Shown here one piece after another: positions 1 to 64,000 of a stretch of DNA of 64,000 bases. The stretch's first letter is position 1. The number at the start of each line of letters is the position of its first letter. This stretch comes from Phycisphaerae bacterium (GTDB taxonomy: Bacteria > Planctomycetota > Phycisphaerae > Phycisphaerales > Phycisphaeraceae). The translations under genes were made by a program, and so were the position numbers. The notes beneath the pieces are model-generated. The model ran no database searches. It saw nothing but the letters and a program-made list of their open reading frames with translations, and was not told the DNA's origin. The stretch spans positions 372,001 through 436,000 of the forward strand of contig JAUHZU010000001.1 of assembly GCA_030425705.1 (NCBI GenBank). Reading direction: 5' to 3'.

Positions 1-414
1 ATGACCACCGAACCGGAATACATCTTCTACGACGGCGAGTGCGGGCTGTGCCACCGCTGGGTAAAGCGCGTGCTCGCCGCGGGGCCACGGGCCGAGCACT
101 TCGTGTTCGCGCCGCTGCAGGGCGACTTTATCGGAACCCGGCTGAGCGACGAGAAGCGGCGAGCCCTCCCCGACTCGATCGTCGTCGAGACCGCGGACGG
201 CCGGGTGCTGACCCGTTCGACGGCGGTGCTGCACGTGATGCGTCGGCTGGGCGGCGCGGCGGGTGTCCTGGCCAAGGCGGGGGGGCTGTTGCCCCGGCCG
301 ATCCGAGACCTGGGGTACGCCGGCGTCGCCCGCATCCGCCACCACCTGTTCGCCCGGCCCGACGAGGCCTGCCCGCTGATGCCGCCGGAGATGCGAGCGC
401 GGTTCCGCATGTAG
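1..414 (+). CDS. DCC-family (DUF393) thiol-disulfide oxidoreductase-like protein
   Basis: A 137-aa protein of the DUF393/YuxK (DCC) family. The family hallmark is visible at the N-terminus as YDGECGLCHR (about residues 9-18), a CxxC pair in the thioredoxin-like position, followed by the usual short alpha/beta body and a late Cys near CPLMPPE. Length fits the family (110-140 aa). The ATG is the first base of the window, so an earlier start outside the window cannot be excluded, but the motif lies at the usual distance from this Met. The substrate is unknown for most of the family. It is followed by about 150 bases without a gene, so it is probably not part of the methyltransferase operon downstream. 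Confidence 0.85.
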   Translation: MTTEPEYIFYDGECGLCHRWVKRVLAAGPRAEHFVFAPLQGDFIGTRLSDEKRRALPDSIVVETADGRVLTRSTAVLHVMRRLGGAAGVLAKAGGLLPRPIRDLGYAGVARIRHHLFARPDEACPLMPPEMRARFRM

Positions 415-523
415 CCGTCGGCCGTCCGGGGCGATATTCTCGGTCCCGGGTGACGCGCCTCCCAGCGGATCGTCGGCTTATCGACTCACACTCAGCATTG
501 GCCCGATTGTGACGATGTAGACC

Positions 524-529
524 TATAGT
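524..529 (+). promoter_or_regulatory. Possible -10 element upstream of methyltransferase
   Basis: TATAGT lies about 38 bases before the ATG at 567, a plausible -10 hexamer for the plus-strand run that follows. No -35 hexamer at a good spacing was seen, so confidence is low. Confidence 0.3.
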
Positions 530-566
530 GGACCCGCCGGGCGGGCCCGGCCCCTGGGAGATTGGG

Positions 567-1373
567 ATGGACACGCTGCAGACACAAGCCCCCCCGGCCG
601 CCGAGCCGGCACCTGCCTCGGTGCACGCGGGGGACGACCCGATGGCGATCCGCGACGAAGACCTCGCGGCGCTGCACGAGCCCTTCGACTCGTACTGGCA
701 GGCCCCGGACGACGTCGAGGCCGGCTACACCAGCTTCTTCACCTACTACCAGGCGAACATCCTCCCGCACCTGCCCGCGGACAAAGACGCGCCGATCCTC
801 TGCGTGAGCTGCGGCCCCGGCTACCTGGTCAACCTGCTCAAGGAACGCGGCTACCAGAACGTCACCGGTATCGACTCGGACCCGGACAAGGTGGCCTACG
901 GCCAGGCCCGCGGGCTCGACTGCACCGCCGCCCGGTGCTTCGCGTACCTCCAGCAGCAGCAGCCGGAGACCTACGGCACGATCGTGCTCGAGCAGGAGCT
1001 CAACCACCTGACCCACAAAGAGTCGATCGCGTTCCTCAAGCTCTGCCACCGCGCGCTCAGGCCCGGCGGGACGATCTACGGCTACGGGCTCAACGGCGCG
1101 AACCCCATCGTCGGGGCCGAGAACCTTGCCCACAACATCGACCACTTCTCGACCTACGGCGAACACTCGCTCAAACAGGTCTTCATGCTCGGCGGCTTCC
1201 GCGACATCAAGCTGATGCCCCTGAAGCTCTACGTCTTCTGGAAGAACCCGCTGAACTATGTCGGCCTCGCGGTCACCGGCACGCTCGAGCTGTGGTACCG
1301 CGTGATCTTCAAGATGTACGGCAAGAACTGCAAGATCTTCACCAAGAAGATCGCCGCGGTCGCGAAGAAGTAG
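567..1373 (+). CDS. Class I SAM-dependent methyltransferase
   Basis: A 268-aa protein. The Rossmann motif I appears as LCVSCGPGYLVNLLKERG followed by VTGIDSDPDKV, the acidic end of strand beta-2. Later segments EQELNHLTHKE and LKLCHRALRPGGTIYGYG match motifs II and III of class I methyltransferases. The ATG at 567 is preferred over an in-frame GTG at 528 because a purine-rich GGGAG stands a few bases upstream. A basic C-terminal stretch (KNCKIFTKKIAAVAKK) may associate with the membrane. The gene sits 53 bases upstream of a GT4 glycosyltransferase, so a role in glycan or glycolipid methylation is inferred from context. The acceptor is unknown. Confidence 0.85.
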   Translation: MDTLQTQAPPAAEPAPASVHAGDDPMAIRDEDLAALHEPFDSYWQAPDDVEAGYTSFFTYYQANILPHLPADKDAPILCVSCGPGYLVNLLKERGYQNVTGIDSDPDKVAYGQARGLDCTAARCFAYLQQQQPETYGTIVLEQELNHLTHKESIAFLKLCHRALRPGGTIYGYGLNGANPIVGAENLAHNIDHFSTYGEHSLKQVFMLGGFRDIKLMPLKLYVFWKNPLNYVGLAVTGTLELWYRVIFKMYGKNCKIFTKKIAAVAKK

Positions 1374-1426
1374 GCATTCCGAAACGAAACAACCCCGGGC
1401 CACAGGCAGACAAGGAACGGACCCAC

Positions 1427-2641
1427 ATGCGCATCCTCGCGGTCAACTACGAGTACCCGCCCCTGGGCGGCGGCGGCGGCGTGATCCTCAAAGACATCGT
1501 GGAAGAACTCGCGTCCCGCGGGCACGAGATGACCGTGCTGACCTCCGGGTTCGAGACGCTCAAGCCGGTCGAGCAGTTCGGCGACAACATCGAGGTCCAC
1601 CGCGTGCCCGTCTGGATGCGCAAGGAACTGCCGACCGCGACGATGCCGTCGATGCTGTCGTTTTGGCCGCTCGGCGTGAAGTACGGCAGGAAGCTGCTGA
1701 AGCAGAAGCAGTTCGACATCGTCAACTCTCACTTCATGGTCCCCAGCGGACCAGTCGGGCAGAAGCTCGCCGACCTCGCGGGCATCCCGCACGTCCTGAG
1801 CTTCCACGGCGGGGACATCTACGACCCGACCAAGAAGAACTCGCCGCACCGGCGGTGGATCCTCCGCAGGCTCGGGCGGAAGCTCCTGCTGGGCGCGACC
1901 GCCACGATCGGCCCGTCGCACGACATCATGAACAACGCCCGGAAGTACTACGTCCCGGGCCACGAGTTCGAGAACCATATCCCGCTGGGCATCAAGCCCA
2001 CAACGCCGATGCAGACCAGCCGGTCCGAGTTCGGTATCGGCGAGGACCGGTTCATCATGATCACGACCGGCCGGCTGGTCGAGCGGAAGAAGGTCGGCGA
2101 CATGATCCGTGTCGTGGCGAAGATGGACGACTCGCGCGACCTGCTGATCGTGCTCGGGGCCGGCCCGAAGATGGGCGAGTGGAAGGCGCTCGCCCGGGAG
2201 CTGGGCGTGTCCGACCGCGTCGACTTCCGCGGGCACGTGAGCCACGAGGACAAGTGCAAGCTGACGCAGTTGGCCGACGCGTACACTTCGACGAGCACGC
2301 ACGAGGGGTTCGGCCTTGTGTTTGTCGAGGCGATGGACCGCGGGGTGCCGGTCGTCTCGTTCGACCGTGGCGGGCACGTGGACTACCTGGTCGACGGCGA
2401 GACGGGCGGGGTCGCGCCGCTGGGCGACATCGACGCCTTCGCCGAGCGCGTGATGAAGCTGAAGAACGACGACGCGTTCCGTGCCAAGTGCGCGGCGCAC
2501 GTGAAAGAGAAGGCCAAGCTCTACCACATCGGTGTCTGTGCCGGCCGGTACGAGGCGTTGTTCAAGCGGCTCGTCGGCGAGACGGGCAGCGGCGAGAGCA
2601 ACGGCAGCGGCGGGGACAACTCACAGAGCCAGGCCGCCTGA
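1427..2641 (+). CDS. GT4-family glycosyltransferase
   Basis: A 404-aa GT-B fold glycosyltransferase. The N-terminal acceptor domain begins MRILAVNYEYPPLGGGGG, the glycine-rich loop typical of GT4. The C-terminal donor domain has the EX7E motif in STHEGFGLVFVEAM (about residues 290-305), followed by GVPVVSFDRGGHVDYLVDGE. AAGGAACGG about 7-15 bases before the ATG at 1427 is a good ribosome binding site. The open frame extends far upstream, but that part is a shadow of the methyltransferase. It is predicted cytoplasmic, transferring a sugar from a nucleotide donor to a lipid or polysaccharide acceptor. A low-complexity Gly/Ser tail closes the protein. The following gene starts 10 bases downstream. 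Confidence 0.92.
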   Translation: MRILAVNYEYPPLGGGGGVILKDIVEELASRGHEMTVLTSGFETLKPVEQFGDNIEVHRVPVWMRKELPTATMPSMLSFWPLGVKYGRKLLKQKQFDIVNSHFMVPSGPVGQKLADLAGIPHVLSFHGGDIYDPTKKNSPHRRWILRRLGRKLLLGATATIGPSHDIMNNARKYYVPGHEFENHIPLGIKPTTPMQTSRSEFGIGEDRFIMITTGRLVERKKVGDMIRVVAKMDDSRDLLIVLGAGPKMGEWKALARELGVSDRVDFRGHVSHEDKCKLTQLADAYTSTSTHEGFGLVFVEAMDRGVPVVSFDRGGHVDYLVDGETGGVAPLGDIDAFAERVMKLKNDDAFRAKCAAHVKEKAKLYHIGVCAGRYEALFKRLVGETGSGESNGSGGDNSQSQAA

Positions 2642-2651
2642 CGATCGACCG

Positions 2652-3734
2652 ATGGCCGAGCCCACCCCCGAGACCGAAGCCCGGCAGGACGGCGGCGCAA
2701 CCGACGCCGAGCCGGGCGATCCGCCGCGCCCGTCCGGGCGGAAGCGGTGGATGTTCTGGGTCAAGCTGGTGATCACGGTGGGGCTGCTCGCGTGGATCAT
2801 CCTGGCGGTCGACTGGTACGAGGTGATGCAGCACATGGTGTTGCTGTCGTGGTGGGTGGTCGCGGTCGTCCTGGTGATCTGGACCGGGTGCGTGTTTGGC
2901 AGCGCGATGAAGTGGCAGCAGCTGCTCGCGGTCCACGGGGCGCACTACCGGCTGTGGACGCTCTCGCGCTGGTACTTCATCGGGTTCTTCCTCGGCCAGT
3001 TCCTGCCTTCGATGATCGGCGGCGACGCCTACCGGGTCTACAAGACCCTCGACAACCCCGCGGGCAAGACCTCGGCGGTGCTCGCGATCTTTGTCGAGCG
3101 CGCGACCGGGATGCTAGCCCTGCTTGCGATGGGCTGGGCCGCGGCGCTCGTCCTGCTGCTGCGTACCGGCGACACCCTGGCGATGTGGCTGGTGTACCTC
3201 GGCGGGGGCGCGGCGCTCGCGGGCGTTGCGACGCTGGCGGTCATGATGCGATTCAAGCTGCTGGGCCGAGCCGCCCGGCACCGCCGGTGCCCGGGCAAGG
3301 TCCGCGTCCTGATCGAGCGGTCCTGGGAGTACCGCGAGCACCCGCTGCGGATGGCTTATGTCGGGCTGCTGTCGTTCCTGTTCCACGGGTCGCGTGTCTT
3401 CCTCTATGCGTTGTTGTTCTGGGCGATCGCCGAGCCCGAGGGCGTTATGGAGATCACGATCGTGATGGCGGTGACCACCGTCATCAGCATGCTGCCGATC
3501 AGCCTGAACGGCTACGGGCTGGTGGACGGCTCGTTCATTTACATGATGGCCGCCTACAGCAGCGCGGACACCGCGACCGCCACCGCGGCGGCGACGACGG
3601 TGATGGTCCTGGTGCGGGTGACGACGATCCCCGTCGCGATGATTGGCGGGGTGTTCTATTTCTCGGAGACCGGGGCGAAGTCGCCGTGCGAGGCCGACGC
3701 GGCCGGCGCGGTCCCCGCGGAGATGCAGGCCTGA
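2652..3734 (+). CDS. UPF0104 / lysylphosphatidylglycerol-synthase-TM-like membrane protein
   Basis: A 360-aa polytopic membrane protein. After a charged 35-residue cytoplasmic N-terminus come about seven or eight hydrophobic segments. The family signature is visible as FIGFFLGQFLPSMIGGDAYR and later LPISLNGYGLVDG, both characteristic of the flippase-like UPF0104/LPG-synthase TM family. Members often accompany glycosyltransferases and are thought to handle lipid-linked substrates. Start at ATG 2652, 10 bases after the GT4 stop. It is about normal length for the family. Its place between a GT4 enzyme and an acyltransferase suggests a role in moving or presenting a lipid-linked glycan, but that is inference. 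Confidence 0.85.
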   Translation: MAEPTPETEARQDGGATDAEPGDPPRPSGRKRWMFWVKLVITVGLLAWIILAVDWYEVMQHMVLLSWWVVAVVLVIWTGCVFGSAMKWQQLLAVHGAHYRLWTLSRWYFIGFFLGQFLPSMIGGDAYRVYKTLDNPAGKTSAVLAIFVERATGMLALLAMGWAAALVLLLRTGDTLAMWLVYLGGGAALAGVATLAVMMRFKLLGRAARHRRCPGKVRVLIERSWEYREHPLRMAYVGLLSFLFHGSRVFLYALLFWAIAEPEGVMEITIVMAVTTVISMLPISLNGYGLVDGSFIYMMAAYSSADTATATAAATTVMVLVRVTTIPVAMIGGVFYFSETGAKSPCEADAAGAVPAEMQA

Positions 3735-3747
3735 ACGGGGCGGACCC

Positions 3748-4593
3748 ATGACGATGATGACCACAGCGGACAACAACCCGGCCGAAGAACAGACGGAAGC
3801 TGCCGCTCCAGACGCGCCGTCGACCAAGGAGCTCTCCGAGGACAGCTACATCCGTGCGAAGCTCTACGGCGGGGACAAGTCCGACCTCCGCCGGTACGCG
3901 GACCTGGTCTGCGGCGAGGGGTCGTCGTACTGGGCGCTGCTGAAGTACGAGCTGTTGACCTGCCTGCTCGCCGGACGGCGCGGCGCGCTGGGGCTGTTTC
4001 TCCGGAAAAAGCTGTACCCTTCGCTGTTCAAGGAGTGCGGGCGGGGCGTGATCTTCGGGCGCAACCTGACGATCCGCAACGGCAAGAACATCGTGCTGGG
4101 CGACCGCGTGGTGATCGACGACGACTGCGTGCTGGACGCGCGCGGCGCGGGCGACGAGGGGGTGCGTATCGGTTCGGGCACGATCCTCAACCGCGCGGTA
4201 TCCGTCCAGGCGAAGATCGGGCCGGTCCATATCGGTGAAGAGTGCGACATCGGGATGCACTCGGACGTGCACGCCCAGGGCGGGGTCTACATCGGCGACC
4301 AGGTGGTGCTCGGCGGGGGCGGGAAGATCTCCGGCGGGGTGTTCCAGATCGACCGGTCAGACGACGACGGCCGGGAGCAGGACCGCTCCACGCGCGGGCC
4401 GATCCGCATCGACAGCAAGTGCCTCATCGGGATGGGGAGCATGTTCCTCGACGGCGTCCACGTCGGAGAGGGCGTGGTTCTGGGCGCGGGCTCGGTCGTG
4501 CTCAAGGACGTCCCGGCGTACTCCGTCGCCGCGGGCCAGCCCGCCCGGGTGCTGCGCGAGCGCACCTCGCGCGAGGCCGCGGCGATTCACTAA
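3748..4593 (+). CDS. Hexapeptide-repeat (left-handed beta-helix) acyltransferase
   Basis: A 281-aa protein of the trimeric LbH acyltransferase class (serine acetyltransferase/maltose O-acetyltransferase-like). Imperfect hexapeptide turns run from about residue 95, for example GKNIVLGDRVVIDDDCVLDA, ECDIGMHSDVHAQGGVYIG and SKCLIGMGSMFLDGVHVGEG. The helix closes with VVLGAGSVVLKDVPAYSVAAG, the standard family ending. The N-terminal 90 residues are helical and variable. The ATG at 3748 follows a GGGGCGGA stretch. It probably acetylates a sugar of the glycan assembled by its neighbours; the acceptor cannot be read from sequence. Confidence 0.88.
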   Translation: MTMMTTADNNPAEEQTEAAAPDAPSTKELSEDSYIRAKLYGGDKSDLRRYADLVCGEGSSYWALLKYELLTCLLAGRRGALGLFLRKKLYPSLFKECGRGVIFGRNLTIRNGKNIVLGDRVVIDDDCVLDARGAGDEGVRIGSGTILNRAVSVQAKIGPVHIGEECDIGMHSDVHAQGGVYIGDQVVLGGGGKISGGVFQIDRSDDDGREQDRSTRGPIRIDSKCLIGMGSMFLDGVHVGEGVVLGAGSVVLKDVPAYSVAAGQPARVLRERTSREAAAIH

Positions 4594-4636
4594 CGGCAGC
4601 AACGCTGCCGGCCGGCAGCCAGACACAGGATCACGC

Positions 4637-5632
4637 ATGACGACGCTAGTGACCGGCGCGACCGGGTTTATTGGTTCCTCGCTCGCCCAGAAGCTCCTCG
4701 AGCAGGGGCATACCGTGCGCGTGCTGACGCGTAACCCCGCGGGGCTGGAGAAGGTCGGCCTGTCGGGCCGGGTCGAGGTCGCCGAGGGCGACATCACCGA
4801 CCCGGAGGCGGTGGGGCGTGCGCTAGAGGGCTGTGATCTGGTGTATGCGATCGCCGGCACGTTCCGCGAGCCGAACCTGTCGGATGCGCGTTACCGCGAG
4901 GTGAACGTTGAGGCCGTCGAGCACATGGTGCGCGCCGCAAAGCAGCACGGCGTCCGACGGGTCGTGCACTGCTCGACCTGCGGGATCCACGGCAACGTGC
5001 CGCTGGGCCAGAGCGTCAGCGAGGACGACCCGTTCAGGGGCGTGGGTATCTACGAGGAGACCAAGGCGGCCGGCGATCAGCTCGCGCGTTCGCTGGGCCA
5101 GGAACTGGGCGTCGAGGTCGTCGTGATCCGGCCGACCCAGGTGTACGGCCCCGGCGATACGCGGCTGCTCAAGCTCTTCAAGATGGCGGACAAGGACAAG
5201 CCGCTGATCATTGGCTCGGGCAAGGGCGGCTACCACCTGGTCTACATCGACGACCTGGTGGACGCGTTCATCCTCGCGGGCTCGGCCGAGCAGGCGGTGG
5301 GTGAGGCGTTCCTCGTCGGTGGGGGCGAGGTGCCGTCGCTGAATGAGCTGTTTGCCGAGCTGGGCAGGGTCTTCGGGCGGGAGAACCAGAAGCCGCGTCG
5401 CCCGCCGGCACTGCCGTTCATGCTCGCGGGGATCGTGTGCGAGACGGTGTGCCGCCCGCTGGGGATCAGCCCGCCGATCTACCGGCGTCGGGTCGAGTTC
5501 TTCACGAACAACCGGTCGTTTGAGATCGGCAAGGCCCGCGAACGCCTGGGCTACGACCCCAAGGTGACGATGGCCGACGGGCTGCGGCGAACCGCGCAGT
5601 GGTACCGGGAAGAAGGGATGTTGTCGGCATGA
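4637..5632 (+). CDS. NAD-dependent epimerase/dehydratase (extended SDR)
   Basis: A 331-aa extended short-chain dehydrogenase. The NAD-binding GxxGxxG motif is at the extreme N-terminus (VTGATGFIGSSLAQKL) and the catalytic YxxxK is in GIYEETKAAGDQLA (about residues 139-152), with the upstream Ser region HCSTCGIHG. RPTQVYGPGD is the typical substrate-domain motif. It resembles the dihydroflavonol-reductase/hopanoid-associated epimerase branch of the family, so a nucleotide-sugar or lipid-linked substrate is equally possible. Its final codons overlap the ATG of the glycerol-3-phosphate dehydrogenase gene (ATGA), indicating translational coupling. Confidence 0.87.
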   Translation: MTTLVTGATGFIGSSLAQKLLEQGHTVRVLTRNPAGLEKVGLSGRVEVAEGDITDPEAVGRALEGCDLVYAIAGTFREPNLSDARYREVNVEAVEHMVRAAKQHGVRRVVHCSTCGIHGNVPLGQSVSEDDPFRGVGIYEETKAAGDQLARSLGQELGVEVVVIRPTQVYGPGDTRLLKLFKMADKDKPLIIGSGKGGYHLVYIDDLVDAFILAGSAEQAVGEAFLVGGGEVPSLNELFAELGRVFGRENQKPRRPPALPFMLAGIVCETVCRPLGISPPIYRRRVEFFTNNRSFEIGKARERLGYDPKVTMADGLRRTAQWYREEGMLSA

Positions 5633-7365
5633 GCGGCGTGGTGATGACGCGTGACATCGAAGCGCTCCGTACCGAGGTGTTTGACCTCGTCGTGATCGGC
5701 GGGGGCATCTTCGGGGCTTGCTCCGCCTACGACGCGGCGCAGCGCGGCCTGCGCGTCGCGCTGCTCGAACGCGGCGACTTCGCCGGCGCTACCTCGGCGA
5801 ACTCGCTGAAGATGGTCCACGGCGGGATCCGCTATATCCAGCACCTGGACGTCGCCCGCATCCGGCACTCGGCCCACGAGCGGCGGGCGTTCTTGAAGAT
5901 CGCCCCGCACCTGGTCCGGCCGCTGCCGATCCTCATCCCGACCTACGGCCACGGGATGAAGGGCAAGGGGGTCCTCCGCATCGGGATGACGCTCTTCGAC
6001 CTGATGACGATCGACTGCAACAAGGGGATCGGCTCGAAGTCGCGCCGGATCCCGTGGTGCGATTCGGTCTCGCGCGGCAAGATGCTCGAGGTGCTGCCCG
6101 GTGTCGAGCCCGAGGGGCTCACCGGCGCGGCGCGATTCTCCGATGGGCAGATGTACAACCCCTGCCGGCTGGTGCTGGCGTTCGTGCAGAGCGCGGCCCG
6201 GCATGGCGCGGTGGTGGCCAACTACGTCCGGGCCGACGGGCTGCTGCGCGAGGGCCGGTCGGTGACCGGTGTCCGTGCGGTGGATGAGGCGGCCGGCGAA
6301 ACGATCGACGTGCGGGCCAGGGTCGTCCTCAACGCCGCGGGCCCGTTCGCGGAGAAGCTGCTGACCTCGGTCGACCCGATGCTGAAGCTGCCGTACAAGA
6401 TCGACTTCTCGCGTGACACGGCGTTCGTGGTGAACCGCCGGCTGACCGACGGGGTGCACGCGGTCGCGCTGCAGGGCAAGACCCACGACCCGGACGCGAA
6501 GCTCTCGCGCGGGGCCCGGCACATGTTCATCGCGCCGTGGCGCGGCTACACACTGGTCGGCGTCTGGCACGGGGTCCACCGCGACGACCCCGACCGGATC
6601 GACGTGACCGACGTGGAGCTGCAGTCCTACCTCGACGAGATGAACGAGATCTACCCGGCGTGGAAGCTGACGCTGGACGACATCAACCTGTGGAACGCCG
6701 GCCTCGTGCCGTTCGGGGAGAACAGCGAGGACGCCAAGGACCTGCGCTACGGGCACCGCTCGCACCTGATCGACCACGCCGAGCACCACGACCTGGAGAA
6801 CCTGGTCACGCTCATCGGCGTGCGTTACACGACCGGTCGTTACGAGGCGGCGCACGCGATCGACAAGGTCTACGCCAAGCTCGGCCGACCCACGCCGAGG
6901 GCGCAGACCGACCGGGCCCCGCTGGTCGGCGGCGATCTCGGTGATTTCGGCGAAGCGGTTGCGCAGGCGCAGCGTGATGCGCCGGCGGGGCTCGATGCCG
7001 AGGTGCTCGCATCGCTGATGCACCAGTACGGCTCGGAGTACACGCGGATCGTCCAGCGGATCCATGGCCGCCCCGAATTGGCGCACCGCATCGGGGGCTC
7101 GGCCACGGTCGCCGCGCAGGTGGTGCACGCGGTCGAGGACGAGATGGCCCGTACGCTGGAAGACATCGTGTTCCGCCGCACCGACCTGGCGACCGGCGCG
7201 TACCCCGGCGAGGCCGCGCTGCGGCAGGCCGCGGCGCTCGTGGCCGAGGCGCTGGGCTGGGATGCGGCGGAGGTCGACCGGCAGGTCCGCGCGGTGCAGT
7301 CCCGCTTTTCCGCCCGCGTGATCGAGCGGGTCGACGGCCCGCAACAGGCGCAGGCCGTGGCGTAG
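5629..7365 (+). CDS. glpD: FAD-dependent glycerol-3-phosphate dehydrogenase
   Basis: A 578-aa flavoprotein of the GlpD/GlpA family, oxidising sn-glycerol 3-phosphate to dihydroxyacetone phosphate. The FAD dinucleotide-binding motif is VVIGGGIFGACSAYDAAQRG near residue 25, followed by the family signatures SANSLKMVHGGIRYIQHLD and ARFSDGQMYNPCRLVLA. A later block GVRYTTGRYEAAHAIDKVY is the usual FAD-contact region. ATG 5629 overlaps the epimerase stop and has AGAAGGGA about 10 bases before it; a second in-frame ATG lies at 5644. Divergence from E. coli GlpD is noticeable (IFGA rather than INGA), so the exact polyol phosphate oxidised is not proven. Coupling to the upstream epimerase suggests a link to glycerolipid supply. 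Confidence 0.85.
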   Translation: MSGVVMTRDIEALRTEVFDLVVIGGGIFGACSAYDAAQRGLRVALLERGDFAGATSANSLKMVHGGIRYIQHLDVARIRHSAHERRAFLKIAPHLVRPLPILIPTYGHGMKGKGVLRIGMTLFDLMTIDCNKGIGSKSRRIPWCDSVSRGKMLEVLPGVEPEGLTGAARFSDGQMYNPCRLVLAFVQSAARHGAVVANYVRADGLLREGRSVTGVRAVDEAAGETIDVRARVVLNAAGPFAEKLLTSVDPMLKLPYKIDFSRDTAFVVNRRLTDGVHAVALQGKTHDPDAKLSRGARHMFIAPWRGYTLVGVWHGVHRDDPDRIDVTDVELQSYLDEMNEIYPAWKLTLDDINLWNAGLVPFGENSEDAKDLRYGHRSHLIDHAEHHDLENLVTLIGVRYTTGRYEAAHAIDKVYAKLGRPTPRAQTDRAPLVGGDLGDFGEAVAQAQRDAPAGLDAEVLASLMHQYGSEYTRIVQRIHGRPELAHRIGGSATVAAQVVHAVEDEMARTLEDIVFRRTDLATGAYPGEAALRQAAALVAEALGWDAAEVDRQVRAVQSRFSARVIERVDGPQQAQAVA

Positions 7366-7533
7366 CACCGGCTGCATGCCGCCGCTCTATGCGGGTCCTG
7401 CCGACTGGGCCGGCCCGTCATCCCCTTCCAGCAACTTCTTTCCGGACGCGGGCGTACCCCGCCGGGTTTCTATTCGATGTTGAGGGCGTGACTGCCCGCG
7501 CATGCCGCGCGGAGCGTCCAGGGAGCGCTCCGG

Positions 7534-8625
7534 ATGTCTCATGGTTTCAACCGTCTTCGTGGCTATCCCGGCCTGACCGCGCTGCTGCTCGGCCTCGGGC
7601 TCTGCGGCACGCCGTCGTCGGCCGACACGATCACCGACAGCTACTTCGTCGGGATCGGCGACAGCTACACCGCGCCCTACGCCCCGCGGTCGTCACGGAA
7701 CAACCACCGGAGCTGGCTCGAACAGCTCGATAGCCACAACCCATCTGGCGGTTTCACCAACCTTGCGGTCAGCGGGACGACGACCGCGACGGCACAGCAA
7801 GTCGGGGACGGGCACGACCAGCTTCAGGCCGGGCTCAACGCCATCACGGGCCAGGGGGCGGGCGTCGTCTTCATCGGGCTGGGTGTCAATGACTTCACTG
7901 GCCTGCTCGAGTCGGGCACGCCCAAGTCCTCGTCCGAGGCGATCGCGACGGCCGACGCCGCGTTCGCCAACCTGACGCAGCTGGTCGATGCGCTGCTGGA
8001 CCCGGTCACCGGCAACCCGCAGGCGCAGATCGTCATCGCGAACAGCGTGGACCGTGGGAGCTGGGCCGGGCGGTCGGACGCGGCGTACGACCTGAACCGC
8101 GCGGCCACGACGCTCGCGACGCAGCACTACAACCAGCGGATCGCGGACGAGTTGGCCGGCGACCGGGGCATGGCGGTGGTGGATACCTACCGGCTGCTGG
8201 AAGACCTGCTCGCGGGCGACCCGGCCGACTCGTACACCGGCGCCGGGCCCAACGGCGAGCTGTTCATCGCCGGGCAGGCGATCAACATCAACCCGCTGGA
8301 CAGCATGGGCACCGACCAGCCGTCCGACCACCTGTGGGCCGACGGCGCGCACCCGGGGACGGTGTTCCAGGGTCTGCTGGGCAACGTTGTGCTGACCGCG
8401 CTGGATCAGACCTATGGCATCGAGCCCGGCACACAGGGGCTGCTCACGCTCGACAGCATCTTTGCCAGCGCGAACGCCCTGCATCCCGACGATAGCGTGA
8501 CGCTCACCGCGACGGACACGGACTACGTGTTCGACTACGGCGCGTATGTCGTGCCCGAGCCGGGATCGGTGGCGCTGCTGCTGCTGAGCGCGGGGCTGAT
8601 GGTGTGCCGACGGCGGCCCGCGTAA
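7534..8625 (+). CDS. SGNH/GDSL-like hydrolase with PEP-CTERM sorting signal
   Basis: A 363-aa secreted protein. An N-terminal signal peptide (TALLLGLGLCGTPSSA) is followed by SGNH-hydrolase blocks: VGIGDSYTAPY (block I, nucleophile Ser), LAVSGTTTATA (block II Gly region), FIGLGVNDFTG (block III Asn) and WADGAHPG (block V Asp/His). The C-terminus has a PEP-CTERM tail, VPEPGSVALLLLS followed by a hydrophobic helix and CRRRPA. It is therefore predicted to be exported, sorted by an exosortase such as the one encoded at 16048, and to act as an esterase or deacetylase on surface glycans. GGGAGCG about 7 bases before the ATG supports the start. Confidence 0.85.
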   Translation: MSHGFNRLRGYPGLTALLLGLGLCGTPSSADTITDSYFVGIGDSYTAPYAPRSSRNNHRSWLEQLDSHNPSGGFTNLAVSGTTTATAQQVGDGHDQLQAGLNAITGQGAGVVFIGLGVNDFTGLLESGTPKSSSEAIATADAAFANLTQLVDALLDPVTGNPQAQIVIANSVDRGSWAGRSDAAYDLNRAATTLATQHYNQRIADELAGDRGMAVVDTYRLLEDLLAGDPADSYTGAGPNGELFIAGQAININPLDSMGTDQPSDHLWADGAHPGTVFQGLLGNVVLTALDQTYGIEPGTQGLLTLDSIFASANALHPDDSVTLTATDTDYVFDYGAYVVPEPGSVALLLLSAGLMVCRRRPA

Positions 8626-8650
8626 CCGACCGCTACGGGAATGCGCGTGT

Positions 8651-9907
8651 TTACGAGGATTCGGACGACTGCTCGGGGTAGCCGCTGGCGGTCTCGCCGG
8701 AGGCCGGCGAAGTCGGGGCGTGGTAGCCGACGTGCTTCTTGAGCTTGAGGAACCACGCCTCGAAGCCGTGGTAGCTCGCCGCCGAGACGAGGATCGTCCC
8801 GAGCGTGGCCACCGCCGCGGACGCGATAAAGCCGACGGTCGGCCCGGCCCCGATCGCGTCGGAGATCCTTGGGCCCATGCCCTTGTTGCCCAGCCAGTAG
8901 CGCGGGATGTTGTGCCAGACGTACATGCCGTAGCTGTAGAGCCCCAGCAGGACCGCGACGCGGTTGGTCAGCAGCCGGCTGATGACCGAGCCCGGCGCGG
9001 CCGAGAGCGCCAGCACGATCGCCCCGGCAGACGCCAGCGTGATCAGGGGGTAGCCGACGTTCTGCATCAGGAACGATTCGTGCCGGACGCCGCGCAGCCC
9101 GCACACCGAGAGGAACGCGAGCAGGACCACGACCGAGGCCATCGCCCAAGGGCGCAGCCGATCGAGCGAGACGACGCGCTGGTGCAGGCCGTAGGCGAGC
9201 AGCCCGCCGAGCGCGAGCTTGTCGACGTGGCAGGGGGTGATGGCGCGGACGACGATGCCGACCTTCTCAGGGTCAAACCACGCGTAGCAAGCGAGGCGTG
9301 ACGCGACACCGACGCCGACCATCGCCAGGCAGACCCCGCCCAGCCGGCGGGCCGGCGTGAGGAAGACCAGCAGCGGCCAGACCAGGTAGAAGTGCTCTTC
9401 GACGGCGAGGGACCAGAAGTGCCGGAGACTCATCCAGCCCTCGCCGAAGATGTGCTCGGGCCCGAACGCGAGGCGGAAGTTCGTGCCGTAGAGCCAGAGC
9501 CAGGCCTGGTTGTCGAGTGTTTCCTGCTCGCCGGGCCCGACGGTGAGCAGCATGGGTGCGATGATGAGCGCCCCCAGCAGCGCGAGGTAGTAGAGGGGGA
9601 AGATGCGCAGGGCCCGCCGGGCGTAGAAGTACCGGAAGTAGCGGGGGTGGTCGCGGGTCTTGATGAGGATGCCGGTGATCAGGAACCCCGAGAGGACGAA
9701 GAACACATCGACGCCCAGCCAGCCGTACTGCCGGAGGGCGATGACGGACTTGATGCCCTCGGGCATGGGGTCACCGAAGTGCGACGCCCAGACCCAGGAG
9801 GTGTAGTGGTAAACGACGATGAGCAGGGCGGCGTAGCCGCGCAGCCCGTCGAGCCCGGGCATGTGGCCGGTCAGCCGCGGGTCGGGCTGTAAAGCGTTGT
9901 CGTGCAA
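8651..9907 (-). CDS. Acyltransferase-3 family membrane protein (OafA/YrhL-like)
   Basis: A 418-aa integral membrane acyltransferase. The family signature appears at the N-terminus: MPGLDGLRGYAALLIVVYHY, with the conserved Arg of the GLRG element and the Tyr-His pair. WLGVDVFFVLSGFLITGIL is the second diagnostic block, and HFWSLAVEEHFYLVWPLL is the third. About ten hydrophobic helices follow. Such proteins O-acylate (often O-acetylate) sugars of surface polysaccharides, using acyl-CoA at the cytoplasmic side. It is convergent with the PEP-CTERM hydrolase gene and divergent from the GT39-like gene at 10034, so it has its own promoter region. Confidence 0.92.
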   Translation of the reverse strand: MHDNALQPDPRLTGHMPGLDGLRGYAALLIVVYHYTSWVWASHFGDPMPEGIKSVIALRQYGWLGVDVFFVLSGFLITGILIKTRDHPRYFRYFYARRALRIFPLYYLALLGALIIAPMLLTVGPGEQETLDNQAWLWLYGTNFRLAFGPEHIFGEGWMSLRHFWSLAVEEHFYLVWPLLVFLTPARRLGGVCLAMVGVGVASRLACYAWFDPEKVGIVVRAITPCHVDKLALGGLLAYGLHQRVVSLDRLRPWAMASVVVLLAFLSVCGLRGVRHESFLMQNVGYPLITLASAGAIVLALSAAPGSVISRLLTNRVAVLLGLYSYGMYVWHNIPRYWLGNKGMGPRISDAIGAGPTVGFIASAAVATLGTILVSAASYHGFEAWFLKLKKHVGYHAPTSPASGETASGYPEQSSESS

Positions 9908-9928
9908 GGATGGGTCCCGTCGGGCCGC

Positions 9929-9934
9929 ATTCTA
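9929..9934 (-). promoter_or_regulatory. Possible -10 element for acyltransferase gene
   Basis: Read on the minus strand this is TAGAAT, about 21 bases upstream of the acyltransferase ATG. No convincing -35 was seen. Confidence 0.3.
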
Positions 9935-9965
9935 CCGGCCGGGGCTGGGGCCCCGGCGGTGCGGG

Positions 9966-9971
9966 TATGAT
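9966..9971 (+). promoter_or_regulatory. Possible -10 element for GT39-like gene
   Basis: TATGAT in the divergent intergenic region, about 62 bases before the ATG at 10034. The upstream sequence is too GC-rich to show a clear -35. Confidence 0.35.
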
Positions 9972-10033
9972 TGGGCAGCGCTCGTGCCGAAGGACCGGCC
10001 TTGTTTTTCCCGGCTCGGTAGTTTTTGGAACGC

Positions 10034-11668
10034 ATGACTCACGCAGGAACAAGCCGCCCCGACGCAGACCAGCCCCCGACGTCGGCGGGCCGCCGCGCCT
10101 TTCGGTGGCGGGCGGCCGAGCTGCTGCTGGCGGTCGCCTTAGCGGGCGTGGTGTTCGTGCTGTTCCAGAACCCGACCCGCCACATCGACGAGCTGTACCA
10201 CGTGCTCGCCGCGAAATCCCTGCTCGCCGACGGGGACCTCGTGCTGGGCGAGACCGGCGAGCCGTATACCCGTGCGAAGGCGTACACCTACGCCGTGGCG
10301 GCGAGCTTCCGGTGGTTCGGTGAGGGGCTCTGGCAGTCGCGCTTGCCGTCGCTGCTGGCCGGGCTCGTGCTCGTCGCGGTGCTGTTCGGCTGGTCGCGTC
10401 GCCGGTTCGGCTCGCTCACGGCGTGGGTGACGCTGGGGCTGATGCTCCAGATGCCGATGATGGTCTATGCGACCGAGCTGTGCCGGTTCTACATGGTGCA
10501 GGCCGCCGCCGTCGTCTGCCTGCTCGCGTCGGCGGACACGCTGCTCGACCGCTCGGCGGGGGTCTGGCTGCGCCTGCTGTCGGTGGTGGTCGCGGTGCTG
10601 TCCGGCTGGCTGGCGATGCACGTGCAGGTGTCCAGCGTGTTCGGGGTTGGGCTGGTTTGCGGCGGGGTCCTGCTCTGCCTGCTGTGGCGTGTGACCGAGG
10701 GCCGGCCCCGGCAGCGGGTGCTGCGGGGCTGGGGTGTCACGGCGGGGCTGGTGCTCGGCGGCGCGGCGCTGGTGGCGGGGCTGCTGTGGCTTGAGCCGGT
10801 GCGCGGCCTGTGGGCCGGCTACCGCGCGTCGGTCCTCTGGGCGTCGGACGCGCGCGACGACCCGGCCTACTACCTGGACTACTTCCTGCTCTGGCACCGC
10901 TGGCCGCTGCTGCTCTCGCTGCCCGCGGCGGGGCTGGCCTGCTACCGCTGGCGGTGGCGGGCGATCTGGGTGGTCGCGTTCTTCACGGTCGGGCTGGCCG
11001 CGCACTCCTTTGCCGGCATGAAAGCGCCGCGCTACCTGCTCTGGGCGTTCCCCTACCTCGCCCTGACGCTTGGCATGGGGGTGTCGACCGTGGTCTGGCT
11101 ACTCACCCGCCGGCCCGGCCGGGAGGAGTCGCTGGCCCCGCTGCCGATGCGGATCGGGGTCGCGGTGTTGGTTCTTGCGGTCTTCGCCTACGCGTTGTCG
11201 CGGACGCTGGGCCCGTACCAGGTCCGGTCGATGCTGTTCAGCGACGACCACGCGTTCGTATTCGCGGACTGGGACGGGGCCCGCCCGGTCCTCGCGGCCG
11301 ACAGCGCCTGGGCCGGCGGGGTGGTGCTGGCCAGCGCGGATGTCAAGGCGATGGACGTGCTGGGCCGGTGCGACTACTCGCTCAGCCGGACGCGTGCCGA
11401 GGACCGGGACGAGTTCGAGCGTGACTGGCGGACCGGGATGCCTGTGGTGTTCTCGCCCTCGGCGGTGGCGTCGATTGTCGAGGCGGAGTCGGCCGGGCTG
11501 GTGGTGGTCGAGCACGCGCACTGGCGCCAGCCGTGGGGCGTGCCCGACCCGCTGGCGGAGTGGCTGGAGGCCAACCTCCAACGCGTGCCGCTGGACGACG
11601 GGATGCAGTTGGATGTCTTCCGCTGGGACCGACGGGGCGATGCCGCGGACGTGTCCGGCGGCGGCTGA
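10034..11668 (+). CDS. GT39/ArnT-like polytopic glycosyltransferase
   Basis: A 544-aa integral membrane protein with roughly eleven hydrophobic helices. The first periplasmic loop carries the acidic pair HIDELYHVLAAKSLLADGD (about residues 53-71), the position of the catalytic Asp-Glu of GT39-type transferases that use polyprenyl-phosphate sugars. Other family-like features are SRLPSLLAGLVLVAVLFG and the KAPRYLLWAFPYLAL segment near the final helices. The ATG at 10034 is preferred to an upstream TTG. A soluble C-terminal region of about 130 aa follows. It probably adds a lipid-carried sugar to a glycan or protein on the outer face of the cytoplasmic membrane. Confidence 0.82.
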   Translation: MTHAGTSRPDADQPPTSAGRRAFRWRAAELLLAVALAGVVFVLFQNPTRHIDELYHVLAAKSLLADGDLVLGETGEPYTRAKAYTYAVAASFRWFGEGLWQSRLPSLLAGLVLVAVLFGWSRRRFGSLTAWVTLGLMLQMPMMVYATELCRFYMVQAAAVVCLLASADTLLDRSAGVWLRLLSVVVAVLSGWLAMHVQVSSVFGVGLVCGGVLLCLLWRVTEGRPRQRVLRGWGVTAGLVLGGAALVAGLLWLEPVRGLWAGYRASVLWASDARDDPAYYLDYFLLWHRWPLLLSLPAAGLACYRWRWRAIWVVAFFTVGLAAHSFAGMKAPRYLLWAFPYLALTLGMGVSTVVWLLTRRPGREESLAPLPMRIGVAVLVLAVFAYALSRTLGPYQVRSMLFSDDHAFVFADWDGARPVLAADSAWAGGVVLASADVKAMDVLGRCDYSLSRTRAEDRDEFERDWRTGMPVVFSPSAVASIVEAESAGLVVVEHAHWRQPWGVPDPLAEWLEANLQRVPLDDGMQLDVFRWDRRGDAADVSGGG

Positions 11669-11718
11669 TGTTTGTCGGCGGTCGGCGTGTATCATGTGAC
11701 CGTCGGGGACGTCTATGC

Positions 11719-11727
11719 CCGATAAGG
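11719..11727 (+). promoter_or_regulatory. CCGATAA motif upstream of second GT39-like gene
   Basis: CCGATAAGG in the 171-base gap before the gene at 11840. It is one of ten near-identical intergenic copies in the window, oriented toward the downstream gene. Interpreted as a candidate -10 or regulator site; function is inference. Confidence 0.35.
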
Positions 11728-11839
11728 ATCGTTTCTGTTCGCCGATTCAGGCGGGTGCAGTGTCGTAGGGCACCCCACAATTGACCGATAGGACCAATAG
11801 CCGCGCGCCGCAGGTGCCCCGGCCGCTTGTCGGCCGTGG

Positions 11840-14038
11840 ATGTGTGCCCGCTTGGGGGGTGTCTTGAAACACGAGGGCAACACGTCAGACCGACGCTCTG
11901 TGGAACCGATGGACCCGATCAGCACAACCCGCGTCACGGATCACCGCACCGCCAGGACCGCGGCGGTCAGCCGCGCCCACCTTGCTGTCGGTGTGATCCT
12001 GTTGGTGCTGGTCGTCGCCGGCGCGGTCATGCGGATGCACCGGCTGGGTGCGCTCGGGCTGGTCGGTGACGAGGGTTACCAGTACCAGGCCGTGCAGGCC
12101 GTGCTCGACCACGGCGTGCCCCGCCTGGACACGGGCTATGTGTACCTGCGGGCGCCGCACTTCATCTACCTGCAGGCGGGCGTCGCCGCGGTGTTTGGTT
12201 TAGACGAAGCGACGCTGCGCGTGCCCGCCGTGTTCTTCGGTGTGCTCGCGATCCCGCTGGGCTACCTGCTCGGCCGCGACCTGGTCGACGCCCGCGCGGG
12301 CCTGCTGCTGGCGGCGTTCCTCGCGATCTCGGTCTGGGAGATCGAGCTGTCGCGTTACGCACGCTTCTACACGCTGCTGCAGGCGTGCTACCTCGCGGGG
12401 CTCTTCTGTTTCTGGCACGGGTATGTCAAAGGCAAGACGCGCTACAAGCTGGCCTATTGGGCCGTGGCGTTCGTGGCGATCCTGACGCATCAGCTCGGCG
12501 TCATGCTGACGCTGTGCTTCGTGGGCCTGCTCCCGCTGACCGGCTACAGCGTGCGTCAGCGGCTGGGGTTCGGCGCACAGTTCGTGGCCGGCGGCGTCCT
12601 GTTTGTTGTGTCAGGGCGCGCGCTGAATGGACTCGCGGCGGCGCTGTTCGGCCGGGACTACCTCCCGGTCGCCGCTGCCGAGATGGAAGCGATCAAGCAG
12701 CAGGCGTCCGGTGGTGTGTCGTTCCACGCCGGGAACATGCCCGGCGTGTCGCTACCGCACTTTCCCGTGCTCCGTGCGCTGTGGGAATCGCAACGCCCGG
12801 CCGCGCTGGTGCTGATGATCCTCGCCGCTGTGTGCATTGCGGCGGCGGTATGGCTGGCGCTGCGTGGCAAACGGTGGCTGGTCGGCGGGTTGTCGGCGGT
12901 TGCGCTGGTCTACGCCGGGTTGCAGCTCGGCGCGGCCTCGGCGGCGGTGCTGATGGTCCTCTTCGCGGTCGCCGTCCGTGAGCGGCGCGACCTGCTCAAG
13001 CCGGTCGTGCTGGTCGGCTGGGCCGGGTCTGCGGTGCTGCTGGGCGGGTATGTGCTGGTGTCCAAACTGTTCCTCGGCGTTGGTGTGCTCAGCGCGTGCA
13101 TCGACCTGCTGCACTACCCGGACATCGACCGTTACCTGCTGCGGTGGATCCGGCTGGGCTGGCCGGTCGTCGGGGTGCTGGGCCTGGTCGGGCTGGCGTG
13201 CGCCGCGTGGCGTAGCCGCAACGCGGAGGGCACCTGCACGGGCCGGTGGTTGCTGCTAACGATGCTCGCGTTGCCAGTGTTAGCCGCGTCGATGGTGGCC
13301 GGGAAACACAACGAATCGCGCTATTTCTTCTTCCTCTACCCGTTGATCCTGCTGCTCGCGGGGGTCGCGCTGCTTGAGGCAGGGGACCTCGCCGCGCGGA
13401 TCGGCCGACACCGCCGCGCGGCCTCCGCGACACTGACGCTGCTGCTCGTCGGTGTGCTCGTGCTCAGCCCGGACCTCAAGCCGGCCTCGGCATGGGCGGT
13501 CGGCTCGCACGGCTACGGCTTCACCGCGGACCCAATGCGCCACGCCCTCAGCTACCCGTTCTACTGCCACCTCCGGCAGGACCAGGCCGGCGTCGCACGC
13601 TACGTCCAGCAGAACCGCCGGCCCGGCGAACGGCTGCTGCTCGTTGGCCCGCCGCACCGCGTCGTGAACTACACCCTCTACGCCGGGCAGGCCGACTACG
13701 TGCTCGGCAACGTCGAGTACTACACCCGCCTGTCCCGCGACAAGCACGGCCGGCTCATCGACCCCGACACCGGCGCGGAAATCATCCTCGACACCGAACG
13801 ACTGCGCGAAGTGCTCCGGGAAGCCGGGCAGGGCGGCGGGCTGTGGGTGCTCGGGGACGGCGGGCTCTGGCTCGACTGGCCGGCCCTGTTGAACGACGAC
13901 ATGCAACGCGAACTCTTCGATGCCGTGACCGGCGGCACCATGACGACCGGGCTGGACGACGTGAGCTTCGCCTCATTCATCACCCGTGCGCCCGAGCCGG
14001 TACGATCCGAACCGACCCGTTCCCCGGACCAGCCGTGA
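11840..14038 (+). CDS. GT39-like polytopic membrane glycosyltransferase (long form)
   Basis: A 732-aa membrane protein. A hydrophobic first helix (HLAVGVILLVLVVAGAVM) is followed by LGLVGDEGYQYQAVQAVLDH, the acidic-pair loop of GT39/PMT-type enzymes, then ATLRVPAVFFGVLAIPLGYL. About twelve further helices and a soluble tail of about 170 aa follow. The start is uncertain: ATG 11840 gives the longest frame, while ATG 11909 and a TTG near 11864 preceded by a G-run are alternatives. The C-terminus ends at the GTG/ATG starts of the WecB-like gene, so these are translationally close. Predicted to transfer a polyprenyl-linked sugar during surface glycan synthesis. Confidence 0.8.
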   Translation: MCARLGGVLKHEGNTSDRRSVEPMDPISTTRVTDHRTARTAAVSRAHLAVGVILLVLVVAGAVMRMHRLGALGLVGDEGYQYQAVQAVLDHGVPRLDTGYVYLRAPHFIYLQAGVAAVFGLDEATLRVPAVFFGVLAIPLGYLLGRDLVDARAGLLLAAFLAISVWEIELSRYARFYTLLQACYLAGLFCFWHGYVKGKTRYKLAYWAVAFVAILTHQLGVMLTLCFVGLLPLTGYSVRQRLGFGAQFVAGGVLFVVSGRALNGLAAALFGRDYLPVAAAEMEAIKQQASGGVSFHAGNMPGVSLPHFPVLRALWESQRPAALVLMILAAVCIAAAVWLALRGKRWLVGGLSAVALVYAGLQLGAASAAVLMVLFAVAVRERRDLLKPVVLVGWAGSAVLLGGYVLVSKLFLGVGVLSACIDLLHYPDIDRYLLRWIRLGWPVVGVLGLVGLACAAWRSRNAEGTCTGRWLLLTMLALPVLAASMVAGKHNESRYFFFLYPLILLLAGVALLEAGDLAARIGRHRRAASATLTLLLVGVLVLSPDLKPASAWAVGSHGYGFTADPMRHALSYPFYCHLRQDQAGVARYVQQNRRPGERLLLVGPPHRVVNYTLYAGQADYVLGNVEYYTRLSRDKHGRLIDPDTGAEIILDTERLREVLREAGQGGGLWVLGDGGLWLDWPALLNDDMQRELFDAVTGGTMTTGLDDVSFASFITRAPEPVRSEPTRSPDQP

Positions 14039-14046
14039 CCGTGACG

Positions 14047-14877
14047 ATGACCCCCGAGCCACCGAACGCCGCGCCCGACGAGCCCGCACCCGCCGACGCG
14101 GTGGCCGCGCGCGACCGTGTCGTGGTGGGCGGGGTCGCGTTTGATGCGTTGACCGAAGGCCAGACAGTCGAGCACATCGTGGCCGAGGCGTCGGCGGGCC
14201 GGGGCGGGTGGGTGATCACCGCGAACCTGGACCACGCCCGGCGGGCGCGGGTCGATGCCGAGTACCGGCGGATGCTGGACGAGGCCGACCTGGTGGTCGC
14301 GGACGGCACACCGCTGATCTGGGCCAGCCGGGTCCAGGGCACGCCCCTACCCGAGCGGGTGGCGGGCTCGTCGATGGTGGAGCCGCTGGCCAGGCGTGCC
14401 GCGGACACCGGGCTGTCGATTTACCTGCTGGGCGCGACGCCGGGCACGGCCCAGGCCGCCGGCGACCTGTTAGTTTCGCGTTACCCCGGCCTGACGATCG
14501 CGGGGGTGAACTGCCCGCCGATGGGCTTCGACCAGGACCCCGCGGCGATGGACGCCCTGCGTCAGGAACTGGTCGAAAAGCGCCCGGACCTCGTTTATGT
14601 GGCCCTGGGGTCCCCCAAGCAGGAACGGCTGATCGGGGCGCTGCGGGCGGCGCTGCCCGGCGCCTGGTGGCTGGGGATCGGGATCAGCCTGAGTTTTTTA
14701 ACCGGGGAGGTGCAGCGTGCCCCTTTGTGGTTACAGCGGATTGGGCTAGAATGGTTGCACCGCTTGGTTCAAGAGCCACGGAGGCTTGCGAAGCGGTATC
14801 TCGTGCATGGGCTACCCTTTGCATGTCGATTGGCCGTGGGGGCGGCTTGGGGAAGGGTCTCCGGGCGAGGCCGATAA
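14047..14877 (+). CDS. WecB/TagA/CpsF-family glycosyltransferase (GT26)
   Basis: A 276-aa GT26 enzyme. Diagnostic blocks are WVITANLDHARRARVDAEYR, LVVADGTPLIWASRVQGTPL and the later LVYVALGSPKQERLI, followed by GISLSFLTGEVQRAPLWLQR. The last is the usual membrane-associated C-terminal region. Such enzymes transfer N-acetylmannosaminuronic acid, ManNAc or similar residues onto undecaprenyl-diphosphate-linked sugars. The start is ambiguous: GTG 14035 overlaps the previous stop (GTGA, coupling), while ATG 14047 is 8 bases after it. The product probably works at the second step of the polysaccharide whose first sugar-phosphate is loaded by the transferase at 19694. Confidence 0.9.
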   Translation: MTPEPPNAAPDEPAPADAVAARDRVVVGGVAFDALTEGQTVEHIVAEASAGRGGWVITANLDHARRARVDAEYRRMLDEADLVVADGTPLIWASRVQGTPLPERVAGSSMVEPLARRAADTGLSIYLLGATPGTAQAAGDLLVSRYPGLTIAGVNCPPMGFDQDPAAMDALRQELVEKRPDLVYVALGSPKQERLIGALRAALPGAWWLGIGISLSFLTGEVQRAPLWLQRIGLEWLHRLVQEPRRLAKRYLVHGLPFACRLAVGAAWGRVSGRGR

Positions 14878-14879
14878 CC
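14871..14879 (+). promoter_or_regulatory. CCGATAACC motif at end of GT26 gene
   Basis: CCGATAACC overlaps the TAA of the GT26 gene and precedes the gene at 15058. It is a copy of the recurring intergenic motif and may be a promoter element for the exosortase segment. Confidence 0.35.
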
Positions 14880-15057
14880 GGATTTTTTGGCCCCGATCTG
14901 TGGTTTCACTTGGGGGATCGGCGTCATTGCGGGAGAATGTCTCAGGGGTGGTGACTGGAGAGCACCCCCCACCTCGCCGATGGCGAGGAATAGTTTCAGG
15001 GAGAAGTGCCGTGCGCAGGCCACCGGCGATACTGCTGCGCGGCGGAAGGGAAGCGGG

Positions 15058-16017
15058 ATGACGCTCAGAATCGTTGACCAGGAGGTCTGGCCCACGCGTG
15101 CGAGAGCCGCGGCGCGGCCTTGCAGCCACGGTCTGGGGGACCTGCGTGCGGTGGTGCTGCTGGCCGGGGCGGTCCGCCCGTCCCGCCTCATCAAGGCCTC
15201 CGGTCGCAGCGTGCTGGACCTGCCGGTCGGCGCGAGCCGTACGGTGCTGGACTGCTGGCGCGAGCAGCTCCTGACGCTGGCCGAGACCCTGCAGATCGAC
15301 CACCTGCCCGTCCGGGTCATGGTCTCGCAGGGCTGCGGGCTGGAGGCAAAGACCGAGCGGTATGGCCGGATCGAACTCACCATCGAGCAGGACCCGTCCT
15401 CGTTCCGCGGGACGGCGGGCCTGCTGTCGGATGTGGCCCGGGGCTACGACGACAACGAGCAACTGCTCATCAGCCACGCGGGCCAGCTGCTGTTCGAGCC
15501 GCTGACCAAGCTGGCGTTCGGGCTGGCCGAGCCGAAGGCCGACATCGCGCTCGCCGCCGAGTCGCAGGGCGCGCCCAGCGGGATGATGCTGCTGCGCTGC
15601 GGGGCGGTCCGGGGGATCAACAGCGTCGGCTTCGTGGACTTCAACGAGCAGGCCCTGCCCGAACTCGCCAAGGACCACACGATCAAGGTCAGGACCTTCG
15701 GCTCGGCGACGTCGCGCTCGGCGCGGACGCTGGCGGGCTACATCGGGGCGCTGCGGGCCTACCACCGCCGGGCCGCGGGCCGGCAGGAGGCGCTGGGCCC
15801 ATTCACCGAGGACTGGCGGCCGACGTTTGGCATCGTCGAATCCGGCGGCCGGGTCGCGGGGGACGCGGTGCTGCACGACTCGGTGGTCCTGCGGGGGGCC
15901 CGGGTCGAGGCGGGGGCCGTATTGGTGCGCAGCGTGGTCTGCCCGGGGGCCGTCGTGGCCGCAGGGCAGCGGGTCGTGGATCAGGTGGTCGCGTCTGATC
16001 GGCCGATGAAACCCTGA
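15058..16017 (+). CDS. Degenerate nucleotidyltransferase-like protein with LbH tail
   Basis: A 319-aa protein. The N-terminal block AVVLLAGAVRPSRLIKASGR followed by SVLDLPVG aligns by eye with the sugar-nucleotidyltransferase signature (LAGGxGTRLxPxT...KPLLPV). The glycine-rich loop and Arg/Lys pattern are altered, so the nucleotide-binding site looks broken. The C-terminus (about residues 260-315) has hexapeptide-like turns: GDAVLHDSVVLRGARVEAGA then VLVRSVVCPGAVVAAGQRV, as in GlmU/ManC-type beta-helices. Start at ATG 15058 with GGAAGGGAAGCGGG just upstream. It lies 30 bases before the exosortase-like gene, so a regulatory or scaffolding role in glycan or sorting machinery is plausible. Catalysis is doubtful. 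Confidence 0.65.
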   Translation: MTLRIVDQEVWPTRARAAARPCSHGLGDLRAVVLLAGAVRPSRLIKASGRSVLDLPVGASRTVLDCWREQLLTLAETLQIDHLPVRVMVSQGCGLEAKTERYGRIELTIEQDPSSFRGTAGLLSDVARGYDDNEQLLISHAGQLLFEPLTKLAFGLAEPKADIALAAESQGAPSGMMLLRCGAVRGINSVGFVDFNEQALPELAKDHTIKVRTFGSATSRSARTLAGYIGALRAYHRRAAGRQEALGPFTEDWRPTFGIVESGGRVAGDAVLHDSVVLRGARVEAGAVLVRSVVCPGAVVAAGQRVVDQVVASDRPMKP

Positions 16018-16047
16018 GAAGGATGGCCCCCGGGCCGATGGCTGACT

Positions 16048-16950
16048 GTGAAACTGCTCCCCCGCGTACTCCGAAAAAACGGCTGGACCCGAGGCGATAT
16101 CGTCCGGATGGTCGCGGCGCTGCTCGCGGCGGCCATCGCGACGCACGCGGCGTGGATCGAGTTGTTCCGCACCGCGATCCGGTACGAGCACTCCCGCCCG
16201 ATCGTCTTGGTCCCGTTTATCGCGGCCTGGCTGGTGTGGGTCCGCCGGGCCCGGTTCCGTTACATCTGGCCGGGCGATACCTGGCCGGGTTGGATCATGC
16301 TCGCGGCCGGGGCGCAGTTCTACTACATGGGCTACTCGCTGTACGGGCTGCGTTCGACGTGGTATCTGGGTGCGCTGCTGATGATGGGCGGCGCCCTGGT
16401 CGTGACGACAGGCGTGTCGGTGCTCAAGCAGTTCCGCCCGGCCTGGCTGGTGATGCTGCTGCTTGTGCCGGTGCCGATCACCATCGCGCAGATGGTGTCT
16501 CTGCCGATCCAACTCGCCGAGGCGAAGTCGATCACGTTCCTCTACGGGCTGCTTGGCTTCGAGGCCGGCGTCGTCAAGGTCTCCGGGGCCTACATGCTTA
16601 CGGTCGGCTCGGCGGTACTCCCGCTGGAGAGCGCGTGCAAGGGCATCGCCACGGCGATGTCGCTGTTCCTGATCAGCTACGGCTTCGTGTTCGGCACGCC
16701 CCTGCGGATGCCGGTCCGGCTGGGTCTGCTGGCGCTGAGCCCGGTGATCGCGATCCTGTGCAGCGCCTTGGCGCTGGGCTGCACGCTGTGGGTCTACGAC
16801 CGTACGCCGCTGGTGACCGCGGACACGGTCCGGGCGGTGTCGGAGTGGGCGACGCTGCTGCTGGCGTTCCTGGTGATCGCGTCGCTGCTGCGGGTGCTGG
16901 CGTGGGCGTCGGTGCCGGTCTACGAGTACCACCTGGCGAGCGAGTACTAG
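16048..16950 (+). CDS. Divergent exosortase/archaeosortase-family membrane protein
   Basis: A 300-aa protein with about seven to eight transmembrane helices. The exosortase core is suggested by PLESACKGIATAMSLFLIS, with the candidate nucleophile Cys197, then Arg220/Arg224 in TPLRMPVRLGLLALSP, and VRAVSEWATLLLAFLVIASL in the position where exosortases carry His or Arg. The usual N-x-x-R after the Pro-containing helix is not visible; the segment reads ILCSALALGCTLW. Start is GTG 16048. Its substrates would be PEP-CTERM proteins such as those at 7534, 30857 and 31495. Placement inside a polysaccharide locus is typical of exosortase genes. Activity is likely but not certain given the divergence. 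Confidence 0.7.
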   Translation: MKLLPRVLRKNGWTRGDIVRMVAALLAAAIATHAAWIELFRTAIRYEHSRPIVLVPFIAAWLVWVRRARFRYIWPGDTWPGWIMLAAGAQFYYMGYSLYGLRSTWYLGALLMMGGALVVTTGVSVLKQFRPAWLVMLLLVPVPITIAQMVSLPIQLAEAKSITFLYGLLGFEAGVVKVSGAYMLTVGSAVLPLESACKGIATAMSLFLISYGFVFGTPLRMPVRLGLLALSPVIAILCSALALGCTLWVYDRTPLVTADTVRAVSEWATLLLAFLVIASLLRVLAWASVPVYEYHLASEY

Positions 16951-17009
16951 GCGCGGCCGGGGATATCTTTACAATACAGAGATTCGCGGCCCGGCCCGTC
17001 CGGGACCGG

Positions 17010-17018
17010 CCGATAACC
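17010..17018 (+). promoter_or_regulatory. CCGATAACC motif upstream of BY-kinase gene
   Basis: CCGATAACC within the 277-base gap before the gene at 17228, flanked by GC-rich inverted sequence. It is identical to copies at 14871, 24234, 49461 and 53717. Confidence 0.35.
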
Positions 17019-17227
17019 CCGCCGCCCGGGCGGTCTGTGGCGGGTGGGGCGGGGGCAGGGATTAACATGGCCCGGAACGTGGCCGATGATCCGAGAGTGA
17101 GAGCCCCCGGTCCAGGGGGGGGATGGCCGACGTGGCCTGGTCCGAATTCAGGGAACCCAAGCAGCGGGTAACTACAATGATCCGTCGCGGAGCACCCGCC
17201 AGCGAGCAGGGCGGTAGAGAGGCGAAG

Positions 17228-19624
17228 ATGCAGAACGAGCCGATGCTGATGATTGACGACCAGGGCGGGGGCGGCGACGACGCGCCCAACCGCCAGGGGA
17301 TCAAGGCGATGCTCGGGCTGCTGCGCGGCCGTTGGCACTGGGCGATCATCCTCGGCGTGCTGCTGGGGGTCGGCGGGGGGTTCGCCGGCTTCTACAGCGA
17401 GCCGGACCTCTACCAGGCCGGGTCCTACATCGATATCAAGGAAAAGATTGTTTACGCCGAGGGCATCGACAGCGAGCTCTCCGAGCGGTACAGCACGTAC
17501 ATCGACCGGCAGATCCGCTCGATGACCGAGTCGGAGGTCATTGATGTCGCGATGAAGCTGCCCGAGTGGCGCGAGGCGCAGGCGCTCCGCCCGCAGGAGC
17601 TGGAAGAGATCAACACCGCTCGTCAGTTTGCGCAGGCGCTGCAGATCACCCCGCCGACCCGCGAGGTCCCGGTGATCCGCGTGACGTTCGAGGACCGCGA
17701 CCCCGAGACGGCCAAGGCCGGGCTCAACGCGTTGATGCTTGCCTACAAGCGGGTGCACGACGACGAGATGCAGGTCACCAACTCCAGCGAGCGACAGATG
17801 CTGATGACCCTGCTGCAGAGCCAGCAGCGCGAGGAGCGCGAGCTGCTCGACGAGCGGGCTCGCATCATCCCCGAGGAAGACATCCCGACGCTAAACAGCA
17901 TGCTGACCGCTAAGCTCAGCGCACTGAATATCCGCGAGCGCGAGCTGGAGACGATCAACCTGCGCCTTGGCGACCGGGTAAATCTGAACAACGGCGAGAT
18001 GACGCCCGAACTGTTGCTCGAACTCGCTGCCGAGGACCCTCGGATGATCCAGCTCCAGGAGCTGCGCGAGGCCTACGAGAACCAGCTCCGCAACGAGCTG
18101 GAGGTCAACCAGCGTGGCGACAGCCACCCCGCGGTGCAGCAGCTCCGCCGTGCGATCACGATCGTCGAGCGGGATATCCTCGCGCTGGAGAACGAGTGGA
18201 CCAGCGGCGAGGTCGCGGTCTCGATGCCCCAGGACGTCCTCTCCGCGATGGCCGAACGCGACGGGCTGATCACGACGATCAGCCAGCTCAATGCCGAGAT
18301 CGACGACCTATCCCGCAAGAAGCAGGCGATCGACGAGCTGAACCTCCGTCTGGACGAGATCCGCGAGCGCATTAAAGAGACGCGGCACCGGATGGACAAC
18401 CACGACGCGTTGAACACCGTGGCCAGTATCAGCGACCTGGCGCAGGTCAACCTGGGCCCGATGGCCGGCACGCCGACCGAGCCGTACAACGTATCCAAGC
18501 GCCGCCAGATGGCGGCCGCGGGCGGGATGGCCGGGCTCATGATGGGCTTTGGCATGATCATGCTCGTGGGCGCGATGGACCGCCGGCTGCGGCACGTCAA
18601 CGACGCGACCGCCGGCATGCCCCACGCCAACGTGCTGGGCATCCTGCCGACGCTCCCGACCAACCTCAAGGAACCCGAGCAGGCCGAGGCCGCCGCGCAC
18701 TGCGTGCACCACATCCGCACGCTGCTGCAGATCGGCGGCAACGGCCGGGTCTTCTCCGTCACCAGCCCGACCGCGGGCTCGGGCAAGAGCTCGCTCACTA
18801 GCGCGCTGGGCCTATCCTTTGCCGCGTCGGATACAAAGACGCTGGTCATCGACTGCGACCTCGTCGGGGCCGGGCTGTCCCGCCGCCTGGGCACCGTCGT
18901 CCACGACCCGCTGGACGTGGTGATCCGCAAGAACGGCCTGCTTAGCGAAGAACAGCTCGACCGTGCGATGACCATCGCCGCCGCGGAAAACGCCGCGCTC
19001 GACATGGTGCTGCTGCAGGAAGGCATCATGGACGAGGGCGAGATCGAGCGTGCCGTGCGCCTGCAGCGCGACACGTCGCTGGGTGTGCTCCAGGCCTGCA
19101 CGCCCGGCCGCTTGCGGAGCTGTGTCGCCGCGGCGGACGTCAACAACCTGTTCATCCTGCCGGTCGGCAACGCCCGGCCGTCCGACGCCGGCAAGCTCTC
19201 GCCCGTCGCGATCCGCTCGCTGATCCAGCAGGCCCGCGAAGACTTCGACATCGTGCTGATCGACACCGGCCCGGTGCTTGGCTCGCTGGAGGCGTCCATC
19301 GCCGCCGCCGAGGCCGACGGCACGGTGCTGATCGTGTCGCGCGGCGACCAGAAGGCGCTCGTCGCCAAGTCGCTGAACCAGCTCAAGTCGGTCCACGCCA
19401 ACGTCGCCGGTATCGTGTTCAACCACGCTCTGCAGAACGACCTGGCCCACACGTCCTACGCCAGCATCGTCTCGCAGGACCGCCGGCCCGACCGCGACAC
19501 CCGCCGCAAGCGCCTGCCCAGCTCGGGCACGGTAGCGCGGTACGGCCCGCTGGGCTCGGCCGTCGCCTCCTACTCCGACGACCTCGACAGCAACGGCGCA
19601 TACACCGGCCACGACGCGAACTAA
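17228..19624 (+). CDS. Wzz-type chain-length regulator fused to BY-kinase, with inserted MshEN-like module
   Basis: A 798-aa polysaccharide co-polymerase/tyrosine autokinase. The order is a cytoplasmic N-terminus, TM helix (HWAIILGVLLGVGGGFAGFY), periplasmic Wzz domain with a long coiled coil (about 170-420), a second TM (GMAGLMMGFGMIMLVGAM), then the kinase. Walker A is SPTAGSGKSS (about 513-522), Walker A' LVIDCDLVGAGLSRRLG (about 539) and Walker B DIVLIDTGP (about 675). Between A' and B lies an extra helical block (about 565-620), GLLSEEQLDRAM followed by EGIMDEGEIERAVRLQ, resembling MshEN/type II secretion ATPase N-domains. The last 35 residues carry three Tyr, a short autophosphorylation tail. 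GAGAGG before ATG 17228 supports the start. It controls length or export of the locus polysaccharide. Confidence 0.88.
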   Translation: MQNEPMLMIDDQGGGGDDAPNRQGIKAMLGLLRGRWHWAIILGVLLGVGGGFAGFYSEPDLYQAGSYIDIKEKIVYAEGIDSELSERYSTYIDRQIRSMTESEVIDVAMKLPEWREAQALRPQELEEINTARQFAQALQITPPTREVPVIRVTFEDRDPETAKAGLNALMLAYKRVHDDEMQVTNSSERQMLMTLLQSQQREERELLDERARIIPEEDIPTLNSMLTAKLSALNIRERELETINLRLGDRVNLNNGEMTPELLLELAAEDPRMIQLQELREAYENQLRNELEVNQRGDSHPAVQQLRRAITIVERDILALENEWTSGEVAVSMPQDVLSAMAERDGLITTISQLNAEIDDLSRKKQAIDELNLRLDEIRERIKETRHRMDNHDALNTVASISDLAQVNLGPMAGTPTEPYNVSKRRQMAAAGGMAGLMMGFGMIMLVGAMDRRLRHVNDATAGMPHANVLGILPTLPTNLKEPEQAEAAAHCVHHIRTLLQIGGNGRVFSVTSPTAGSGKSSLTSALGLSFAASDTKTLVIDCDLVGAGLSRRLGTVVHDPLDVVIRKNGLLSEEQLDRAMTIAAAENAALDMVLLQEGIMDEGEIERAVRLQRDTSLGVLQACTPGRLRSCVAAADVNNLFILPVGNARPSDAGKLSPVAIRSLIQQAREDFDIVLIDTGPVLGSLEASIAAAEADGTVLIVSRGDQKALVAKSLNQLKSVHANVAGIVFNHALQNDLAHTSYASIVSQDRRPDRDTRRKRLPSSGTVARYGPLGSAVASYSDDLDSNGAYTGHDAN

Positions 19625-19693
19625 CATACACGTCCCCCCGGCCCGGCAACCGCCGGGCCGGACGTTTCCCCGCCCACCGACAGCGACCCGCCG

Positions 19694-21160
19694 ATGATCA
19701 CGCACGCGGACGACAGCTCCACCGACCTGCGCGACCACACGGTCTGGGGGCTGGATTCTGTCCAGCTCCACGACCGGTTCTGGGCCGCGCGGGGGGTGCA
19801 GGTCGTCCGGCAGGGCGAGCCGTCGGAGATCGTCAAGCACGCGGAGCTGTACCTGCTCATCGATAGCGACTGCCTGTCGCTGTTCCGCCTCGGGCAGCTG
19901 ATGGACACGCTGAGCTGGCTCAAGCCGCGGGTGCTGTTCGTCCGCATCCACGACACGCACGACCCCGGCTACCGCGAGCGGGTCATCACCGACGGCGACG
20001 ACAACTTCATCCGTTTCGAGCGGGCGTACCGGCAGATCGACTACCGGCTGGGCCGGGTCGCGCTCACGCCGCACGAGGACGTCGCCCGCGCCTGGCAGAC
20101 CGCGCGCGAGCCCCGCGCCGCCTGGCGCGAGATGCGACGGACCATCCCCGCCCACCACCGCTCGACCATCTCCGTGGACGGCTGCGTCTTCGACCGCAGC
20201 GACAGCTATCAGGTTATGGAGTTTGTGCGCGAGCTGATCTCGGTCTGGAAACGCCCGGACGCCACGATCCGCCAGGCCCGCAAGATCGAGGGCGAGGCCT
20301 GGGGAGACGCCACCGCTACCGCCGAGAACGCGGGGTCCGCGACGCGGTTCGTCGGACCGGTCTGGGTCGGCGTCGGTCGCGAACTGGACGGCATCGACAG
20401 CGTCGTCGGCCCCGCCGTGCTCTGGGACGACCCGGACCGCCGGCCCGAGGTTGAGACCCTCGAGTGGCACGCGATCGAGCCGAGCGAGCACTACACCGGC
20501 CCGGAACGTGGCCGCCGACGGCGCTCGATGTTCCGCATCGCCAAGCGGCTGTTTGACATCGGCTTCGCGCTGGTCGCGCTCGCGCTGACCCTGCCGTTCT
20601 ACCCGCTGATCATGCTCGCGATCATGATCGAGGACAACCGGCCGTTCTTCTTCGCCCACCGGCGTGAATCGATCGGCGGCAAGGAGTTCCCCTGCCTGAA
20701 GTTCCGCACGATGTACAACAACGCGGAAGAGATCAAGCAGCAGCTGAAGGAACAGAACCAGGCCGACGGCCCGCAGTTCTATATCGACAACGACCCGCGG
20801 ATCACGAAGGTCGGCCGGTTCATGCGCAAGACCAACATCGACGAGCTGCCGCAGTTCTTCAACGTGCTGGTCGGGCAGATGTCGGTCGTCGGTCCCCGGC
20901 CGAGCCCGTACAAAGAAAACCAGTTCAGCCCGGCGTGGCGCGAGGCGCGGCTGTCGACCCGCCCGGGCGTCACCGGCCTCTGGCAGATCAAGCGCTCCCG
21001 CGAGCCGGGCAAGGACTTCCAGGAGTGGATCCGTTACGACATCCGCTACGTCGAGAACATGTCGTGGAAGCTGGACCTGTACATCCTGCTCCAGACGCTG
21101 CGGGTCTGCCTGTTCTCGAAGAAGCCGCCGGCGACCCGTGGGCACGACGCCCAGGACTGA
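19694..21160 (+). CDS. Polyprenyl-phosphate sugar-1-phosphate transferase with unusual N-terminal domain
   Basis: A 488-aa protein. The C-terminal half is a bacterial sugar transferase (WbaP/ExoY type): a TM hairpin [18 protein letters not shown] (about 283-300), [37 protein letters not shown] and SVVGPRPSP, ending in [13 protein letters not shown]. It loads the first sugar-phosphate onto undecaprenyl phosphate. The N-terminal 280 residues are not the usual TM-CoA-binding module. They are soluble and end in [19 protein letters not shown] plus PAVLWDDPD, which looks like a beta-helix strip of a nucleotidyltransferase. The gene begins 69 bases after the BY-kinase gene and is probably its co-transcribed partner. 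Confidence 0.88.
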
Positions 21161-21516
21161 CCCGGCCGGCCTGACCCCAAGCTACATCACAAGATTGACC
21201 CGAAACCACCCGCTGCACTGCACTTGTGGCGGAGGCGTGGGGTTGTTGCGTGGGCCGCTTTGATTCCGTGTCGAGGCGGGCCGCCGATAAAACCCCTTCC
21301 CGCGACGGCCAGGGGCCGGATCCGCTACAATCTCCGCCTTCCCGAGGGCCCGCCGGTGGATGGATCGGTGGGCGGGGCCGACGCGCTCCCGTGCATCGTC
21401 CCGGACCTGTGTGTGCCTACGAGTTGCCAGATTGTCCAAGGATGGACCGCGCTGCGTCCCCGCGCCGTGATCCTTGGTGTGTCCCGCTGACCCGCGTTGA
21501 AACGAGTGATCCCCCC
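21161..21516 (+). other. Intergenic region before the LEPR-SGNH gene
   Basis: About 356 bases with no gene. An open frame crosses it in phase with the downstream gene but has no coding character. It contains a CCGATAA element at 21284-21290 oriented to the downstream gene. No terminator for the sugar transferase gene was seen. Confidence 0.5.
21284..21290 (+). promoter_or_regulatory. CCGATAA motif upstream of LEPR-SGNH gene
   Basis: CCGATAA followed by AACCCC, a variant of the recurring intergenic motif, 227 bases before the chosen ATG. Confidence 0.3.
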
Positions 21517-23442
21517 ATGCCAGACCTCCCGACGACCTACCGTGCCGACGGCCTGGAACCCCTCGAGCCCCGCGTCCTGTTCAACGGCGACCTGTCGATC
21601 CTCCCGCTGGGCGACTCGATCACCGCGTCGTCGAGTTCCTACCTCAGCTACCGCTACTACCTCTGGACCCAACTCGTCGCGGACGGGACGGCTTTCGATT
21701 TCATCGGGACCGAGGACACCAACCGCGGCAGCACACCGAACTGGCCCGACTTCGCCGGCCAGCAGTTCGACCGCGACCACGAGGGGCACTCCGGCCGACG
21801 CGTTGACCAGATCAATCAGACGCTGCCCGGCTGGCTGAACGGCTACACACCAGACATCGCGCTGGTCCATCTGGGCACCAACGACCTGCTGCAGGGCCAG
21901 TCCGCGTCGTCGACCGCCGACGAACTGCGGACCACGATCGCGCTGCTTCGGCAGGACAACCCCGACGTTACGATCTTCCTGGCGCAGATCCTCCCGATCG
22001 AGCCGGTCAGCGCCTCAACCATCGATGACTACAACAACCGGGTGGCGAACCTCGCGAGCGAGTTGTCGACGGCGCAGTCGCGCATCATCGTGGTGGACCA
22101 GCACACCGGGTTCAGCATCAACCATCACCTGCGCGACGGCATCCACCCCAACACGGCCGGCGAGCAGCAGATGGCCGACCGGTTCTACGACGCGCTCGCC
22201 GACTTCCTCGACCAGACGCCGGCCCCGCCGCCCGCGCCCACGCCCAACGTCGTGCCGAACGCCCACGCCGGGCCCGACCAGACCCGCACCGATACCAACG
22301 GCGACGGTCAGGCCAGCATCGCCCTCAACGGCACCGCCAGCAACGACCCGGACGGCTCGCTGGTGTCGTACACCTGGCGGCTGAACGGCTCGACCATCGC
22401 GACCGGCGCGAGCCCGTCGGTCAACCTCGGCCTGGGCACGCACACCATCACGCTCACCGTGACCGACGACGACGGTGCATCGGACAACGACACCGTCCGT
22501 ATCACGCTCAACGCGCAGCCCACGCCGCCGACGCCCAACCCGCCGAGCAACAACGCCCCGGTGGTCAACGCCGGGCCCGACCGCACCTACGTTACCAGCA
22601 ACGGTCGGGTCACCCTCGCGGGCTCGGCCAGCGACGACGGCGCGTTCACCGCCGGTTGGTCGGTCGTCTCCGCGCCGGGCACCGTCTCGTTCGCCAACGC
22701 CGCCAGCCCGACCAGCCAGGTCACGCTCACCGGCTACGGCACGTACACCCTCCGCCTCACCGCGACCGACGGCACGAACACCACGACCGACGATGTCCGG
22801 CTCACGATCAGCCCGCCCAACTCCACACCCAGCCCGCCGCCGACACCTACCCCGCCGAGCAACAGCGCCCCGGTGGTGAACGCCGGCCCCGACCGCACGT
22901 ATGTCACCAGCAACGGCCGGGTCACGCTCGCGGGCTCGGCCACGGACGACGGCGCACTGATCACCGGCTGGTCGATCGTCTCCGCGCCGGGCGGCGTCGC
23001 CTTCGCCAACGCCGCCAGCCCGACCAGCCAGGTGACACTCACCGGCTACGGCACATACACCCTGCGCCTTACCGCCAACGACGGCACGACCTCGCGCAGC
23101 GACGACGTCCGCCTGACCATCAGCGCCCCGGGCAGCGCACCCGCACCGACCCCCACCCCGCCGAGCAACAGCGCCCCGGTGGTCAATGCCGGCCCGGACC
23201 GGACCTACTACACCAACAACGGCCGGCTCTCGCTGCTGGGCTCGGCGACGGACGACGGCGCCCTCACGACCTGGTGGTCGATCGTCTCCGCACCGGGCGG
23301 GGTGGCCTTCGACAACATCAACAGCCCGACCAGCCAGGTCACCATCAGCGGCACGGGCACGTACATCCTGCGCCTGAACGCCAGCGACGGCTCGACGACG
23401 GTGAGCGACGAGGTCCGCCTCACGATCTACCGGCCGAGCTAA
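21517..23442 (+). CDS. Secreted SGNH hydrolase with LEPR motif and PKD-like repeats
   Basis: A 641-aa protein. The N-terminus has GLEPLEPRVLFNGD, the LEPR-type element found on planctomycete surface proteins. An SGNH hydrolase domain follows: ILPLGDSITASSSS (block I), HLGTNDLLQGQ (block III) and LRDGIHPNTAG (block V). From about residue 245 come Pro/Thr linkers and four PKD/Ig-like repeats; the first has PDQTRTDTNGDGQASIALNG and the last three are nearly identical (VVNAGPDRTY...). No PEP-CTERM tail is present, so retention would rely on the LEPR system or the repeats. ATG 21517 is the only Met placing LEPR near the N-terminus. Probable substrate: acylated surface or environmental glycans. Confidence 0.85.
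   Translation: MPDLPTTYRADGLEPLEPRVLFNGDLSILPLGDSITASSSSYLSYRYYLWTQLVADGTAFDFIGTEDTNRGSTPNWPDFAGQQFDRDHEGHSGRRVDQINQTLPGWLNGYTPDIALVHLGTNDLLQGQSASSTADELRTTIALLRQDNPDVTIFLAQILPIEPVSASTIDDYNNRVANLASELSTAQSRIIVVDQHTGFSINHHLRDGIHPNTAGEQQMADRFYDALADFLDQTPAPPPAPTPNVVPNAHAGPDQTRTDTNGDGQASIALNGTASNDPDGSLVSYTWRLNGSTIATGASPSVNLGLGTHTITLTVTDDDGASDNDTVRITLNAQPTPPTPNPPSNNAPVVNAGPDRTYVTSNGRVTLAGSASDDGAFTAGWSVVSAPGTVSFANAASPTSQVTLTGYGTYTLRLTATDGTNTTTDDVRLTISPPNSTPSPPPTPTPPSNSAPVVNAGPDRTYVTSNGRVTLAGSATDDGALITGWSIVSAPGGVAFANAASPTSQVTLTGYGTYTLRLTANDGTTSRSDDVRLTISAPGSAPAPTPTPPSNSAPVVNAGPDRTYYTNNGRLSLLGSATDDGALTTWWSIVSAPGGVAFDNINSPTSQVTISGTGTYILRLNASDGSTTVSDEVRLTIYRPS
22540..23438 (+). repeat. Three tandem PKD-domain-encoding repeats
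   Basis: Units begin at 22540, 22852 and 23158 (312 and 306 bases apart), each opening with CCGCCGAGCAACA and encoding the Pro/Thr linker plus one PKD-like domain. Nucleotide identity is high by eye, indicating recent duplication or gene conversion. Confidence 0.8.
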
Positions 23443-23501
23443 AGCCGCTCGGGCCGTTCGTAAGCCGCTGGTTTAGGTGTGGTTGTTCGCCGACGGCCCG
23501 C

Positions 23502-24113
23502 TCAGCGCAGCAGGACCCAGGCGATCAGCGCCTGCAGCGTGAGGATGCCGGTGGTGAGCAGGGCGACCTGGCCGGGGTTCTCGCGCAGGCCGGCGAAGAG
23601 CTTGCGCGGGCGTGGCAACGGGATCATCGAGAGTTGCGGCGTGACCGCGGCGGGGCACTGTCGGGCGATCAACCCGCGGCGGGCCTGGTCCTGCACCATC
23701 GCGATGATCAGGCAGCCGTCGAACGGGGTGAGCCCCATCATCTTCGCGAGCGCGATGAGGCGCTCGCGGTGTTCGGGCGGGAGGATGTCGCCCTGCAGCG
23801 CCTCGGCGGTGCGCACGGCGAGGACCCAGCGCGGGTCGGTCGCGCCGGTGATCGGCGTCGGCTCGGGCGGTGTCGCTGTCGCGGCGGCGGCCACATGGGC
23901 CTCGTTGGTTTCCTCGGCACCGACCAGCCGCAGCGGACGCTCGGCACGTGGGCCGATGACGCTGCGGTCACGTTGCCGGTGCGCATCGTGGAGCCCGTGC
24001 GCGGACACCGTCGGCACCCGCAGCTTCGGTCGCTGCCGGGTGAACGGGCTGGGCAGCGCGTCCGCGGGACGTTCGGCCCGGGCGTTCGGGTTGTGCGGAG
24101 GGGTGGGTTTCAT
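23502..24113 (-). CDS. Unrecognised protein with C-terminal membrane anchor
   Basis: A 203-aa protein I do not recognise. The first 90 residues are Pro/Arg/Ala-rich and probably disordered. The middle (about 95-150) is a soluble helical region: DPRWVLAVRTAEALQGDILP, then RERLIALAKMMGLTPFDGCL, which includes a compact amphipathic section. The last 20 residues form one transmembrane helix, VALLTTGILTLQALIAWVLL, with a single Arg at the end, so it is a tail-anchored or single-pass protein. The open frame extends upstream, but that part is antisense to the E2 gene. A 7-bp hairpin sits directly before the ATG. Confidence 0.65.
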   Translation of the reverse strand: MKPTPPHNPNARAERPADALPSPFTRQRPKLRVPTVSAHGLHDAHRQRDRSVIGPRAERPLRLVGAEETNEAHVAAAATATPPEPTPITGATDPRWVLAVRTAEALQGDILPPEHRERLIALAKMMGLTPFDGCLIIAMVQDQARRGLIARQCPAAVTPQLSMIPLPRPRKLFAGLRENPGQVALLTTGILTLQALIAWVLLR

Positions 24114-24117
24114 GCGC

Positions 24118-24135
24118 GGCCGGGTCTGCCCGGCC
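24118..24135 (-). promoter_or_regulatory. Hairpin adjacent to start codon
   Basis: GGCCGGG and CCCGGCC form a perfect 7-bp stem with a 4-base loop ending 4 bases before the ATG of the tail-anchored protein gene. It would occlude ribosome binding. A 12-codon frame (ATG at 24145) runs through it and its TGA overlaps the gene's ATG. Confidence 0.35.
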
Positions 24136-24233
24136 AACTGAACATTAGCACGGAATCCGCGCGATCCAAGCGGATTTCGCCTGATTCTTGAAGGCCTGGG
24201 GATGACTTCTTCGAGATTCCCGCGCCCGTGGGC

Positions 24234-24242
24234 CCGATAACC
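24234..24242 (+). promoter_or_regulatory. CCGATAACC motif between E2 and tail-anchored protein genes
   Basis: CCGATAACC in the 173-base gap between two minus-strand genes. It is the only copy in the window whose orientation does not face the next gene. Confidence 0.3.
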
Positions 24243-24286
24243 GTTCCTGCCGACCCGATCGGTATAACCCGACCTACGGTGGGCGA

Positions 24287-25840
24287 TCAGGCGGAGACGG
24301 TGTCGAGCGAGAAGGCCTCGATGGCCTGCTTGACGTCGGCGAGGAACCGGCCGGCGCCGACGCCGTTGGCGACGCGGTGGTCGAAGGTCAGCGCGAGCTT
24401 CGCGGTCTTGATGAAGTCGTAGCCACCCCGGCCGTCGGGGACCGGCTGCCAGTACGTCTTGCCGAGCACCAGCGTCGCGACCGCGGGGGCGACGATCGCG
24501 GGGATCCCCATCTCCATGCCGGCGGTGCCCATGTTGCTGACGCTGAGCGTGGTGGAGGCGTCGGCCTGGTCCTTGCCGTCGCGCGCGAGCGCGATCTGCT
24601 CGGCCGCCTTCTGGAAGAACGCGTCGGGGGCGTAGGTGTCGGCGTCCTTCACAACGGCGGTGACCATGAGGTCGCCGGGCAGCGCGACGGCGATGCCGAG
24701 GTTGACGTGCTTGTAGGTGCGCAGCGTCTTGCCGTCGCCGACCAGCGCGCTGCGGAAGCGGGGGTGTTCCTTGAGCACCTGGGTCACGCACCAGAGCATC
24801 ATGAGGAACGCGGTGGGCCCGCCCTTGCCGTCGTGCGCGGCCTTGACTGCGGCGCGGGCCTCGTCGAGCCGGGACCAGTCCGCGTCGGTCATGCAGGTGA
24901 CGGGGACGCAGACCTGTGCGCCGCGCACCAGGCGGTAGTTCAGCGTCTGCTGCTGCACGGGCAGGGGGGCCTCGTCGTAGTCTTCGCGCTCGGCGGGTGT
25001 AGGCGCGGGCGCCTTGTCGCCGGCGAGGTAGCGCTCGACATCGGCGGGCATGAGCGTGCGGCCCGCGGCAGGGATCTGCCCGGCCTGGTCGAGCAGGCCC
25101 CGGTCGCGCAGCAGCTTGCGGGTCCGCGGGGGCATGAGGATGCGGACCTCCGGGTCGCCGGCCGGAGTGCTGGCTGCCACGGCGGTGGTTTTCGAGGCCG
25201 TGACCGGGGCGGGCCCGTGACCGGCGGCCATGTCCGGCGCATCGGCCGCCACACGGATCGTCCCCACCTGCGCGCCGATCGGCAGCACCGCGCCGGGCTC
25301 GGCCAGCCACTCCACGATCGTCCCATCGAAGGGCGACTCGACATCGGAGTTGGCCTTGTCGGTCTCCATGGTGTAAAGCGGGTCGTCACGCTTGACGGCG
25401 TCGCCCGGCTGCTTGAGGTACTCGACCAGCATCGCCTCGGCGAGGCCTTCGCCGAGTTGTGGGATCCGGATCGCGGTGAGTTTCGTGCCGTCGCCGCTGG
25501 GCGCGGGTGGGGCGGTGGCTGCGGGTTTGTCGGTGGCGGGTGCGGCGCCGGCTTCGGGGGCCGAGGGGCCGTGGCCGCCGCCGACTTCCTTGACGCCCTG
25601 GGCGACCTCCATCTTCCCGACCTCTGCCCCGATCGCCAGCACGCTGCCCGGCTCGACGGTCCACTCCACGATCGTCCCGTCGTAGGGCGACTCGACATCG
25701 GAGTTGGCCTTGTCGGTCTCCATGGTGTAGAGCGGGTCGTCACGCTTGACGACATCGCCCGGTTGCTTGAGGTACTCGACCAGCAGCGCCTCGGCGAGAC
25801 CTTCGCCCAGTTGCGGGATCCGGATCGGGACAATCGGCAT
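24287..25840 (-). CDS. Dihydrolipoamide acyltransferase (E2) with two lipoyl domains
   Basis: A 517-aa E2 of a 2-oxoacid dehydrogenase complex. Two lipoyl domains (about 1-85 and 115-200) each carry the lipoylation Lys in YTMETDKANSDVESP. A peripheral-subunit-binding domain follows (about 240-285, MPPRTRKLLRDRGLLDQAG). The catalytic domain holds TLSVSNMGTAGMEMG and LTFDHRVANGVGAGRFLADV. The HxxxNG form, with Asn rather than Asp, is also known from Azotobacter vinelandii E2p. The gene starts 5 bases after the E1 gene ends, so E1 and E2 are co-transcribed. No E3 gene lies in the window. Whether the substrate is pyruvate or a branched-chain oxoacid cannot be decided here. Confidence 0.93.
   Translation of the reverse strand: MPIVPIRIPQLGEGLAEALLVEYLKQPGDVVKRDDPLYTMETDKANSDVESPYDGTIVEWTVEPGSVLAIGAEVGKMEVAQGVKEVGGGHGPSAPEAGAAPATDKPAATAPPAPSGDGTKLTAIRIPQLGEGLAEAMLVEYLKQPGDAVKRDDPLYTMETDKANSDVESPFDGTIVEWLAEPGAVLPIGAQVGTIRVAADAPDMAAGHGPAPVTASKTTAVAASTPAGDPEVRILMPPRTRKLLRDRGLLDQAGQIPAAGRTLMPADVERYLAGDKAPAPTPAEREDYDEAPLPVQQQTLNYRLVRGAQVCVPVTCMTDADWSRLDEARAAVKAAHDGKGGPTAFLMMLWCVTQVLKEHPRFRSALVGDGKTLRTYKHVNLGIAVALPGDLMVTAVVKDADTYAPDAFFQKAAEQIALARDGKDQADASTTLSVSNMGTAGMEMGIPAIVAPAVATLVLGKTYWQPVPDGRGGYDFIKTAKLALTFDHRVANGVGAGRFLADVKQAIEAFSLDTVSA
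25260..25840 (-). repeat. Duplicated lipoyl-domain coding sequence
   Basis: The two lipoyl domains of the E2 gene are encoded by nearly identical DNA: the strip from GACATCGGAGTTGGCCTTGT onward is repeated at about 25339 and 25691, 352 bases apart. This points to recent duplication or gene conversion. Confidence 0.75.
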
Positions 25841-25845
25841 CGGGT

Positions 25846-27825
25846 CTAGTCCTTCATGCAGGCGCGGATCGCTTCGGTCACGTCGTCGGCCGCGGGCAGC
25901 GCGGCGTACTCGTAGATCGGGTTGTAGCCGATGTGCACGTCCGGCTTGCTCACCAGCCGAGGGGCGCTGAGGAGGCTGTAGAAGCTGTCGGTCTCCGCGG
26001 ACACCGTGCTGATGATCATCTGCCCAACGCTGCACGATTCGCTGTCTTCCTGGACGACGACGAGTCGGCCGGTCTTCGCCAGCGAGGCGGCGACCGCTTC
26101 CTGGTCCCATGGCTGGATCGAGCGCAGGTCGATGACCTCGACCGAGACCTCCTCGCCCAGCGGCTTGATGCCCTGCTCGGCGACCTCGACGCAGTTGCCC
26201 CAGCAGACGAGCGTGACGTCCGTGCCTTCCTGGCGGATGCGCGCCTTGCCGAACGGGACGGCCTGGGTCTGGTCGGGGGCGACCGCAGGCTGGCGGATGA
26301 GGTGCTTGGGCAGCAGGACGAGGGTCGGGTCCTCGGCGTGCATCGCGGTCCAGAGCAGGCCCGCCGCGTCCTCGGGGGTGCTGGGCACGACGACGCGGAG
26401 CCCGGGGATATGCGCGAACGCGCTCTCGTTGGCCTGGCTGTGCCAGAGCGAGCCGCCGGGCAGGTAAGCGCCGTACGGGGCGTAGAGCACGATGGGGCAG
26501 GTCCAGTCGCCGTACGTCCGCCAGCGGAGGGTGGACCAGTTCTGCGAGATCTGGTTCCACGCCGGGCCGACGAAGTCGACAAACTGCAGCTCGAAGACCG
26601 GCCGCATGCCGTAGCTCGCCAGCCCACACGCGACGCCGGCGATCGTTGCCTCGGCCAGCGGCGAGTTGAAGACCCGGTCGGGGTGCTTGGTCGAGCAGCC
26701 GGCGGTGAGCCCGAACACCCCGCCCTTGGGGTCCTCGATGTCTTCGCCGAAACACACCCGTCGGCGGTCGGCGTCGAGCCCGGCCATGATCGTCTGGTTC
26801 ACCGCGTCTACCATCCGCCAGCGCTCGTCGGTCTTCAGCTCGACCGGCTCGGGCGTCGGGGCCGGCCCGAGCAGCTCGTCCATCAGCGCCGAGGCCTGGG
26901 GGTCGGCCGCGTCCTCCGCCTCGCGGTACTCGCGGTCGACCTGCTCCTCGATCTCCTTCTTCTTGCGGTCCCAGTACTCGGCCGTCAGCTCGCCCTTCTC
27001 GATCAGCTCGGCGGCGAGCAGGGTGATCGGGTCGCGCTCGGACATCTTCTCGATCTCCGCGGCGTCGCGGTACACGCGGTGGTCGTCGCTGGAGGTGTGG
27101 CTGCACAGCCGGTCGAGGTCGCAGACCAGGACGCTCGGGCCCTCGCCGCTGCGGGCCTTCTCGATCGCGCGGGTCCCCATATCGGTCAGCACGTCCACGC
27201 TGCGGGCGTTGATGTGTTTGAGCCCGCCGGTATCCAGGAAGATGTCGAGGTTGAACGGGTTGAAACGCTCGGTGTTCGTGCTGATGCCGTAGTGGTTGTC
27301 CTCGATCATGAAGATGACCGGCAGCTTGCGCTCGACGGCGAAGACGACGGCCTCGTAGAATTCGCCCTGGCGGGTGGCGGCGTCGCCGATCGTGGCGACG
27401 ACCACGCCGTCTTTCCCCTCGAGCTGCATCCCCCACGCGACGCCGCACGCGGGCAGCAGGTTCCCGCCCGTCGGCGTGGGCACGGACCAGACGTTCTTCT
27501 TCCGCGACGAGTAGTGCCCGGGCATCTGCCGGCCCGCGCTGCTGCTGCCGCGCTTGGCGAAGTAGGCCTCGGCCAGCTCTTTGTTGGTTACACCGCGCGC
27601 CAGCACCATCGCGCGGTCGCGGTAGTAGGGGAACAGGTAGTCGTTTTTGTGCAGCAGCTTCGCGATGGTCGCGAGTGCTTCGTGGCCCATCCCCGCGACC
27701 TGGAACCAGCCCTTGCTCTGGCGGAGCAGGATGCCTTCGCGGCGATCGCCCTCGCGGGAGAGGTACATCAACTCGAGCAACGCCAGCTTATCGATCGCCT
27801 TGGGCTGGACATCGGTGGTTGCCAT
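25846..27825 (-). CDS. Fused E1 alpha-beta subunit of a 2-oxoacid dehydrogenase
   Basis: A 659-aa protein joining both E1 subunits, which are separate in most heterotetrameric complexes. The alpha part (about 1-300) has the thiamine-diphosphate motif ATIGDAATRQGEFYEAVVFA ending in IEDNHYGIST, and the phosphorylation-loop-like DRLCSHTSSDDHRVYR. A charged helical linker (about 280-325) leads to the beta part: VCFGEDIEDPKGGVFGLTAG, NSPLAEATIAGVACGLASYG and FELQFVDFVGPAWNQISQNW. Fusion forms of this kind are known among branched-chain and acetoin-type E1 enzymes. It decarboxylates a 2-oxoacid and passes the acyl group to the E2 encoded 5 bases downstream. Confidence 0.92.
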   Translation of the reverse strand: MATTDVQPKAIDKLALLELMYLSREGDRREGILLRQSKGWFQVAGMGHEALATIAKLLHKNDYLFPYYRDRAMVLARGVTNKELAEAYFAKRGSSSAGRQMPGHYSSRKKNVWSVPTPTGGNLLPACGVAWGMQLEGKDGVVVATIGDAATRQGEFYEAVVFAVERKLPVIFMIEDNHYGISTNTERFNPFNLDIFLDTGGLKHINARSVDVLTDMGTRAIEKARSGEGPSVLVCDLDRLCSHTSSDDHRVYRDAAEIEKMSERDPITLLAAELIEKGELTAEYWDRKKKEIEEQVDREYREAEDAADPQASALMDELLGPAPTPEPVELKTDERWRMVDAVNQTIMAGLDADRRRVCFGEDIEDPKGGVFGLTAGCSTKHPDRVFNSPLAEATIAGVACGLASYGMRPVFELQFVDFVGPAWNQISQNWSTLRWRTYGDWTCPIVLYAPYGAYLPGGSLWHSQANESAFAHIPGLRVVVPSTPEDAAGLLWTAMHAEDPTLVLLPKHLIRQPAVAPDQTQAVPFGKARIRQEGTDVTLVCWGNCVEVAEQGIKPLGEEVSVEVIDLRSIQPWDQEAVAASLAKTGRLVVVQEDSESCSVGQMIISTVSAETDSFYSLLSAPRLVSKPDVHIGYNPIYEYAALPAADDVTEAIRACMKD

Positions 27826-27861
27826 GGTGCGCTTCCTCGGGGTGGCGGGCCTGATTTTGTA

Positions 27862-27883
27862 CGCTAGGGATAACCCCCTAGCG
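27862..27883 (-). promoter_or_regulatory. 8-bp inverted repeat upstream of the E1-E2 operon
   Basis: CGCTAGGG and CCCTAGCG form a perfect 8-bp inverted repeat around a 6-base centre, ending 37 bases before the E1 ATG. It could be an operator, or a terminator for rimO, which ends 158 bases upstream. The lack of a T-run favours an operator. Confidence 0.45.
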
Positions 27884-28041
27884 GGTCGCGCATTCTAACG
27901 CGCGCCCGTAGGGTTAGCCATGCTGCCACGTTCCGATTTGAGAGATGCCACAAATCACTCAAACGGCAGCGCAAAGAAATCGATCTATCGCTGGCCGATT
28001 CTTTTGACCACTCCATACTGCACGGCATAGGCGAGCATCCG

Positions 28042-29649
28042 TTACGCCAGCGGCAGCCGGATGTCTTTGTTGAGTTCTTCGAGGGGGGTGGCGACCAGGT
28101 CGTAGTCGGCGTGGCCGGTGATCCGGCAGCGGACGACTTCGCCGGGGACGAGTTGCTGCTTCGTCTCCACGAACGTGACCGCGTCGATGTCGGGGGCCTG
28201 CTGGTAGGTCCGGCCGGTGTAGCGGAAGGTGCCGGGCACGCGGCCCGCATCTCCGCGGTGCTCCGGCGCGGCTTGGGCGTGGTCGTCGGGGTGGGGGGTG
28301 TGCGGGGTGTCGATCAGCACATCGAACTCTGTGCCCGCGTCGGCCAGCGCGGCGTTGCGGGCGAAGACGACCCCCTGCTGGGTCCGCATCAACTCGTCGA
28401 TCCGGGCGTCGATCACATCGTCCGGCACCGCGCCGCCACGGTTGTACGCCGCGGCCGCCTTCGTGCCCGGCTCGGGGGAGTAGGGGAACACGCCCATGTT
28501 CTCGAAGCCGAAGTCGCGGACGAACTTCACCAGCTCGTTGTGCTGCGCATCCGTCTCCCCGGGGTAGCCGGAGATAAACGTCGTGCGGATCGTCATGCCG
28601 GGGATGCGGTCGCGGAGCTTGTCGAGCAGGGTCTCGATGAGCTTGCGGCTGGTCTTGCGCCGCATGTTGTCGAGCACTTCGTCGTTGATGTGCTGCAGCG
28701 GCATGTCGATGTAGGGCAGGACGTGCGGCAGCCGGGCGATCGTGTCGATCATGCCGTCGGTGAAGCAGGACGGGTAGGCATACATGAGCCGAAGCCACGC
28801 GCCGCCGTGGTGTTTCGCCAGGGCGTCGAGCTCGGTGAGCATGCCCGAGAGCCCGTCGCCGTAGGCGATGTCTTCGCCGAAGCTGGTGGTGTCCTGGCCG
28901 ATGAGCGACAGCTCGAATGCTCCGTCGTTAAAGAGTTCGGTGGCCTCTTCGAGGATGCGCGGGACGGGCTTGCTGCGCATGCGTCCGCGGATGCTGGGGA
29001 TGGTGCAGAACGCGCAGCCCTGGTTGCAGCCCTCGGAGATACGGAGGTAGGCGTAGTGGCGGGGGGTGAGGCGCAGCCGGGCGTTGTCGGGCTCGAAGTA
29101 GCCCAGCTCGGTGCCGCCCTGGATCGCGCGGTGCTGCTTGGCGATGGTCGCGTTGGTGGCGATCGAGGAGTAGACGGGCAGCTCGATCGATGTCTCTTTC
29201 AGTGCGGATGAAGCCGCGCCGCCCGAGGCGTCGGCGCCGCGCACCGCGGTGGTGATCCGGTCGCGGTCGAACACGCCGATCATCGCGTCGATGTCCGGGC
29301 ACCACTCGAGCATCTTCGCCTTGTGACGCTGCACCAGGCAGCCGGCCACGATGACCCGCTTGACCTTGCCCTGCTTCTTCAACTCGGCCGCGTGGTTGAT
29401 CTCCTCGATCGACTCGATCTTGCTCGCCTCGAGGAACCCGCAGGTGTTGATGACCACCGCGTCGGCCTGCCCCGCCTCCATCAGGTCGCTGGGCACGGGC
29501 GTGATCCCGTCCTCGGCCAGGAGCCCGAGCATCTTCTCGGAGTCGACCAGGTTCTTCGGGCAGCCCAACGACACAAACGCGACAGTGTTCACGTCGTGGT
29601 CGACAAGCGCGGCGATCGAGCCGGGGCTACCGGCGGGTGGGGCGGTCAT
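28042..29649 (-). CDS. rimO: Ribosomal protein uS12 methylthiotransferase RimO
   Basis: A 535-aa radical-SAM methylthiotransferase that modifies a conserved Asp of ribosomal protein uS12. The N-terminal UPF0004 domain shows VAFVSLGCPKNLVDSEKMLG (first cluster Cys), VVINTCGFLEASK and VAGCLVQRH. The radical-SAM motif is ISEGCNQGCAFCTIPSIRGR (CxxxCxxC), preceded by LTPRHYAYLR, which marks RimO rather than MiaB. A TRAM-like tail closes the protein. It is about 90 residues longer than E. coli RimO; about 40-50 extra residues fall between the UPF0004 and radical-SAM domains and the rest is in the C-terminal part. The distal end has some Pro/His-rich sequence (HTPHPDDHAQ). Confidence 0.95.
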   Translation of the reverse strand: MTAPPAGSPGSIAALVDHDVNTVAFVSLGCPKNLVDSEKMLGLLAEDGITPVPSDLMEAGQADAVVINTCGFLEASKIESIEEINHAAELKKQGKVKRVIVAGCLVQRHKAKMLEWCPDIDAMIGVFDRDRITTAVRGADASGGAASSALKETSIELPVYSSIATNATIAKQHRAIQGGTELGYFEPDNARLRLTPRHYAYLRISEGCNQGCAFCTIPSIRGRMRSKPVPRILEEATELFNDGAFELSLIGQDTTSFGEDIAYGDGLSGMLTELDALAKHHGGAWLRLMYAYPSCFTDGMIDTIARLPHVLPYIDMPLQHINDEVLDNMRRKTSRKLIETLLDKLRDRIPGMTIRTTFISGYPGETDAQHNELVKFVRDFGFENMGVFPYSPEPGTKAAAAYNRGGAVPDDVIDARIDELMRTQQGVVFARNAALADAGTEFDVLIDTPHTPHPDDHAQAAPEHRGDAGRVPGTFRYTGRTYQQAPDIDAVTFVETKQQLVPGEVVRCRITGHADYDLVATPLEELNKDIRLPLA

Positions 29650-29779
29650 GCGCCGCGTATTGTACGAAAGTCAAGGTAGCCCAGCCGGATAGATGCTGTG
29701 AAATCGGCATCCGTCTTTAAGATCAATGCCTCACGGCAGTTAACCCCAACTCTCGGCTATGAATGCGTTTTTGCAAAAA

Positions 29780-30706
29780 CTAGTCCAGTGGGTAGGGCCT
29801 GGGGTTGGTGTAGAGCGACCAGTCTTCTGCCCCCTGGATCGGCTGGAGAGCTTGTGTCCCACTGATTACAACACGCGATCGGAGTGAGTCGGCGTCCTGC
29901 TCGACTGCCGAGACGTGGCCATCCATGAACGCGACACGGTGGTCGCCTTCTTTGCCGTGGAAGCCTTGGGCGGGCTGAGTTCTTCCCAATGCGTAGTTGG
30001 CGACGAATAGAAATTCGCCGTAGTAGACGATTTCCGAGAGGTCCCCGCTATTGGAAACATGCCGCAGCAGGTTCTTACGCGTTCGCTCTATATCCGCCAA
30101 GGTCGCGGAGCCAGAGGGGGGCGCGACGCGCGGGTCATGCAGCGGGATCGCGCCCATGTCGGCGTAGCTGTTGCCGAACTCTTCATAGGCCGACTCGCCG
30201 TCAGGCGCACCGGCCCAGAACTCGTCAAAGGGGTTGCCCGCACCGCGCTCGTCGGACGGGCACTCGAACAGGGGCAGCTCGTAGCGGTCCGTGCCGCCAT
30301 CATCTTCGGGCTTGTACCCCTGGGTGTAGGGGTTCAGCGGACGATCGCGGGACAGCATGAACTCGGTCTGGTTAGAGCCAACTGACGCGCTGTTGAGGTT
30401 CGTGCTCTTGCCCCCAAAGACATGCGGCGACTGCCAGGGGATCAGGTTCTTGGAGTACCGGCCACTATAGGTCGAGCCGTTGACCGGAGGCGGCGCAGGG
30501 AGGTCCTGCACATCCGTGACGTAAGCCTCTGAAGCGATCGTGATCTGCCGAAGATTAGACCGGCACTGCGCATCACGGGCTGTCTCACGCGCCGCTCCAA
30601 GCACGGGCAGCAGGATCCCGATCAGCAATGCAATGATCGAGATGACCACCAGCAACTCAATGAGCGTAAAGGCCGACATCGTTCTTCCGTGGTTGGCTCG
30701 TGTCAT
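29780..30706 (-). CDS. Type II secretion/type IV pilin-like prepilin
   Basis: A 308-aa protein with a class III prepilin leader: short basic N-terminus, then [20 protein letters not shown] with the Glu at +5 of the mature pilin. A globular C-terminal domain follows, with [20 protein letters not shown] and the late [20 protein letters not shown]. These match the large planctomycete prepilin families with H-X9-DG-like or DUF1559-like tails. ATG 30706 gives a 9-residue basic leader before MSAF; ATG 30679 is the alternative. Predicted to be cleaved by a prepilin peptidase and exported. Such genes occur in many dispersed copies in planctomycetes, and their partners are not in the window. Confidence 0.85.
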
Positions 30707-30781
30707 ATCGCGTCTCGGTTCAGGTTCACGGTCCTGTGACACTACTCCGCGAGGAGTGTCCGACAATGCTGCCGGGGAAAC

Positions 30782-30815
30782 CCCCGCAGCCGCAAGGGGG
30801 GGGGCGGCTACGGGG
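30782..30815 (-). terminator. Stem-loop downstream of 186-aa PEP-CTERM gene
   Basis: A 12-bp stem (CCCCGCAGCCGC with GCGGCTACGGGG, one G-T pair) around a 10-base G-rich loop. On the minus strand it follows the stop of the gene at 30857 by about 40 bases. The T-run after it is poor (GGTTTCC), so termination may be partial. Confidence 0.5.
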
Positions 30816-30856
30816 TATGGGAGTATGGGGTCGCCGCGTTAGCGACAATTCGAGAC

Positions 30857-31417
30857 TTAGCTGCGGCGCCGACGCAGCAGCGCCAGGCCACCCAGCCCGA
30901 GCAGCGCCAGCGAGCCGGGCTCGGGCACGTTCCAGGAGACGTTGTCGATCTTCACGTTTTGGCCAAAACCTCCGGGGGCGAGCCGGACCTCATCGAATGG
31001 GGTGCCGTCAGCGGTGATGTTCAGCCACTGATCACCGGTGCCATCACCGGCCGATGCAAATTGTGCACCGCCCACTTGGGAACCATCATCGAACAAAGCG
31101 ACTAGGAATCCGCCGCCGAAGGGACCGGCTGGTCCGCTATCGTCAAGGTATTGAACGGAGAAGGATTCGATATCTGAGTCGAAGTTGAAGAATACAATTC
31201 CATTGCCAGAGAGGGCATTATCGGTGCCCCAAGGCGCGATACCGGGGTCACCGCTGACTTGATTGGCGAGGGTGATCGTCAAGCCCGCGTCTGCGGTGCC
31301 GTCGAAATCGACGACGTTGCTGTATGTCGGGGCGGAAGTGCCCCAGTTGATGGTTGCGCCGGTTGCGGTCGATGCGAAGGCGGTGGCGACAATGAGCGAT
31401 GCGGTTGCGCACTTCAT
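30857..31417 (-). CDS. Small PEP-CTERM surface protein
   Basis: A 186-aa exported protein. The signal peptide is MKCATASLIVATAFASTATG, then a beta-rich Gly/Asp domain (DFDGTADAGLTITLA, FFNFDSDIESFSVQYLDD) and a C-terminal sorting signal: VPEPGSLALLGLGGLALL followed by RRRRS. AGGAGA precedes the ATG by about 9 bases. Probably anchored or processed by an exosortase. No catalytic motif is visible, and the beta-sandwich-like region may bind carbohydrate, but that is a guess. The gene is in the same direction as the following PEP-CTERM gene but separated from it by 77 bases. Confidence 0.85.
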   Translation of the reverse strand: MKCATASLIVATAFASTATGATINWGTSAPTYSNVVDFDGTADAGLTITLANQVSGDPGIAPWGTDNALSGNGIVFFNFDSDIESFSVQYLDDSGPAGPFGGGFLVALFDDGSQVGGAQFASAGDGTGDQWLNITADGTPFDEVRLAPGGFGQNVKIDNVSWNVPEPGSLALLGLGGLALLRRRRS

Positions 31418-31494
31418 AACAGGAATCTCCTACCAAAGAGGGAAAGAAAGACCCCGGCCGCAACGCGCGACCAGAGCCGTAGGGGTTGTTGTCT

Positions 31495-33213
31495 TCAAGT
31501 GTGCCGATGGCTCCGGCGGCGACGCGTCAGCGCCATCCCGCCCAGCCCAAGCAGGGCCAGCGAGGTGGGCTCGGGGACGGTCCCACCCGGGGCGACGCCG
31601 TTGCCCCAGTTGCCCTGGACGATCGCGAGGTCCAGACTGTTGACCAGGCCGTCGTTGTTGGCGTCGCCGTCGATGAGCGAGCCGGGGGTCACGCTGTCGC
31701 CCCAGTTGGCGAGCAGGATGTCGAGGTCTTCGATGCCGACGAACAGGTCGCCGTTGAGATCGCCCATGACCCCGTCGATCAGAGCGTTGAGGATGTCCAG
31801 GTCGGCCTGGGTGACCATCCCGTCCTGGTTCCAGTCGCCGTAGTAGGTGTCGCCGACGTAGTTCGCGGCGGTCCCGAAGTTGGCGATGGCGGCGTTACGC
31901 AGGTCGTCGTCGGCCTCGGGCGCAAGGGGCGTGCCGGTCAGGTCGATGATCAGCCCGATCGAGTTGCCCACTGAAGCGCCGGTGCCCTGACCAAGAAAAG
32001 CCCACGCGGTGAGGGTCGTACCGTCCGGGCTGATGCCAGTGACTTGACCGATCTCGAAGAAGGAGGTATCGACACCGCGGGCGTCAAGGAAGTCTTCGAT
32101 GTTGACCAGGCCGGTGTACTCGGACCAGAACGTGCCCTGGCCTGTGTCGCCGGCACCAGCGGGCTGTCCACCTTGCAAAAGTTGCATGGACCAGTCCCAG
32201 CCCACAACGACCCTACCATCTGCAGTGATCCCGGTGGCTTCGGCCGAACCCTGGGTCATCCCTGGCAGCCGGCCGATGTTCGTCCGCACGTATTCATCGT
32301 TGCCCGCATCGTAATGCCAGACCGCCTGGCCCCGGGTGTTGATGCCATCGGTGGTCTGGAACTGGAAGCCGGCAACGGTGTTGCCATCATCGCTGACCGC
32401 GATAGCCCGGCCGCCATTGGATGAGCTATTGTCGGGGTTACCCGGGGCGTAAAGCACGCCGTCGCGCCAGATCGCCGGCAGAATCGTGTTGCTGTACAAA
32501 CCCACAACAACGTTGCCATCAAAGTCCGCCCCGAGCACTTCGCCGTTGAGGCCGACCGCAGGGCCGTTTCCCGAGAGCGGTGTCGCGGTGCTTGTACTCA
32601 GATCAAAGCTGAGTGGCATCCAGCCGCCCTGCTGGATCGGCGGGTTGGGGAAATCAAAGATGTTTTCCCGGTAGTAGGCCCCGGTCACCACATTGCCGTC
32701 GCCTGAGACGCCATGGCCGCGGCCAAGCGGAAAGGAGACTGAGCTACTGTTGACATAAAAGTCGTTTGCGATGCTCGGGTCCGGCGCGTCGATGGCAAGC
32801 ACATTCGTATAGGTGCCCGTCCCGATCGGCTGGCCAGCCGCCTGCCGCCAGACGCCGGTGGTCTCGACATCAAAACTGCCGACATTCACATCAAAGCTTC
32901 CCGAAACGACGGTGCCATCATGCGAAACCTCGGGCTGGAACCCCGAAGCACCAGAGGCTTCAAAGGTTGCCAGCGGCGTGATCTGGTTGTTGGCGACGTC
33001 AAAAATAAATACGTCGCCGATTGCGAAAGTCCCAGTACCCGGGTTCACGCTGTACTCCACCCCCACCACAACATCTCCACCATTGGATGCATCCGTCGGG
33101 ATGTAGGGGGTGGGCATGAAGAGCAGGTCGCCGTTGTCCAGCGCGAGACTGGGAGTTGCAACAGCTAAGCCCAAGGCAGCGAGTAGTACACGGGTGGTTG
33201 TGAGGTGCTTCAT
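31495..33213 (-). CDS. PEP-CTERM protein with HAF-like repeats and dockerin-type motifs
   Basis: A 572-aa exported protein. A signal peptide (VLLAALGLAVATPSLA) leads to a long repetitive beta domain with recurring VSDDGNTVAGFQ, GVSGDGNVVTGAYY and ITADGRVVVGWD units, a pattern seen in HAF-repeat or autotransporter-like extracellular proteins. Near the C-terminus are three dockerin-like calcium-loop strips: YGDWNQDGMVTQADLDIL, MGDLNGDLFVGIEDLDIL and DGDANNDGLVNSLDLAIV. The tail is VPEPTSLALLGLGGMALT followed by RRRRS. AAAGG stands just before the ATG. It is predicted to be a secreted, exosortase-processed protein; cohesin partners were not seen. Confidence 0.85.
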   Translation of the reverse strand: MKHLTTTRVLLAALGLAVATPSLALDNGDLLFMPTPYIPTDASNGGDVVVGVEYSVNPGTGTFAIGDVFIFDVANNQITPLATFEASGASGFQPEVSHDGTVVSGSFDVNVGSFDVETTGVWRQAAGQPIGTGTYTNVLAIDAPDPSIANDFYVNSSSVSFPLGRGHGVSGDGNVVTGAYYRENIFDFPNPPIQQGGWMPLSFDLSTSTATPLSGNGPAVGLNGEVLGADFDGNVVVGLYSNTILPAIWRDGVLYAPGNPDNSSSNGGRAIAVSDDGNTVAGFQFQTTDGINTRGQAVWHYDAGNDEYVRTNIGRLPGMTQGSAEATGITADGRVVVGWDWSMQLLQGGQPAGAGDTGQGTFWSEYTGLVNIEDFLDARGVDTSFFEIGQVTGISPDGTTLTAWAFLGQGTGASVGNSIGLIIDLTGTPLAPEADDDLRNAAIANFGTAANYVGDTYYGDWNQDGMVTQADLDILNALIDGVMGDLNGDLFVGIEDLDILLANWGDSVTPGSLIDGDANNDGLVNSLDLAIVQGNWGNGVAPGGTVPEPTSLALLGLGGMALTRRRRSHRHT

Positions 33214-33349
33214 GGTGGACCTTTAGAACGGCGGCTGGATTCTTGTTTTTGACCCAGTGAGTCGAGCTATCACGCCTTTTGGCCAGCGTTCACGTGAGCG
33301 TTTTCTTGGATTCGTCATACCGCATATTGTCGCTATCATACGACCTGAA

Positions 33350-33416
33350 AACTTCCTGTCAATCTTCCAATTGGAAATTCAGAAAAACAATTCAAGGAGC
33401 TTCCCAACAGGAAGTT
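33350..33416. promoter_or_regulatory. Nested palindromes in an AT-rich divergent promoter region
   Basis: AACTTCCTGT (33350-33359) and ACAGGAAGTT (33407-33416) are perfect inverted repeats around a centre that contains the perfect 12-bp palindrome TTCCAATTGGAA (33365-33376). The region is much richer in A/T than its surroundings and lies 62 bases before the GTG of the divergent 419-aa gene. It looks like an operator or DNA-bending site. Confidence 0.55.
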
Positions 33417-33478
33417 AGCGGTTATCATCTAAGAGTCTGACCGATACCAAACTATCCGATTCCCACGAAGGATCGCCT

Positions 33479-34738
33479 GTGACCACTCGATTCGAAGACG
33501 ACTGCAAGCAAGCGGTAACCTCCCTAACCGCTGCACTGATTGGACTTTACGATAGCGTCCAGGCGGATCCACTACGGCCGCAGGAGGCCGCGCGCCAGTT
33601 TGGGATCAACAAAACCCTGACTTGGAACATCGCGAAACTCCTGCAGACCGACCAGCCGCTTGAAGCTGCCCTGCACGTCCCCGGGAGCAGCTCGCTGGAG
33701 CGGATGCTCAAGGCCATCAAGAAGCATGGGGCCTCCACCGACCGGCTTGACCAGGTCCGCCTCGCTGTGAAGCAGTTCGACGAGGCCGTGGAGCTGCACG
33801 TCGGCGACCGCTCCGAGTTGGAGCTGATGCTCGACAGCATGGGCAACCGCAAGTCGGACGGACTGGAGCTAAGCCGCAAGCTCTCGTTCAAAGGCAACTC
33901 CGGGGTGTACGGCATCCAGGCACGGGTCCGGTTGTCGTCGGTCTTTGTCGCCCCCAATCCCGACGACCCCGATGTTCTGGACAACGTCATCCTCTACGGC
34001 CTGCTCGGGCTGAGGCGGCTGCGACGCGAGGTACGCTGGCCGATCTTCAGGACCTCGGCGCACGGCACGGAACCGCAGGACTGGACTATGGGTTGGCAGC
34101 CCCTGGATGGCAGCCCGAAATCACCCGACAGCGTCGGGTTGCTGGACTCGTTCTCGGATGTCGACGGCGCGACGATCACCCGCCGGGACAGTACCTCGGG
34201 GACTGAGTTTGTGCTTGAGTCCGGGCCCGTCGGCAACGTCGGCGCGATCGACTGTTTCCGGGGCCAGCGTGAGATCGGGTTCGCTCCGCGGTATATGCAA
34301 CAGCCGACCGATATCGGCGAGTTCGGTGCCGCGATCACGACGCCTTGCCAGCACCTGGTCTTTGACCTGTTTGTACACCGCGACCTTCCATTCCTTGACC
34401 ACATCGAGTCCTTGGTTTTCGCGAAAGTATTCTCGCAGGGCGGTGACCTTCTGGACGCTTCGCACCAGTCCGCGCTGCCGATCGTTATGGAGCCCAGCCG
34501 GCTCGTCGGCCAGCCCCCGGCGGTCGCGACCGCACAGGTGCCTGGCTACTCCGAACTATTCGAGTATGTAGGCAAGCAGGCTGGGTGGGACCTGAGCGCA
34601 TTCCTCGGCGTGCGCCTTCAGCTCAAGTTCCCGCCGCTCGGCTCGACCATCGTGATGCGATTCCCGCTTGAATCACGAACTTCGGACACAGTCGTGCAAG
34701 CAAGTCCGGGTGAGGCGACGCAACCTTCGGTCGCATGA
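33479..34738 (+). CDS. Unrecognised 419-aa protein with HTH-like N-terminus
   Basis: I do not recognise this family. The N-terminal 60 residues contain a likely helix-turn-helix: RPQEAARQFGINKTLTWNIA then KLLQTDQPLEAAL. A helical region follows (about 70-120), then a larger alpha/beta domain without membrane helices or obvious catalytic motifs. It has conserved-looking strips YGIQARVRLSSVFVAPNPDD and VILYGLLGLRRLRREVRWPI. The start is GTG 33479 with AAGGA about 6 bases upstream. It has its own AT-rich upstream region carrying nested palindromes and stands alone, convergent with the ZIP transporter gene. A DNA-binding regulator that controls itself or the neighbouring PEP-CTERM genes would fit, but this is inference. 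Confidence 0.7.
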   Translation: MTTRFEDDCKQAVTSLTAALIGLYDSVQADPLRPQEAARQFGINKTLTWNIAKLLQTDQPLEAALHVPGSSSLERMLKAIKKHGASTDRLDQVRLAVKQFDEAVELHVGDRSELELMLDSMGNRKSDGLELSRKLSFKGNSGVYGIQARVRLSSVFVAPNPDDPDVLDNVILYGLLGLRRLRREVRWPIFRTSAHGTEPQDWTMGWQPLDGSPKSPDSVGLLDSFSDVDGATITRRDSTSGTEFVLESGPVGNVGAIDCFRGQREIGFAPRYMQQPTDIGEFGAAITTPCQHLVFDLFVHRDLPFLDHIESLVFAKVFSQGGDLLDASHQSALPIVMEPSRLVGQPPAVATAQVPGYSELFEYVGKQAGWDLSAFLGVRLQLKFPPLGSTIVMRFPLESRTSDTVVQASPGEATQPSVA

Positions 34739-34758
34739 TCTCGGTCACATGTTTGCGC

Positions 34759-35760
34759 TCAGTGGTCCACCACCCCGTCGCGGTCGTGGTCGTGGGGGTG
34801 CCACCCGTCGGGGGGGTAGACGCTCGGGTCGCGGTCGTAGGTGCCGTCCTCGTTGACGTGGCCCGGCTCGACGCCGGGGGGCATGCGGTCGTGGTTCTTC
34901 ATCTCGAAGTGGTTGATGGTCCAGGCCAGCACCAGGCCGATGACCAGGCAGACCGTGAGCTTGCCCGCGTCGTGCCGGTGGAAGTGCAACTCGGGCAGCA
35001 GGTCCGACAGCGCGATACAGAGGAAGACCCCGGCCGCGAAGCCCAGGGCGTAGCTGACGACGGCGCTGTGCTCGACCGCGCTGGACGCGATACCGAAGAG
35101 AAACAGCGCCGCGCCGAAGGGCACGGCCAGCGCAAACAGCGCGTTGATCAGGTGGGCCTTGCGGGCCGAGTGCCCGCCCTTGACGACCAGCGCGAGCAGG
35201 GTCATCGAGTCGAAGGGCTTGTGCAGCACGATCACCAGCAGGATCGCCAGGCCCGGCAGGGCGACGATGTTGGGGTCGAACTCGGCCTTGATCGCCGCGC
35301 CCAGCCCGATGCCCGCGATGACGCTGTGCAGCACGAGGCCGATCGCCGCGCCGCTCCAGGAGAGCTTGGGGGTCTTGCCGTCGTAGTGAGGGGCGTGGGG
35401 GTCTTCGTGGGTGTGGTCGCAGTCCTGGCCGTGGTCGTGGCTGTGGCCGGGCTCTTCGTCGCAGTCGGCCCCGGGGTGGGAGGGGATGTCGTGCTGGTGG
35501 TAGTGGAAGATGCGTTCGAGGATAAACATGGTCAGCACGCCGGCGGTCATCCACAGGGTGACCGGCCCGGCTTCGGCGTGCAGGAGGGCGTGGGGGAGCA
35601 GGTGCAGCAGCGCGACGCCGAGCATGAACCCGCCGATGAGGGAGTTGGCGATCTGCAGGCGGCTATGCGTGAGCGTGAGGCGGAGGGGGATCCACCCCCC
35701 GAGCAGGGACGCGGCCATGATGGCCAGGCAGTACCCGGCGAGGATGATCGGGATCGACAT
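34759..35760 (-). CDS. ZIP-family metal transporter
   Basis: A 333-aa protein of the ZIP (zinc/iron permease) family with about eight TM helices. TM4 carries the metal-site motif GLVLHSVIAGIGLGAAI and TM5 has VLHKPFDSMTL (the HKxPE-like position). A large His/Asp-rich loop lies between TM3 and TM4: HYHQHDIPSHPGADCDEEPG then HSHDHGQDCDHTHEDPHAPH, as in zinc transporters. A second acidic/His-rich tail ends the protein (HPHDHDRDGVVDH). It imports or exports divalent cations, most likely zinc. It is monocistronic and convergent with the 419-aa protein gene. A CCGATAAC element lies upstream. Confidence 0.92.
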   Translation of the reverse strand: MSIPIILAGYCLAIMAASLLGGWIPLRLTLTHSRLQIANSLIGGFMLGVALLHLLPHALLHAEAGPVTLWMTAGVLTMFILERIFHYHQHDIPSHPGADCDEEPGHSHDHGQDCDHTHEDPHAPHYDGKTPKLSWSGAAIGLVLHSVIAGIGLGAAIKAEFDPNIVALPGLAILLVIVLHKPFDSMTLLALVVKGGHSARKAHLINALFALAVPFGAALFLFGIASSAVEHSAVVSYALGFAAGVFLCIALSDLLPELHFHRHDAGKLTVCLVIGLVLAWTINHFEMKNHDRMPPGVEPGHVNEDGTYDRDPSVYPPDGWHPHDHDRDGVVDH

Positions 35761-36335
35761 GAAAACAAACTCTCAATAGGCGTGCCGTATCCTACCCGCA
35801 GTGGGCGGGCTTGGGAAGGGGGTTGCGGGGCTCAGGGAGCCGTTATCGGCCCCTCCGTGTGTGGATATCTGCTCAACCGCTTGCCCCGACCGGTCGATTG
35901 GGGTAATAATGCCGGTGTCGCCGAGGCCTATCTGCCTCGTCGGTACCCCCTCCAATTGAGAATGCCCTGCCCGCGGTGCGGGATCGATTGTGGGCATGAG
36001 GCCTGATAGGCCGCCGCGCGGAGGCGCTGCCGTAGCAGCCCCGCGAGAACCCGACCGCAGGGCCTGAAGGGTGAGGAGGACCCACAGGCACCCGCCGAGG
36101 CGAACAGGGCCCGGCGATTGCGGGGCTACCTCATCGCGTGCCCACGGCTTTGTGCGGAGGAGCACGGAGCGGGCCGGATACAGCCAGACGCTGTCCCGCC
36201 GCGAGAGCAACGAACCAACCCACGCCGCCGAACCCCGGGGTGCCCGGCGGAAGCAGACGCTTTTCTACCCCGCATGCGTCCACCCGGACGCGATAGCCCA
36301 GGCCGGCCGCCGCGCCGACCCGCAGGGACCCAGGC
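35761..36335 (+). other. Long intergenic region between ZIP gene and rho
   Basis: About 575 bases with no convincing gene. It holds the zip-side CCGATAAC motif at 35841-35849 (minus), several short GC hairpins and a GCGTCC/GGACGC stem at 36276-36291, 45 bases before the rho ATG. It probably contains a long rho leader; no known RNA family was recognised. Confidence 0.5.
35841..35849 (-). promoter_or_regulatory. CCGATAACG motif upstream of ZIP gene
   Basis: On the minus strand CCGATAACG lies 80 bases before the ZIP ATG and faces that gene. It is one of the recurring intergenic motif copies. Confidence 0.35.
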
Positions 36336-37895
36336 ATGAGCCAAGACAACTCGGAACCCACTGCCGTCGAATCCTCGGACGCCCCGAAGAAGAAGCGGAC
36401 CAAGCGCACCCGGTCGCGTAAGCCCAAGCCCAAGGCCGACACCCCCGCCGCCAACGACGCGGCCGAGCAGGTGTCCGCCGCGGAGCCGGCCCAGCCCGAG
36501 CCGGGCAACGCCAAGGCCACCGATCAAAACGGCGACTCGTCCGCAGAAGACGCGGGCAACGGTGAAGGCCAACCCAAGCGCCGCCGCCGGTCCCGCCGCC
36601 GCCGCCGCAAGTCCGCCAACCCCGATGCCGCCGCGCAGGACAGTTCATCCCAGCCGTCGGGCAGCAAGGACGAAGCCAGCGACGCCCCGCCGGAGGTCAT
36701 CACCGGCATCTTCGAGCAGGGGCCCAAGGCCGACGGCCGTGTTCGCCAACTCGAAGACACCTTCCTCTCCTACCCGTCCGACCCGGTCGTGCCCGGCCAC
36801 CTGGTCGACCGCTTCGGGCTCCGGCCCGGCGTTACGATCGAGTGCACGCTCGGCAAGCCGTTCGGCGGGGGCCAGCAGCCTCAGCAGCGGTCCAAGAAAA
36901 AGAAGAAGGCCAAGTACTTCGCCATCGACCCCCAGGCCCGCCGGGTCCAGGACATCCTCAATGTCGAGGGCATGGACGCCGCCGACTACCCCAAAACCCG
37001 CAGGTTCGAAGACCTGACCTCGGTGATGCCCGAGCCCCGGCTGACCCTGGAGTACCCTGACTGCCCGCCGGCGTGTCGGCTCATCGACCTGTTCTGCCCG
37101 ATCGGCTACGGCACGCGCGGCATGATCGTCTCGCCCCCCAAGGCCGGCAAGACCACGCTGCTGCAGAACATCGCCTTCGCCATCCAGAAGAACCACCCGG
37201 ACATCGAGGTCATCGCGCTGCTCATCGACGAGCGGCCGGAGGAAGTCACGGACTTCCGCCGCAACGTGCCCTGCAAGGTCTGGGCCTCGAGCAACGACCA
37301 CACGCCCGAGCGGCACTGCGGGCTCGCGATCGCGGCGATCGAGCACTGCAAGCGTCAGGCCGAACTGGGCAAGGACGTCGTGGTGCTGCTGGACTCGCTG
37401 ACCCGCCTGGGCCGGGCGTTCAACACCGCGCCAGGTATGGCGAACACGGGGCGGACGCTGTCCGGCGGCCTGGACGCCGGGGCCCTGGCCGTGCCCAAGC
37501 AGTTGTTCGGCGCGGCCCGCAAGTTCGAGGAGGGCGGCTCGCTCACCATCGTCGCCACCGCGCTGGTCGATACCGGCAGCCGCGGAGACCAGGTGATCTT
37601 CGAGGAGTTCAAGGGCACCGGCAACATGGAACTCATCCTCGACCGCAAGATCGCCGAGCAGCGGCTGTTCCCCGCGATCGACCTCGCCGCCTCGGGGACG
37701 CGCAACGAGGACAAGCTCATCACCAACGCCGAGGAGCTGGAGACCGTCAACGCGCTGCGTCGCCGCCTGCTGAACATGAACCCGGTACAGCAGATCGACC
37801 AGCTCCTGCGGGCGCTCAAGCGCTTCGACACGAACGCGGAACTGGTCGGCAACCCGCAGTCGCCGGGCAACCCCGGGGCCGCGGCACGCATGTGA
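36336..37895 (+). CDS. rho: Transcription termination factor Rho
   Basis: A 519-aa hexameric RNA-dependent ATPase. The RNA-binding and ATPase cores are clear: FGLRPGVTIECT, DLFCPIGYGTRGMIVSPPKA then GKTTLLQNIAF (Walker A, about 268-280), VVVLLDSLTRLGRAFN (Walker B), and GGSLTIVATALVDTGSRGDQ then VIFEEFKGTGNMELILDR (R-loop and arginine-finger region). The first 115 residues replace the usual Rho N-terminal helical domain with a disordered, extremely basic and acidic sequence containing KKKRTKRTRSRKPKPK and KRRRRSRRRRRK. AGGGA about 6 bases before the ATG supports the start. The 3' end meets a convergent gene with one base between the stop codons. Confidence 0.95.
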   Translation: MSQDNSEPTAVESSDAPKKKRTKRTRSRKPKPKADTPAANDAAEQVSAAEPAQPEPGNAKATDQNGDSSAEDAGNGEGQPKRRRRSRRRRRKSANPDAAAQDSSSQPSGSKDEASDAPPEVITGIFEQGPKADGRVRQLEDTFLSYPSDPVVPGHLVDRFGLRPGVTIECTLGKPFGGGQQPQQRSKKKKKAKYFAIDPQARRVQDILNVEGMDAADYPKTRRFEDLTSVMPEPRLTLEYPDCPPACRLIDLFCPIGYGTRGMIVSPPKAGKTTLLQNIAFAIQKNHPDIEVIALLIDERPEEVTDFRRNVPCKVWASSNDHTPERHCGLAIAAIEHCKRQAELGKDVVVLLDSLTRLGRAFNTAPGMANTGRTLSGGLDAGALAVPKQLFGAARKFEEGGSLTIVATALVDTGSRGDQVIFEEFKGTGNMELILDRKIAEQRLFPAIDLAASGTRNEDKLITNAEELETVNALRRRLLNMNPVQQIDQLLRALKRFDTNAELVGNPQSPGNPGAAARM

Positions 37896-37896
37896 G

Positions 37897-38601
37897 CTAC
37901 GCCGCCGCGCCCGGCCGGCAGTCCGCCGCCAGCCAATACACCTCCAGCAGCGACTCGTACCGCTTGGTCACGAAAGGCAGGTCCGCGCCCGCGGGCGGCT
38001 GGCCCTCGTCGCAGAGCAGCACCGTCTGCATGCCGAACGCGTCGGCCGCGTCGAGCGAGGCGATGCCGTACCGGCTGACGTAGATGCATTTCTGCGCGGG
38101 CACGCCCAGCTCGCGGGTCAGCTCGGCCAGGATGCGCGGCTCGTCGTGCCGGCAGGTGTCGCTGCACGCGAGCATCGTGACGTTCAGGTGCCGGGCCATC
38201 TCGGTCTTGCCGAACACCGCGGGCACGTCCGCGGGGGTGTCGCCGACCACCGCGGTGAGCAGCCCGCGCGACCGCAGCTTCGCGAGCGTTCGCAGCGCGC
38301 CCTGCCGGGGCAGCAGCGTCTGGTTGATGAGCATCTCCCGTGCCAGGTTCAGCTGCCGACGGCGCTCGGGGGTCAGCGTGACGCCCAGCGATGCACACAC
38401 CGCTTCGAGGTTCGATTCGATCCACGGCAGCGCCCGGTCCTTGGGCCCGTGCGACCCGTGCGCGAACCACGCGGACGCAAACGCGATCGGGTCCGCGCCG
38501 ACCTGCTTCGCCATCTGACGCACCGCCTCAAACATCGCCCGCTGGGTCGTCTCGCGGACGAGGGTCCCGTAGAGGTCGAAGATCACGGCGCGTGCTTTCA
38601 T
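37897..38601 (-). CDS. HAD-superfamily-like protein with altered catalytic motifs
   Basis: A 234-aa protein of the HAD fold. Motif I is present as AVIFDLYGTLVRETT with the nucleophile Asp, and motif II is approximated by LLTAVVGDTPADV. The Lys of motif III is absent (DEPRILAELTRELG). Motif IV, normally GDxxxxD, reads YVSRYGIASLDAADAFGMQT, so the Mg-binding Gly-Asp is replaced by Ser-Arg. Length and cap region fit phosphoglycolate phosphatase or haloacid dehalogenase relatives. ATG 38601 begins directly before the first strand. Loss of two motifs suggests altered or lost phosphatase activity. The gene is convergent with rho and separated from thiE by about 200 bases. Confidence 0.75.
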   Translation of the reverse strand: MKARAVIFDLYGTLVRETTQRAMFEAVRQMAKQVGADPIAFASAWFAHGSHGPKDRALPWIESNLEAVCASLGVTLTPERRRQLNLAREMLINQTLLPRQGALRTLAKLRSRGLLTAVVGDTPADVPAVFGKTEMARHLNVTMLACSDTCRHDEPRILAELTRELGVPAQKCIYVSRYGIASLDAADAFGMQTVLLCDEGQPPAGADLPFVTKRYESLLEVYWLAADCRPGAAA

Positions 38602-38805
38602 GGCTCCTGTCCTGTGTTGGGGGTTCCGTGACGTGATGCCTGCAACACTGCTATCGGACACCGCGCGGAGCCAGACATGCCCGGCACTCGATTTCACCGT
38701 GATTTCCCGCGCAGAACGCCGAACTGCCTCGGTCAGACAAGCCGGCTAACGCAGGCAAGCCCCGTGAAGCTGTGCCGGTTGTAACGGCTGGCGAGGCGGC
38801 GGGTG

Positions 38806-39861
38806 TCAGACGTGCGTCGCCGCGGTGGCGGGGAGGTGGGTCAGGATCGCGCGGGCCGCGGCGTGGGGGTCGGGCGCGGCGCAGATCGCGCTGCTGACCG
38901 CGACGCCCTGGCAGCCGATCCCGCGCAGCACATCGACGTTGCCCGGCGTGATCCCGCCGATCGCCAGGTGCGGCAGCTTGCCCCACGCCAGGTACTCCCG
39001 CAGGTAAGCCGGCCCCGCGAGCACGGGCTTGTGCTTGGTCTGCGTGAGGAACATCGGGCCGACACCGCAGTAGTCCGCGCCGTCGTCCCGGGCCCGCCGT
39101 GCCTGGTCGAGCGTTGAGGTGCTGACGCCGATCACAAGCTGGTGACCCGCGAGCTTGCGCACCGCCTGTGGGGGGAGGTCGGTCTGGCCCAGGTGGACGC
39201 CGTCGGCACCGGCGGACAGCGCGACGTCCGGCCGATCGTTCACGATCACCGCCGCGCGCCGATCGACCCGGCGGATCACCTCGGCCACCCGCTCGCGTAG
39301 CGGCCCCGCGTCCATATGCTTCTCGCGTACCTGGATGCAGTCGGCCCCGGCACGCAGCGCCGCGTCCAGCACGTCCGCCCACGGGTGCGGGTCGCACAGC
39401 GCCTCGGTCAGCAGCAGGCACATCCGCCACTGTCTAGGCTCGCCGACCGACACCGCGCGGGCCAGCAGCATCTCGATCTCGTACGCCCGGTAGCGCAGCC
39501 GCTCGATCGTCTCGGGCAGGCGCTCGGCACCGGGCAGCTGCCGTAGCAGCTTGCCGTACTCCTCGATCGCCCGCAGTGCTTCGGTCAGGCGCTTGCCCGC
39601 CGCGGTGACGACCCCTGCGGCCGAGCTTCGCCGGCCTTCCTGCTCGGTGGTGATCGTCTTGCCGACGTCTCCGGGTGTGTCGCGGTGGTGGATGCCGTGG
39701 CCGACGGGCAACAGGGCCTGCCCGAGGTCGTGACGGAGCCGCTTGCACTGCTCGGCGAGCACGGCGTCGTCCAGTAGGAAACGCGCGGCGTCTTCCATGA
39801 CCCGGAGGGCTTCGCGGGCGCGGTTCGCGTTGGCATCGATCAGTCGCAGGGCGGCGGGCAT
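38806..39861 (-). CDS. thiE: Thiamine-phosphate synthase with N-terminal helical domain
   Basis: A 351-aa protein. The C-terminal 200 residues are ThiE, which joins HMP-PP and THZ-P: CIQVREKHMDAGPLRERV, VIVNDRPDVALSAGADGVHL then GQTDLPP, YCGVGPMFLTQTKH and LAIGGITPGNVDVL. The N-terminal 145 residues form a separate all-helical domain (LRLIDANANRAREALRVMED, YGKLLRQLPGAERLPETIER) of the kind seen on ThiE of cyanobacteria and planctomycetes. Its function is unsettled. The gene begins 27 bases after a GT39-like gene and may end the long scpB-led run. No TPP riboswitch was visible upstream. Confidence 0.92.
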   Translation of the reverse strand: MPAALRLIDANANRAREALRVMEDAARFLLDDAVLAEQCKRLRHDLGQALLPVGHGIHHRDTPGDVGKTITTEQEGRRSSAAGVVTAAGKRLTEALRAIEEYGKLLRQLPGAERLPETIERLRYRAYEIEMLLARAVSVGEPRQWRMCLLLTEALCDPHPWADVLDAALRAGADCIQVREKHMDAGPLRERVAEVIRRVDRRAAVIVNDRPDVALSAGADGVHLGQTDLPPQAVRKLAGHQLVIGVSTSTLDQARRARDDGADYCGVGPMFLTQTKHKPVLAGPAYLREYLAWGKLPHLAIGGITPGNVDVLRGIGCQGVAVSSAICAAPDPHAAARAILTHLPATAATHV

Positions 39862-39888
39862 ACGATCAGCATACGCGACCGCCGACGG

Positions 39889-41514
39889 TCACGGCGTCAC
39901 GGACAGCGGCGGGGTGGCCGGTGCATTCATCGCCGAGCCCCGTGCGAGGGGGATCGCCATCAGCGTCGCCGCGGCCAGTACCCACGCGGCCCACGCGGCG
40001 TAGGCCCGGCCCGGGTGGTTGGTGATCGCGAACCGCGCACCGAGCGCGCTGAGCAGTCCCAGCACCACCGCGGCACCGATCCAGAACCACAGCCCCATCG
40101 ACGCGAAGTACGGCCCGCCGCTGCCGGTTACCGCGTTCACCCAATCGGGCATCTGCGTCTCAAACCCGGCCCAGACCGGCAGCGCCAGCGAGAGGAGCAC
40201 GGTGTAGCCGAGGGTGACCCACTTGCCGGCGTTCCAGAAGCTGGCGTGGTGCCCTTCGGCCGAGAGGTCGTGGAAGCGCCGCATGACCTGCCCGAGCGCG
40301 AGCGATGCCGGCGCGGCCAGGACCATCAGCGAGGCAGCGCGCGTGGGGCCGGGCATCAGGAAGACCACCGCCGCGGCGCTGACCATCCAGGTCCAGCCCA
40401 GCAGCATCCGGCGGCGGGCCTGACCGGTGGAGCTGCTGTAGGGCTGCATCACGGCCGGCAGCAGCCAGACCGCCCACACGCCCATGAGCGCGACCCCCGC
40501 CAGCAGACGCCAGAGCGCCGACGCGCCGTACCCGGCCCAGCTGGTCGCGCCGGGGTTCTGCGCGAACGGATCGAGCCAGAGCCCCCAGCCGTCGGGCGCG
40601 GCTTCGTGGACGTAGATGGCCCACGGTGTGATAGTGAGCGCGGCGATCGCGGTCGCGGCGATCAGGCCGAGCGTGTGCCCGATGCGGTAGGGACAACTCA
40701 GCGCGATCGCGAGGATCGGGACGAGCACGACCGGGAGCGCGGCACCCCCGCCGGTCAGCGTCGCCATGCCCGTCGCCAGCCCGCAGAGCAGCCAGCCGAT
40801 GAACTGCCGGGCGAGCGACGGGTTGCGGCGGAGCGGACGCATCGCCCACAGCGCGGTCGCCATCGCCAGCGCCGCCCATGCCGCGGTCATCGTCTCGGGC
40901 ACGGCCAATCGGCCGAAGAACAGGAGCGTCGGCATCGACATCGCGGCGAGCGCCGAGAGCAGGCCCGTCATCATCCCGCCCACGCTGTGCCCCGCCCAGA
41001 AGACCGACGCGATCAGGAACAGCGCCATCACGACCCCGGCCCAGCGCAGGTTCGCCTTCGCGGTGATGCCGGTCGGCGGCTGCTTGCCCTTGGAGATCGC
41101 GAGCACATGCACCCAGGTCGTGCCCGGCGGCTGGTCCATGCGGAGCCGGCCCAGGTAGACCGGGACCCAGGTCTCCAGCGAGCGGTCGGCTGCGCTGAAC
41201 CCCTCCCGCCGCTGCCAGGTCTCCAGCGCCGTCCCGTGGGCGCGTGCCTCTTCGGTCGTGAACAGCCCCGGGCGGGTCAGCTCGATCCCCAGCGGCAGGG
41301 TGGCGATGACCAGGAGACCGGCCAGCACAAGCCATGCCGTGCCCAGCTCTCGGCGGGCGCGGGGGCGCCGGGTGCGTCGCGGGGCCGGGGGCTCGGCCGG
41401 CGTGGATACGTTGGTCGTCTGCTCGGCGGCCTGCGTAGTGTCCTGCGCGTCGGCCGATGACGCGACCGACGGGCTCGCGCGCGGGGACCGGGTTTCGGGG
41501 CTGGCTTGCGGCAT
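39889..41514 (-). CDS. GT39-like polytopic membrane glycosyltransferase
   Basis: A 541-aa protein. After a disordered Pro/Thr/Arg-rich N-terminus (about 60 aa) come about twelve TM helices. The first loop after TM1 has LTRPGLFTTEEARAHGTALE, with an acidic pair in the GT39 catalytic position, followed by WVPVYLGRLRMDQPPGTTWV. PETMTAAWAALAMATALWAM and WAIYVHEAAPDG are further family-like strips. An in-frame ATG at 41628 overlaps the stop of the upstream gene (ATGA), but the 38 extra residues use rare codons and contain a TTAGAAT promoter-like strip, so ATG 41514 was chosen. It probably transfers a polyprenyl-phosphate sugar; acceptor unknown. Confidence 0.78.
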   Translation of the reverse strand: MPQASPETRSPRASPSVASSADAQDTTQAAEQTTNVSTPAEPPAPRRTRRPRARRELGTAWLVLAGLLVIATLPLGIELTRPGLFTTEEARAHGTALETWQRREGFSAADRSLETWVPVYLGRLRMDQPPGTTWVHVLAISKGKQPPTGITAKANLRWAGVVMALFLIASVFWAGHSVGGMMTGLLSALAAMSMPTLLFFGRLAVPETMTAAWAALAMATALWAMRPLRRNPSLARQFIGWLLCGLATGMATLTGGGAALPVVLVPILAIALSCPYRIGHTLGLIAATAIAALTITPWAIYVHEAAPDGWGLWLDPFAQNPGATSWAGYGASALWRLLAGVALMGVWAVWLLPAVMQPYSSSTGQARRRMLLGWTWMVSAAAVVFLMPGPTRAASLMVLAAPASLALGQVMRRFHDLSAEGHHASFWNAGKWVTLGYTVLLSLALPVWAGFETQMPDWVNAVTGSGGPYFASMGLWFWIGAAVVLGLLSALGARFAITNHPGRAYAAWAAWVLAAATLMAIPLARGSAMNAPATPPLSVTP

Positions 41515-41624
41515 CGTGGGGCCGGTCGCGGGATGCGAAAGCGGTGATTCTAACCGTAGCGTGTGGCAGGTGATAGCGAAGCGGTGCGCCGCTGATCCGG
41601 GGCCGTGCGGCGCGGCGATCGGGC

Positions 41625-44021
41625 TCATGCCCCGGGTACGGCCAGTTCATCGCCCGCACCGAGGGTGTGTTCGAGCCGGCGGAGGTGCAGCTTCACCCGC
41701 GCGCGGCGATCGGTGTCGAGCAGCCGGTACCCGAACCGCACCTCATAGAACAACTCGGTGAGCGCGACGACCGGGTCGAAGCGCATGGGCTGTTTCTCGG
41801 CGAGCTGTTTCGCGAAGCCGTAGGGCGACTGCCAGTGCGGCCGCAGGTGGCCGTGGCGTTCGAGCATCTCGAGCATGGTGATGTAGAAACGCAGCTGCCT
41901 AGCGAGCGCGCGCCGCCGGGTGCGTGGGACCGACTTGAGCTGCAACGCGGCCATCCGTCGGCGGCGCAGGATCAGCAGCCGGCCGAGGCTGAACAACGCG
42001 GCGATCAGCGCGATCACGATCATCCCGGCGGAGAAGTAGCCCAGGGTCGACAGCTCGAAGTTACGGGTCTGCCGGCTGCTCCAGTCCGACAGCGCGCCGA
42101 ACCAGCGGTCCGGGCCCTCGGTCACAAACGCACCGAGCCCGCCGAGGATCTGTTCCTGGCTGTTCTGGTCGTAGGTGATGACCGATGCGATCCATTGGAA
42201 CTCCAGGTGGTCGTAGACCTCGCGCAGCCCGGCGAACCAGCCGGTGCTGGAGAGGTGCTGGCGGTCGACCTCGGCCGAGGGCGTAGCGTCGAGTGTGTGC
42301 CAGCCGACCGTGGGGCTGAGCTGGACCTCGGTCCAGGCGTGGGCATGAGACTGCCGGACGATGTAGTACCCGCCGATGTCGTTGTACTCGCTGGCGCGGA
42401 AGCCGGTGATCACGCGGGCGGGGATGCCGACGGTCCGGCACATCGCGCAGAGCGCCGAGGCAAAGAGCTCACAGTGCCCCGCCCGGTGCTCGAACAGGAA
42501 GGCGGCGATCGGGTCGCGCCCCCCGGCCACGGGGTTGTCGGTCGTATAGCGGTAGGTGTCGCGGAGGTAGTCCCGCAGCGCACGGGTGCCGGCGAGGCGG
42601 GTGTCGGCATCCGCGTCGGCGAGGTCGGTCGGGTAGCCTGCGTCACGCAGCACGCCCGCCGCGAGCGCCCGGATCTGCTCGCGCTCGACCCGCCAGTCCA
42701 AGAGGAACGCCTCCTGCTGCTCCAGCGCGTTGCGTCGGCGGTTGCCTCGCCTGCGGGGCCCAGGGCCGCGGCGTGCACCGGACGGCACGCGTGCGTCCGC
42801 GCCGATCCCGTTGAACTGCGGGTTGATGAGACGTGGGTCGTTCGGCCGGGTGGGTGTGCCCTGCAGCCAGTACCGGATCGAGTAGGTGTGGACCGAGTCG
42901 TTGGGCGAGGAGGACGAGAGCTGCTGGTCGAGCATCCCGATCTTGACGCGGTCGACCGATGGGGTGCGGAACCAGACGACCGCTACGGGACCATCGACCG
43001 GGCAGACCGTGAACAGGCTCTGCTCGGCCGTCCGCCGGAGGGTGATGTCGGCCGAGGCGCTGGCGTCCGCGCTGTTGGGTCGGAGGGTGACACCCTCGTC
43101 GGCGTGGGGCAGCGTCAGGTCGTGGTTGGCCTGGAACTGCGATCGCGTCCACCGGCGGTCGATGGGGGAGTACTGGTCGAGCGCGCTGCCGCGGACCAGC
43201 CAGTTGATGCCCTCCCCGCCGTAGGGTGCGCCGTTGTATCTCAGCGCGATGTTCAGAACCGGCTCGGGCGATCCTTCACCGATGGACCCGCCGACGAGGT
43301 CGACGCTCTGGCTGTAGCCCGCCTGCCGGCTCGCGGCGGGCCGGGTGATCGCGCCGGCCAGGTCGGACTGCTGGCTCCGTGGCACCACCACAAAGACCGC
43401 CGCCGCCACCAGCGCGCAGACCGCGCCGACCGCGACCGAGGTCATCCGCAGCTGCAGGCGGTGGTACGGCCCGACGCTCGGCTCGGGCGCCGCGGGCGGC
43501 TGTGTCTCCAGCTTACGGGTCGTCTTCTTGTAGCTGTCAAAGACGTGGTCGCCTGCGCGCTTGACCTGGTACGCGATCGCGGTCATCAGCGTGACCAGGC
43601 CGTAGATGATCAGCAGGCCGGCGTAGATCAGCGAGACCCCGCCGGGCAGCACGCTGGCGCTGATCATCTGCAGCGGGCTGAGCACGGCGAGCTGCGTGTA
43701 CTCGCGTCGCCCGCGCTTGCCATAGAGGATGAGGACCTGCAGCCCGAGTGTCAGGTGCCCGCCGATCGCGACCGGCCGGGCCCCGCGGGTGATGCGGTAC
43801 TCCAGCAGCACGAGCCCGACGATCAGCACCGCGCCGATATTCAGCAGCGGCCGGGGTAGGCCCGTCGGCCAGGGGCCCTCGGTCACGAACCACGCCCCGA
43901 CACACGCCAGCCCCACCAGCATCAGCAGCAGCGGCTGGCCCTCGGAGATGCAGAACGCCAGGTTCCCGATGAGGACCTGGAAGAACGCGAGGCGTCGGAA
44001 GCGTTGCTCGGCTTTCTGCAT
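41625..44021 (-). CDS. TgpA-like membrane transglutaminase (DUF3488)
   Basis: A 798-aa protein. Five to six N-terminal TM helices (about 1-230) correspond to the DUF3488 region. A periplasmic domain and a transglutaminase-like core follow with the Cys-His-Asp triad: GHCELFASALCAMCRTVGIP (Cys), SHAHAWTEVQLSPTVGWHTL (His) and DATPS (Asp). A final TM helix (YFSAGMIVIALIAALFSLG) precedes a cytoplasmic DUF4129-like tail. In Pseudomonas the relative TgpA is essential and neighbours MoxR and DUF58 genes. The DUF58 gene lies 26 bases upstream here, but no moxR gene is in the window. Its role in envelope protein or peptidoglycan processing is inferred. Confidence 0.9.
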   Translation of the reverse strand: MQKAEQRFRRLAFFQVLIGNLAFCISEGQPLLLMLVGLACVGAWFVTEGPWPTGLPRPLLNIGAVLIVGLVLLEYRITRGARPVAIGGHLTLGLQVLILYGKRGRREYTQLAVLSPLQMISASVLPGGVSLIYAGLLIIYGLVTLMTAIAYQVKRAGDHVFDSYKKTTRKLETQPPAAPEPSVGPYHRLQLRMTSVAVGAVCALVAAAVFVVVPRSQQSDLAGAITRPAASRQAGYSQSVDLVGGSIGEGSPEPVLNIALRYNGAPYGGEGINWLVRGSALDQYSPIDRRWTRSQFQANHDLTLPHADEGVTLRPNSADASASADITLRRTAEQSLFTVCPVDGPVAVVWFRTPSVDRVKIGMLDQQLSSSSPNDSVHTYSIRYWLQGTPTRPNDPRLINPQFNGIGADARVPSGARRGPGPRRRGNRRRNALEQQEAFLLDWRVEREQIRALAAGVLRDAGYPTDLADADADTRLAGTRALRDYLRDTYRYTTDNPVAGGRDPIAAFLFEHRAGHCELFASALCAMCRTVGIPARVITGFRASEYNDIGGYYIVRQSHAHAWTEVQLSPTVGWHTLDATPSAEVDRQHLSSTGWFAGLREVYDHLEFQWIASVITYDQNSQEQILGGLGAFVTEGPDRWFGALSDWSSRQTRNFELSTLGYFSAGMIVIALIAALFSLGRLLILRRRRMAALQLKSVPRTRRRALARQLRFYITMLEMLERHGHLRPHWQSPYGFAKQLAEKQPMRFDPVVALTELFYEVRFGYRLLDTDRRARVKLHLRRLEHTLGAGDELAVPGA

Positions 44022-44047
44022 GGAGATACAGGCTGAACGGGGTGTGG

Positions 44048-45292
44048 TCAGGCCTTCGACGAGACCGCCAGGATGGTGCGTTGTGCCCGCGCGGCTTGGC
44101 CGGGGCGTTGCCGCAGCAGGGCTTCGGGCGGGTTGTAGAGCGTGAGCTGGTCCAGGCTGTCGCCGTAGAGCTCGATGGTGCGCCGGCCCGGCCGGATCGC
44201 CAGGGACCCGCCCTGCCCCGGCCGGACGATCACCGAGGGCACCTCGCCCGCGGCCCGGCGGATCGCCGGAGCGGTGCCGGGCTCGACATAGGCCAGGGTT
44301 TCGAGCATCCGCGTCCGGTGCGGCAGCGACCGGTGCGGGCGGATCGTGTCCACCTCCGCGCCGCTGACCATCAGCCCGACGCGGTACCCGGTGACATAGG
44401 CATCACAGATCAGCGACGCTGTCAACGCGACAGCACGGTCGACCCCGAGCAATGCCTCGGGCGAGAGGGTCGGCGCAAGTTCGCCGAGCTTCTCCGGTGC
44501 GTAGGCGCTCAGGTCCAGCAGGATCATCAGTGTCGGCGGGGCGGGCTGGGTCAGCTCGCGCGATAGCAGCTTGCCGGTCTTTGCCGAGTGCTTCCAGTCG
44601 ATGACCTTCAGCGAGTCGCCCTTGCGGTAGTGGCGGAGCGAATAGAACTCTTCGGTGCCGCCTTCCTTGTCGAGCTGGTTGTAGCCGCCCGCGTCGAGGC
44701 GGGTGACGGCGGTCATCGCCTGGCGGGTGACCCGGCGGATGCGCGGCAGGATCAAGACCTCTTCGGGCATATGGAACACCACGATCCGTCGCAGCAGCCC
44801 GAACGGGAAGTCGGTGTGCAGTTCGACGCGCTGCAGCTCGAGCTTGCCGCGCCGGATCGGCCAGCAGGACGCCTGGGCCTGGCACGTCAGGCCGCCGGTG
44901 AGGTGCATCACCCAGCCGGTCGGCCGGGCGAGCAGGCGCTGGGGCTTCTCCGCCAGCGGCCCGAAGCGCTTGTACCCGCGTGGGCCCTTGCCCCACGTCT
45001 CGGTGATGACGATGCTGAAGCCCGGCATGCGGGAGTGCTTGAGCAATTGGTACCGCAGGACCAGTTCTTCGCCGGCCACGCCGTGCGCGACCGGCAGGCG
45101 TTCGAGCGTCAGCCCGCGCATCCCCGCCCACAGCCACAGCACCGACGCCACCAGCCCGCCGGCCAACAGCCCGAGCACGATGAACATCAGGTTCGCCTGG
45201 GTATAGATCGCCACGCCCGTCGCCAGCGCGGCGATCAGCAGGAACATCGGGCCCGTCGGCCCTAACTCAACCCGCGAACGATCCGGCTTCAT
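44048..45292 (-). CDS. DUF58-domain protein
   Basis: A 414-aa protein. Two TM helices at the N-terminus (MFLLIAALATGVAIYT, MFIVLGLLAGGLVASVLW) are followed by the DUF58 core with the hallmark FYSLRHYRKGDSLKVIDWKH and SAKTGKLLSRELTQP, then a von Willebrand A-like beginning PTLMILLDLSAYAPEK (MIDAS-like DLSAY). DUF58 proteins accompany MoxR AAA ATPases and transglutaminase-like proteins in a presumed envelope chaperone or metal-insertion system. The spacing to the transglutaminase gene is 26 bases, so the two are co-transcribed. The biochemical function of the family is not established. Confidence 0.92.
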   Translation of the reverse strand: MKPDRSRVELGPTGPMFLLIAALATGVAIYTQANLMFIVLGLLAGGLVASVLWLWAGMRGLTLERLPVAHGVAGEELVLRYQLLKHSRMPGFSIVITETWGKGPRGYKRFGPLAEKPQRLLARPTGWVMHLTGGLTCQAQASCWPIRRGKLELQRVELHTDFPFGLLRRIVVFHMPEEVLILPRIRRVTRQAMTAVTRLDAGGYNQLDKEGGTEEFYSLRHYRKGDSLKVIDWKHSAKTGKLLSRELTQPAPPTLMILLDLSAYAPEKLGELAPTLSPEALLGVDRAVALTASLICDAYVTGYRVGLMVSGAEVDTIRPHRSLPHRTRMLETLAYVEPGTAPAIRRAAGEVPSVIVRPGQGGSLAIRPGRRTIELYGDSLDQLTLYNPPEALLRQRPGQAARAQRTILAVSSKA

Positions 45293-45338
45293 CGGCGTCC
45301 TCGGCGTGCATGGCCTGGCTCCGTCGCGGCGGCTTGCG

Positions 45339-45857
45339 CTACCGCCGACCGTCCAGGTACGGCTGGGCGTCGCGCAGCGTCTCGCCCAGGTAGTCCTCTT
45401 CGTTCCCTAGCGTATCCGCCCCCCGCGGCAGCGTGATCAGCACCCGGCCGCCGCGCCCCGGCACGGGGACGACGCCCCGCGCGCCCTGGTGACCATCACG
45501 ACGCGCGGTCAGCTGGATCTCGTACATCAGGAACCCGGCCCCCGTCGCGTCCAGCGGGATGACGAAATGGCCCTCGTGGTCGGCGACGACGCGCTCCAGC
45601 CGTTGGCGGTCGATCCCGTTGTCCGGCTCGAATACGCCCCAGACCAGCGCGCCTGCGCCGCTGCTGTCCGCCTCGCGGAAGCGCGGGTCGTCCGCGTCCA
45701 CGACCAGCACCTGCGCGATCGGGCCCTCGATCACTTTGCCCCGCAGTTGGTACCCGCCCCCGCAGCCGACCAGCGGCAGGAGACAGCCGACCAGCCACCA
45801 CGCCAGCGCGGGCAGTCGGCGGCGCGTCAGCGACCAACGAAGCAGGGCATCCCGCAT
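45339..45857 (-). CDS. Small lipoprotein with carboxypeptidase-regulatory-like domain
   Basis: A 172-aa lipoprotein. The N-terminus is basic, then hydrophobic, ending in a lipobox LLPLVGCGGG with the lipidation Cys at about residue 32. The rest is a beta-sandwich-like domain: GYQLRGKVIEGPIAQVLVVD, DHEGHFVIPLDATGAGFLMY then EIQLTARRD, resembling the carboxypeptidase regulatory (Ig-like) fold common on planctomycete lipoproteins. It begins 2 bases after the scpB stop, so it is translated from the same message. No enzyme motif was seen. It may be an outer-surface or periplasmic binding module. Confidence 0.75.
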   Translation of the reverse strand: MRDALLRWSLTRRRLPALAWWLVGCLLPLVGCGGGYQLRGKVIEGPIAQVLVVDADDPRFREADSSGAGALVWGVFEPDNGIDRQRLERVVADHEGHFVIPLDATGAGFLMYEIQLTARRDGHQGARGVVPVPGRGGRVLITLPRGADTLGNEEDYLGETLRDAQPYLDGRR

Positions 45858-45859
45858 GA

Positions 45860-46519
45860 TTACACCACCGGCCTAAGCTGGTCGACCTCGGGCAGGTCCT
45901 TGAGCGAGCCCAGCCCGAACACCTCGAGGAACTGCTTGGTCGTGCCGTAGAGCATCGGCCGGCCTAGTTCCTCCGCCCGGCCGACGATCTTGACCAGGTG
46001 CTTGTCCATCAGGTGGCGCAGCACCTCGCCGCTCGCCGAGCCGCGGATCGCTTCGATGTCCGCCCGTAGCACCGGCTGCTTGTACGCGACGATCGCCAGC
46101 GTCTCGATCTGCGACGCGCTCAGCTTGTTGTCGTGCTTCGCACGCTTCAGGCCGTCGAGCACCCCGGCGAACTTCGGCAGCGTCACGACCTGCCACGCCC
46201 CGGCCACCTTCTCGATGCGGAAGCTCCGGCCGGTGCGCGTGTACGCCTCGTTCAACTCGTGGATCGCTTCTTCGACCGCGTCAGCGGCACCCCTGAGCCC
46301 GAGCGCCTCGGCCGCACGCGCCGCGGTCATCCCCCGGTCGCTGGTCATCAGCGCCGCCTCGACCCGGGCCGGCAGGTCCTCGGGCAGCACGACCGGCGGG
46401 GCCTCGGCGTCCGACGCCGCCTCCGCGTGCTCGGCATCCTCAAACCCCTCGGGCTGACCGGCCTGGCCTTCGGCCTCGACCGCCTCCGCCGCATCGGTAT
46501 CGATCTGCTGCTCGCTCAT
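45860..46519 (-). CDS. scpB: Segregation and condensation protein B
   Basis: A 219-aa ScpB, the winged-helix kleisin partner of the SMC-ScpA complex in chromosome condensation. The first 45 residues are acidic and disordered. The two winged-helix domains follow: LPARVEAALMTSDRGMTAAR, then FRIEKVAGAWQVVTLPKFAG and the diagnostic KLSASQIETLAIVAYKQPVL then RADIEAIRGSASGEVLRHLM. GRPMLYGTTKQFLEVFGLGS is the standard C-terminal signature. The usual scpA neighbour is not in the window. The gene leads a minus-strand run of envelope genes, which is an unusual association. Confidence 0.95.
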   Translation of the reverse strand: MSEQQIDTDAAEAVEAEGQAGQPEGFEDAEHAEAASDAEAPPVVLPEDLPARVEAALMTSDRGMTAARAAEALGLRGAADAVEEAIHELNEAYTRTGRSFRIEKVAGAWQVVTLPKFAGVLDGLKRAKHDNKLSASQIETLAIVAYKQPVLRADIEAIRGSASGEVLRHLMDKHLVKIVGRAEELGRPMLYGTTKQFLEVFGLGSLKDLPEVDQLRPVV

Positions 46520-46586
46520 CCCCGCATTGTAGCTGGATCGCTGCCTCCCGCCGCATTAGATGCAGTGGGATCGGGGCTGCAATGCG

Positions 46587-46991
46587 TCAGGTATCAAACC
46601 ACTGGAGGTAGAGCCGGTCGTTCTCGGGATCGACCCAGATGTGCCAGTGTTGGTGGTTGGTGCTAAGGAAATAGTGTTCTGGAAGGAGTTCGATGGATTC
46701 CTGAGGCCACCACGATGGCCAAGTACTCCCGAGCCCGCTGGAATCTTGGGATGGGGTGGCGCGGGTTAGTCGGGATGCCTTAACGAGCGACTGGATCAGT
46801 GCAGGAGCGGCTGGTTCCAACACCCAGATGTACCAATGGTCCATCCCAGCACCGGACCACTCGAAGTGAGTGACCTGCACATTCGTGGGGAGCGACGCGG
46901 AGAACTTGGTTTGTAGCGTCGGTCCGGCTTGCTTGCCGCAACCCGCGAGCCAGACAAGACCGCACAGAACAAACGGGAGGGTCCACCTCAC
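46587..46991 (-). CDS. Small lipoprotein, paralogue of the 153-aa membrane protein at 50847
   Basis: A 134-aa protein starting with GTG that overlaps the stop of the amidase gene (GTGA), so it is translationally coupled. The N-terminus has a signal with lipobox VWLAGCGKQ (Cys about residue 18). The body contains LPTNVQVTHFEWSGAGMDHW and ends WHIWVDPENDRLYLQWFDT. The same layout occurs in the protein at 50847 (VPAN...F...G..D.Y and VDPQTGDVHLVWFET), so the two are distant paralogues. I do not recognise the family. Base composition is less GC-rich than the amidase gene. It is predicted to be membrane-attached outside the cytoplasm. Confidence 0.65.
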   Translation of the reverse strand: MRWTLPFVLCGLVWLAGCGKQAGPTLQTKFSASLPTNVQVTHFEWSGAGMDHWYIWVLEPAAPALIQSLVKASRLTRATPSQDSSGLGSTWPSWWPQESIELLPEHYFLSTNHQHWHIWVDPENDRLYLQWFDT

Positions 46992-47704
46992 CCGACGTAC
47001 CGCCGCAGCGCGTCCATGTGGCGTTGCAGGTTGCGGCCGGGGCAGGCGGTGGGGCGGATTTCCTGGTGCGACTTCACCTCGCCGGTGCGGACGCGGTACT
47101 GCTGCTTGAGCCGCTTGACCGTGTCGAACAGGGCGTTGAGCTGCGCCTGGGTCGGGCTCTGTTGGTCGAAGTTGCCCAGGGTCATGACGCCGATGTTGTT
47201 CTCGTTGTTGCGCGAGACGTGGGCGCCCTGGTAGCGGATCGGCCGGCCTTCCCAGACGCGGCCGGCGCGGTCGACGATGAAGTGGTAGCCGATGTCTGCC
47301 CAGCCGTTGTTGTTGACGTGGGACCGGCGGACCTTGTCGAGGTGCTCGGCGGTGTCGTCCTGGCTGGTGAAGCGGACGACCTGCGACCCCTCGTGGTGGA
47401 TGGTGATCTTCTGGACCCCGTTCATCGGGTTGATCTGAGCGGCGACGGGGCCGCCGGTGCTCCACTGGCTGCGGGCGATCGCCCGCACGCCCGAGGCCGG
47501 CTGGACCGGCGGGGGCTGGGTCGCAGTCGGCGGGGGCGGGGCGCTGACGGTGCTGTACCGCCCGGTCGGGCTGGGGCGGGCGGGGTAGCCCGACGGCCAG
47601 GCGGGACCCGGCCGGCCGTCGGAGACGGACTGGGCCGACTTACAGCCCCCCAGAAACACCACACCCATGGATGCGGCAAGCGCTTGTCGGCGTGTCATTC
47701 CCAT
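46988..47704 (-). CDS. N-acetylmuramoyl-L-alanine amidase, lipoprotein (PGRP/amidase_2)
   Basis: A 238-aa amidase. The N-terminus MTRRQALAASMGVVFLGGC combines a twin-Arg-like start with a lipobox (Cys about 21). A Pro-rich linker (about 35-70) leads to the amidase_2 domain. Zinc ligands are visible: the HH in ITIHHEGSQVV (about 102), His in QGAHVSRNNENNIGVMTLGN (about 161), and SHQEIRPTACPG with the late His and Cys. It cleaves the bond between MurNAc and L-Ala of peptidoglycan. ATG 47704 is preferred to GTG 47707, with AGGGG upstream. The following small lipoprotein gene overlaps its stop codon. Confidence 0.9.
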   Translation of the reverse strand: MGMTRRQALAASMGVVFLGGCKSAQSVSDGRPGPAWPSGYPARPSPTGRYSTVSAPPPPTATQPPPVQPASGVRAIARSQWSTGGPVAAQINPMNGVQKITIHHEGSQVVRFTSQDDTAEHLDKVRRSHVNNNGWADIGYHFIVDRAGRVWEGRPIRYQGAHVSRNNENNIGVMTLGNFDQQSPTQAQLNALFDTVKRLKQQYRVRTGEVKSHQEIRPTACPGRNLQRHMDALRRYVG

Positions 47705-47867
47705 CACGGCCCCTGTCGTCGTCCGGCGTTGTTCGAGCGCGGCCGAGCCATCCCACGGGATCGCTGGACCGCCTTGTTTATAGCGTATCGGAGCGCGCTT
47801 GCCGAGTGCTGAAGATTATGCACATCGGCCCGGGTTTTCAGCCCGCAGCGGCGGTTGCCCGTGACGC

Positions 47868-49454
47868 TCACGCCCCGGCGGTGGCCAGCCCCCCGGCCGG
47901 CGTGTCGGCCGCGGCTGACCGGCCCGGCTCCGCCCCGGTCGCGAAGACGACCATCGGCTGGCCCGGCTGGTCCGGCAGGAGCTCCACCGTGGTCGGCCAG
48001 TGGGTGACGGCCTTCACCTGGCTGGCCATCTGCTTGGGCAGGTAGGGGTGGTAGGGCGACATCGGCTGGTCGTGGGCGAGGGGCACGCACTTGCTGATCG
48101 CCAGCACCGCGCCGCCGGGCCCGGCGACCCGCTTCGCCTCACGGAGGAGCGCCGGCGGGTTGTCGTGCGCCTCCAGCCGGTCGTACAGGCACACCAGCGG
48201 GGCGCTGCCGTCGGCCAGGGGTACGGCCCGTAGCTCGGTTTGCTGCTCGAATCGTGGCGGCTGGCCGGGGTAGCCCGCGCGTTGTTGGTGCTGCTCGGCG
48301 AACTGCCGGGCCATACGGATATGCCCCGCGTCGCGCTCGACGCCGATGGCCGAGAGCCCCTGCAGCGCCAGGAGGTGGACGGCGATCCCCGACCCGCAGC
48401 CGAGCACCGCGACGGGATCGGTCAGGGGCCGACCGGTCTGCCGGAGCACCTGCAGAACGGCCCCGGCCTTGAACTGGGTCCAGGCCTGGAACGCGGTGTC
48501 CTGGTTAAAGCGGACCCACTCACTGCGGTCGAACGTGGTCGGCGGGGCGCTGGGGGGTAGCTCGGTTTCGCCGGGCTCGCTGCCGAAGACGTTGGCGTTC
48601 CAGAGCAGCGGCGTGCCCGCGTAGCGCTGGCGGACCGCGTCCAGGTCCGGGGCGATGCGGTCGAAGCCCCACTTGTCGAGGAAGACCTGCCGGGAGCGGT
48701 CGACCCCGCCGTCGGTGTCGGCCGTGGTCGCGCGGTTCTGGCGGAGCGTATGCCGGTGGGTGAAGCTCACCTGGGGCACGGCCCAGCAGCGGACCCCCGC
48801 CAGCCGTGCCCGCATGCCGAAGTCCACGGTCTGGCCACGGAGGTAGTCCTCGTCGTAGCCGCCGAGCTGGTCGTACACGGCGCGTTTGCAGACGTAGAAG
48901 CAGCCCATGACGTGGTCGACCTCGACGGGCTTGTTGACCAGGTTGGCGGGCATACCTTCGGCCACATGGTGGTAGCCGCGCGGGTGCAGCAGGAAGTCGC
49001 CCATCGCGTGGACCCGCCCGTTGGGCGCGAGCTGCTTGGGCCCGATGACACCCAGGTCCGCCGGCCCACGCTCGAAGACAGCGCAGAGCTTCTCCGCCCA
49101 GTGGGGGGTGTGGACCACGATGTCGCCGTCCAGCCGGACGAGGATGTCGCCACGGCTGGCGCGGACGAGCTTGTTGGCCGTAACGGACAGCACGCCGCAG
49201 TGGGCGTCTTCGAGCAGGGTGAGGAACGGCTGGCCGCCCCGCCAGGTCTTGCCCGCCCAGGTGCGGAGCGTGTCGATCGAGTCGTCCGTCGAGCCGTCGT
49301 CGAAGGCGAGGACCTCCAGCGGGGTCGGGTCGTCGGCGAGGGTGTCGTGCAGCGACGCCAGCAGGTCGCCCAGCAGGTCGGTCGCGCCGTCCTTGCTCGA
49401 CTGAACGCCGTTGTTGTAGTTGGGGATGAGGATCGAGACGGTGGGGGTGGGCAT
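47868..49454 (-). CDS. GT2 glycosyltransferase fused to a methyltransferase-like domain
   Basis: A 528-aa two-domain protein. The GT-A domain starts VSILIPNYNNG and has the acidic donor-site motifs LAFDDGSTDDSIDTL and RLDGDIVVHTPHW (DxD), then GFDRIAPDLDAVRQRYAG. From about residue 340 comes a Rossmann-like methyltransferase domain: DPVAVLGCGSGIAVHLLALQ (motif I), IGVERDAGHIRMARQF (motif II). The divergent gene at 49512 has the same layout, so both arose from one fusion. It probably adds and modifies a sugar of a surface polysaccharide. The start (ATG 49454) is 57 bases from the divergent ATG. Confidence 0.85.
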   Translation of the reverse strand: MPTPTVSILIPNYNNGVQSSKDGATDLLGDLLASLHDTLADDPTPLEVLAFDDGSTDDSIDTLRTWAGKTWRGGQPFLTLLEDAHCGVLSVTANKLVRASRGDILVRLDGDIVVHTPHWAEKLCAVFERGPADLGVIGPKQLAPNGRVHAMGDFLLHPRGYHHVAEGMPANLVNKPVEVDHVMGCFYVCKRAVYDQLGGYDEDYLRGQTVDFGMRARLAGVRCWAVPQVSFTHRHTLRQNRATTADTDGGVDRSRQVFLDKWGFDRIAPDLDAVRQRYAGTPLLWNANVFGSEPGETELPPSAPPTTFDRSEWVRFNQDTAFQAWTQFKAGAVLQVLRQTGRPLTDPVAVLGCGSGIAVHLLALQGLSAIGVERDAGHIRMARQFAEQHQQRAGYPGQPPRFEQQTELRAVPLADGSAPLVCLYDRLEAHDNPPALLREAKRVAGPGGAVLAISKCVPLAHDQPMSPYHPYLPKQMASQVKAVTHWPTTVELLPDQPGQPMVVFATGAEPGRSAAADTPAGGLATAGA

Positions 49455-49460
49455 GGGGCA

Positions 49461-49469
49461 GGTTATCGG
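49461..49469 (-). promoter_or_regulatory. CCGATAACC motif in divergent gap upstream of GT2-methyltransferase gene
   Basis: CCGATAACC on the minus strand, ending only 6 bases before the ATG. If it is a -10 element, transcription would start at or near the start codon and the message would be leaderless. Confidence 0.35.
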
Positions 49470-49511
49470 CCGTTTTCACGCCGCCGCGCCAAACCCGCCG
49501 ATGGGGCAGGT

Positions 49512-50813
49512 ATGACTGAATCCCTCTCCACCGCTGTCGCTGCGCCCGAAACCCACCGGCCCTCGGCCGACAAGCGTTGGCTAATCGACCGCGGCAGCGA
49601 GGGCTGCGTCGTGGTCCGCGGGGCGCACACCCCCGAGCCCGAGCCGGCGGACTGGCGCGACCGCATGGCGTTCTTCCTCCGCGCGATCCCCGGGGTCCGG
49701 CTGGTCGGTGCGAAGCGGTACTTCAAGGACGGCCACGTGTTCTCGATGGGCGAGAACGTGGTCCACCCCAAGGGCTTTCATCACCACGGCAAGGGCGTCG
49801 CCGGGCCGTGCTACCGCTTCCCCGAGGAGGTCGACACGATCGCCGGCGGGGTGATGCTGGTGCAGGCCGACGCCTTCGACGCGGTGGACGGCGAGGGCCT
49901 GCTGGCGCAGATGGGCCAGCTCGGCGCGCTCGCGCTGGGGCTGGCTATCCGGCAGGCGGGCGGGCGCGTGCTGGCGGTGCCGCAGGTCGGCGTGGTCGAT
50001 GAGTTCTCGCCCGCGCTGGACGACGCGGAATCCGCCGCGTTCCGCGAGCGGTTCGGCTTCGACTGGGTCGCCCCGGACCTGGATGTGGTCCGCCAGGATC
50101 ACGCCGCGGATGCGCCCGGCGGCGGGGGGCTGCTCTGGAACGCGTTCCACCACGCGGGCATGATGCCCTTCAATAAGTACGACACCCGCGGTGCTCTGGT
50201 CTGGCAGGGCTACCAGTCCCACGACCCGCTCAAGCAGCGCTGCGACCACCTCGCCAAGCTCACCGTCAGGTTCTCCCAGCCCCCCGACGCCCCCGGAACG
50301 GGCGGCGTCACGCTCGATGTCGGCTGCGGCGACGGGCTGTTCAGCCACCTCTTCGCGCAACTCGGGTGCAACGTCGTCGGCATCGACCCCGAGCCCGAGG
50401 GTGTCGCCCAGGCCACGAAGATGTGCCAGACCCAAAGCTACCCCGACCCGCACGGCGCGCCCGAGTTCCGCGTCGGCCGGGGCGACGACATCCCCTTCGA
50501 CAACGCCACGGTCGCCTGCGTCACGCTATTCGACGTCATCGAGCACCTGGACAACCCCATCGGCGTGCTCCGCGAGATCGACCGCGTCCTCGCGCCCGGC
50601 GGCACGTTCATCTGCGTCACGCCCGCCTGGCAGTTCGGCGGCAACTCCGACCCCACGTTCCACGGCTACGAGTTCAACCAGGAAGAGCTCAACCGCATCA
50701 TCAACGCCCCCGGAAACCTCGCCGGCGATGGTGGGCCGCACCTTAAGGTCGTCCACAACGGCCAGATCGGCGGCGTCTACCGCGACCTCATCGCCATCGC
50801 GAAGAAGGGGTGA
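49512..50813 (+). CDS. Truncated-GT plus class I methyltransferase fusion, paralogue of the gene at 47868
   Basis: A 433-aa protein. Residues about 30-200 align with the second half of the GT2 domain of the neighbour: VRLVGAKRYFKDGHVFSMGE, NVVHPKGFHH and GFDWVAPDLDVVRQDHAAD, but the first half with nucleotide-binding NYNNG-like and DxD motifs is missing. The C-terminal methyltransferase is complete: VTLDVGCGDGLFSHLFAQLG (motif I), VVGIDPEPEGVAQATK (motif II), CVTLFDVIEHLDNP and VLAPGGTFICVTPAW. The GT part is probably no longer catalytic. ATG 49512 follows GGGCAGG. It probably methylates a glycan built by the neighbour. Confidence 0.82.
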   Translation: MTESLSTAVAAPETHRPSADKRWLIDRGSEGCVVVRGAHTPEPEPADWRDRMAFFLRAIPGVRLVGAKRYFKDGHVFSMGENVVHPKGFHHHGKGVAGPCYRFPEEVDTIAGGVMLVQADAFDAVDGEGLLAQMGQLGALALGLAIRQAGGRVLAVPQVGVVDEFSPALDDAESAAFRERFGFDWVAPDLDVVRQDHAADAPGGGGLLWNAFHHAGMMPFNKYDTRGALVWQGYQSHDPLKQRCDHLAKLTVRFSQPPDAPGTGGVTLDVGCGDGLFSHLFAQLGCNVVGIDPEPEGVAQATKMCQTQSYPDPHGAPEFRVGRGDDIPFDNATVACVTLFDVIEHLDNPIGVLREIDRVLAPGGTFICVTPAWQFGGNSDPTFHGYEFNQEELNRIINAPGNLAGDGGPHLKVVHNGQIGGVYRDLIAIAKKG

Positions 50814-50846
50814 TCATGCCGGCGTGGCATACTTCGTCTTTGCGGA

Positions 50847-51308
50847 TTAGGTCTCGAACCAAACCAAGTGGACGTCACCCGTTTGCGGATCGACTTCGAT
50901 GGATAGATGGGTGAAGCCGACCGTTCCTTCAAAGTGGTTCGGATTCGTCTGGTCGAGTGGGGGTAAGCTCGTTACAAACAAATCAACTTCACGAGAAGGG
51001 ATCGTGAAGGATGCATCAATGTACCGGTCCTGAAATCCCTGCTGCGTAAAGCTGAGGTTGGTCGCGTTGGCGGGCACCGTGATCGGCAGCATGCTGTTGA
51101 GAAACTGTATCCGTTCGGTATCGGTACCAAAGTCGGTCTGAGTTGTTGTGTTTCCCATTGTAGAAAAGATCAGTGCGACAGCGACTACCCCAACGCATCC
51201 TGCGGCCAGGCAGCCGGTGATCACGGTTACAGCCAGCAGGACCAGCCAGCGTGGTATTCGTTTCCGAGCCGATTGATTTTGCGTATCGCTTGCGCTCTCG
51301 ATGCTCAT
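50847..51308 (-). CDS. Small single-pass membrane protein, paralogue of the lipoprotein at 46587
   Basis: A 153-aa protein. After a charged 20-residue cytoplasmic start comes one TM segment (WLVLLAVTVITGCLAAGCVG), then an extracytoplasmic domain ending FTHLSIEVDPQTGDVHLVWF and ET. The middle has VPANATNLSFTQQGFQDRYI, matching the layout of the 134-aa lipoprotein. Its ATG overlaps the stop of the asparagine synthase gene (ATGA), so the two are coupled. Family unrecognised. Composition is lower in GC than the neighbours. Confidence 0.65.
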   Translation of the reverse strand: MSIESASDTQNQSARKRIPRWLVLLAVTVITGCLAAGCVGVVAVALIFSTMGNTTTQTDFGTDTERIQFLNSMLPITVPANATNLSFTQQGFQDRYIDASFTIPSREVDLFVTSLPPLDQTNPNHFEGTVGFTHLSIEVDPQTGDVHLVWFET

Positions 51309-53680
51309 GCTTTGATTGTAGTGGCTGTCGTCGCCACAACACACCGTGCGATCAGCACCGTGCAGTTATCGCCTACTGGCACCGCCTGGTGCCCCTGCAC
51401 CGGGCAGGCGGAGTTGAGCGCTTGCAAGGCCACCTGAACCTGTTGTTGCTCGTGCGTGTCGAACGGGATGAAGGCGAGCACCATCGTGTCGGCGTCGCTT
51501 GGTTGGGCGGCGTAGTCGCGTACGGCGTCGAGGCCGAGAAGGGCGTGGGCGTCGATCGTTCCGTCGGTAGGACAGGCAGGAATGCCTGTCCCCCTGAGAA
51601 CCCTGTACCCCGAGCGCTCGGCGAGGTCGGCGTAGAAGCCCGTCGGGTCGCCGGTGATACGTAAGGTGCCGCCGTCCGGCACGTTGCCGAGCATCTGGCA
51701 GAACCAGCGGGCGGTGGCGAGGTCGGCGGGGTGTTGTTCGCGGAACGCGCGGTGCGAGGGGCCAGGCGTCTGCGGCACGGCGGCGTTCAATGCGATCGGC
51801 TGAAGGTGCTCCGCGTAGCGCCGCGCCCACAACGCAAACACCAGGCAGTAGTACACCGGCATCGTCGCCTGCGGGGCGTACCGCCCGGCGTTGAGGACCT
51901 GCTGCCACTGCGGCGCGTAGAGCCCGGCGGTGAGTGATTCGGTCGCGCGGAACACGTCGGCGATGCGCTCGGCGTAGCGCTGCATCCAGCCCTGGATCGG
52001 CGGGGTGAAGCCGCGCTTCGGCCGATCAAACGCCTCGGTCGGCAGGTAGCGTTTCGCCAGGGCGTGCAGCACCCACTTGTTCTGCAGGCCGTTGGCCGCC
52101 ATCGGCCCACTGCCGGGCCTGACCTTGTACCGCATCGGCAGCGACAGCAGGTACTCGACGACGCGGTGGTCGAGCATCGGGTTGCGGGCTTCGAGCGACG
52201 CCGACATCGACGCTCGCTCCTCGATGCATACGAGGTAGTCGGGCAGGTTCGTCTTCGCGTCGGTGTAGAGCACGCTGCCCAGGCGGTCGGGCCAGCGGTG
52301 CCGGCTCCAGTAGGGCGCGATGCCGTCGTCGGGGTCGGCCGCGTCGATCATTGCCCGCTTCACGCCGTCGCCGAGCACCTGCGACAGCGCACCAGGCCAG
52401 GTGACGAACGACGACTTGTTCAGGTGGTGGAGCACATCGTCCACCGCGGGGGCGTACTGGGATCGGGTCGACGTGTTGGCCGCCTGCGCCTCGGTCTGCG
52501 CGAGCCAGTTGTACCGGCCCGGGTAGCCGGCCGTGAGTTCGTCGCCGCCCTGCCCGCTGAGGACGACCGTCAGCTCCTCCCGGCAGCGCCGGCTCAGCGT
52601 GCGCTGAGACGTGACCGTGAAGTTGCCGAACGGCTCGTCGTAGTAGCGTGACGCGTCGTCGAGTTCCTTGAGCCAGTCCTGGTTGTCCGGGTTGATCACC
52701 CGCGGGTGCCAGTCGCAGCCGTACTGCTTGGCGACCATCTCGGCATAGGGCATCTCGTTGTGCGCCTCGGATTCGTCGAACCCGATCGTGAAGGCGGACA
52801 CCCGGCCGTTGCCCTGTTTTTCCAGGGTTTGCGACGCCATCGCGGTAATGAGCGACGAGTCGATCCCGCCCGAGAGCAGCGTGCCGATGGGGACGTCGCT
52901 GATCAGCCGGTCGGCGACGGACTGGGTGAGCAGCGCGTCGAGGGTGTCGACGACACCCTCGTCGGTGAGCGGACGCTCGGTGTCGAGGGCCCGCGGCGCG
53001 GCGTCCCACCACGGCTCGACCTGCCAGACCCACCGGCGGGCATCCAGCGTCAGCCGGCACCCGGCGGGCAGCTTGCGGATCCCCTTGAAGATCGTGTGGG
53101 GCGAGAGGACGTAGCCGCGCGTGAAGAACTGTTCGAGCGCCGCGGGCTCCAGCTCGTAACGTCCGCCGGTGTAGGCAAGGATCGCCTTAAGCTCGCTGGC
53201 GAAGACCAGCTCCTCGCCGGTGTCGCGGTAGTACAGCGGCTTCTGGCCCATCCGGTCGCGGACGAGCAGGAGCCGGCGGTCGGCGTGGTGGTAGAACCCC
53301 AGCGCGAACATGCCGTGGAACCGCTCGATCGCGTCGGGCCCGTCGGTCGCGAGGGCGTGGAAGACCAGCTCGGTATCGCAGGTGGTGGAGAAGGTGTGGC
53401 CGCGGTCGGTAAAGCCGGCCATGAGTGCGCGGTAGTTGTAGACCTCGCCGTTGTAGACCAGGGCGTGCTGCTGGTCGGCGTCGGTGACGGGCTGGTCGCC
53501 GTGCCCCGGGGTGAGGTCGAGGATCGCCAACCGGCGGTGGCCCAGGCCGACGCCGGGCCGGCACCAGAGCCCCGCGGCATCGGGCCCGCGGTGGGTGAGG
53601 GTGTCGCGGGCCTGGGCGAGCCGCTCGGGGTCGATCTGTCGGGCGGGGTCCTTGCTGACCACGCCGAGGAAGCCGCACAT
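51305..53680 (-). CDS. asnB: Glutamine-hydrolysing asparagine synthase with C-terminal extension
   Basis: A 791-aa protein. The N-terminal class II glutaminase begins with the catalytic Cys2 (MCGFLGVVSKD), with LTHRGPDAAGLW, YNGEVYNYRAL and FALGFYHHADRR. The synthetase domain has the ATP P-loop SGGIDSSLITAMA, VLSGQGGDELTAGYPGRYNW and MLDHRVVEYLLSLPMRYKVR. Beyond the standard end (about residue 610) there are about 180 extra residues with no recognised domain, including GTGIPACPTDG encoded by a palindromic repeat. Such long AsnB forms in polysaccharide loci often amidate sugar acids rather than make free asparagine. The small membrane protein gene overlaps its stop. Confidence 0.9.
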   Translation of the reverse strand: MCGFLGVVSKDPARQIDPERLAQARDTLTHRGPDAAGLWCRPGVGLGHRRLAILDLTPGHGDQPVTDADQQHALVYNGEVYNYRALMAGFTDRGHTFSTTCDTELVFHALATDGPDAIERFHGMFALGFYHHADRRLLLVRDRMGQKPLYYRDTGEELVFASELKAILAYTGGRYELEPAALEQFFTRGYVLSPHTIFKGIRKLPAGCRLTLDARRWVWQVEPWWDAAPRALDTERPLTDEGVVDTLDALLTQSVADRLISDVPIGTLLSGGIDSSLITAMASQTLEKQGNGRVSAFTIGFDESEAHNEMPYAEMVAKQYGCDWHPRVINPDNQDWLKELDDASRYYDEPFGNFTVTSQRTLSRRCREELTVVLSGQGGDELTAGYPGRYNWLAQTEAQAANTSTRSQYAPAVDDVLHHLNKSSFVTWPGALSQVLGDGVKRAMIDAADPDDGIAPYWSRHRWPDRLGSVLYTDAKTNLPDYLVCIEERASMSASLEARNPMLDHRVVEYLLSLPMRYKVRPGSGPMAANGLQNKWVLHALAKRYLPTEAFDRPKRGFTPPIQGWMQRYAERIADVFRATESLTAGLYAPQWQQVLNAGRYAPQATMPVYYCLVFALWARRYAEHLQPIALNAAVPQTPGPSHRAFREQHPADLATARWFCQMLGNVPDGGTLRITGDPTGFYADLAERSGYRVLRGTGIPACPTDGTIDAHALLGLDAVRDYAAQPSDADTMVLAFIPFDTHEQQQVQVALQALNSACPVQGHQAVPVGDNCTVLIARCVVATTATTIKA
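51570..51591. repeat. Palindromic repeat element inside the asparagine synthase gene
   Basis: GGACAGGCA and TGCCTGTCC form a 9-bp inverted repeat with a 4-base loop (GGAA), within the 3' extension of the gene. Its sequence type (ACAGGCA...TGCCTGT) is familiar to me as a dispersed palindromic element of planctomycete genomes, but a genome search is needed to prove that. It is in frame and encodes GTGIPACP. Confidence 0.55.
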
Positions 53681-53716
53681 GGGTGTGCCTGTCTCTGCTG
53701 GGAAGGGGGCTTAAGG

Positions 53717-53725
53717 GGTTATCGG
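53717..53725 (-). promoter_or_regulatory. CCGATAACC motif upstream of asparagine synthase gene
   Basis: CCGATAACC on the minus strand, 36 bases before the asnB ATG and facing it. Good position for a -10 element. Confidence 0.4.
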
Positions 53726-53802
53726 GGGTTTGTCTTGGCCCGCGTGAAAGGGGCTGGGGTGGGGGGTGTGGTGATGTCGAGACCCGAGACTCGAAAAGAA
53801 AA

Positions 53803-53830
53803 AGGCGGCGCTGGAGAACCAGCGCCGCCT
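53803..53830 (-). terminator. Intrinsic terminator of first flagellin gene
   Basis: A perfect 12-bp stem (AGGCGGCGCTGG with CCAGCGCCGCCT) around a 4-base loop. Read on the minus strand it lies 48 bases after the flagellin stop and is followed by TTTTCTTTTCGA, a good T-run. Confidence 0.85.
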
Positions 53831-53878
53831 CGCATCAGTGATCGGAGGCCGCGTCATGCGACGTCCTTTGATCCTGGG

Positions 53879-55378
53879 TTATCCGAGCAGCCCGAGCACG
53901 TTCTGGGGCTGGCTGTTGGCGATCGAGAGGATCTGCGTCGACGACTGCACCAGGATCTGCGACCGGGTCAGGGCCGCGGTTTCTGCGGCGAAGTCGGTGT
54001 CGCGGATCGCGGACTCGGCGGCCGAGGTGTTCTCGAAGGCGACCCCGAGCGACCGGATCGTCGCGCCGATGGTGTTCTTCTGGAACGCACCCAGTCGGCC
54101 CCGTAGGGTGGAGACCTGCTTGATGGCGTCGTTGACGATGTTCTGGGCCGTGCCGATGTCGCCATCGACCACGTTGGAGGTCTTACCCGCGGCCAGCTCG
54201 TCGAGGAAGCCGTTGGTCGTGGTCCCGAGGTTCCGGGTGGCGACGTTGCTGATGCCCAGGTTGACCTGGTTGAGGATGTCAACGTTGGGGCCGAGGTTGA
54301 ACTGGGCACCGCCACCGGTGATGGTGATCGCGTTGATCGCGGCGAGGGACTGCGCCCCGGCGTCGGTCAGCTTGAACTCCACATCAAGGAAGTCGGTGTT
54401 GATGCTGGCCGTCTTGCCGTTGGTGGTGGCGACGACGCCGTTGATCGTGGCGCCGACGTCCTGGCCGTCGTCACGGATCGGGTTGGAGATCGCCGAGAAC
54501 GCGGTGCCCGCGGCGGAGTTGAGGGCGTCTTCGTCGAGCGCCGAGGCGAGCTTGACGCCGCCGGCCTGGCCCGCCGCGTCGTTGACCTGCAGCGAGACGA
54601 ACTCACGCGAGCCGTACTCGGTGGACTTGAGCTCGATGTAGTTGCCCGAGGCCACGGCCGAGACGCCGGTCACGTCGGTGAAGGTATTGATGCTCGACGC
54701 GATGTCGGCGAGGGTGGTGCCCGAGCCGAAGCTGAACTCGCGGGAGCCGATGGTGCCGGCCACTTCGAAGACGAAGGTGGCGTCGGCGGCGGATAGGTCC
54801 AGGCCGGCGGCACCGACGCTGAGGAACAGCGAGCCGTGCTGGGCGGACTGGGTGACCAGGACGTCGACGTCGCGGTTCTGGCCGAACTTCAGCTTGGCCG
54901 CGTTGATCTGGTAGTCCTCGACGGTGGCGGCGACGCCCGAGACGTTGAAGTCGAAGGTGCCGTTGAGCAGCTTGGTGCCCTGGAAGCTGGTCGACGCGGC
55001 GATCCGGTCGATGGTCTGCAGGATCGAGTCGATCTGCAGCTGGTTCGCTTCCTTCTCTTCGGTCGAGAGGCCCGCGTCGTTGGCGGACTGGCTGACGAGG
55101 GACTGGACCTCGACGAGCAGGGAGTTGATCTCCTGCAGGCCGCCCTCGGCGATGTTGACCACCTGGTCGGCGCGTTCGGCGTTGCCGATGGCGGCGGAGA
55201 TGGCGGCCTTTTCCGAGCGGAGGTTCTCGCTGGCGATCAGGCCGGCGGGGTCGTCCTTGCCGCGGTTGATCCGCAGGCCGGTGGACAGGCGCTCGAGCGA
55301 GGTGTTGAGGCCTTTGTTGTTGTGGCCGAGCACGCGCTGGCCGAGGAGGGACTGGACGTTAGTGTTGATGCGACTCAT
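53879..55378 (-). CDS. Flagellin
   Basis: A 499-aa flagellin. The N-terminal D0/D1 helices are canonical: MSRINTNVQSLLGQRVLGHN, SLERLSTGLRINRGKDDPAG then LIASENLRSEKAAIS. The C-terminal D0/D1 is GRLGAFQKNTIGATIRSLGV then AFENTSAAESAIRDTDFAAE, ending QNVLGLLG. The central region has a single variable D2/D3-like part, including LDLSAADATFVFEVAGTIGS. A good ribosome binding site (GGAGGA) is upstream of ATG 55378. It is a paralogue of the next flagellin and is secreted by the flagellar type III apparatus to form the filament. The terminator at 53803 closes the unit. Regulatory elements upstream are uncertain. Confidence 0.95.
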   Translation of the reverse strand: MSRINTNVQSLLGQRVLGHNNKGLNTSLERLSTGLRINRGKDDPAGLIASENLRSEKAAISAAIGNAERADQVVNIAEGGLQEINSLLVEVQSLVSQSANDAGLSTEEKEANQLQIDSILQTIDRIAASTSFQGTKLLNGTFDFNVSGVAATVEDYQINAAKLKFGQNRDVDVLVTQSAQHGSLFLSVGAAGLDLSAADATFVFEVAGTIGSREFSFGSGTTLADIASSINTFTDVTGVSAVASGNYIELKSTEYGSREFVSLQVNDAAGQAGGVKLASALDEDALNSAAGTAFSAISNPIRDDGQDVGATINGVVATTNGKTASINTDFLDVEFKLTDAGAQSLAAINAITITGGGAQFNLGPNVDILNQVNLGISNVATRNLGTTTNGFLDELAAGKTSNVVDGDIGTAQNIVNDAIKQVSTLRGRLGAFQKNTIGATIRSLGVAFENTSAAESAIRDTDFAAETAALTRSQILVQSSTQILSIANSQPQNVLGLLG

Positions 55379-55710
55379 GGTGTGGGTCCTCCGTGATCAC
55401 GCTGTAAATGTGTCACGTTTCGTGGTGAGGCCTCCGGCCTGGACGACACAGATCTCCGATCCGATCACGATGCGTTGCGGCGTCGAGGGAACGCCCCTCG
55501 GGCCGATGCAGTTCAGCCGGCCTGCCCCGCGTCACCCGTTCCCAGTGTCGGCGGTCCTTGCCGGACCTGGGGGGGTGCCGCTTGGCCGGGGTGACGTACC
55601 GCGGAGTCCGTCACCCGGCCGGACCACGCATTCCCGCGCGGCCCCGGCTGGCTGCCTGTCTGTTTTCGGTGGCCGGCCGACAAGGCCAACACCGATCCGG
55701 GGGGTCCGAC

Positions 55711-55717
55711 TTATCGG
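55711..55717 (-). promoter_or_regulatory. CCGATAA motif upstream of first flagellin
   Basis: CCGATAA on the minus strand, facing the flagellin gene but 333 bases from its ATG. Its resemblance to the GCCGATAA of sigma-28 promoters is noted; the -35 is missing. Confidence 0.3.
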
Positions 55718-55863
55718 AAGATGCGTCGGGCCCCCGCCGGACGCCCATGCATCCGGCCACCCGCACAATCGTCACGACCGGCACGCGCCTTAATCGCCGC
55801 CTCACCGATACAGCCAAAACAGAGCGAACACCTGAGAAAACCGAGCCGTTACTCAACCATGCG

Positions 55864-55887
55864 GTCCGGATAACGCGTTATCCGGAC
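55864..55887. repeat. 24-bp perfect palindrome downstream of second flagellin
   Basis: A 24-base perfect palindrome, halves GTCCGGATAACG and CGTTATCCGGAC, with no loop. As DNA it is a symmetrical protein-binding type site; as RNA it could form a hairpin. It lies 19 bases beyond the flagellin terminator, in the same intergenic stretch. Confidence 0.7.
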
Positions 55888-55905
55888 GCGATGCGCGCAC
55901 AACAA

Positions 55906-55934
55906 CAGGCGGCGGTCGTGAAGACCGCCGCCTG
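55906..55934 (-). terminator. Terminator hairpin of second flagellin gene
   Basis: A perfect 12-bp stem (CAGGCGGCGGTC with GACCGCCGCCTG) around 5 bases, about 30 bases after the stop codon on the minus strand. The following TTGTTGTG is a modest T-run. Confidence 0.75.
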
Positions 55935-55964
55935 CGTCGATGAACAATCGGAGGTTGCCGTAGC

Positions 55965-57473
55965 TTAGCCGAGCAGACGCAGTGCGTTCTGGGGCTGGCT
56001 GTTGGCGATCGAGAGCACGTTCGTCGCCGCGGCCTGAAGCACCTGCGAGCGGGTGAGCTCGGCGGTTTCCTTGGCGAAGTCCGTGTCACGGATGGTGGAC
56101 TCGGCCGCGGAGATGTTTTCCAGGGCCACGTTCAGCGAGTTCACCGTCGAACCGACCACGTTCTTCTGGAACGCGCCGAGCCGGCCGCGCTGGATCGAGA
56201 CGCCCTTGATCGCCGAGCTGACGACTTCCTGGGCCTTGGTGAGGTCGCCGTCGATGACGTTCAGCGCGCCGCCGCCGCCGAGGTCGGCCAGGTTGTAGGC
56301 CGTGCCTTCGAGGGTCTCCTTGCCGAGCGAACGGCTGGAGACGTCCTGGATGCCGAGCTGGACCTGGTTGTTCAGGTTGACCTCGGCCCCGAGGTTGAAC
56401 TTTGCGCCGCCGCCGGTGATCGTACCCGCGGTGCTGGCACCCAGCGCCTGGGCACCGGTGGCGTTGAGGGTCACGTCGACCGAGAGGGTCTCGCTGTTGA
56501 TGGACAGGGACGTCCCCTTGCCCAGGCCCTGCACGCCATTAATCGTGCCGGCGATGTTCTGGCCTTCGTCACGGATCGCGGTGGTGATCGCCGTGAAGGC
56601 GGTGCCCGCGGCGGAGTTCAGGTCGGCTTCGTTGCCCGCCGAGGCGAGTTTGACGCCGCCGGTCTGGCCGCCGGCGTTGGTGACATTGAAGGAGACGAAC
56701 TCGTCCGAGCCGAAGCCGGTGGACTTCAGCTCGATGTAGTTGCCCGAGGCGACGGCCGAGACGCCGGTCACTTCGGTGAACGAGTTGATCTGGGTCGCGA
56801 TGCTCGCCAGGGTGGCCCCCGAGCCGAAGGAGAACTGCTTGGCACCCTCGGCACCGGCCAGCTCGAAGGAGAACGACGAGGTGGCGGCGGTCAGGTCCAG
56901 GGCCGCGGCGCCGACGCTGAGGAACAGCGAGCCGTGCTGGGCGGACTGGGTCACCAGGGTCTGGATGGCGACGTTGGCGTCGCCGAGCTTGGCGTTGTTG
57001 ACCTGCAGGTCGGTAACGTTCGCGCCCTGGCCGGTGATCTGGAAATCGAAGCTGCCGTTGAGCAGCTTGCTGCCCTGGAAGCTCGTGGTCGAGGCGATCC
57101 GGTCGATCGTCTGCAGGATGTTGTCGATCTGGAGCTGGTTCGCTTCCTTCTCTTCGGTCGAGAGGCCGGCGTCGTTGGCGGACTGGCCGACGAGCGACTG
57201 GACCTCGACGAGCAGGGCGTTGACCTCCTGCAGGCCGCCCTCGGCGACGTTGACGAACTGGTCGGCACGCTCGGCGTTGCCGATCGCAGCGCTGATCGCG
57301 GCCTTCTCGCCACGCAGCACCTCGCTCGCGATCAGGCCCGCCGGGTCATCCGCACCGCGGTTGATCCGCAGACCCGTCGACAGCCGCTGGAGCGACTGCG
57401 AGAGCTGCTGGTTCTGCTGGCCCACGATCCGCTGGGCAACCAGAGAGTTGATGTTGTTGTTGATCCGACTCAT
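55965..57473 (-). CDS. Flagellin (second copy)
   Basis: A 502-aa flagellin. N-terminus MSRINNNINSLVAQRIVGQQ and SLQRLSTGLRINRGADDPAG, C-terminus GRLGAFQKNVVGSTVNSLNV and ALENISAAESTIRDTDFAKE, ending QNALRLLG. GGAGG before ATG 57473 is a strong ribosome binding site; the longer frame upstream is not coding. It shares most of its D0/D1 sequence with the first flagellin and differs in the central domain (for example ALDLTAATSSFSFELAGAEG), as expected for a two-subunit filament. A sigma-28-like promoter candidate lies 140 bases upstream. The downstream hairpin at 55906 ends the unit. Confidence 0.95.
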   Translation of the reverse strand: MSRINNNINSLVAQRIVGQQNQQLSQSLQRLSTGLRINRGADDPAGLIASEVLRGEKAAISAAIGNAERADQFVNVAEGGLQEVNALLVEVQSLVGQSANDAGLSTEEKEANQLQIDNILQTIDRIASTTSFQGSKLLNGSFDFQITGQGANVTDLQVNNAKLGDANVAIQTLVTQSAQHGSLFLSVGAAALDLTAATSSFSFELAGAEGAKQFSFGSGATLASIATQINSFTEVTGVSAVASGNYIELKSTGFGSDEFVSFNVTNAGGQTGGVKLASAGNEADLNSAAGTAFTAITTAIRDEGQNIAGTINGVQGLGKGTSLSINSETLSVDVTLNATGAQALGASTAGTITGGGAKFNLGAEVNLNNQVQLGIQDVSSRSLGKETLEGTAYNLADLGGGGALNVIDGDLTKAQEVVSSAIKGVSIQRGRLGAFQKNVVGSTVNSLNVALENISAAESTIRDTDFAKETAELTRSQVLQAAATNVLSIANSQPQNALRLLG

Positions 57474-57800
57474 CTTTCTAACCTCCGTTGTGGCCGTCAT
57501 CGAGATCGGCCGAACTCGTTGAACCCCGGAGCACCATCCCCTGCACCGTGGACTAGGAAGTGGCCGGCCACGCCGGTCGCTTACCCCGTGGCACGACCAC
57601 GCGGTATTCAGAGGATCGACCACCACGCAAGTCCTTTTGACCCCAGCGGCCGGAATTCCGCTCCCGGCGACCGATCCGCCCCGTGAAACCCGCACAGCCC
57701 GCACAGACCGTCTCGCCCGGCCTGCGCAGGCGACAGGGCACGCCCGATCGGCGCACGTCTGTAACGGTTAGGGGGTTTCGTTCGGCCGCAGCACCGCCGC
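57474..57800. other. Intergenic region upstream of second flagellin
   Basis: About 327 bases without a gene, between the response regulator gene's end and the flagellin's start, both on the minus strand. It contains the sigma-28-like promoter candidate at 57613-57639 and otherwise GC-rich sequence in which I see nothing else. Confidence 0.5.
57613..57639 (-). promoter_or_regulatory. Sigma-28-like promoter candidate for second flagellin
   Basis: On the minus strand CAAA, 15 bases, then GTCGATCC, a fair match to the flagellar pattern TAAA-N15-GCCGATAA (8 of 12 positions). It lies 140 bases before the ATG. Flagellar context supports it; the match is incomplete. Confidence 0.45.
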
Positions 57801-58322
57801 TCAGCCCGCGTCGGGACGCCGGCCCTGCTCGAGCATCCGCTCCAGGTCCCGGATGTACGCGTCCTTGTCGTCGCCCGACTGGCGGAGCTTGCGCGTCCGC
57901 AGCAGCGACTTCACCCGCGTCAGCAGCTCCAGCTTGTTCACCGGCTTGCTCAGGAACTCGTCCGTGCCCGCCTCGACGCCGCGCTCGATATCGCCCAGTT
58001 CATTGAGCGCGGTCACCATCATGATCGCGATGTCCCGCGTCGCCGTGCCGTCCTTCAGCTTCCGGCAGACCTCGAAGCCCGACATCCGCGGCATCATGAC
58101 GTCCAGCAGCACCAGGTCCGGCTTGGGCGTCGCCGGGTCCTCGATCATCGCGAGGGCCTCGGCCCCGTCCGAGGCGGTCAAGACCTCCACGGGCATCGAC
58201 TCCAGGTACGCCTGGAGCAGCTCGACGTTCTGGGCGTTGTCATCGACGACCAGGATCACCGAGCCGGTCGGGTCGAACTCGGTACCGGTCGGGGCAGAGC
58301 CGGCTTGGGTTTCACGCGACAT
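57801..58322 (-). CDS. Single-domain response regulator (CheY-like)
   Basis: A 173-aa receiver protein. After a 20-residue variable start comes ILVVDDNAQNVELLQAYLES with the acidic pair, DLVLLDVMMPRMSGFEVCRK with the phospho-acceptor Asp, MMVTALNELGD with the switch Thr, and DEFLSKPVNKLELLTRV with the invariant Lys-Pro. No output domain is present; the last 25 residues are a helical tail (DKDAYIRDLERMLEQ). It receives phosphate from a histidine kinase not in the window. Its position next to the flagellin genes suggests a role in motility or chemotaxis control, but the same fold serves many pathways. Confidence 0.92.
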   Translation of the reverse strand: MSRETQAGSAPTGTEFDPTGSVILVVDDNAQNVELLQAYLESMPVEVLTASDGAEALAMIEDPATPKPDLVLLDVMMPRMSGFEVCRKLKDGTATRDIAIMMVTALNELGDIERGVEAGTDEFLSKPVNKLELLTRVKSLLRTRKLRQSGDDKDAYIRDLERMLEQGRRPDAG

Positions 58323-58617
58323 GGGGGGTTTCCAGGCAGAGCGTTATGGATCGGGCGGGTGTGGCACCGGTGTCGGCATGGTGTGCAGCCCGTCAGGCGG
58401 GACAGTTTACCAGCAAGGCGGCCGGGCCGGGGCTAGAGAGGAGGGCTCGGCTGCGGCAAGCGGCTGTTAGTGCCTAGACGACAGGGGGTTAGCGGCAGTG
58501 GCCTTTCGGTCCCGGTTTGCTTTTTATGGGGCCTACGGGTAACATGCTCGGCTCGCTGAATTCTCCGCAGACCACCGACAAGCAGGGCCGGCCCCGGCAC
58601 CGTCCGGGCCACGCATC

Positions 58618-59100
58618 ATGAGCAAAACGACCTACACCACCCGTTCGCCCTGGCAGGACCGCTGGAACAAGCCCACGGTCGAGCAGCTCCTCGAGCCCAT
58701 CAAGGAGACGCACCGCAAGGCGATCGACAGCATCATGACCGCGGTCGAAGAGTACGAAGGCATCAGCCGCGACGTGGTCTGGTCCGGCGAGGGCTGGCAG
58801 TGGACCGTCGAGTACCTGCTCGAAGGCCACCACACGTCCGGCCCCGAGTCGCCCGACGCGATGGCGTACCTGATCCCCGACCCCGAGCTGCCGGTCCTCG
58901 CGATCCCGCTGAAGGACGAGCACATCGAGCAGATCCCGCTCCGCCGGGTCAACCGCTTCATCCGTGACCAGCTCCGCAGCGCTAAGTGCCCGGTCGAGCT
59001 GCACTGGTGCAAGTGGACCCCCAGCGCCCAGACCGAGGTCGACCACATCATGGACCTGTTCAAGCGCAAGTGGAAGATCCTGACGGGGAAGAAGCGGTAG
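58618..59100 (+). CDS. Unrecognised 160-aa soluble protein
   Basis: A 160-aa protein, unrecognised with certainty. It has no signal or membrane helix. Trp-rich strips VVWSGEGWQWTVEYLLEG and VELHWCKWTPSAQTEVDHIM, with AYLIPDPELPVLAIPLKDEH between them, recall DUF3788/DUF1801-type small proteins, but the match is weak. The basic end (FKRKWKILTGKKR) suggests nucleic-acid or membrane contact. It is divergent from the response regulator gene across a 295-base gap. Coding composition is GC-rich like the chromosome, unlike the gene that follows. Confidence 0.7.
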   Translation: MSKTTYTTRSPWQDRWNKPTVEQLLEPIKETHRKAIDSIMTAVEEYEGISRDVVWSGEGWQWTVEYLLEGHHTSGPESPDAMAYLIPDPELPVLAIPLKDEHIEQIPLRRVNRFIRDQLRSAKCPVELHWCKWTPSAQTEVDHIMDLFKRKWKILTGKKR

Positions 59101-59167
59101 GGCGCAACACTACTTATCTCTGGGTCGCTAATAGTGAGTCGTGCATTCTTGACTTTTGCGCATTAGC

Positions 59168-60094
59168 ATGGGTCGCGTGATCGAGCCAAGTACTAAGCCC
59201 GCGCTACGTCTGGATTCGAAGCTCTACCACAAAGCTCTTCGGCGTTGGGGGCAGGGCTGTGAAGGACGGGTTGGTAAAGCACCAGAACAATTTTTGGACT
59301 GGTTGGTAGGCCACAAGATCGATCCGGCATTGATCTCAATGTTCTCAGAAGCCATCCCGCTCAAACCAATGGAACGGGACGGTGATTATCTGGATCGTCC
59401 GGAGGGGATCATCATGTTCAATGATGATTATCCGGAGTTCGTCGAATCAGGTTTCTTGATCATTGGTGCTGCATGGTCTTGTGGTGATTTTCTCGTGCTG
59501 GACCTCTGGCGGAGCGGTGGCATCGGGGTCATAAGCCATGAACGACTGGACGAGCCGTTACGCGACGAGTTCTGGCCTGTCGATAAATCAATCGGTCGCT
59601 GCGCGCATCGGTTAGCCGGGACCTGGTGGCGAACGCTGGTAAACAACACGAAAAACTCAGTCGCGTCACTGTTCAAGCAGAAGGCCGGGCCCGTTACCTT
59701 TACCAAAGGTCAAACTCACCAGTTCAAAGCGGGGTATCCGATCTGCGGCTTTTCTGTCCCCGACGGCTATCACGTTCACACCTCCGGCCACGATGATGGG
59801 GTGTGGGTTAAGTTCGGCGAGATCGACAACGCTGTTGATGTGGCGCTGTACGCATTGGAACACAAGCGAGTGATGGCGGCTCGACAAGATGACGGTGGAT
59901 ATGTCCCGCTCCAAGGCGCGGAGGGCTGGCTCATCCACCGCGAGTCCGAAGGGAAGTACTTTGTGGTGTTCCTACTTGAAGACTATGCCGCAGTGGTACA
60001 CGGTGGGTTCTCATGGAGCGACAAGGACCTTGCCGAGTTTTGTCGGCGGGTTGAATTGCAAGGATCAGCGCCGACTGCGGCATCATTGCATTGA
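59168..60094 (+). CDS. Unrecognised 308-aa protein in a low-GC patch
   Basis: A 308-aa soluble protein. The middle region YPEFVESGFLIIGAAWSCGD then FLVLDLWRSGGIGVISH recalls the core of SMI1/KNR4 (SUKH) proteins, which often act as immunity factors, though the similarity is partial. Other strips are FSVPDGYHVHTSGHDDGVWV and GYVPLQGAEGWLIHRESEGK. The ATG at 59168 is preferred over a TTG at 59156. Its codons use more A/T than nearly all neighbours (TTG, GAT, GGT), a sign of recent acquisition. It stands alone, followed by the candidate RNA transcription unit. Confidence 0.65.
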   Translation: MGRVIEPSTKPALRLDSKLYHKALRRWGQGCEGRVGKAPEQFLDWLVGHKIDPALISMFSEAIPLKPMERDGDYLDRPEGIIMFNDDYPEFVESGFLIIGAAWSCGDFLVLDLWRSGGIGVISHERLDEPLRDEFWPVDKSIGRCAHRLAGTWWRTLVNNTKNSVASLFKQKAGPVTFTKGQTHQFKAGYPICGFSVPDGYHVHTSGHDDGVWVKFGEIDNAVDVALYALEHKRVMAARQDDGGYVPLQGAEGWLIHRESEGKYFVVFLLEDYAAVVHGGFSWSDKDLAEFCRRVELQGSAPTAASLH

Positions 60095-60128
60095 AAGCCA
60101 AAAAACTACAAGCTTCGAAGTTATCTGC

Positions 60129-60156
60129 TTGACCTTTCCGCTTTCGCGCCGATAAT
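60129..60156 (+). promoter_or_regulatory. Sigma-70-type promoter of candidate non-coding RNA
   Basis: TTGACC (60129-60134), 16 bases, then GATAAT (60151-60156). Both hexamers differ from the consensus by one base, and this is the best such promoter I found in the window. The -10 is preceded by CC, giving CCGATAA as in other intergenic copies. Start is estimated near 60163. Confidence 0.65.
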
Positions 60157-60162
60157 CACTCT

Positions 60163-60495
60163 GTCGGGAACGACGGCGGCGTGTCGAGGCGGGAGAACCC
60201 CGAACCAGGCGTCGCCGGATAACCCGGCCGACCGTCGGCCCGCTCGTTGGGGTGGGTCGATGGGCGCTGTGGTCGGCGGAGACGTCGTCGGCCGTCAATC
60301 CCCCGGCGCCCCGCTGTACGCGGGGGACGGCTGGGAAAGCTCTTTTCCGAAAGCGAGGTGGTCCAGTGTCTGACTGTTATCCGTGTAGGAACGGGGCACG
60401 TTAGCTCCACTCGACGGAGCGGACGCTAAGTCCGTTGCCCCGGAACACGAACCCTACGGCTCCTGCCCCCTCTCGGGGGTGGGAGTCTTTTTTTT
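60163..60495 (+). ncRNA. Candidate structured non-coding RNA of about 330 nt
   Basis: An apparent independent transcription unit: a near-consensus promoter at 60129-60156 and a strong terminator at 60460-60495. Between them the sequence folds into several stems: CCCCG/CGGGG near 60310, and a layered long hairpin at 60382-60449 with CGTGT/ACACG, CGGGGCA/TGCCCCG and TTAGC/GCTAA pairs around GCTCC/GGAGC. No ribosome binding site or frame is convincing. It does not show the conserved strips of RNase P RNA (GAGGAAAGTC), tmRNA or SRP RNA that I know; 6S RNA is possible on shape (long hairpin) but not demonstrated. Confidence 0.5.
60460..60495 (+). terminator. Strong intrinsic terminator
   Basis: An 11-bp stem (CTCCTGCCCCC with GGGGGTGGGAG, two G-T pairs) with loop TCTC, then TC and eight T. 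It ends the candidate RNA before dprA. Confidence 0.9.
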
Positions 60496-60565
60496 CGCTT
60501 GTGACGACTGGCTGAGGTGACAGGTCGTGACGCGGGGGGTGGCCGGGTTGTGATAGATTTCCCGG

Positions 60566-61798
60566 ATGGCTGAGGTGCGCGGGGATGTTCCAGGGGACGG
60601 TGATACGGAGACGCGGGCGATGCTTGCGCTGGTGCTGACGCGCGGGCTCGGGCCGAAGCGGATCGCCCGAGCGGTCGAGCGGTGCGGTTCGGCCGAGGGT
60701 GTGCTTGGTGCGGCCGCGGCGCTGCTCGGCGAGGTCGAGGGCATCTCGCCGAAGAACGCGGGCAAGCTCAAGCGCGCGATCGACGACGCGGCCGAGCCCG
60801 GCGGGCCCGCGGACCGCGAGCTTGAACTGGCGGCGAAGCACCACGCCCGGGTCGTCGCGATCGGCTCGCCGGGCTACCCGGGGCTGCTCCGGCCGATCCC
60901 CGACGCGCCGCCGGTGCTCTGGGTGAAGGGCCGGCTGTCGCGGAGCGACGCGTTGTCGCTGGCGATCGTCGGGTCGCGCAAGTGCTCGCACTACGGCCGG
61001 GAGCAGGCGGACCAGATCGCCAACGGGCTGGCGCACGCGGGGGTCACGGTCGTGTCCGGCGGGGCGTACGGCATCGACATTGCCGCGCACGAGGGCGCGC
61101 TCCGCGCCGCGAAGCTCGGCGACGCATCGGGCGGCGGGCGCACGATCGCGGTGCTCGGCTCGGGCCTGGCCAAGCCCTACCCGGCCGAACACGTCGGCCT
61201 GCTGCGCGAGATCGTCGCGGACGGCGGGGTGTGCGGCGCGGTGGTCAGCGAGTTCCCGATGCAGACCGAGCCCCGGCCGGAGAACTTCCTCCGCCGCAAC
61301 CGCATCATCTCCGGCCTGTCGCTGGGCGTGCTGGTCGTCGAGGCGGGCAAGCGCAGCGGCGCGCTGAGCACCGCACGCCGGTGCGTCGACGAGCACGGCC
61401 GGGAGCTGATGGCTTTGCCCGGCCGGGTGGACTCGGCGTACGCCTACGGCTGCCACCAGATCATCCGCGAGGGCTGGGGCCGGCTCGTCACCGGCGTGTC
61501 GGACATCCTCGACATCCTCGGCGGCGAAGCGCCGATGCTCGCGGCCGCGACACAAGTTGCAGACACTCGGCCCCCCAACGCAAGTGATACGCAAGGCCAT
61601 GAACCCGCCGACGCAATCTCGGCCGAGCGACCGGCCGGTGAAGCGATTCTGGCGACACTGACCGAGCCGCGCTCGCTGGACGAGATCGCGGCGTGGACCG
61701 GGCTCCCCGCCGGTCAGGTGCAGGCGGAGCTGACGATGCTGGAGATCCGCGGCGCGGTCAGGCGCTCAGGCGGGTTGTTTGTGCGGCGGCGCATGTAG
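60566..61798 (+). CDS. dprA: DNA processing protein DprA
   Basis: A 410-aa DprA/Smf protein, which binds incoming single-stranded DNA and loads RecA during natural transformation. An N-terminal helix-hairpin-helix/SAM-like region (TRGLGPKRIARAVERCGSAE, GISPKNAGKLKRAI) precedes the Rossmann-like core: LAIVGSRKCSHYGREQADQI, VVSGGAYGIDIAAHEGALR, AVLGSGLAKPYPAEH and PENFLRRNRIISGLSLG with VLVVEAGKRSGALSTARR. The C-terminal winged-helix (PRSLDEIAAWTGLPAGQVQA) is also present. It starts 70 bases after the terminator of the candidate RNA and 44 bases before aroB. Confidence 0.95.
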   Translation: MAEVRGDVPGDGDTETRAMLALVLTRGLGPKRIARAVERCGSAEGVLGAAAALLGEVEGISPKNAGKLKRAIDDAAEPGGPADRELELAAKHHARVVAIGSPGYPGLLRPIPDAPPVLWVKGRLSRSDALSLAIVGSRKCSHYGREQADQIANGLAHAGVTVVSGGAYGIDIAAHEGALRAAKLGDASGGGRTIAVLGSGLAKPYPAEHVGLLREIVADGGVCGAVVSEFPMQTEPRPENFLRRNRIISGLSLGVLVVEAGKRSGALSTARRCVDEHGRELMALPGRVDSAYAYGCHQIIREGWGRLVTGVSDILDILGGEAPMLAAATQVADTRPPNASDTQGHEPADAISAERPAGEAILATLTEPRSLDEIAAWTGLPAGQVQAELTMLEIRGAVRRSGGLFVRRRM

Positions 61799-61842
61799 GA
61801 CGCGACGGTAGTGGCACGCTTGCATCCGCTACACTGCCCGCC

Positions 61843-62937
61843 ATGCCGACGGTCAAGCTGACACTGCCGCACCATGCGTACGACATCGTGATCGAGCCGG
61901 GCGCGCTCGCGCAGGCCGGCGAGCGCGTGCGCGCGGTCGTGCCCCACGAGCGCGCGGCCGTCGTCGCCGACGAGAACATCCGATCCACCTACGGCCGGGC
62001 CGTGCACGAAGCGCTAGAACACGCCGGCTACGACGCCGCGGTTTGCTCGATGTCGGCGAGCGAGTCGAGCAAGACCCTTGACACCGTCGCCGGGCTGCTG
62101 GACACGATGCTCGAACACCGGATGGAACGCCGCAGCCCTGTCGTCGCGGTCGGCGGGGGGATCACCGGCGACGTGGCGGGGTACGCGGCGGCGTCGCTGC
62201 TGCGCGGCGTGCCGTTTGTCCAGTGCCCGACCACGCTGCTCGCGATGGTCGACGCGTCGGTCGGCGGGAAGACGGGCGTCAACACCCGGCAGGGCAAGAA
62301 CCTGGTCGGCGCGTTTCACCAGCCCGCGCTAGTGCTGATCGACCCGGACACGCTGGCCACCTTGCCGCCGCGCGACCTGCGCGGCGGGCTGGCCGAGTGC
62401 GTGAAGCACGGCGTGATCCGCGACGCCGGGCTATTCGACTGGATCGACGCAAACCTCGACGCGGTCCTCGGGCTTGAGCGTGACGCGCTGGTTGAGTTGA
62501 TCCGGCGGAACGTGGCGATCAAGGCGGCGGTCGTGCAGGAGGACGAGACCGAGCAGGGCGTCCGGGCGCACCTGAACTTCGGCCACACGTTCGCCCACGC
62601 GATCGAGGCGACGCAGGACCCGTCGGCCGACCCGTACAGCCACGGCGAGGCGGTCGCGCTGGGGATGGTCGCCGCGGCGCGTCTCGCGGTCGACGCGGGG
62701 CGTTGCGAGCCGGCGGTGCTGGACCGGCTGGAGCGGTTGCTCGATCGGATCGGCCTGCCCACGTCCAGCGACCGGCTCGTGCCGGAGGACGCGCTGCTAG
62801 CAGTCATGCGCTCGGACAAGAAGGTGCGTGACGGCCGGGTCCGGCTGGTCTTGCCCGACGCGATGGGTGCGGTCAGCGTGGTGGACGACACGCCGGACGC
62901 CGCGGTCCGCGCCGCGTGGGCCTCGCTGCGCGGGTAA
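61843..62937 (+). CDS. aroB: 3-dehydroquinate synthase
   Basis: A 364-aa AroB converting DAHP to 3-dehydroquinate in the shikimate pathway. NAD- and metal-site signatures are clear: RSPVVAVGGGITGDVAGYAA, CPTTLLAMVDASVGGKTGVN, LRGGLAECVKHGVIRDAGLF (Glu ligand), and LNFGHTFAHAIEATQD then YSHGEAVALGMVAAARLA (two His ligands). Length is normal. The ATG at 61843 follows dprA by 44 bases. It is the only shikimate gene in the window. A terminator at 62955-62983 lies after it but is oriented for the minus-strand gene. Confidence 0.96.
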   Translation: MPTVKLTLPHHAYDIVIEPGALAQAGERVRAVVPHERAAVVADENIRSTYGRAVHEALEHAGYDAAVCSMSASESSKTLDTVAGLLDTMLEHRMERRSPVVAVGGGITGDVAGYAAASLLRGVPFVQCPTTLLAMVDASVGGKTGVNTRQGKNLVGAFHQPALVLIDPDTLATLPPRDLRGGLAECVKHGVIRDAGLFDWIDANLDAVLGLERDALVELIRRNVAIKAAVVQEDETEQGVRAHLNFGHTFAHAIEATQDPSADPYSHGEAVALGMVAAARLAVDAGRCEPAVLDRLERLLDRIGLPTSSDRLVPEDALLAVMRSDKKVRDGRVRLVLPDAMGAVSVVDDTPDAAVRAAWASLRG

Positions 62938-62954
62938 GCGGGTGGCATCACGCG

Positions 62955-62983
62955 CAAAGAAAACCCACGGTTGGAACCGTGGG
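62955..62983 (-). terminator. Terminator of the 151-aa membrane protein gene
   Basis: A 9-bp stem (CCCACGGTT with AACCGTGGG) with a 2-base loop, followed on the minus strand by TTTTCTTTG. It lies 27 bases after the stop of the gene at 63010. Confidence 0.85.
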
Positions 62984-63009
62984 CTTCGTGGTGAGGCATG
63001 TCGGTTGGA

Positions 63010-63465
63010 TCAGACCTGCGGCTGGTAGCCCCGGGCGATCGCGACGTCGCGGTAGTACTGCTTGACCTCCGGGTCGCCCCAGAAGACCAGGTTCAGGATG
63101 CCGGCGACCAGCGCGTAGACGCTGCAGCCCAGGATGCAGCAGATCTCGAGGATGGCGATGCCGGTCGCGGGCTTGTAGACCTCGATGGGGTCTTTGAGCA
63201 GCTTGGTCGAATGGACGATCTCGAGGATGCCCGCGGTGAGGAGCAGCGGCGTGAGGACCGCGGTCCAGCATCCAAAGATCAGGGCGAATCCGGTGAGGCA
63301 GTTGAAGATGCCCGAGACGAGCATGATGATCCCTACCGCTGTCAGCTTGCCGGGCTTCTTGGGCATGGCCGGCCGCGCGGCGTAGCCCTGCTGTTGAGGC
63401 GGCTGGCCCGGCGCGCCCGGGGCCGGTGGCGGCGGGGGCGGCTGCGTTGGGTCGTAGCTGTGCAT
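63010..63465 (-). CDS. Small multi-pass membrane protein with Pro-rich N-terminus
   Basis: A 151-aa protein. The first 40 residues are Pro/Gln-rich (PTQPPPPPPAPGAPGQPPQQ). Three to four TM segments follow: KLTAVGIIMLVSGIFNCLTG, FGCWTAVLTPLLLTAGILEI and AILEICCILGCSVYALVAGI, the last with a CC pair, then LVFWGDPEVKQYYRDVAIAR. It resembles small DUF-type membrane proteins common in planctomycetes, with no known role. ATG 63465 with GAAGG upstream is preferred to a TTG at 63507. It lies 83 bases from the following DUF4870 gene, both on the minus strand, and may share its transcript. Confidence 0.75.
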   Translation of the reverse strand: MHSYDPTQPPPPPPAPGAPGQPPQQQGYAARPAMPKKPGKLTAVGIIMLVSGIFNCLTGFALIFGCWTAVLTPLLLTAGILEIVHSTKLLKDPIEVYKPATGIAILEICCILGCSVYALVAGILNLVFWGDPEVKQYYRDVAIARGYQPQV

Positions 63466-63548
63466 CGGGTTGCCTTCGGGGATGTCTTCCAACGCGTTTC
63501 TCGCCAACGGGGTGGATCGGTCGGTGGATCAGATGGGGTCGGATGCCG

Positions 63549-63983
63549 CTACTTGATGAAGCGGATGTTGATCGGGTAGCGGTAGGCCTCGCCCTCCTTC
63601 GCCTTGAGCCCGCCCATGATGCAGAAGATCAGGGCGCAGATCCAGACCGGCAGGTAGAGGATGCTTCCGATCCCGCAGGTGATGACGGCGATCACCGAGC
63701 AGACGCAGTACGCGATGAAGACCAGGATCTGGAAGTTGGTCGCTTCCTTGCCTTCCTGATCGATGAAGGGGTGGTCGTCTTTCTTGACCAGCCAGATGAT
63801 GAGCGAGCCGATCATCGTGATGCCCAGCAGGTGGCAGAGCATGCCCATGGTCTTGGCGTCGTCGGGGAGGTCGGCACCGCTGATGGTCTCGGCGGGCGCG
63901 GCCGGGGCGGCGGGCTCGGGCGTCGGCGGGGCCTGGTCCGTGCCGGGGGAGTCGGGGGTTTCTTCGGGTTTGTCGTCTGCCAT
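63549..63983 (-). CDS. DUF4870-domain membrane protein
   Basis: A 144-aa protein. A disordered acidic/Pro-rich N-terminus (about 40 aa) is followed by three TM helices: TMGMLCHLLGITMIGSLIIW, TNFQILVFIAYCVCSVIAVI and GSILYLPVWICALIFCIMG, with the conserved FIDQEGKEATNFQI between the first two and the ending GEAYRYPINIRFIK typical of DUF4870 (Tic20-like fold). The function of the family is not established. It is the last complete gene; the 17 bases after its start show nothing further. Confidence 0.88.
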   Translation of the reverse strand: MADDKPEETPDSPGTDQAPPTPEPAAPAAPAETISGADLPDDAKTMGMLCHLLGITMIGSLIIWLVKKDDHPFIDQEGKEATNFQILVFIAYCVCSVIAVITCGIGSILYLPVWICALIFCIMGGLKAKEGEAYRYPINIRFIK

Positions 63984-64000
63984 GGCGTCGGCCCCAATGC

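What the first reader, a model, noticed from the sequence alone, without database searches (positions are those of the whole stretch)
60129..60495. Candidate new free-standing structured RNA
A near-consensus promoter (TTGACC-N16-GATAAT) and a strong terminator with eight T enclose about 330 nt of GC-rich, highly foldable sequence without a gene. A layered hairpin covers 60382-60449. No match to RNase P RNA, tmRNA or SRP RNA strips that I know was seen. It sits just before dprA.
Basis: partly seen in the sequence, partly recalled or inferred. Interest (0 to 1): 0.6.

Follow-up and report, generated by a model that had tools for sequence, protein, structure and literature searches.

The report
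Conserved structured RNA carrying a mini-gene
Between two ordinary genes lies a small RNA gene of its own, kept mostly as a single copy in many related bacteria, that combines a folded RNA domain with an unusually strong ribosome-binding site and a tiny reading frame of about 12 amino acids; its job is unknown.

Summary
A covariance model of the core matches 176 of 269 genomes of the order, 173 of them once. Helices P4, P5 and P6 covary beyond controls. Where the hairpin anchor is found within the ORF (46 of 73), it is always in frame 0, although its distance from the start varies; the mini-ORF is very probably translated. No downstream gene family is widely shared; tmRNA, RNase P and SRP RNA lie elsewhere in the genome. 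A similar SD plus mini-ORF, with no 5' domain in those read, occurs in Alphaproteobacteria, including Rfam's CC2171. Best reading: a ribosome-engaged small mRNA or dual-function RNA. Hiding of the SD was tested and not supported in this clade. Function is unknown, and no transcript or footprint data were seen.

The parts
60129..60156 (+). promoter, -35 TTGACC 60129-60134, -10 GATAAT 60151-60156
   Evidence: scan; TTGAC and ATAAT in all 9 loci aligned, window included
60163..60495 (+). predicted RNA, about 333 nt (start inferred as 7 nt after the -10 box)
   Evidence: inference from promoter and terminator; fold z -3.33; no transcript data
60190..60202 (+). P1 hairpin CGGG-AGAAC-CCCG
   Evidence: a hairpin of 3 or more pairs around an ARAA(C) loop occurs in 32 of 73 upstream regions against 1.8 (max 5 of 73) after mononucleotide shuffling; stems differ between loci; a few of the 32 look like chance hits
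60271..60293 (+). P4 hairpin, loop GAGACGT
   Evidence: 6 of 6 pairs with changes on both sides; 98.6% of cells paired in 73 loci on the model-fitted alignment, 80.3% in 25 loci on the unfitted one
60303..60334 (+). P5 helix CCGGC/GCUGG with an inner stem and a GACG internal loop
   Evidence: 97.4% and 93.7% of cells paired; 96.8% and 94.0% unfitted
60355..60366 (+). extended Shine-Dalgarno sequence GAGGTGGTCCAG, complementary (one G-U) to 16S 3' tail CTGGATCACCTC
   Evidence: own 16S 3' end; counting G-U it is the longest such run in the window, both strands, but counting Watson-Crick pairs only it is not; stronger in relatives
60366..60404 (+). mini-ORF, GTG start, peptide MSDCYPCRNGAR, TAG stop
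   Evidence: mini-ORF found by rule at 73 of 75 loci; frame kept in 46 of 46 with the anchor
60392..60442 (+). P6: outer stem overlapping the end and stop of the mini-ORF, inner hairpin with loop letters GACGG at 60413-60417
   Evidence: 92 double-change cells against 30.6 +/- 6.2 in shuffles, 52 loci; GACGG invariant in these 52, a set chosen to contain GACGG after the ORF
60453..60459 (+). CCTACGG element just before the terminator, seen by eye in many relatives
   Evidence: sequences; not tested statistically
60458..60495 (+). intrinsic terminator, 13-pair stem and eight T

Best explanation
An RNA gene of about 330 nt, mostly single-copy, that is both a folded RNA and a very small mRNA. Shown by comparison: a covarying domain (P4, P5), a strong SD, an ORF of 6-33 codons starting mostly with GTG, a stop codon in or next to hairpin P6. 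Inferred: the SD, which shows no sign of being selected to be hidden, loads 30S subunits very readily; the ribosome translates the mini-ORF and terminates inside P6, so that P6 and its GACGG loop are open while ribosomes are at work and closed when they are not. The RNA (and perhaps its peptide) would then act as a regulator whose state or stability follows translation. The target is unknown.
For: 176 of 269 genomes of the order, 103 of 132 genera, 173 of the 176 with one match. Covariation in P4/P5: on the unfitted alignment of 25 loci 89.5% of cells paired, 54 double-change cells against 18.8 +/- 3.2, score 0.459 against 0.189 +/- 0.020 shuffled and at most 0.166 slid; on the model-fitted alignment of 73 loci 97.0%, 178 against 42.8 +/- 4.7, 0.547 against 0.183 +/- 0.010 and at most 0.115 slid. 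P6: 0.382 against 0.218 +/- 0.012 and at most 0.120 slid. Translation: frame 0 in 46 of 46 at distances 18, 21, 24, 27, 90; stops TAG/TAA/TGA 28/25/20; starts GTG 69, ATG 2, TTG 2; motif C-[TIMSLV]-[KRQGSE]-G-[LSP]-[RH] in 34 of 73, with third-position changes such as ACG/ACC/ACT/ACA. SD: contiguous Watson-Crick run with the 16S tail of 13 nt or more in 52 of 72 loci. Pairing of the SD with the segment before it is weaker than for shuffled segments in 54 of 72.
Against: No RNA-seq, Ribo-seq or peptide data for any member were seen. That translation opens P6, and that this matters, is untested. 93 of 269 genomes of the order have no match (strict filters lose weak ones). The window's own SD is the weakest of 72 in Watson-Crick terms (6 nt; 12 with the G-U). 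P5a is not supported in the window's own genus. Single-sequence folding predicts the SD only about one third unpaired. Many of the 46 loci are related, so they are not 46 independent events. Fifteen of 69 distinct ORF loci have no GACGG within 80 nt after the ORF, the distant class members above all.
Confidence: 0.5

Rival explanations
1. The peptide is the only product: a gene for a 12-residue peptide whose mRNA is folded merely for stability.
For: Frame and C-terminal residues are kept; some members are Cys-rich (L006, L242); in one family an ABC-3 metal-transport-type permease lies upstream (24 of 71 loci; PF00950 in the one representative scanned).
Against: The peptide varies widely (MKGDKR to MSDCYPCRNGAR) while the helices stay; the domain before the ORF is conserved.
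Confidence: 0.2
2. Cis-acting leader or attenuator for the next gene (here dprA).
For: dprA follows in L001, L002, L004 and L241; leader peptides with terminators act so elsewhere (recalled).
Against: Among the 16 ORF clusters printed, the largest downstream one on the RNA's strand holds 7 of 71 loci (a larger cluster mixes overlapping opposite-strand ORFs); at L008 the downstream ORF is convergent; at L003 a sulfatase-like and at L006 a D-Tyr-tRNA-deacylase-like ORF follow (named by eye). Antiterminator pairing was not searched for.
Confidence: 0.1
3. Riboswitch-like device in which the 5' domain hides or frees the SD.
For: The segment before the SD can pair with the strand after P4 (P5a: own -6.30 against permuted -4.60 +/- 0.24 kcal/mol, 0 of 2000 permutations as low; relatedness not controlled), and single-sequence folds often pair it with the SD.
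Against: Pairing of that segment with the SD is weaker than shuffled in 54 of 72, and the local hairpin is no more stable than with a shuffled segment (mean z 0.03); the SD is nearly as open without the 5' domain (0.32 full, 0.30 truncated; full higher in 47 of 73); no downstream anti-SD in this clade (4.95 against 5.07 shuffled).
Confidence: 0.1
4. Purely non-coding RNA with an accidental ORF.
For: ORFs are very short, and codons of the conserved motif also form the P6 stem.
Against: 46 of 46 in frame through length changes, start and stop codons swap.
Confidence: 0.05
5. An unrecognised housekeeping RNA, for example a 6S RNA.
For: RF00013 finds no 6S RNA in this genome; mostly single copy.
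Against: RF00013 rings in only 5 of the 14 control genomes, which include archaea, so its silence says little; the RNA is branched and has an ORF, unlike 6S (recalled); tmRNA, RNase P and SRP RNA are elsewhere.
Confidence: 0.04

Closest known systems
Rfam RF01867 CC2171 (Caulobacter sRNA)
   Same: Same start: CGAAAGGAGGUGAUCCAGUGUCU, i.e. 16S-tail complement then a GTG-TCN mini-ORF, then a terminator.
   Different: Window scores 21.1 bits, best relatives 29-33, gathering score 75. No P1-P5 domain was seen before the SD in the alphaproteobacterial loci printed, and such loci score 23.5-37.8 bits with model R1 (29 loci). Peptides differ (MSHCHQ...). Common origin not shown.
SD plus mini-ORF RNAs of Rhodobacterales and Bradyrhizobium (no Rfam match at the RNA in the 5 such loci scanned)
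   Same: GAAA-N(0-3)-GAGGTGRTCCAGTGTC, ORF of about 14-20 codons; a terminator in those read.
   Different: No 5' domain seen; Rhodobacterales carry a downstream anti-SD more often than shuffled (6.54 against 5.19, 52 loci), and an ArfB-like gene lies downstream in 27 of the 80 loci of all types examined.
Dual-function sRNAs and attenuator RNAs with leader peptides (e.g. rnTrpL/peTrpL of Sinorhizobium; PMC7298713 start of abstract in a listing, PMC10117765 passages seen)
   Same: Short RNA with a translated tiny ORF.
   Different: rnTrpL is leaderless and linked to trpE (passage of PMC10117765); here the ORF has a strong SD and no widely shared target gene next to it.
tmRNA (RF00023)
   Same: Structured RNA with a short reading frame.
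   Different: This genome has its tmRNA elsewhere; here there is an SD and start codon and no Rfam match.

Membership tests
RF01867 CC2171 | score at or above gathering (75 bits) | tested here: not met
   21.1 bits in the window; 0 of 51 genomes of the family over the cut-off, best 32.8
RF01867 CC2171 | extended SD followed by GTG-TCN start | tested here: met
   alignment; loci over gathering read
RF01867 CC2171 | pairing of the ORF start with GACAAUGG before the terminator | not tested
   only the forced alignment; no count made
tmRNA RF00023 | Rfam match at the locus | tested here: not met
   none; tmRNA on another contig, 154.4 bits
RNase P RNA RF00010 | Rfam match at the locus | tested here: not met
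   none; found elsewhere, 241.6 bits
Bacterial small SRP RNA RF00169 | Rfam match at the locus | tested here: not met
   none; found elsewhere, 51.2 bits
6S RNA RF00013 | Rfam match at the locus | tested here: not met
   none; the model rings in 5 of 14 controls only
6S RNA RF00013 | binds RNA polymerase holoenzyme, templates pRNA | not testable with these tools
   needs biochemistry
cis-regulatory leader | conserved downstream gene in the same direction | tested here: not met
   no downstream same-strand cluster above 7 of 71 loci among those printed; convergent neighbour at L008
dual-function RNA or small mRNA | translated ORF | tested here: inconclusive
   strong comparative support, no footprint or peptide data
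dual-function RNA or small mRNA | the RNA acts in trans | not testable with these tools
   needs deletion and target search

The most novel reading that the evidence does not exclude
A widespread but undescribed kind of bacterial RNA: a free-standing transcript that offers the 16S rRNA 3' tail its complement, followed by a throw-away mini-ORF, so that it reports or adjusts the supply of free 30S subunits. It would occur in at least two phyla, with a large folded domain here and, in other clades (Rhodobacterales and 2 of 4 distant loci of the window's phylum), with an internal copy of the 16S tail that competes for the SD; in Rhodobacterales it often sits upstream of the ribosome-rescue gene arfB.
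Probability: 0.15. Interest if true: 0.85.

Novelty: new variant of a known kind. Interest (0 to 1): 0.68.

Why it matters
An RNA kept in about two thirds of the genomes of an order, nearly always once, and without an Rfam match, is likely to do something basic. Its design (strong SD, ORF of about 12 codons, stop inside a hairpin) makes a direct, testable link between ribosome supply and an RNA, and the same start module in Alphaproteobacteria suggests that RNAs filed as non-coding, such as CC2171, may be small mRNAs.

Tried and rejected
Known families: the whole Rfam at gathering score on the window and on 14 related loci (two tRNAs only); with lax thresholds on 621 bases only CC2171 at E 0.025, suhB, a hepatitis C element and Xist, the last three taken as chance.

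SD switch: pairing of the upstream segment with the SD looked attractive in single folds but is weaker than shuffled, and removing the 5' domain changes little. A downstream anti-SD was seen by eye in L252 and L250, but in the window's clade it is no better than shuffled. P5a is supported over 73 loci (relatedness not controlled) but weakly over the first 25 (341 of 558 cross comparisons won).

Attenuator of dprA: set aside for lack of a widely shared downstream gene. Amino-acid leader peptide: no repeated codon was seen by eye. Metal link: the permease neighbour is limited to one family.

Caveats on counts: model R1 contains the SD, and 29 alphaproteobacterial or Gemmatimonadota loci score 23.5-37.8 bits with it, so matches under about 40 bits do not prove the 5' domain. 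The matches listed (150 rows by my count, listing cut off) are all 50.5 bits or more and come from 148 genomes. Of the 16 class genomes outside the order, 12 score under 40 bits; 12 of the 16 were fetched and counted (129 of 145 cells paired) and a 13th, L243, only read. The exact string matched 14 of 397 genomes; among its 15 matches L032 (a 58%-complete genome) is set aside as likely Bradyrhizobium contamination, L029 and L033 as chance matches, and L022 because its 5' part is missing; the pattern read backwards matched one listed genome. The window's own SD is remarkable only if G-U counts: with Watson-Crick pairs alone another place in the window has the longest run, 10 nt.

Rows dropped: L226 and L235 gave no ORF under the rule (73 of 75 kept; L221 and L239 are one locus, counted twice). 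27 of 73 ORFs had no anchor under the pattern. For P6, of 73 ORF loci 4 duplicates or near-duplicates and 15 without GACGG within 80 nt were left out, leaving 54; L023 and L227 were dropped before alignment, leaving 52. In one search four loci were not placed (71 used). In one search, 117 of the 120 stretches were used. The P6 pairs were drawn by eye from one sequence.

Literature: searches for CC2171 with Caulobacter (none), Phycisphaerae with noncoding RNA (one, unrelated by title), the SD-start string (five, unrelated by title), Planctomycetes structured RNA (five, among them PMC2864571, seen as a listing only), ArfB with Rhodobacter and sRNA (none); by title or abstract none listed describes this RNA, but most subscription papers are not held. 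Schrader et al. 2014 (PMC4117421, passages seen) say that two previously predicted Caulobacter ncRNAs are in fact translated; whether CC2171 is one of them was not seen. PMC5082802 and PMC11005374 were searched for terms, passages seen; nothing on this RNA.

Full report
What is there. By itself neither consensus site clearly exceeds what shuffles give (promoter 1 against 0.5 +/- 0.8, terminators 3 against 2.1 +/- 1.5), but the strand folds well (z -3.33) and no Rfam family matches at gathering score.

Relatives. Nucleotide search in the family gave 10 of 51 genomes, the own one included. Their alignment showed a conserved core and, within it, GAGGTGRTCCAGTGTC. The 3' end of the genome's own 16S rRNA reads CTGGATCACCTCCTTTCT; the core is its complement. 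In the window the run is 12 nt with one G-U pair; counting G-U it is the longest in both strands of the 64 kb, counting Watson-Crick pairs only it is not. In relatives it is stronger: 13 or more contiguous Watson-Crick pairs in 52 of 72 loci, the window being the weakest with 6. The exact core string is found in 14 of 397 genomes of the class (some set aside, see Tried and rejected) and a variant string in 23 of 321 of the order.

A covariance model of the stretch from before P4 to the start codon (R1, built from 25 loci) matches 176 of 269 genomes of the order, 103 of 132 genera; three genomes have two matches, the rest one. In the class 98 of 235 match, 16 of them outside the order. In the phylum 50 of 379 match; seven lie outside the class, and of these three of one family score above 40 bits (74.0, 62.1, 59.3). 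Those three carry the same peptide ending (MTQCDCTKGLRR, MTQDCTGGLRR, MKHDCTGGLRR). Because R1 includes the SD, loci that seem to have only the SD reach 23.5-37.8 bits; weak matches must be read with that in mind.

Structure. On the plain sequence alignment of 25 loci, P4, P5 and the inner P5 stem are paired in 89.5% of cells, with 54 double-change cells against 18.8 +/- 3.2 in shuffles and a covariation score of 0.459 against 0.189 +/- 0.020; sliding the partners gives at most 0.166. On the alignment of 73 loci fitted to the model the figures are 97.0%, 178 against 42.8 +/- 4.7, 0.547 against 0.183 +/- 0.010 and at most 0.115 slid. The shuffles do not control for relatedness, and the fitted alignment leans towards the structure. 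P6, on a sequence alignment of 52 loci, is paired in 85.7% of cells, score 0.382 against 0.218 +/- 0.012 and at most 0.120 slid; GACGG in its loop is invariant, in a set selected for GACGG, while 15 of 69 ORF loci have none within 80 nt. A hairpin P1 with an ARAA(C) loop is present in 32 of 73 upstream regions against 1.8 after mononucleotide shuffling. An outer helix P5a is supported over 73 loci but not in the window's own genus.

Reading frame. After the SD comes a start codon and an ORF of 6-33 codons, most often 12 (25 of 73). Of 75 loci 73 gave an ORF by rule. Start codons are GTG 69, ATG 2, TTG 2; stops TAG 28, TAA 25, TGA 20 (one locus counted twice). In the 46 ORFs that contain the P6 anchor string it lies in frame 0 each time, at distances of 18 (10), 21 (8), 24 (21), 27 (6) and 90 (1) nt. 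Many loci are related, so 46 is not 46 independent events, but several different length changes all keep the frame. In 34 of 73 the peptide ends in the motif C-x-x-G-[LSP]-[RH]; its Thr codons are ACG 13, ACC 4, ACT 3, ACA 1. The window's peptide is MSDCYPCRNGAR.

Surroundings. In the window's family an uncharacterised protein of about 160 residues (no Pfam match) lies upstream in 6 loci and dprA downstream in 4. In another family an ABC-3 permease and a small protein lie upstream in 24 and 23 of 71 loci. Among the clusters printed, no downstream same-strand family is shared by more than 7 of 71, and at L008 the downstream ORF is convergent. I take the RNA to be a gene of its own. tmRNA, RNase P RNA and SRP RNA are elsewhere in the genome; 6S was not found, but that model rings in only 5 of 14 control genomes.

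Outside the phylum. A scan of named genomes with GAAAN{0,3}GAGGTGRTCCAGTGTC stopped at 120 stretches; of the 80 whose titles were listed nearly all are by title Alphaproteobacteria, some are named only Proteobacteria or Pseudomonadota, and one is a Gemmatimonadota genome. Those printed have a short leader, the SD, a mini-ORF and a terminator-like end. Six of 17 such loci scanned reach the gathering score of RF01867 CC2171; the 5 Rhodobacterales and Bradyrhizobium loci among them do not. The window scores 21.1 bits against it, so it is not a CC2171 member by Rfam's standard; whether the shared start is common descent or convergence on the 16S tail is open. In 27 of the 80 loci an ArfB-like gene lies downstream.

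How it may work. Shown by comparison: structure, SD, frame. Tested and not supported in this clade: hiding of the SD by the upstream segment, by the 5' domain or by a downstream anti-SD. Against a simply open SD stands the folding prediction of about one third unpaired. What remains most likely to me is an RNA that keeps its SD available, loads ribosomes, and has its stop codon inside P6, so that translation keeps P6 open and the state of P6 is read by something else; this last step is inference.

Verdict. A real, widely kept RNA gene, new to Rfam and not found in the papers searched, of unknown function, that is both structured and, very probably, translated.

Noticed in passing
L036, L041, L042, L044 and 23 others among L035-L114: In Rhodobacterales the SD plus mini-ORF RNA (MSRVILERGVGT...) lies upstream of an ArfB-like ribosome-rescue gene in 27 of 80 loci of all types (RF-1 domain PF00472 in the L062 protein), with a downstream anti-SD more often than shuffled.
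   Followed up: partly
L047, L048, L069, L107, L110: In Bosea and Methylobacterium the ORF after the RNA looks like RNase R (recalled from its sequence; the fragment scanned had no Pfam match).
   Followed up: no
L252 and L250 (other classes of the phylum): The RNA carries downstream an exact complement of part of its own SD, GATCACCTCCT (L252) and AGGATCACC (L250), i.e. a copy of the 16S tail.
   Followed up: partly
L054 5050-5070: A Gemmatimonadota genome has the same SD and a mini-ORF MSVETPGQPARAKRLPRGGMG.
   Followed up: no
L032 (G207): A Bradyrhizobium-type copy with a tRNA upstream in a 58%-complete genome of the class; probably contamination.
   Followed up: partly
window 59171-60091 (+): A 307-residue ORF without Pfam match sits between the conserved 160-residue neighbour gene and the RNA; in L004, L005 and L241 that neighbour is much closer to the RNA (in L003 as far), so it may be an insertion.
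   Followed up: partly
window 60279-60285, 60326-60330, 60413-60417: GACG or GACGG recurs in three loops of the RNA (P4, P5, P6); perhaps repeated binding sites.
   Followed up: no
window 57801-58322 (-) and 55965-57704 (-): A response-regulator protein (PF00072) and a flagellin-like ORF (by eye) lie upstream.
   Followed up: no
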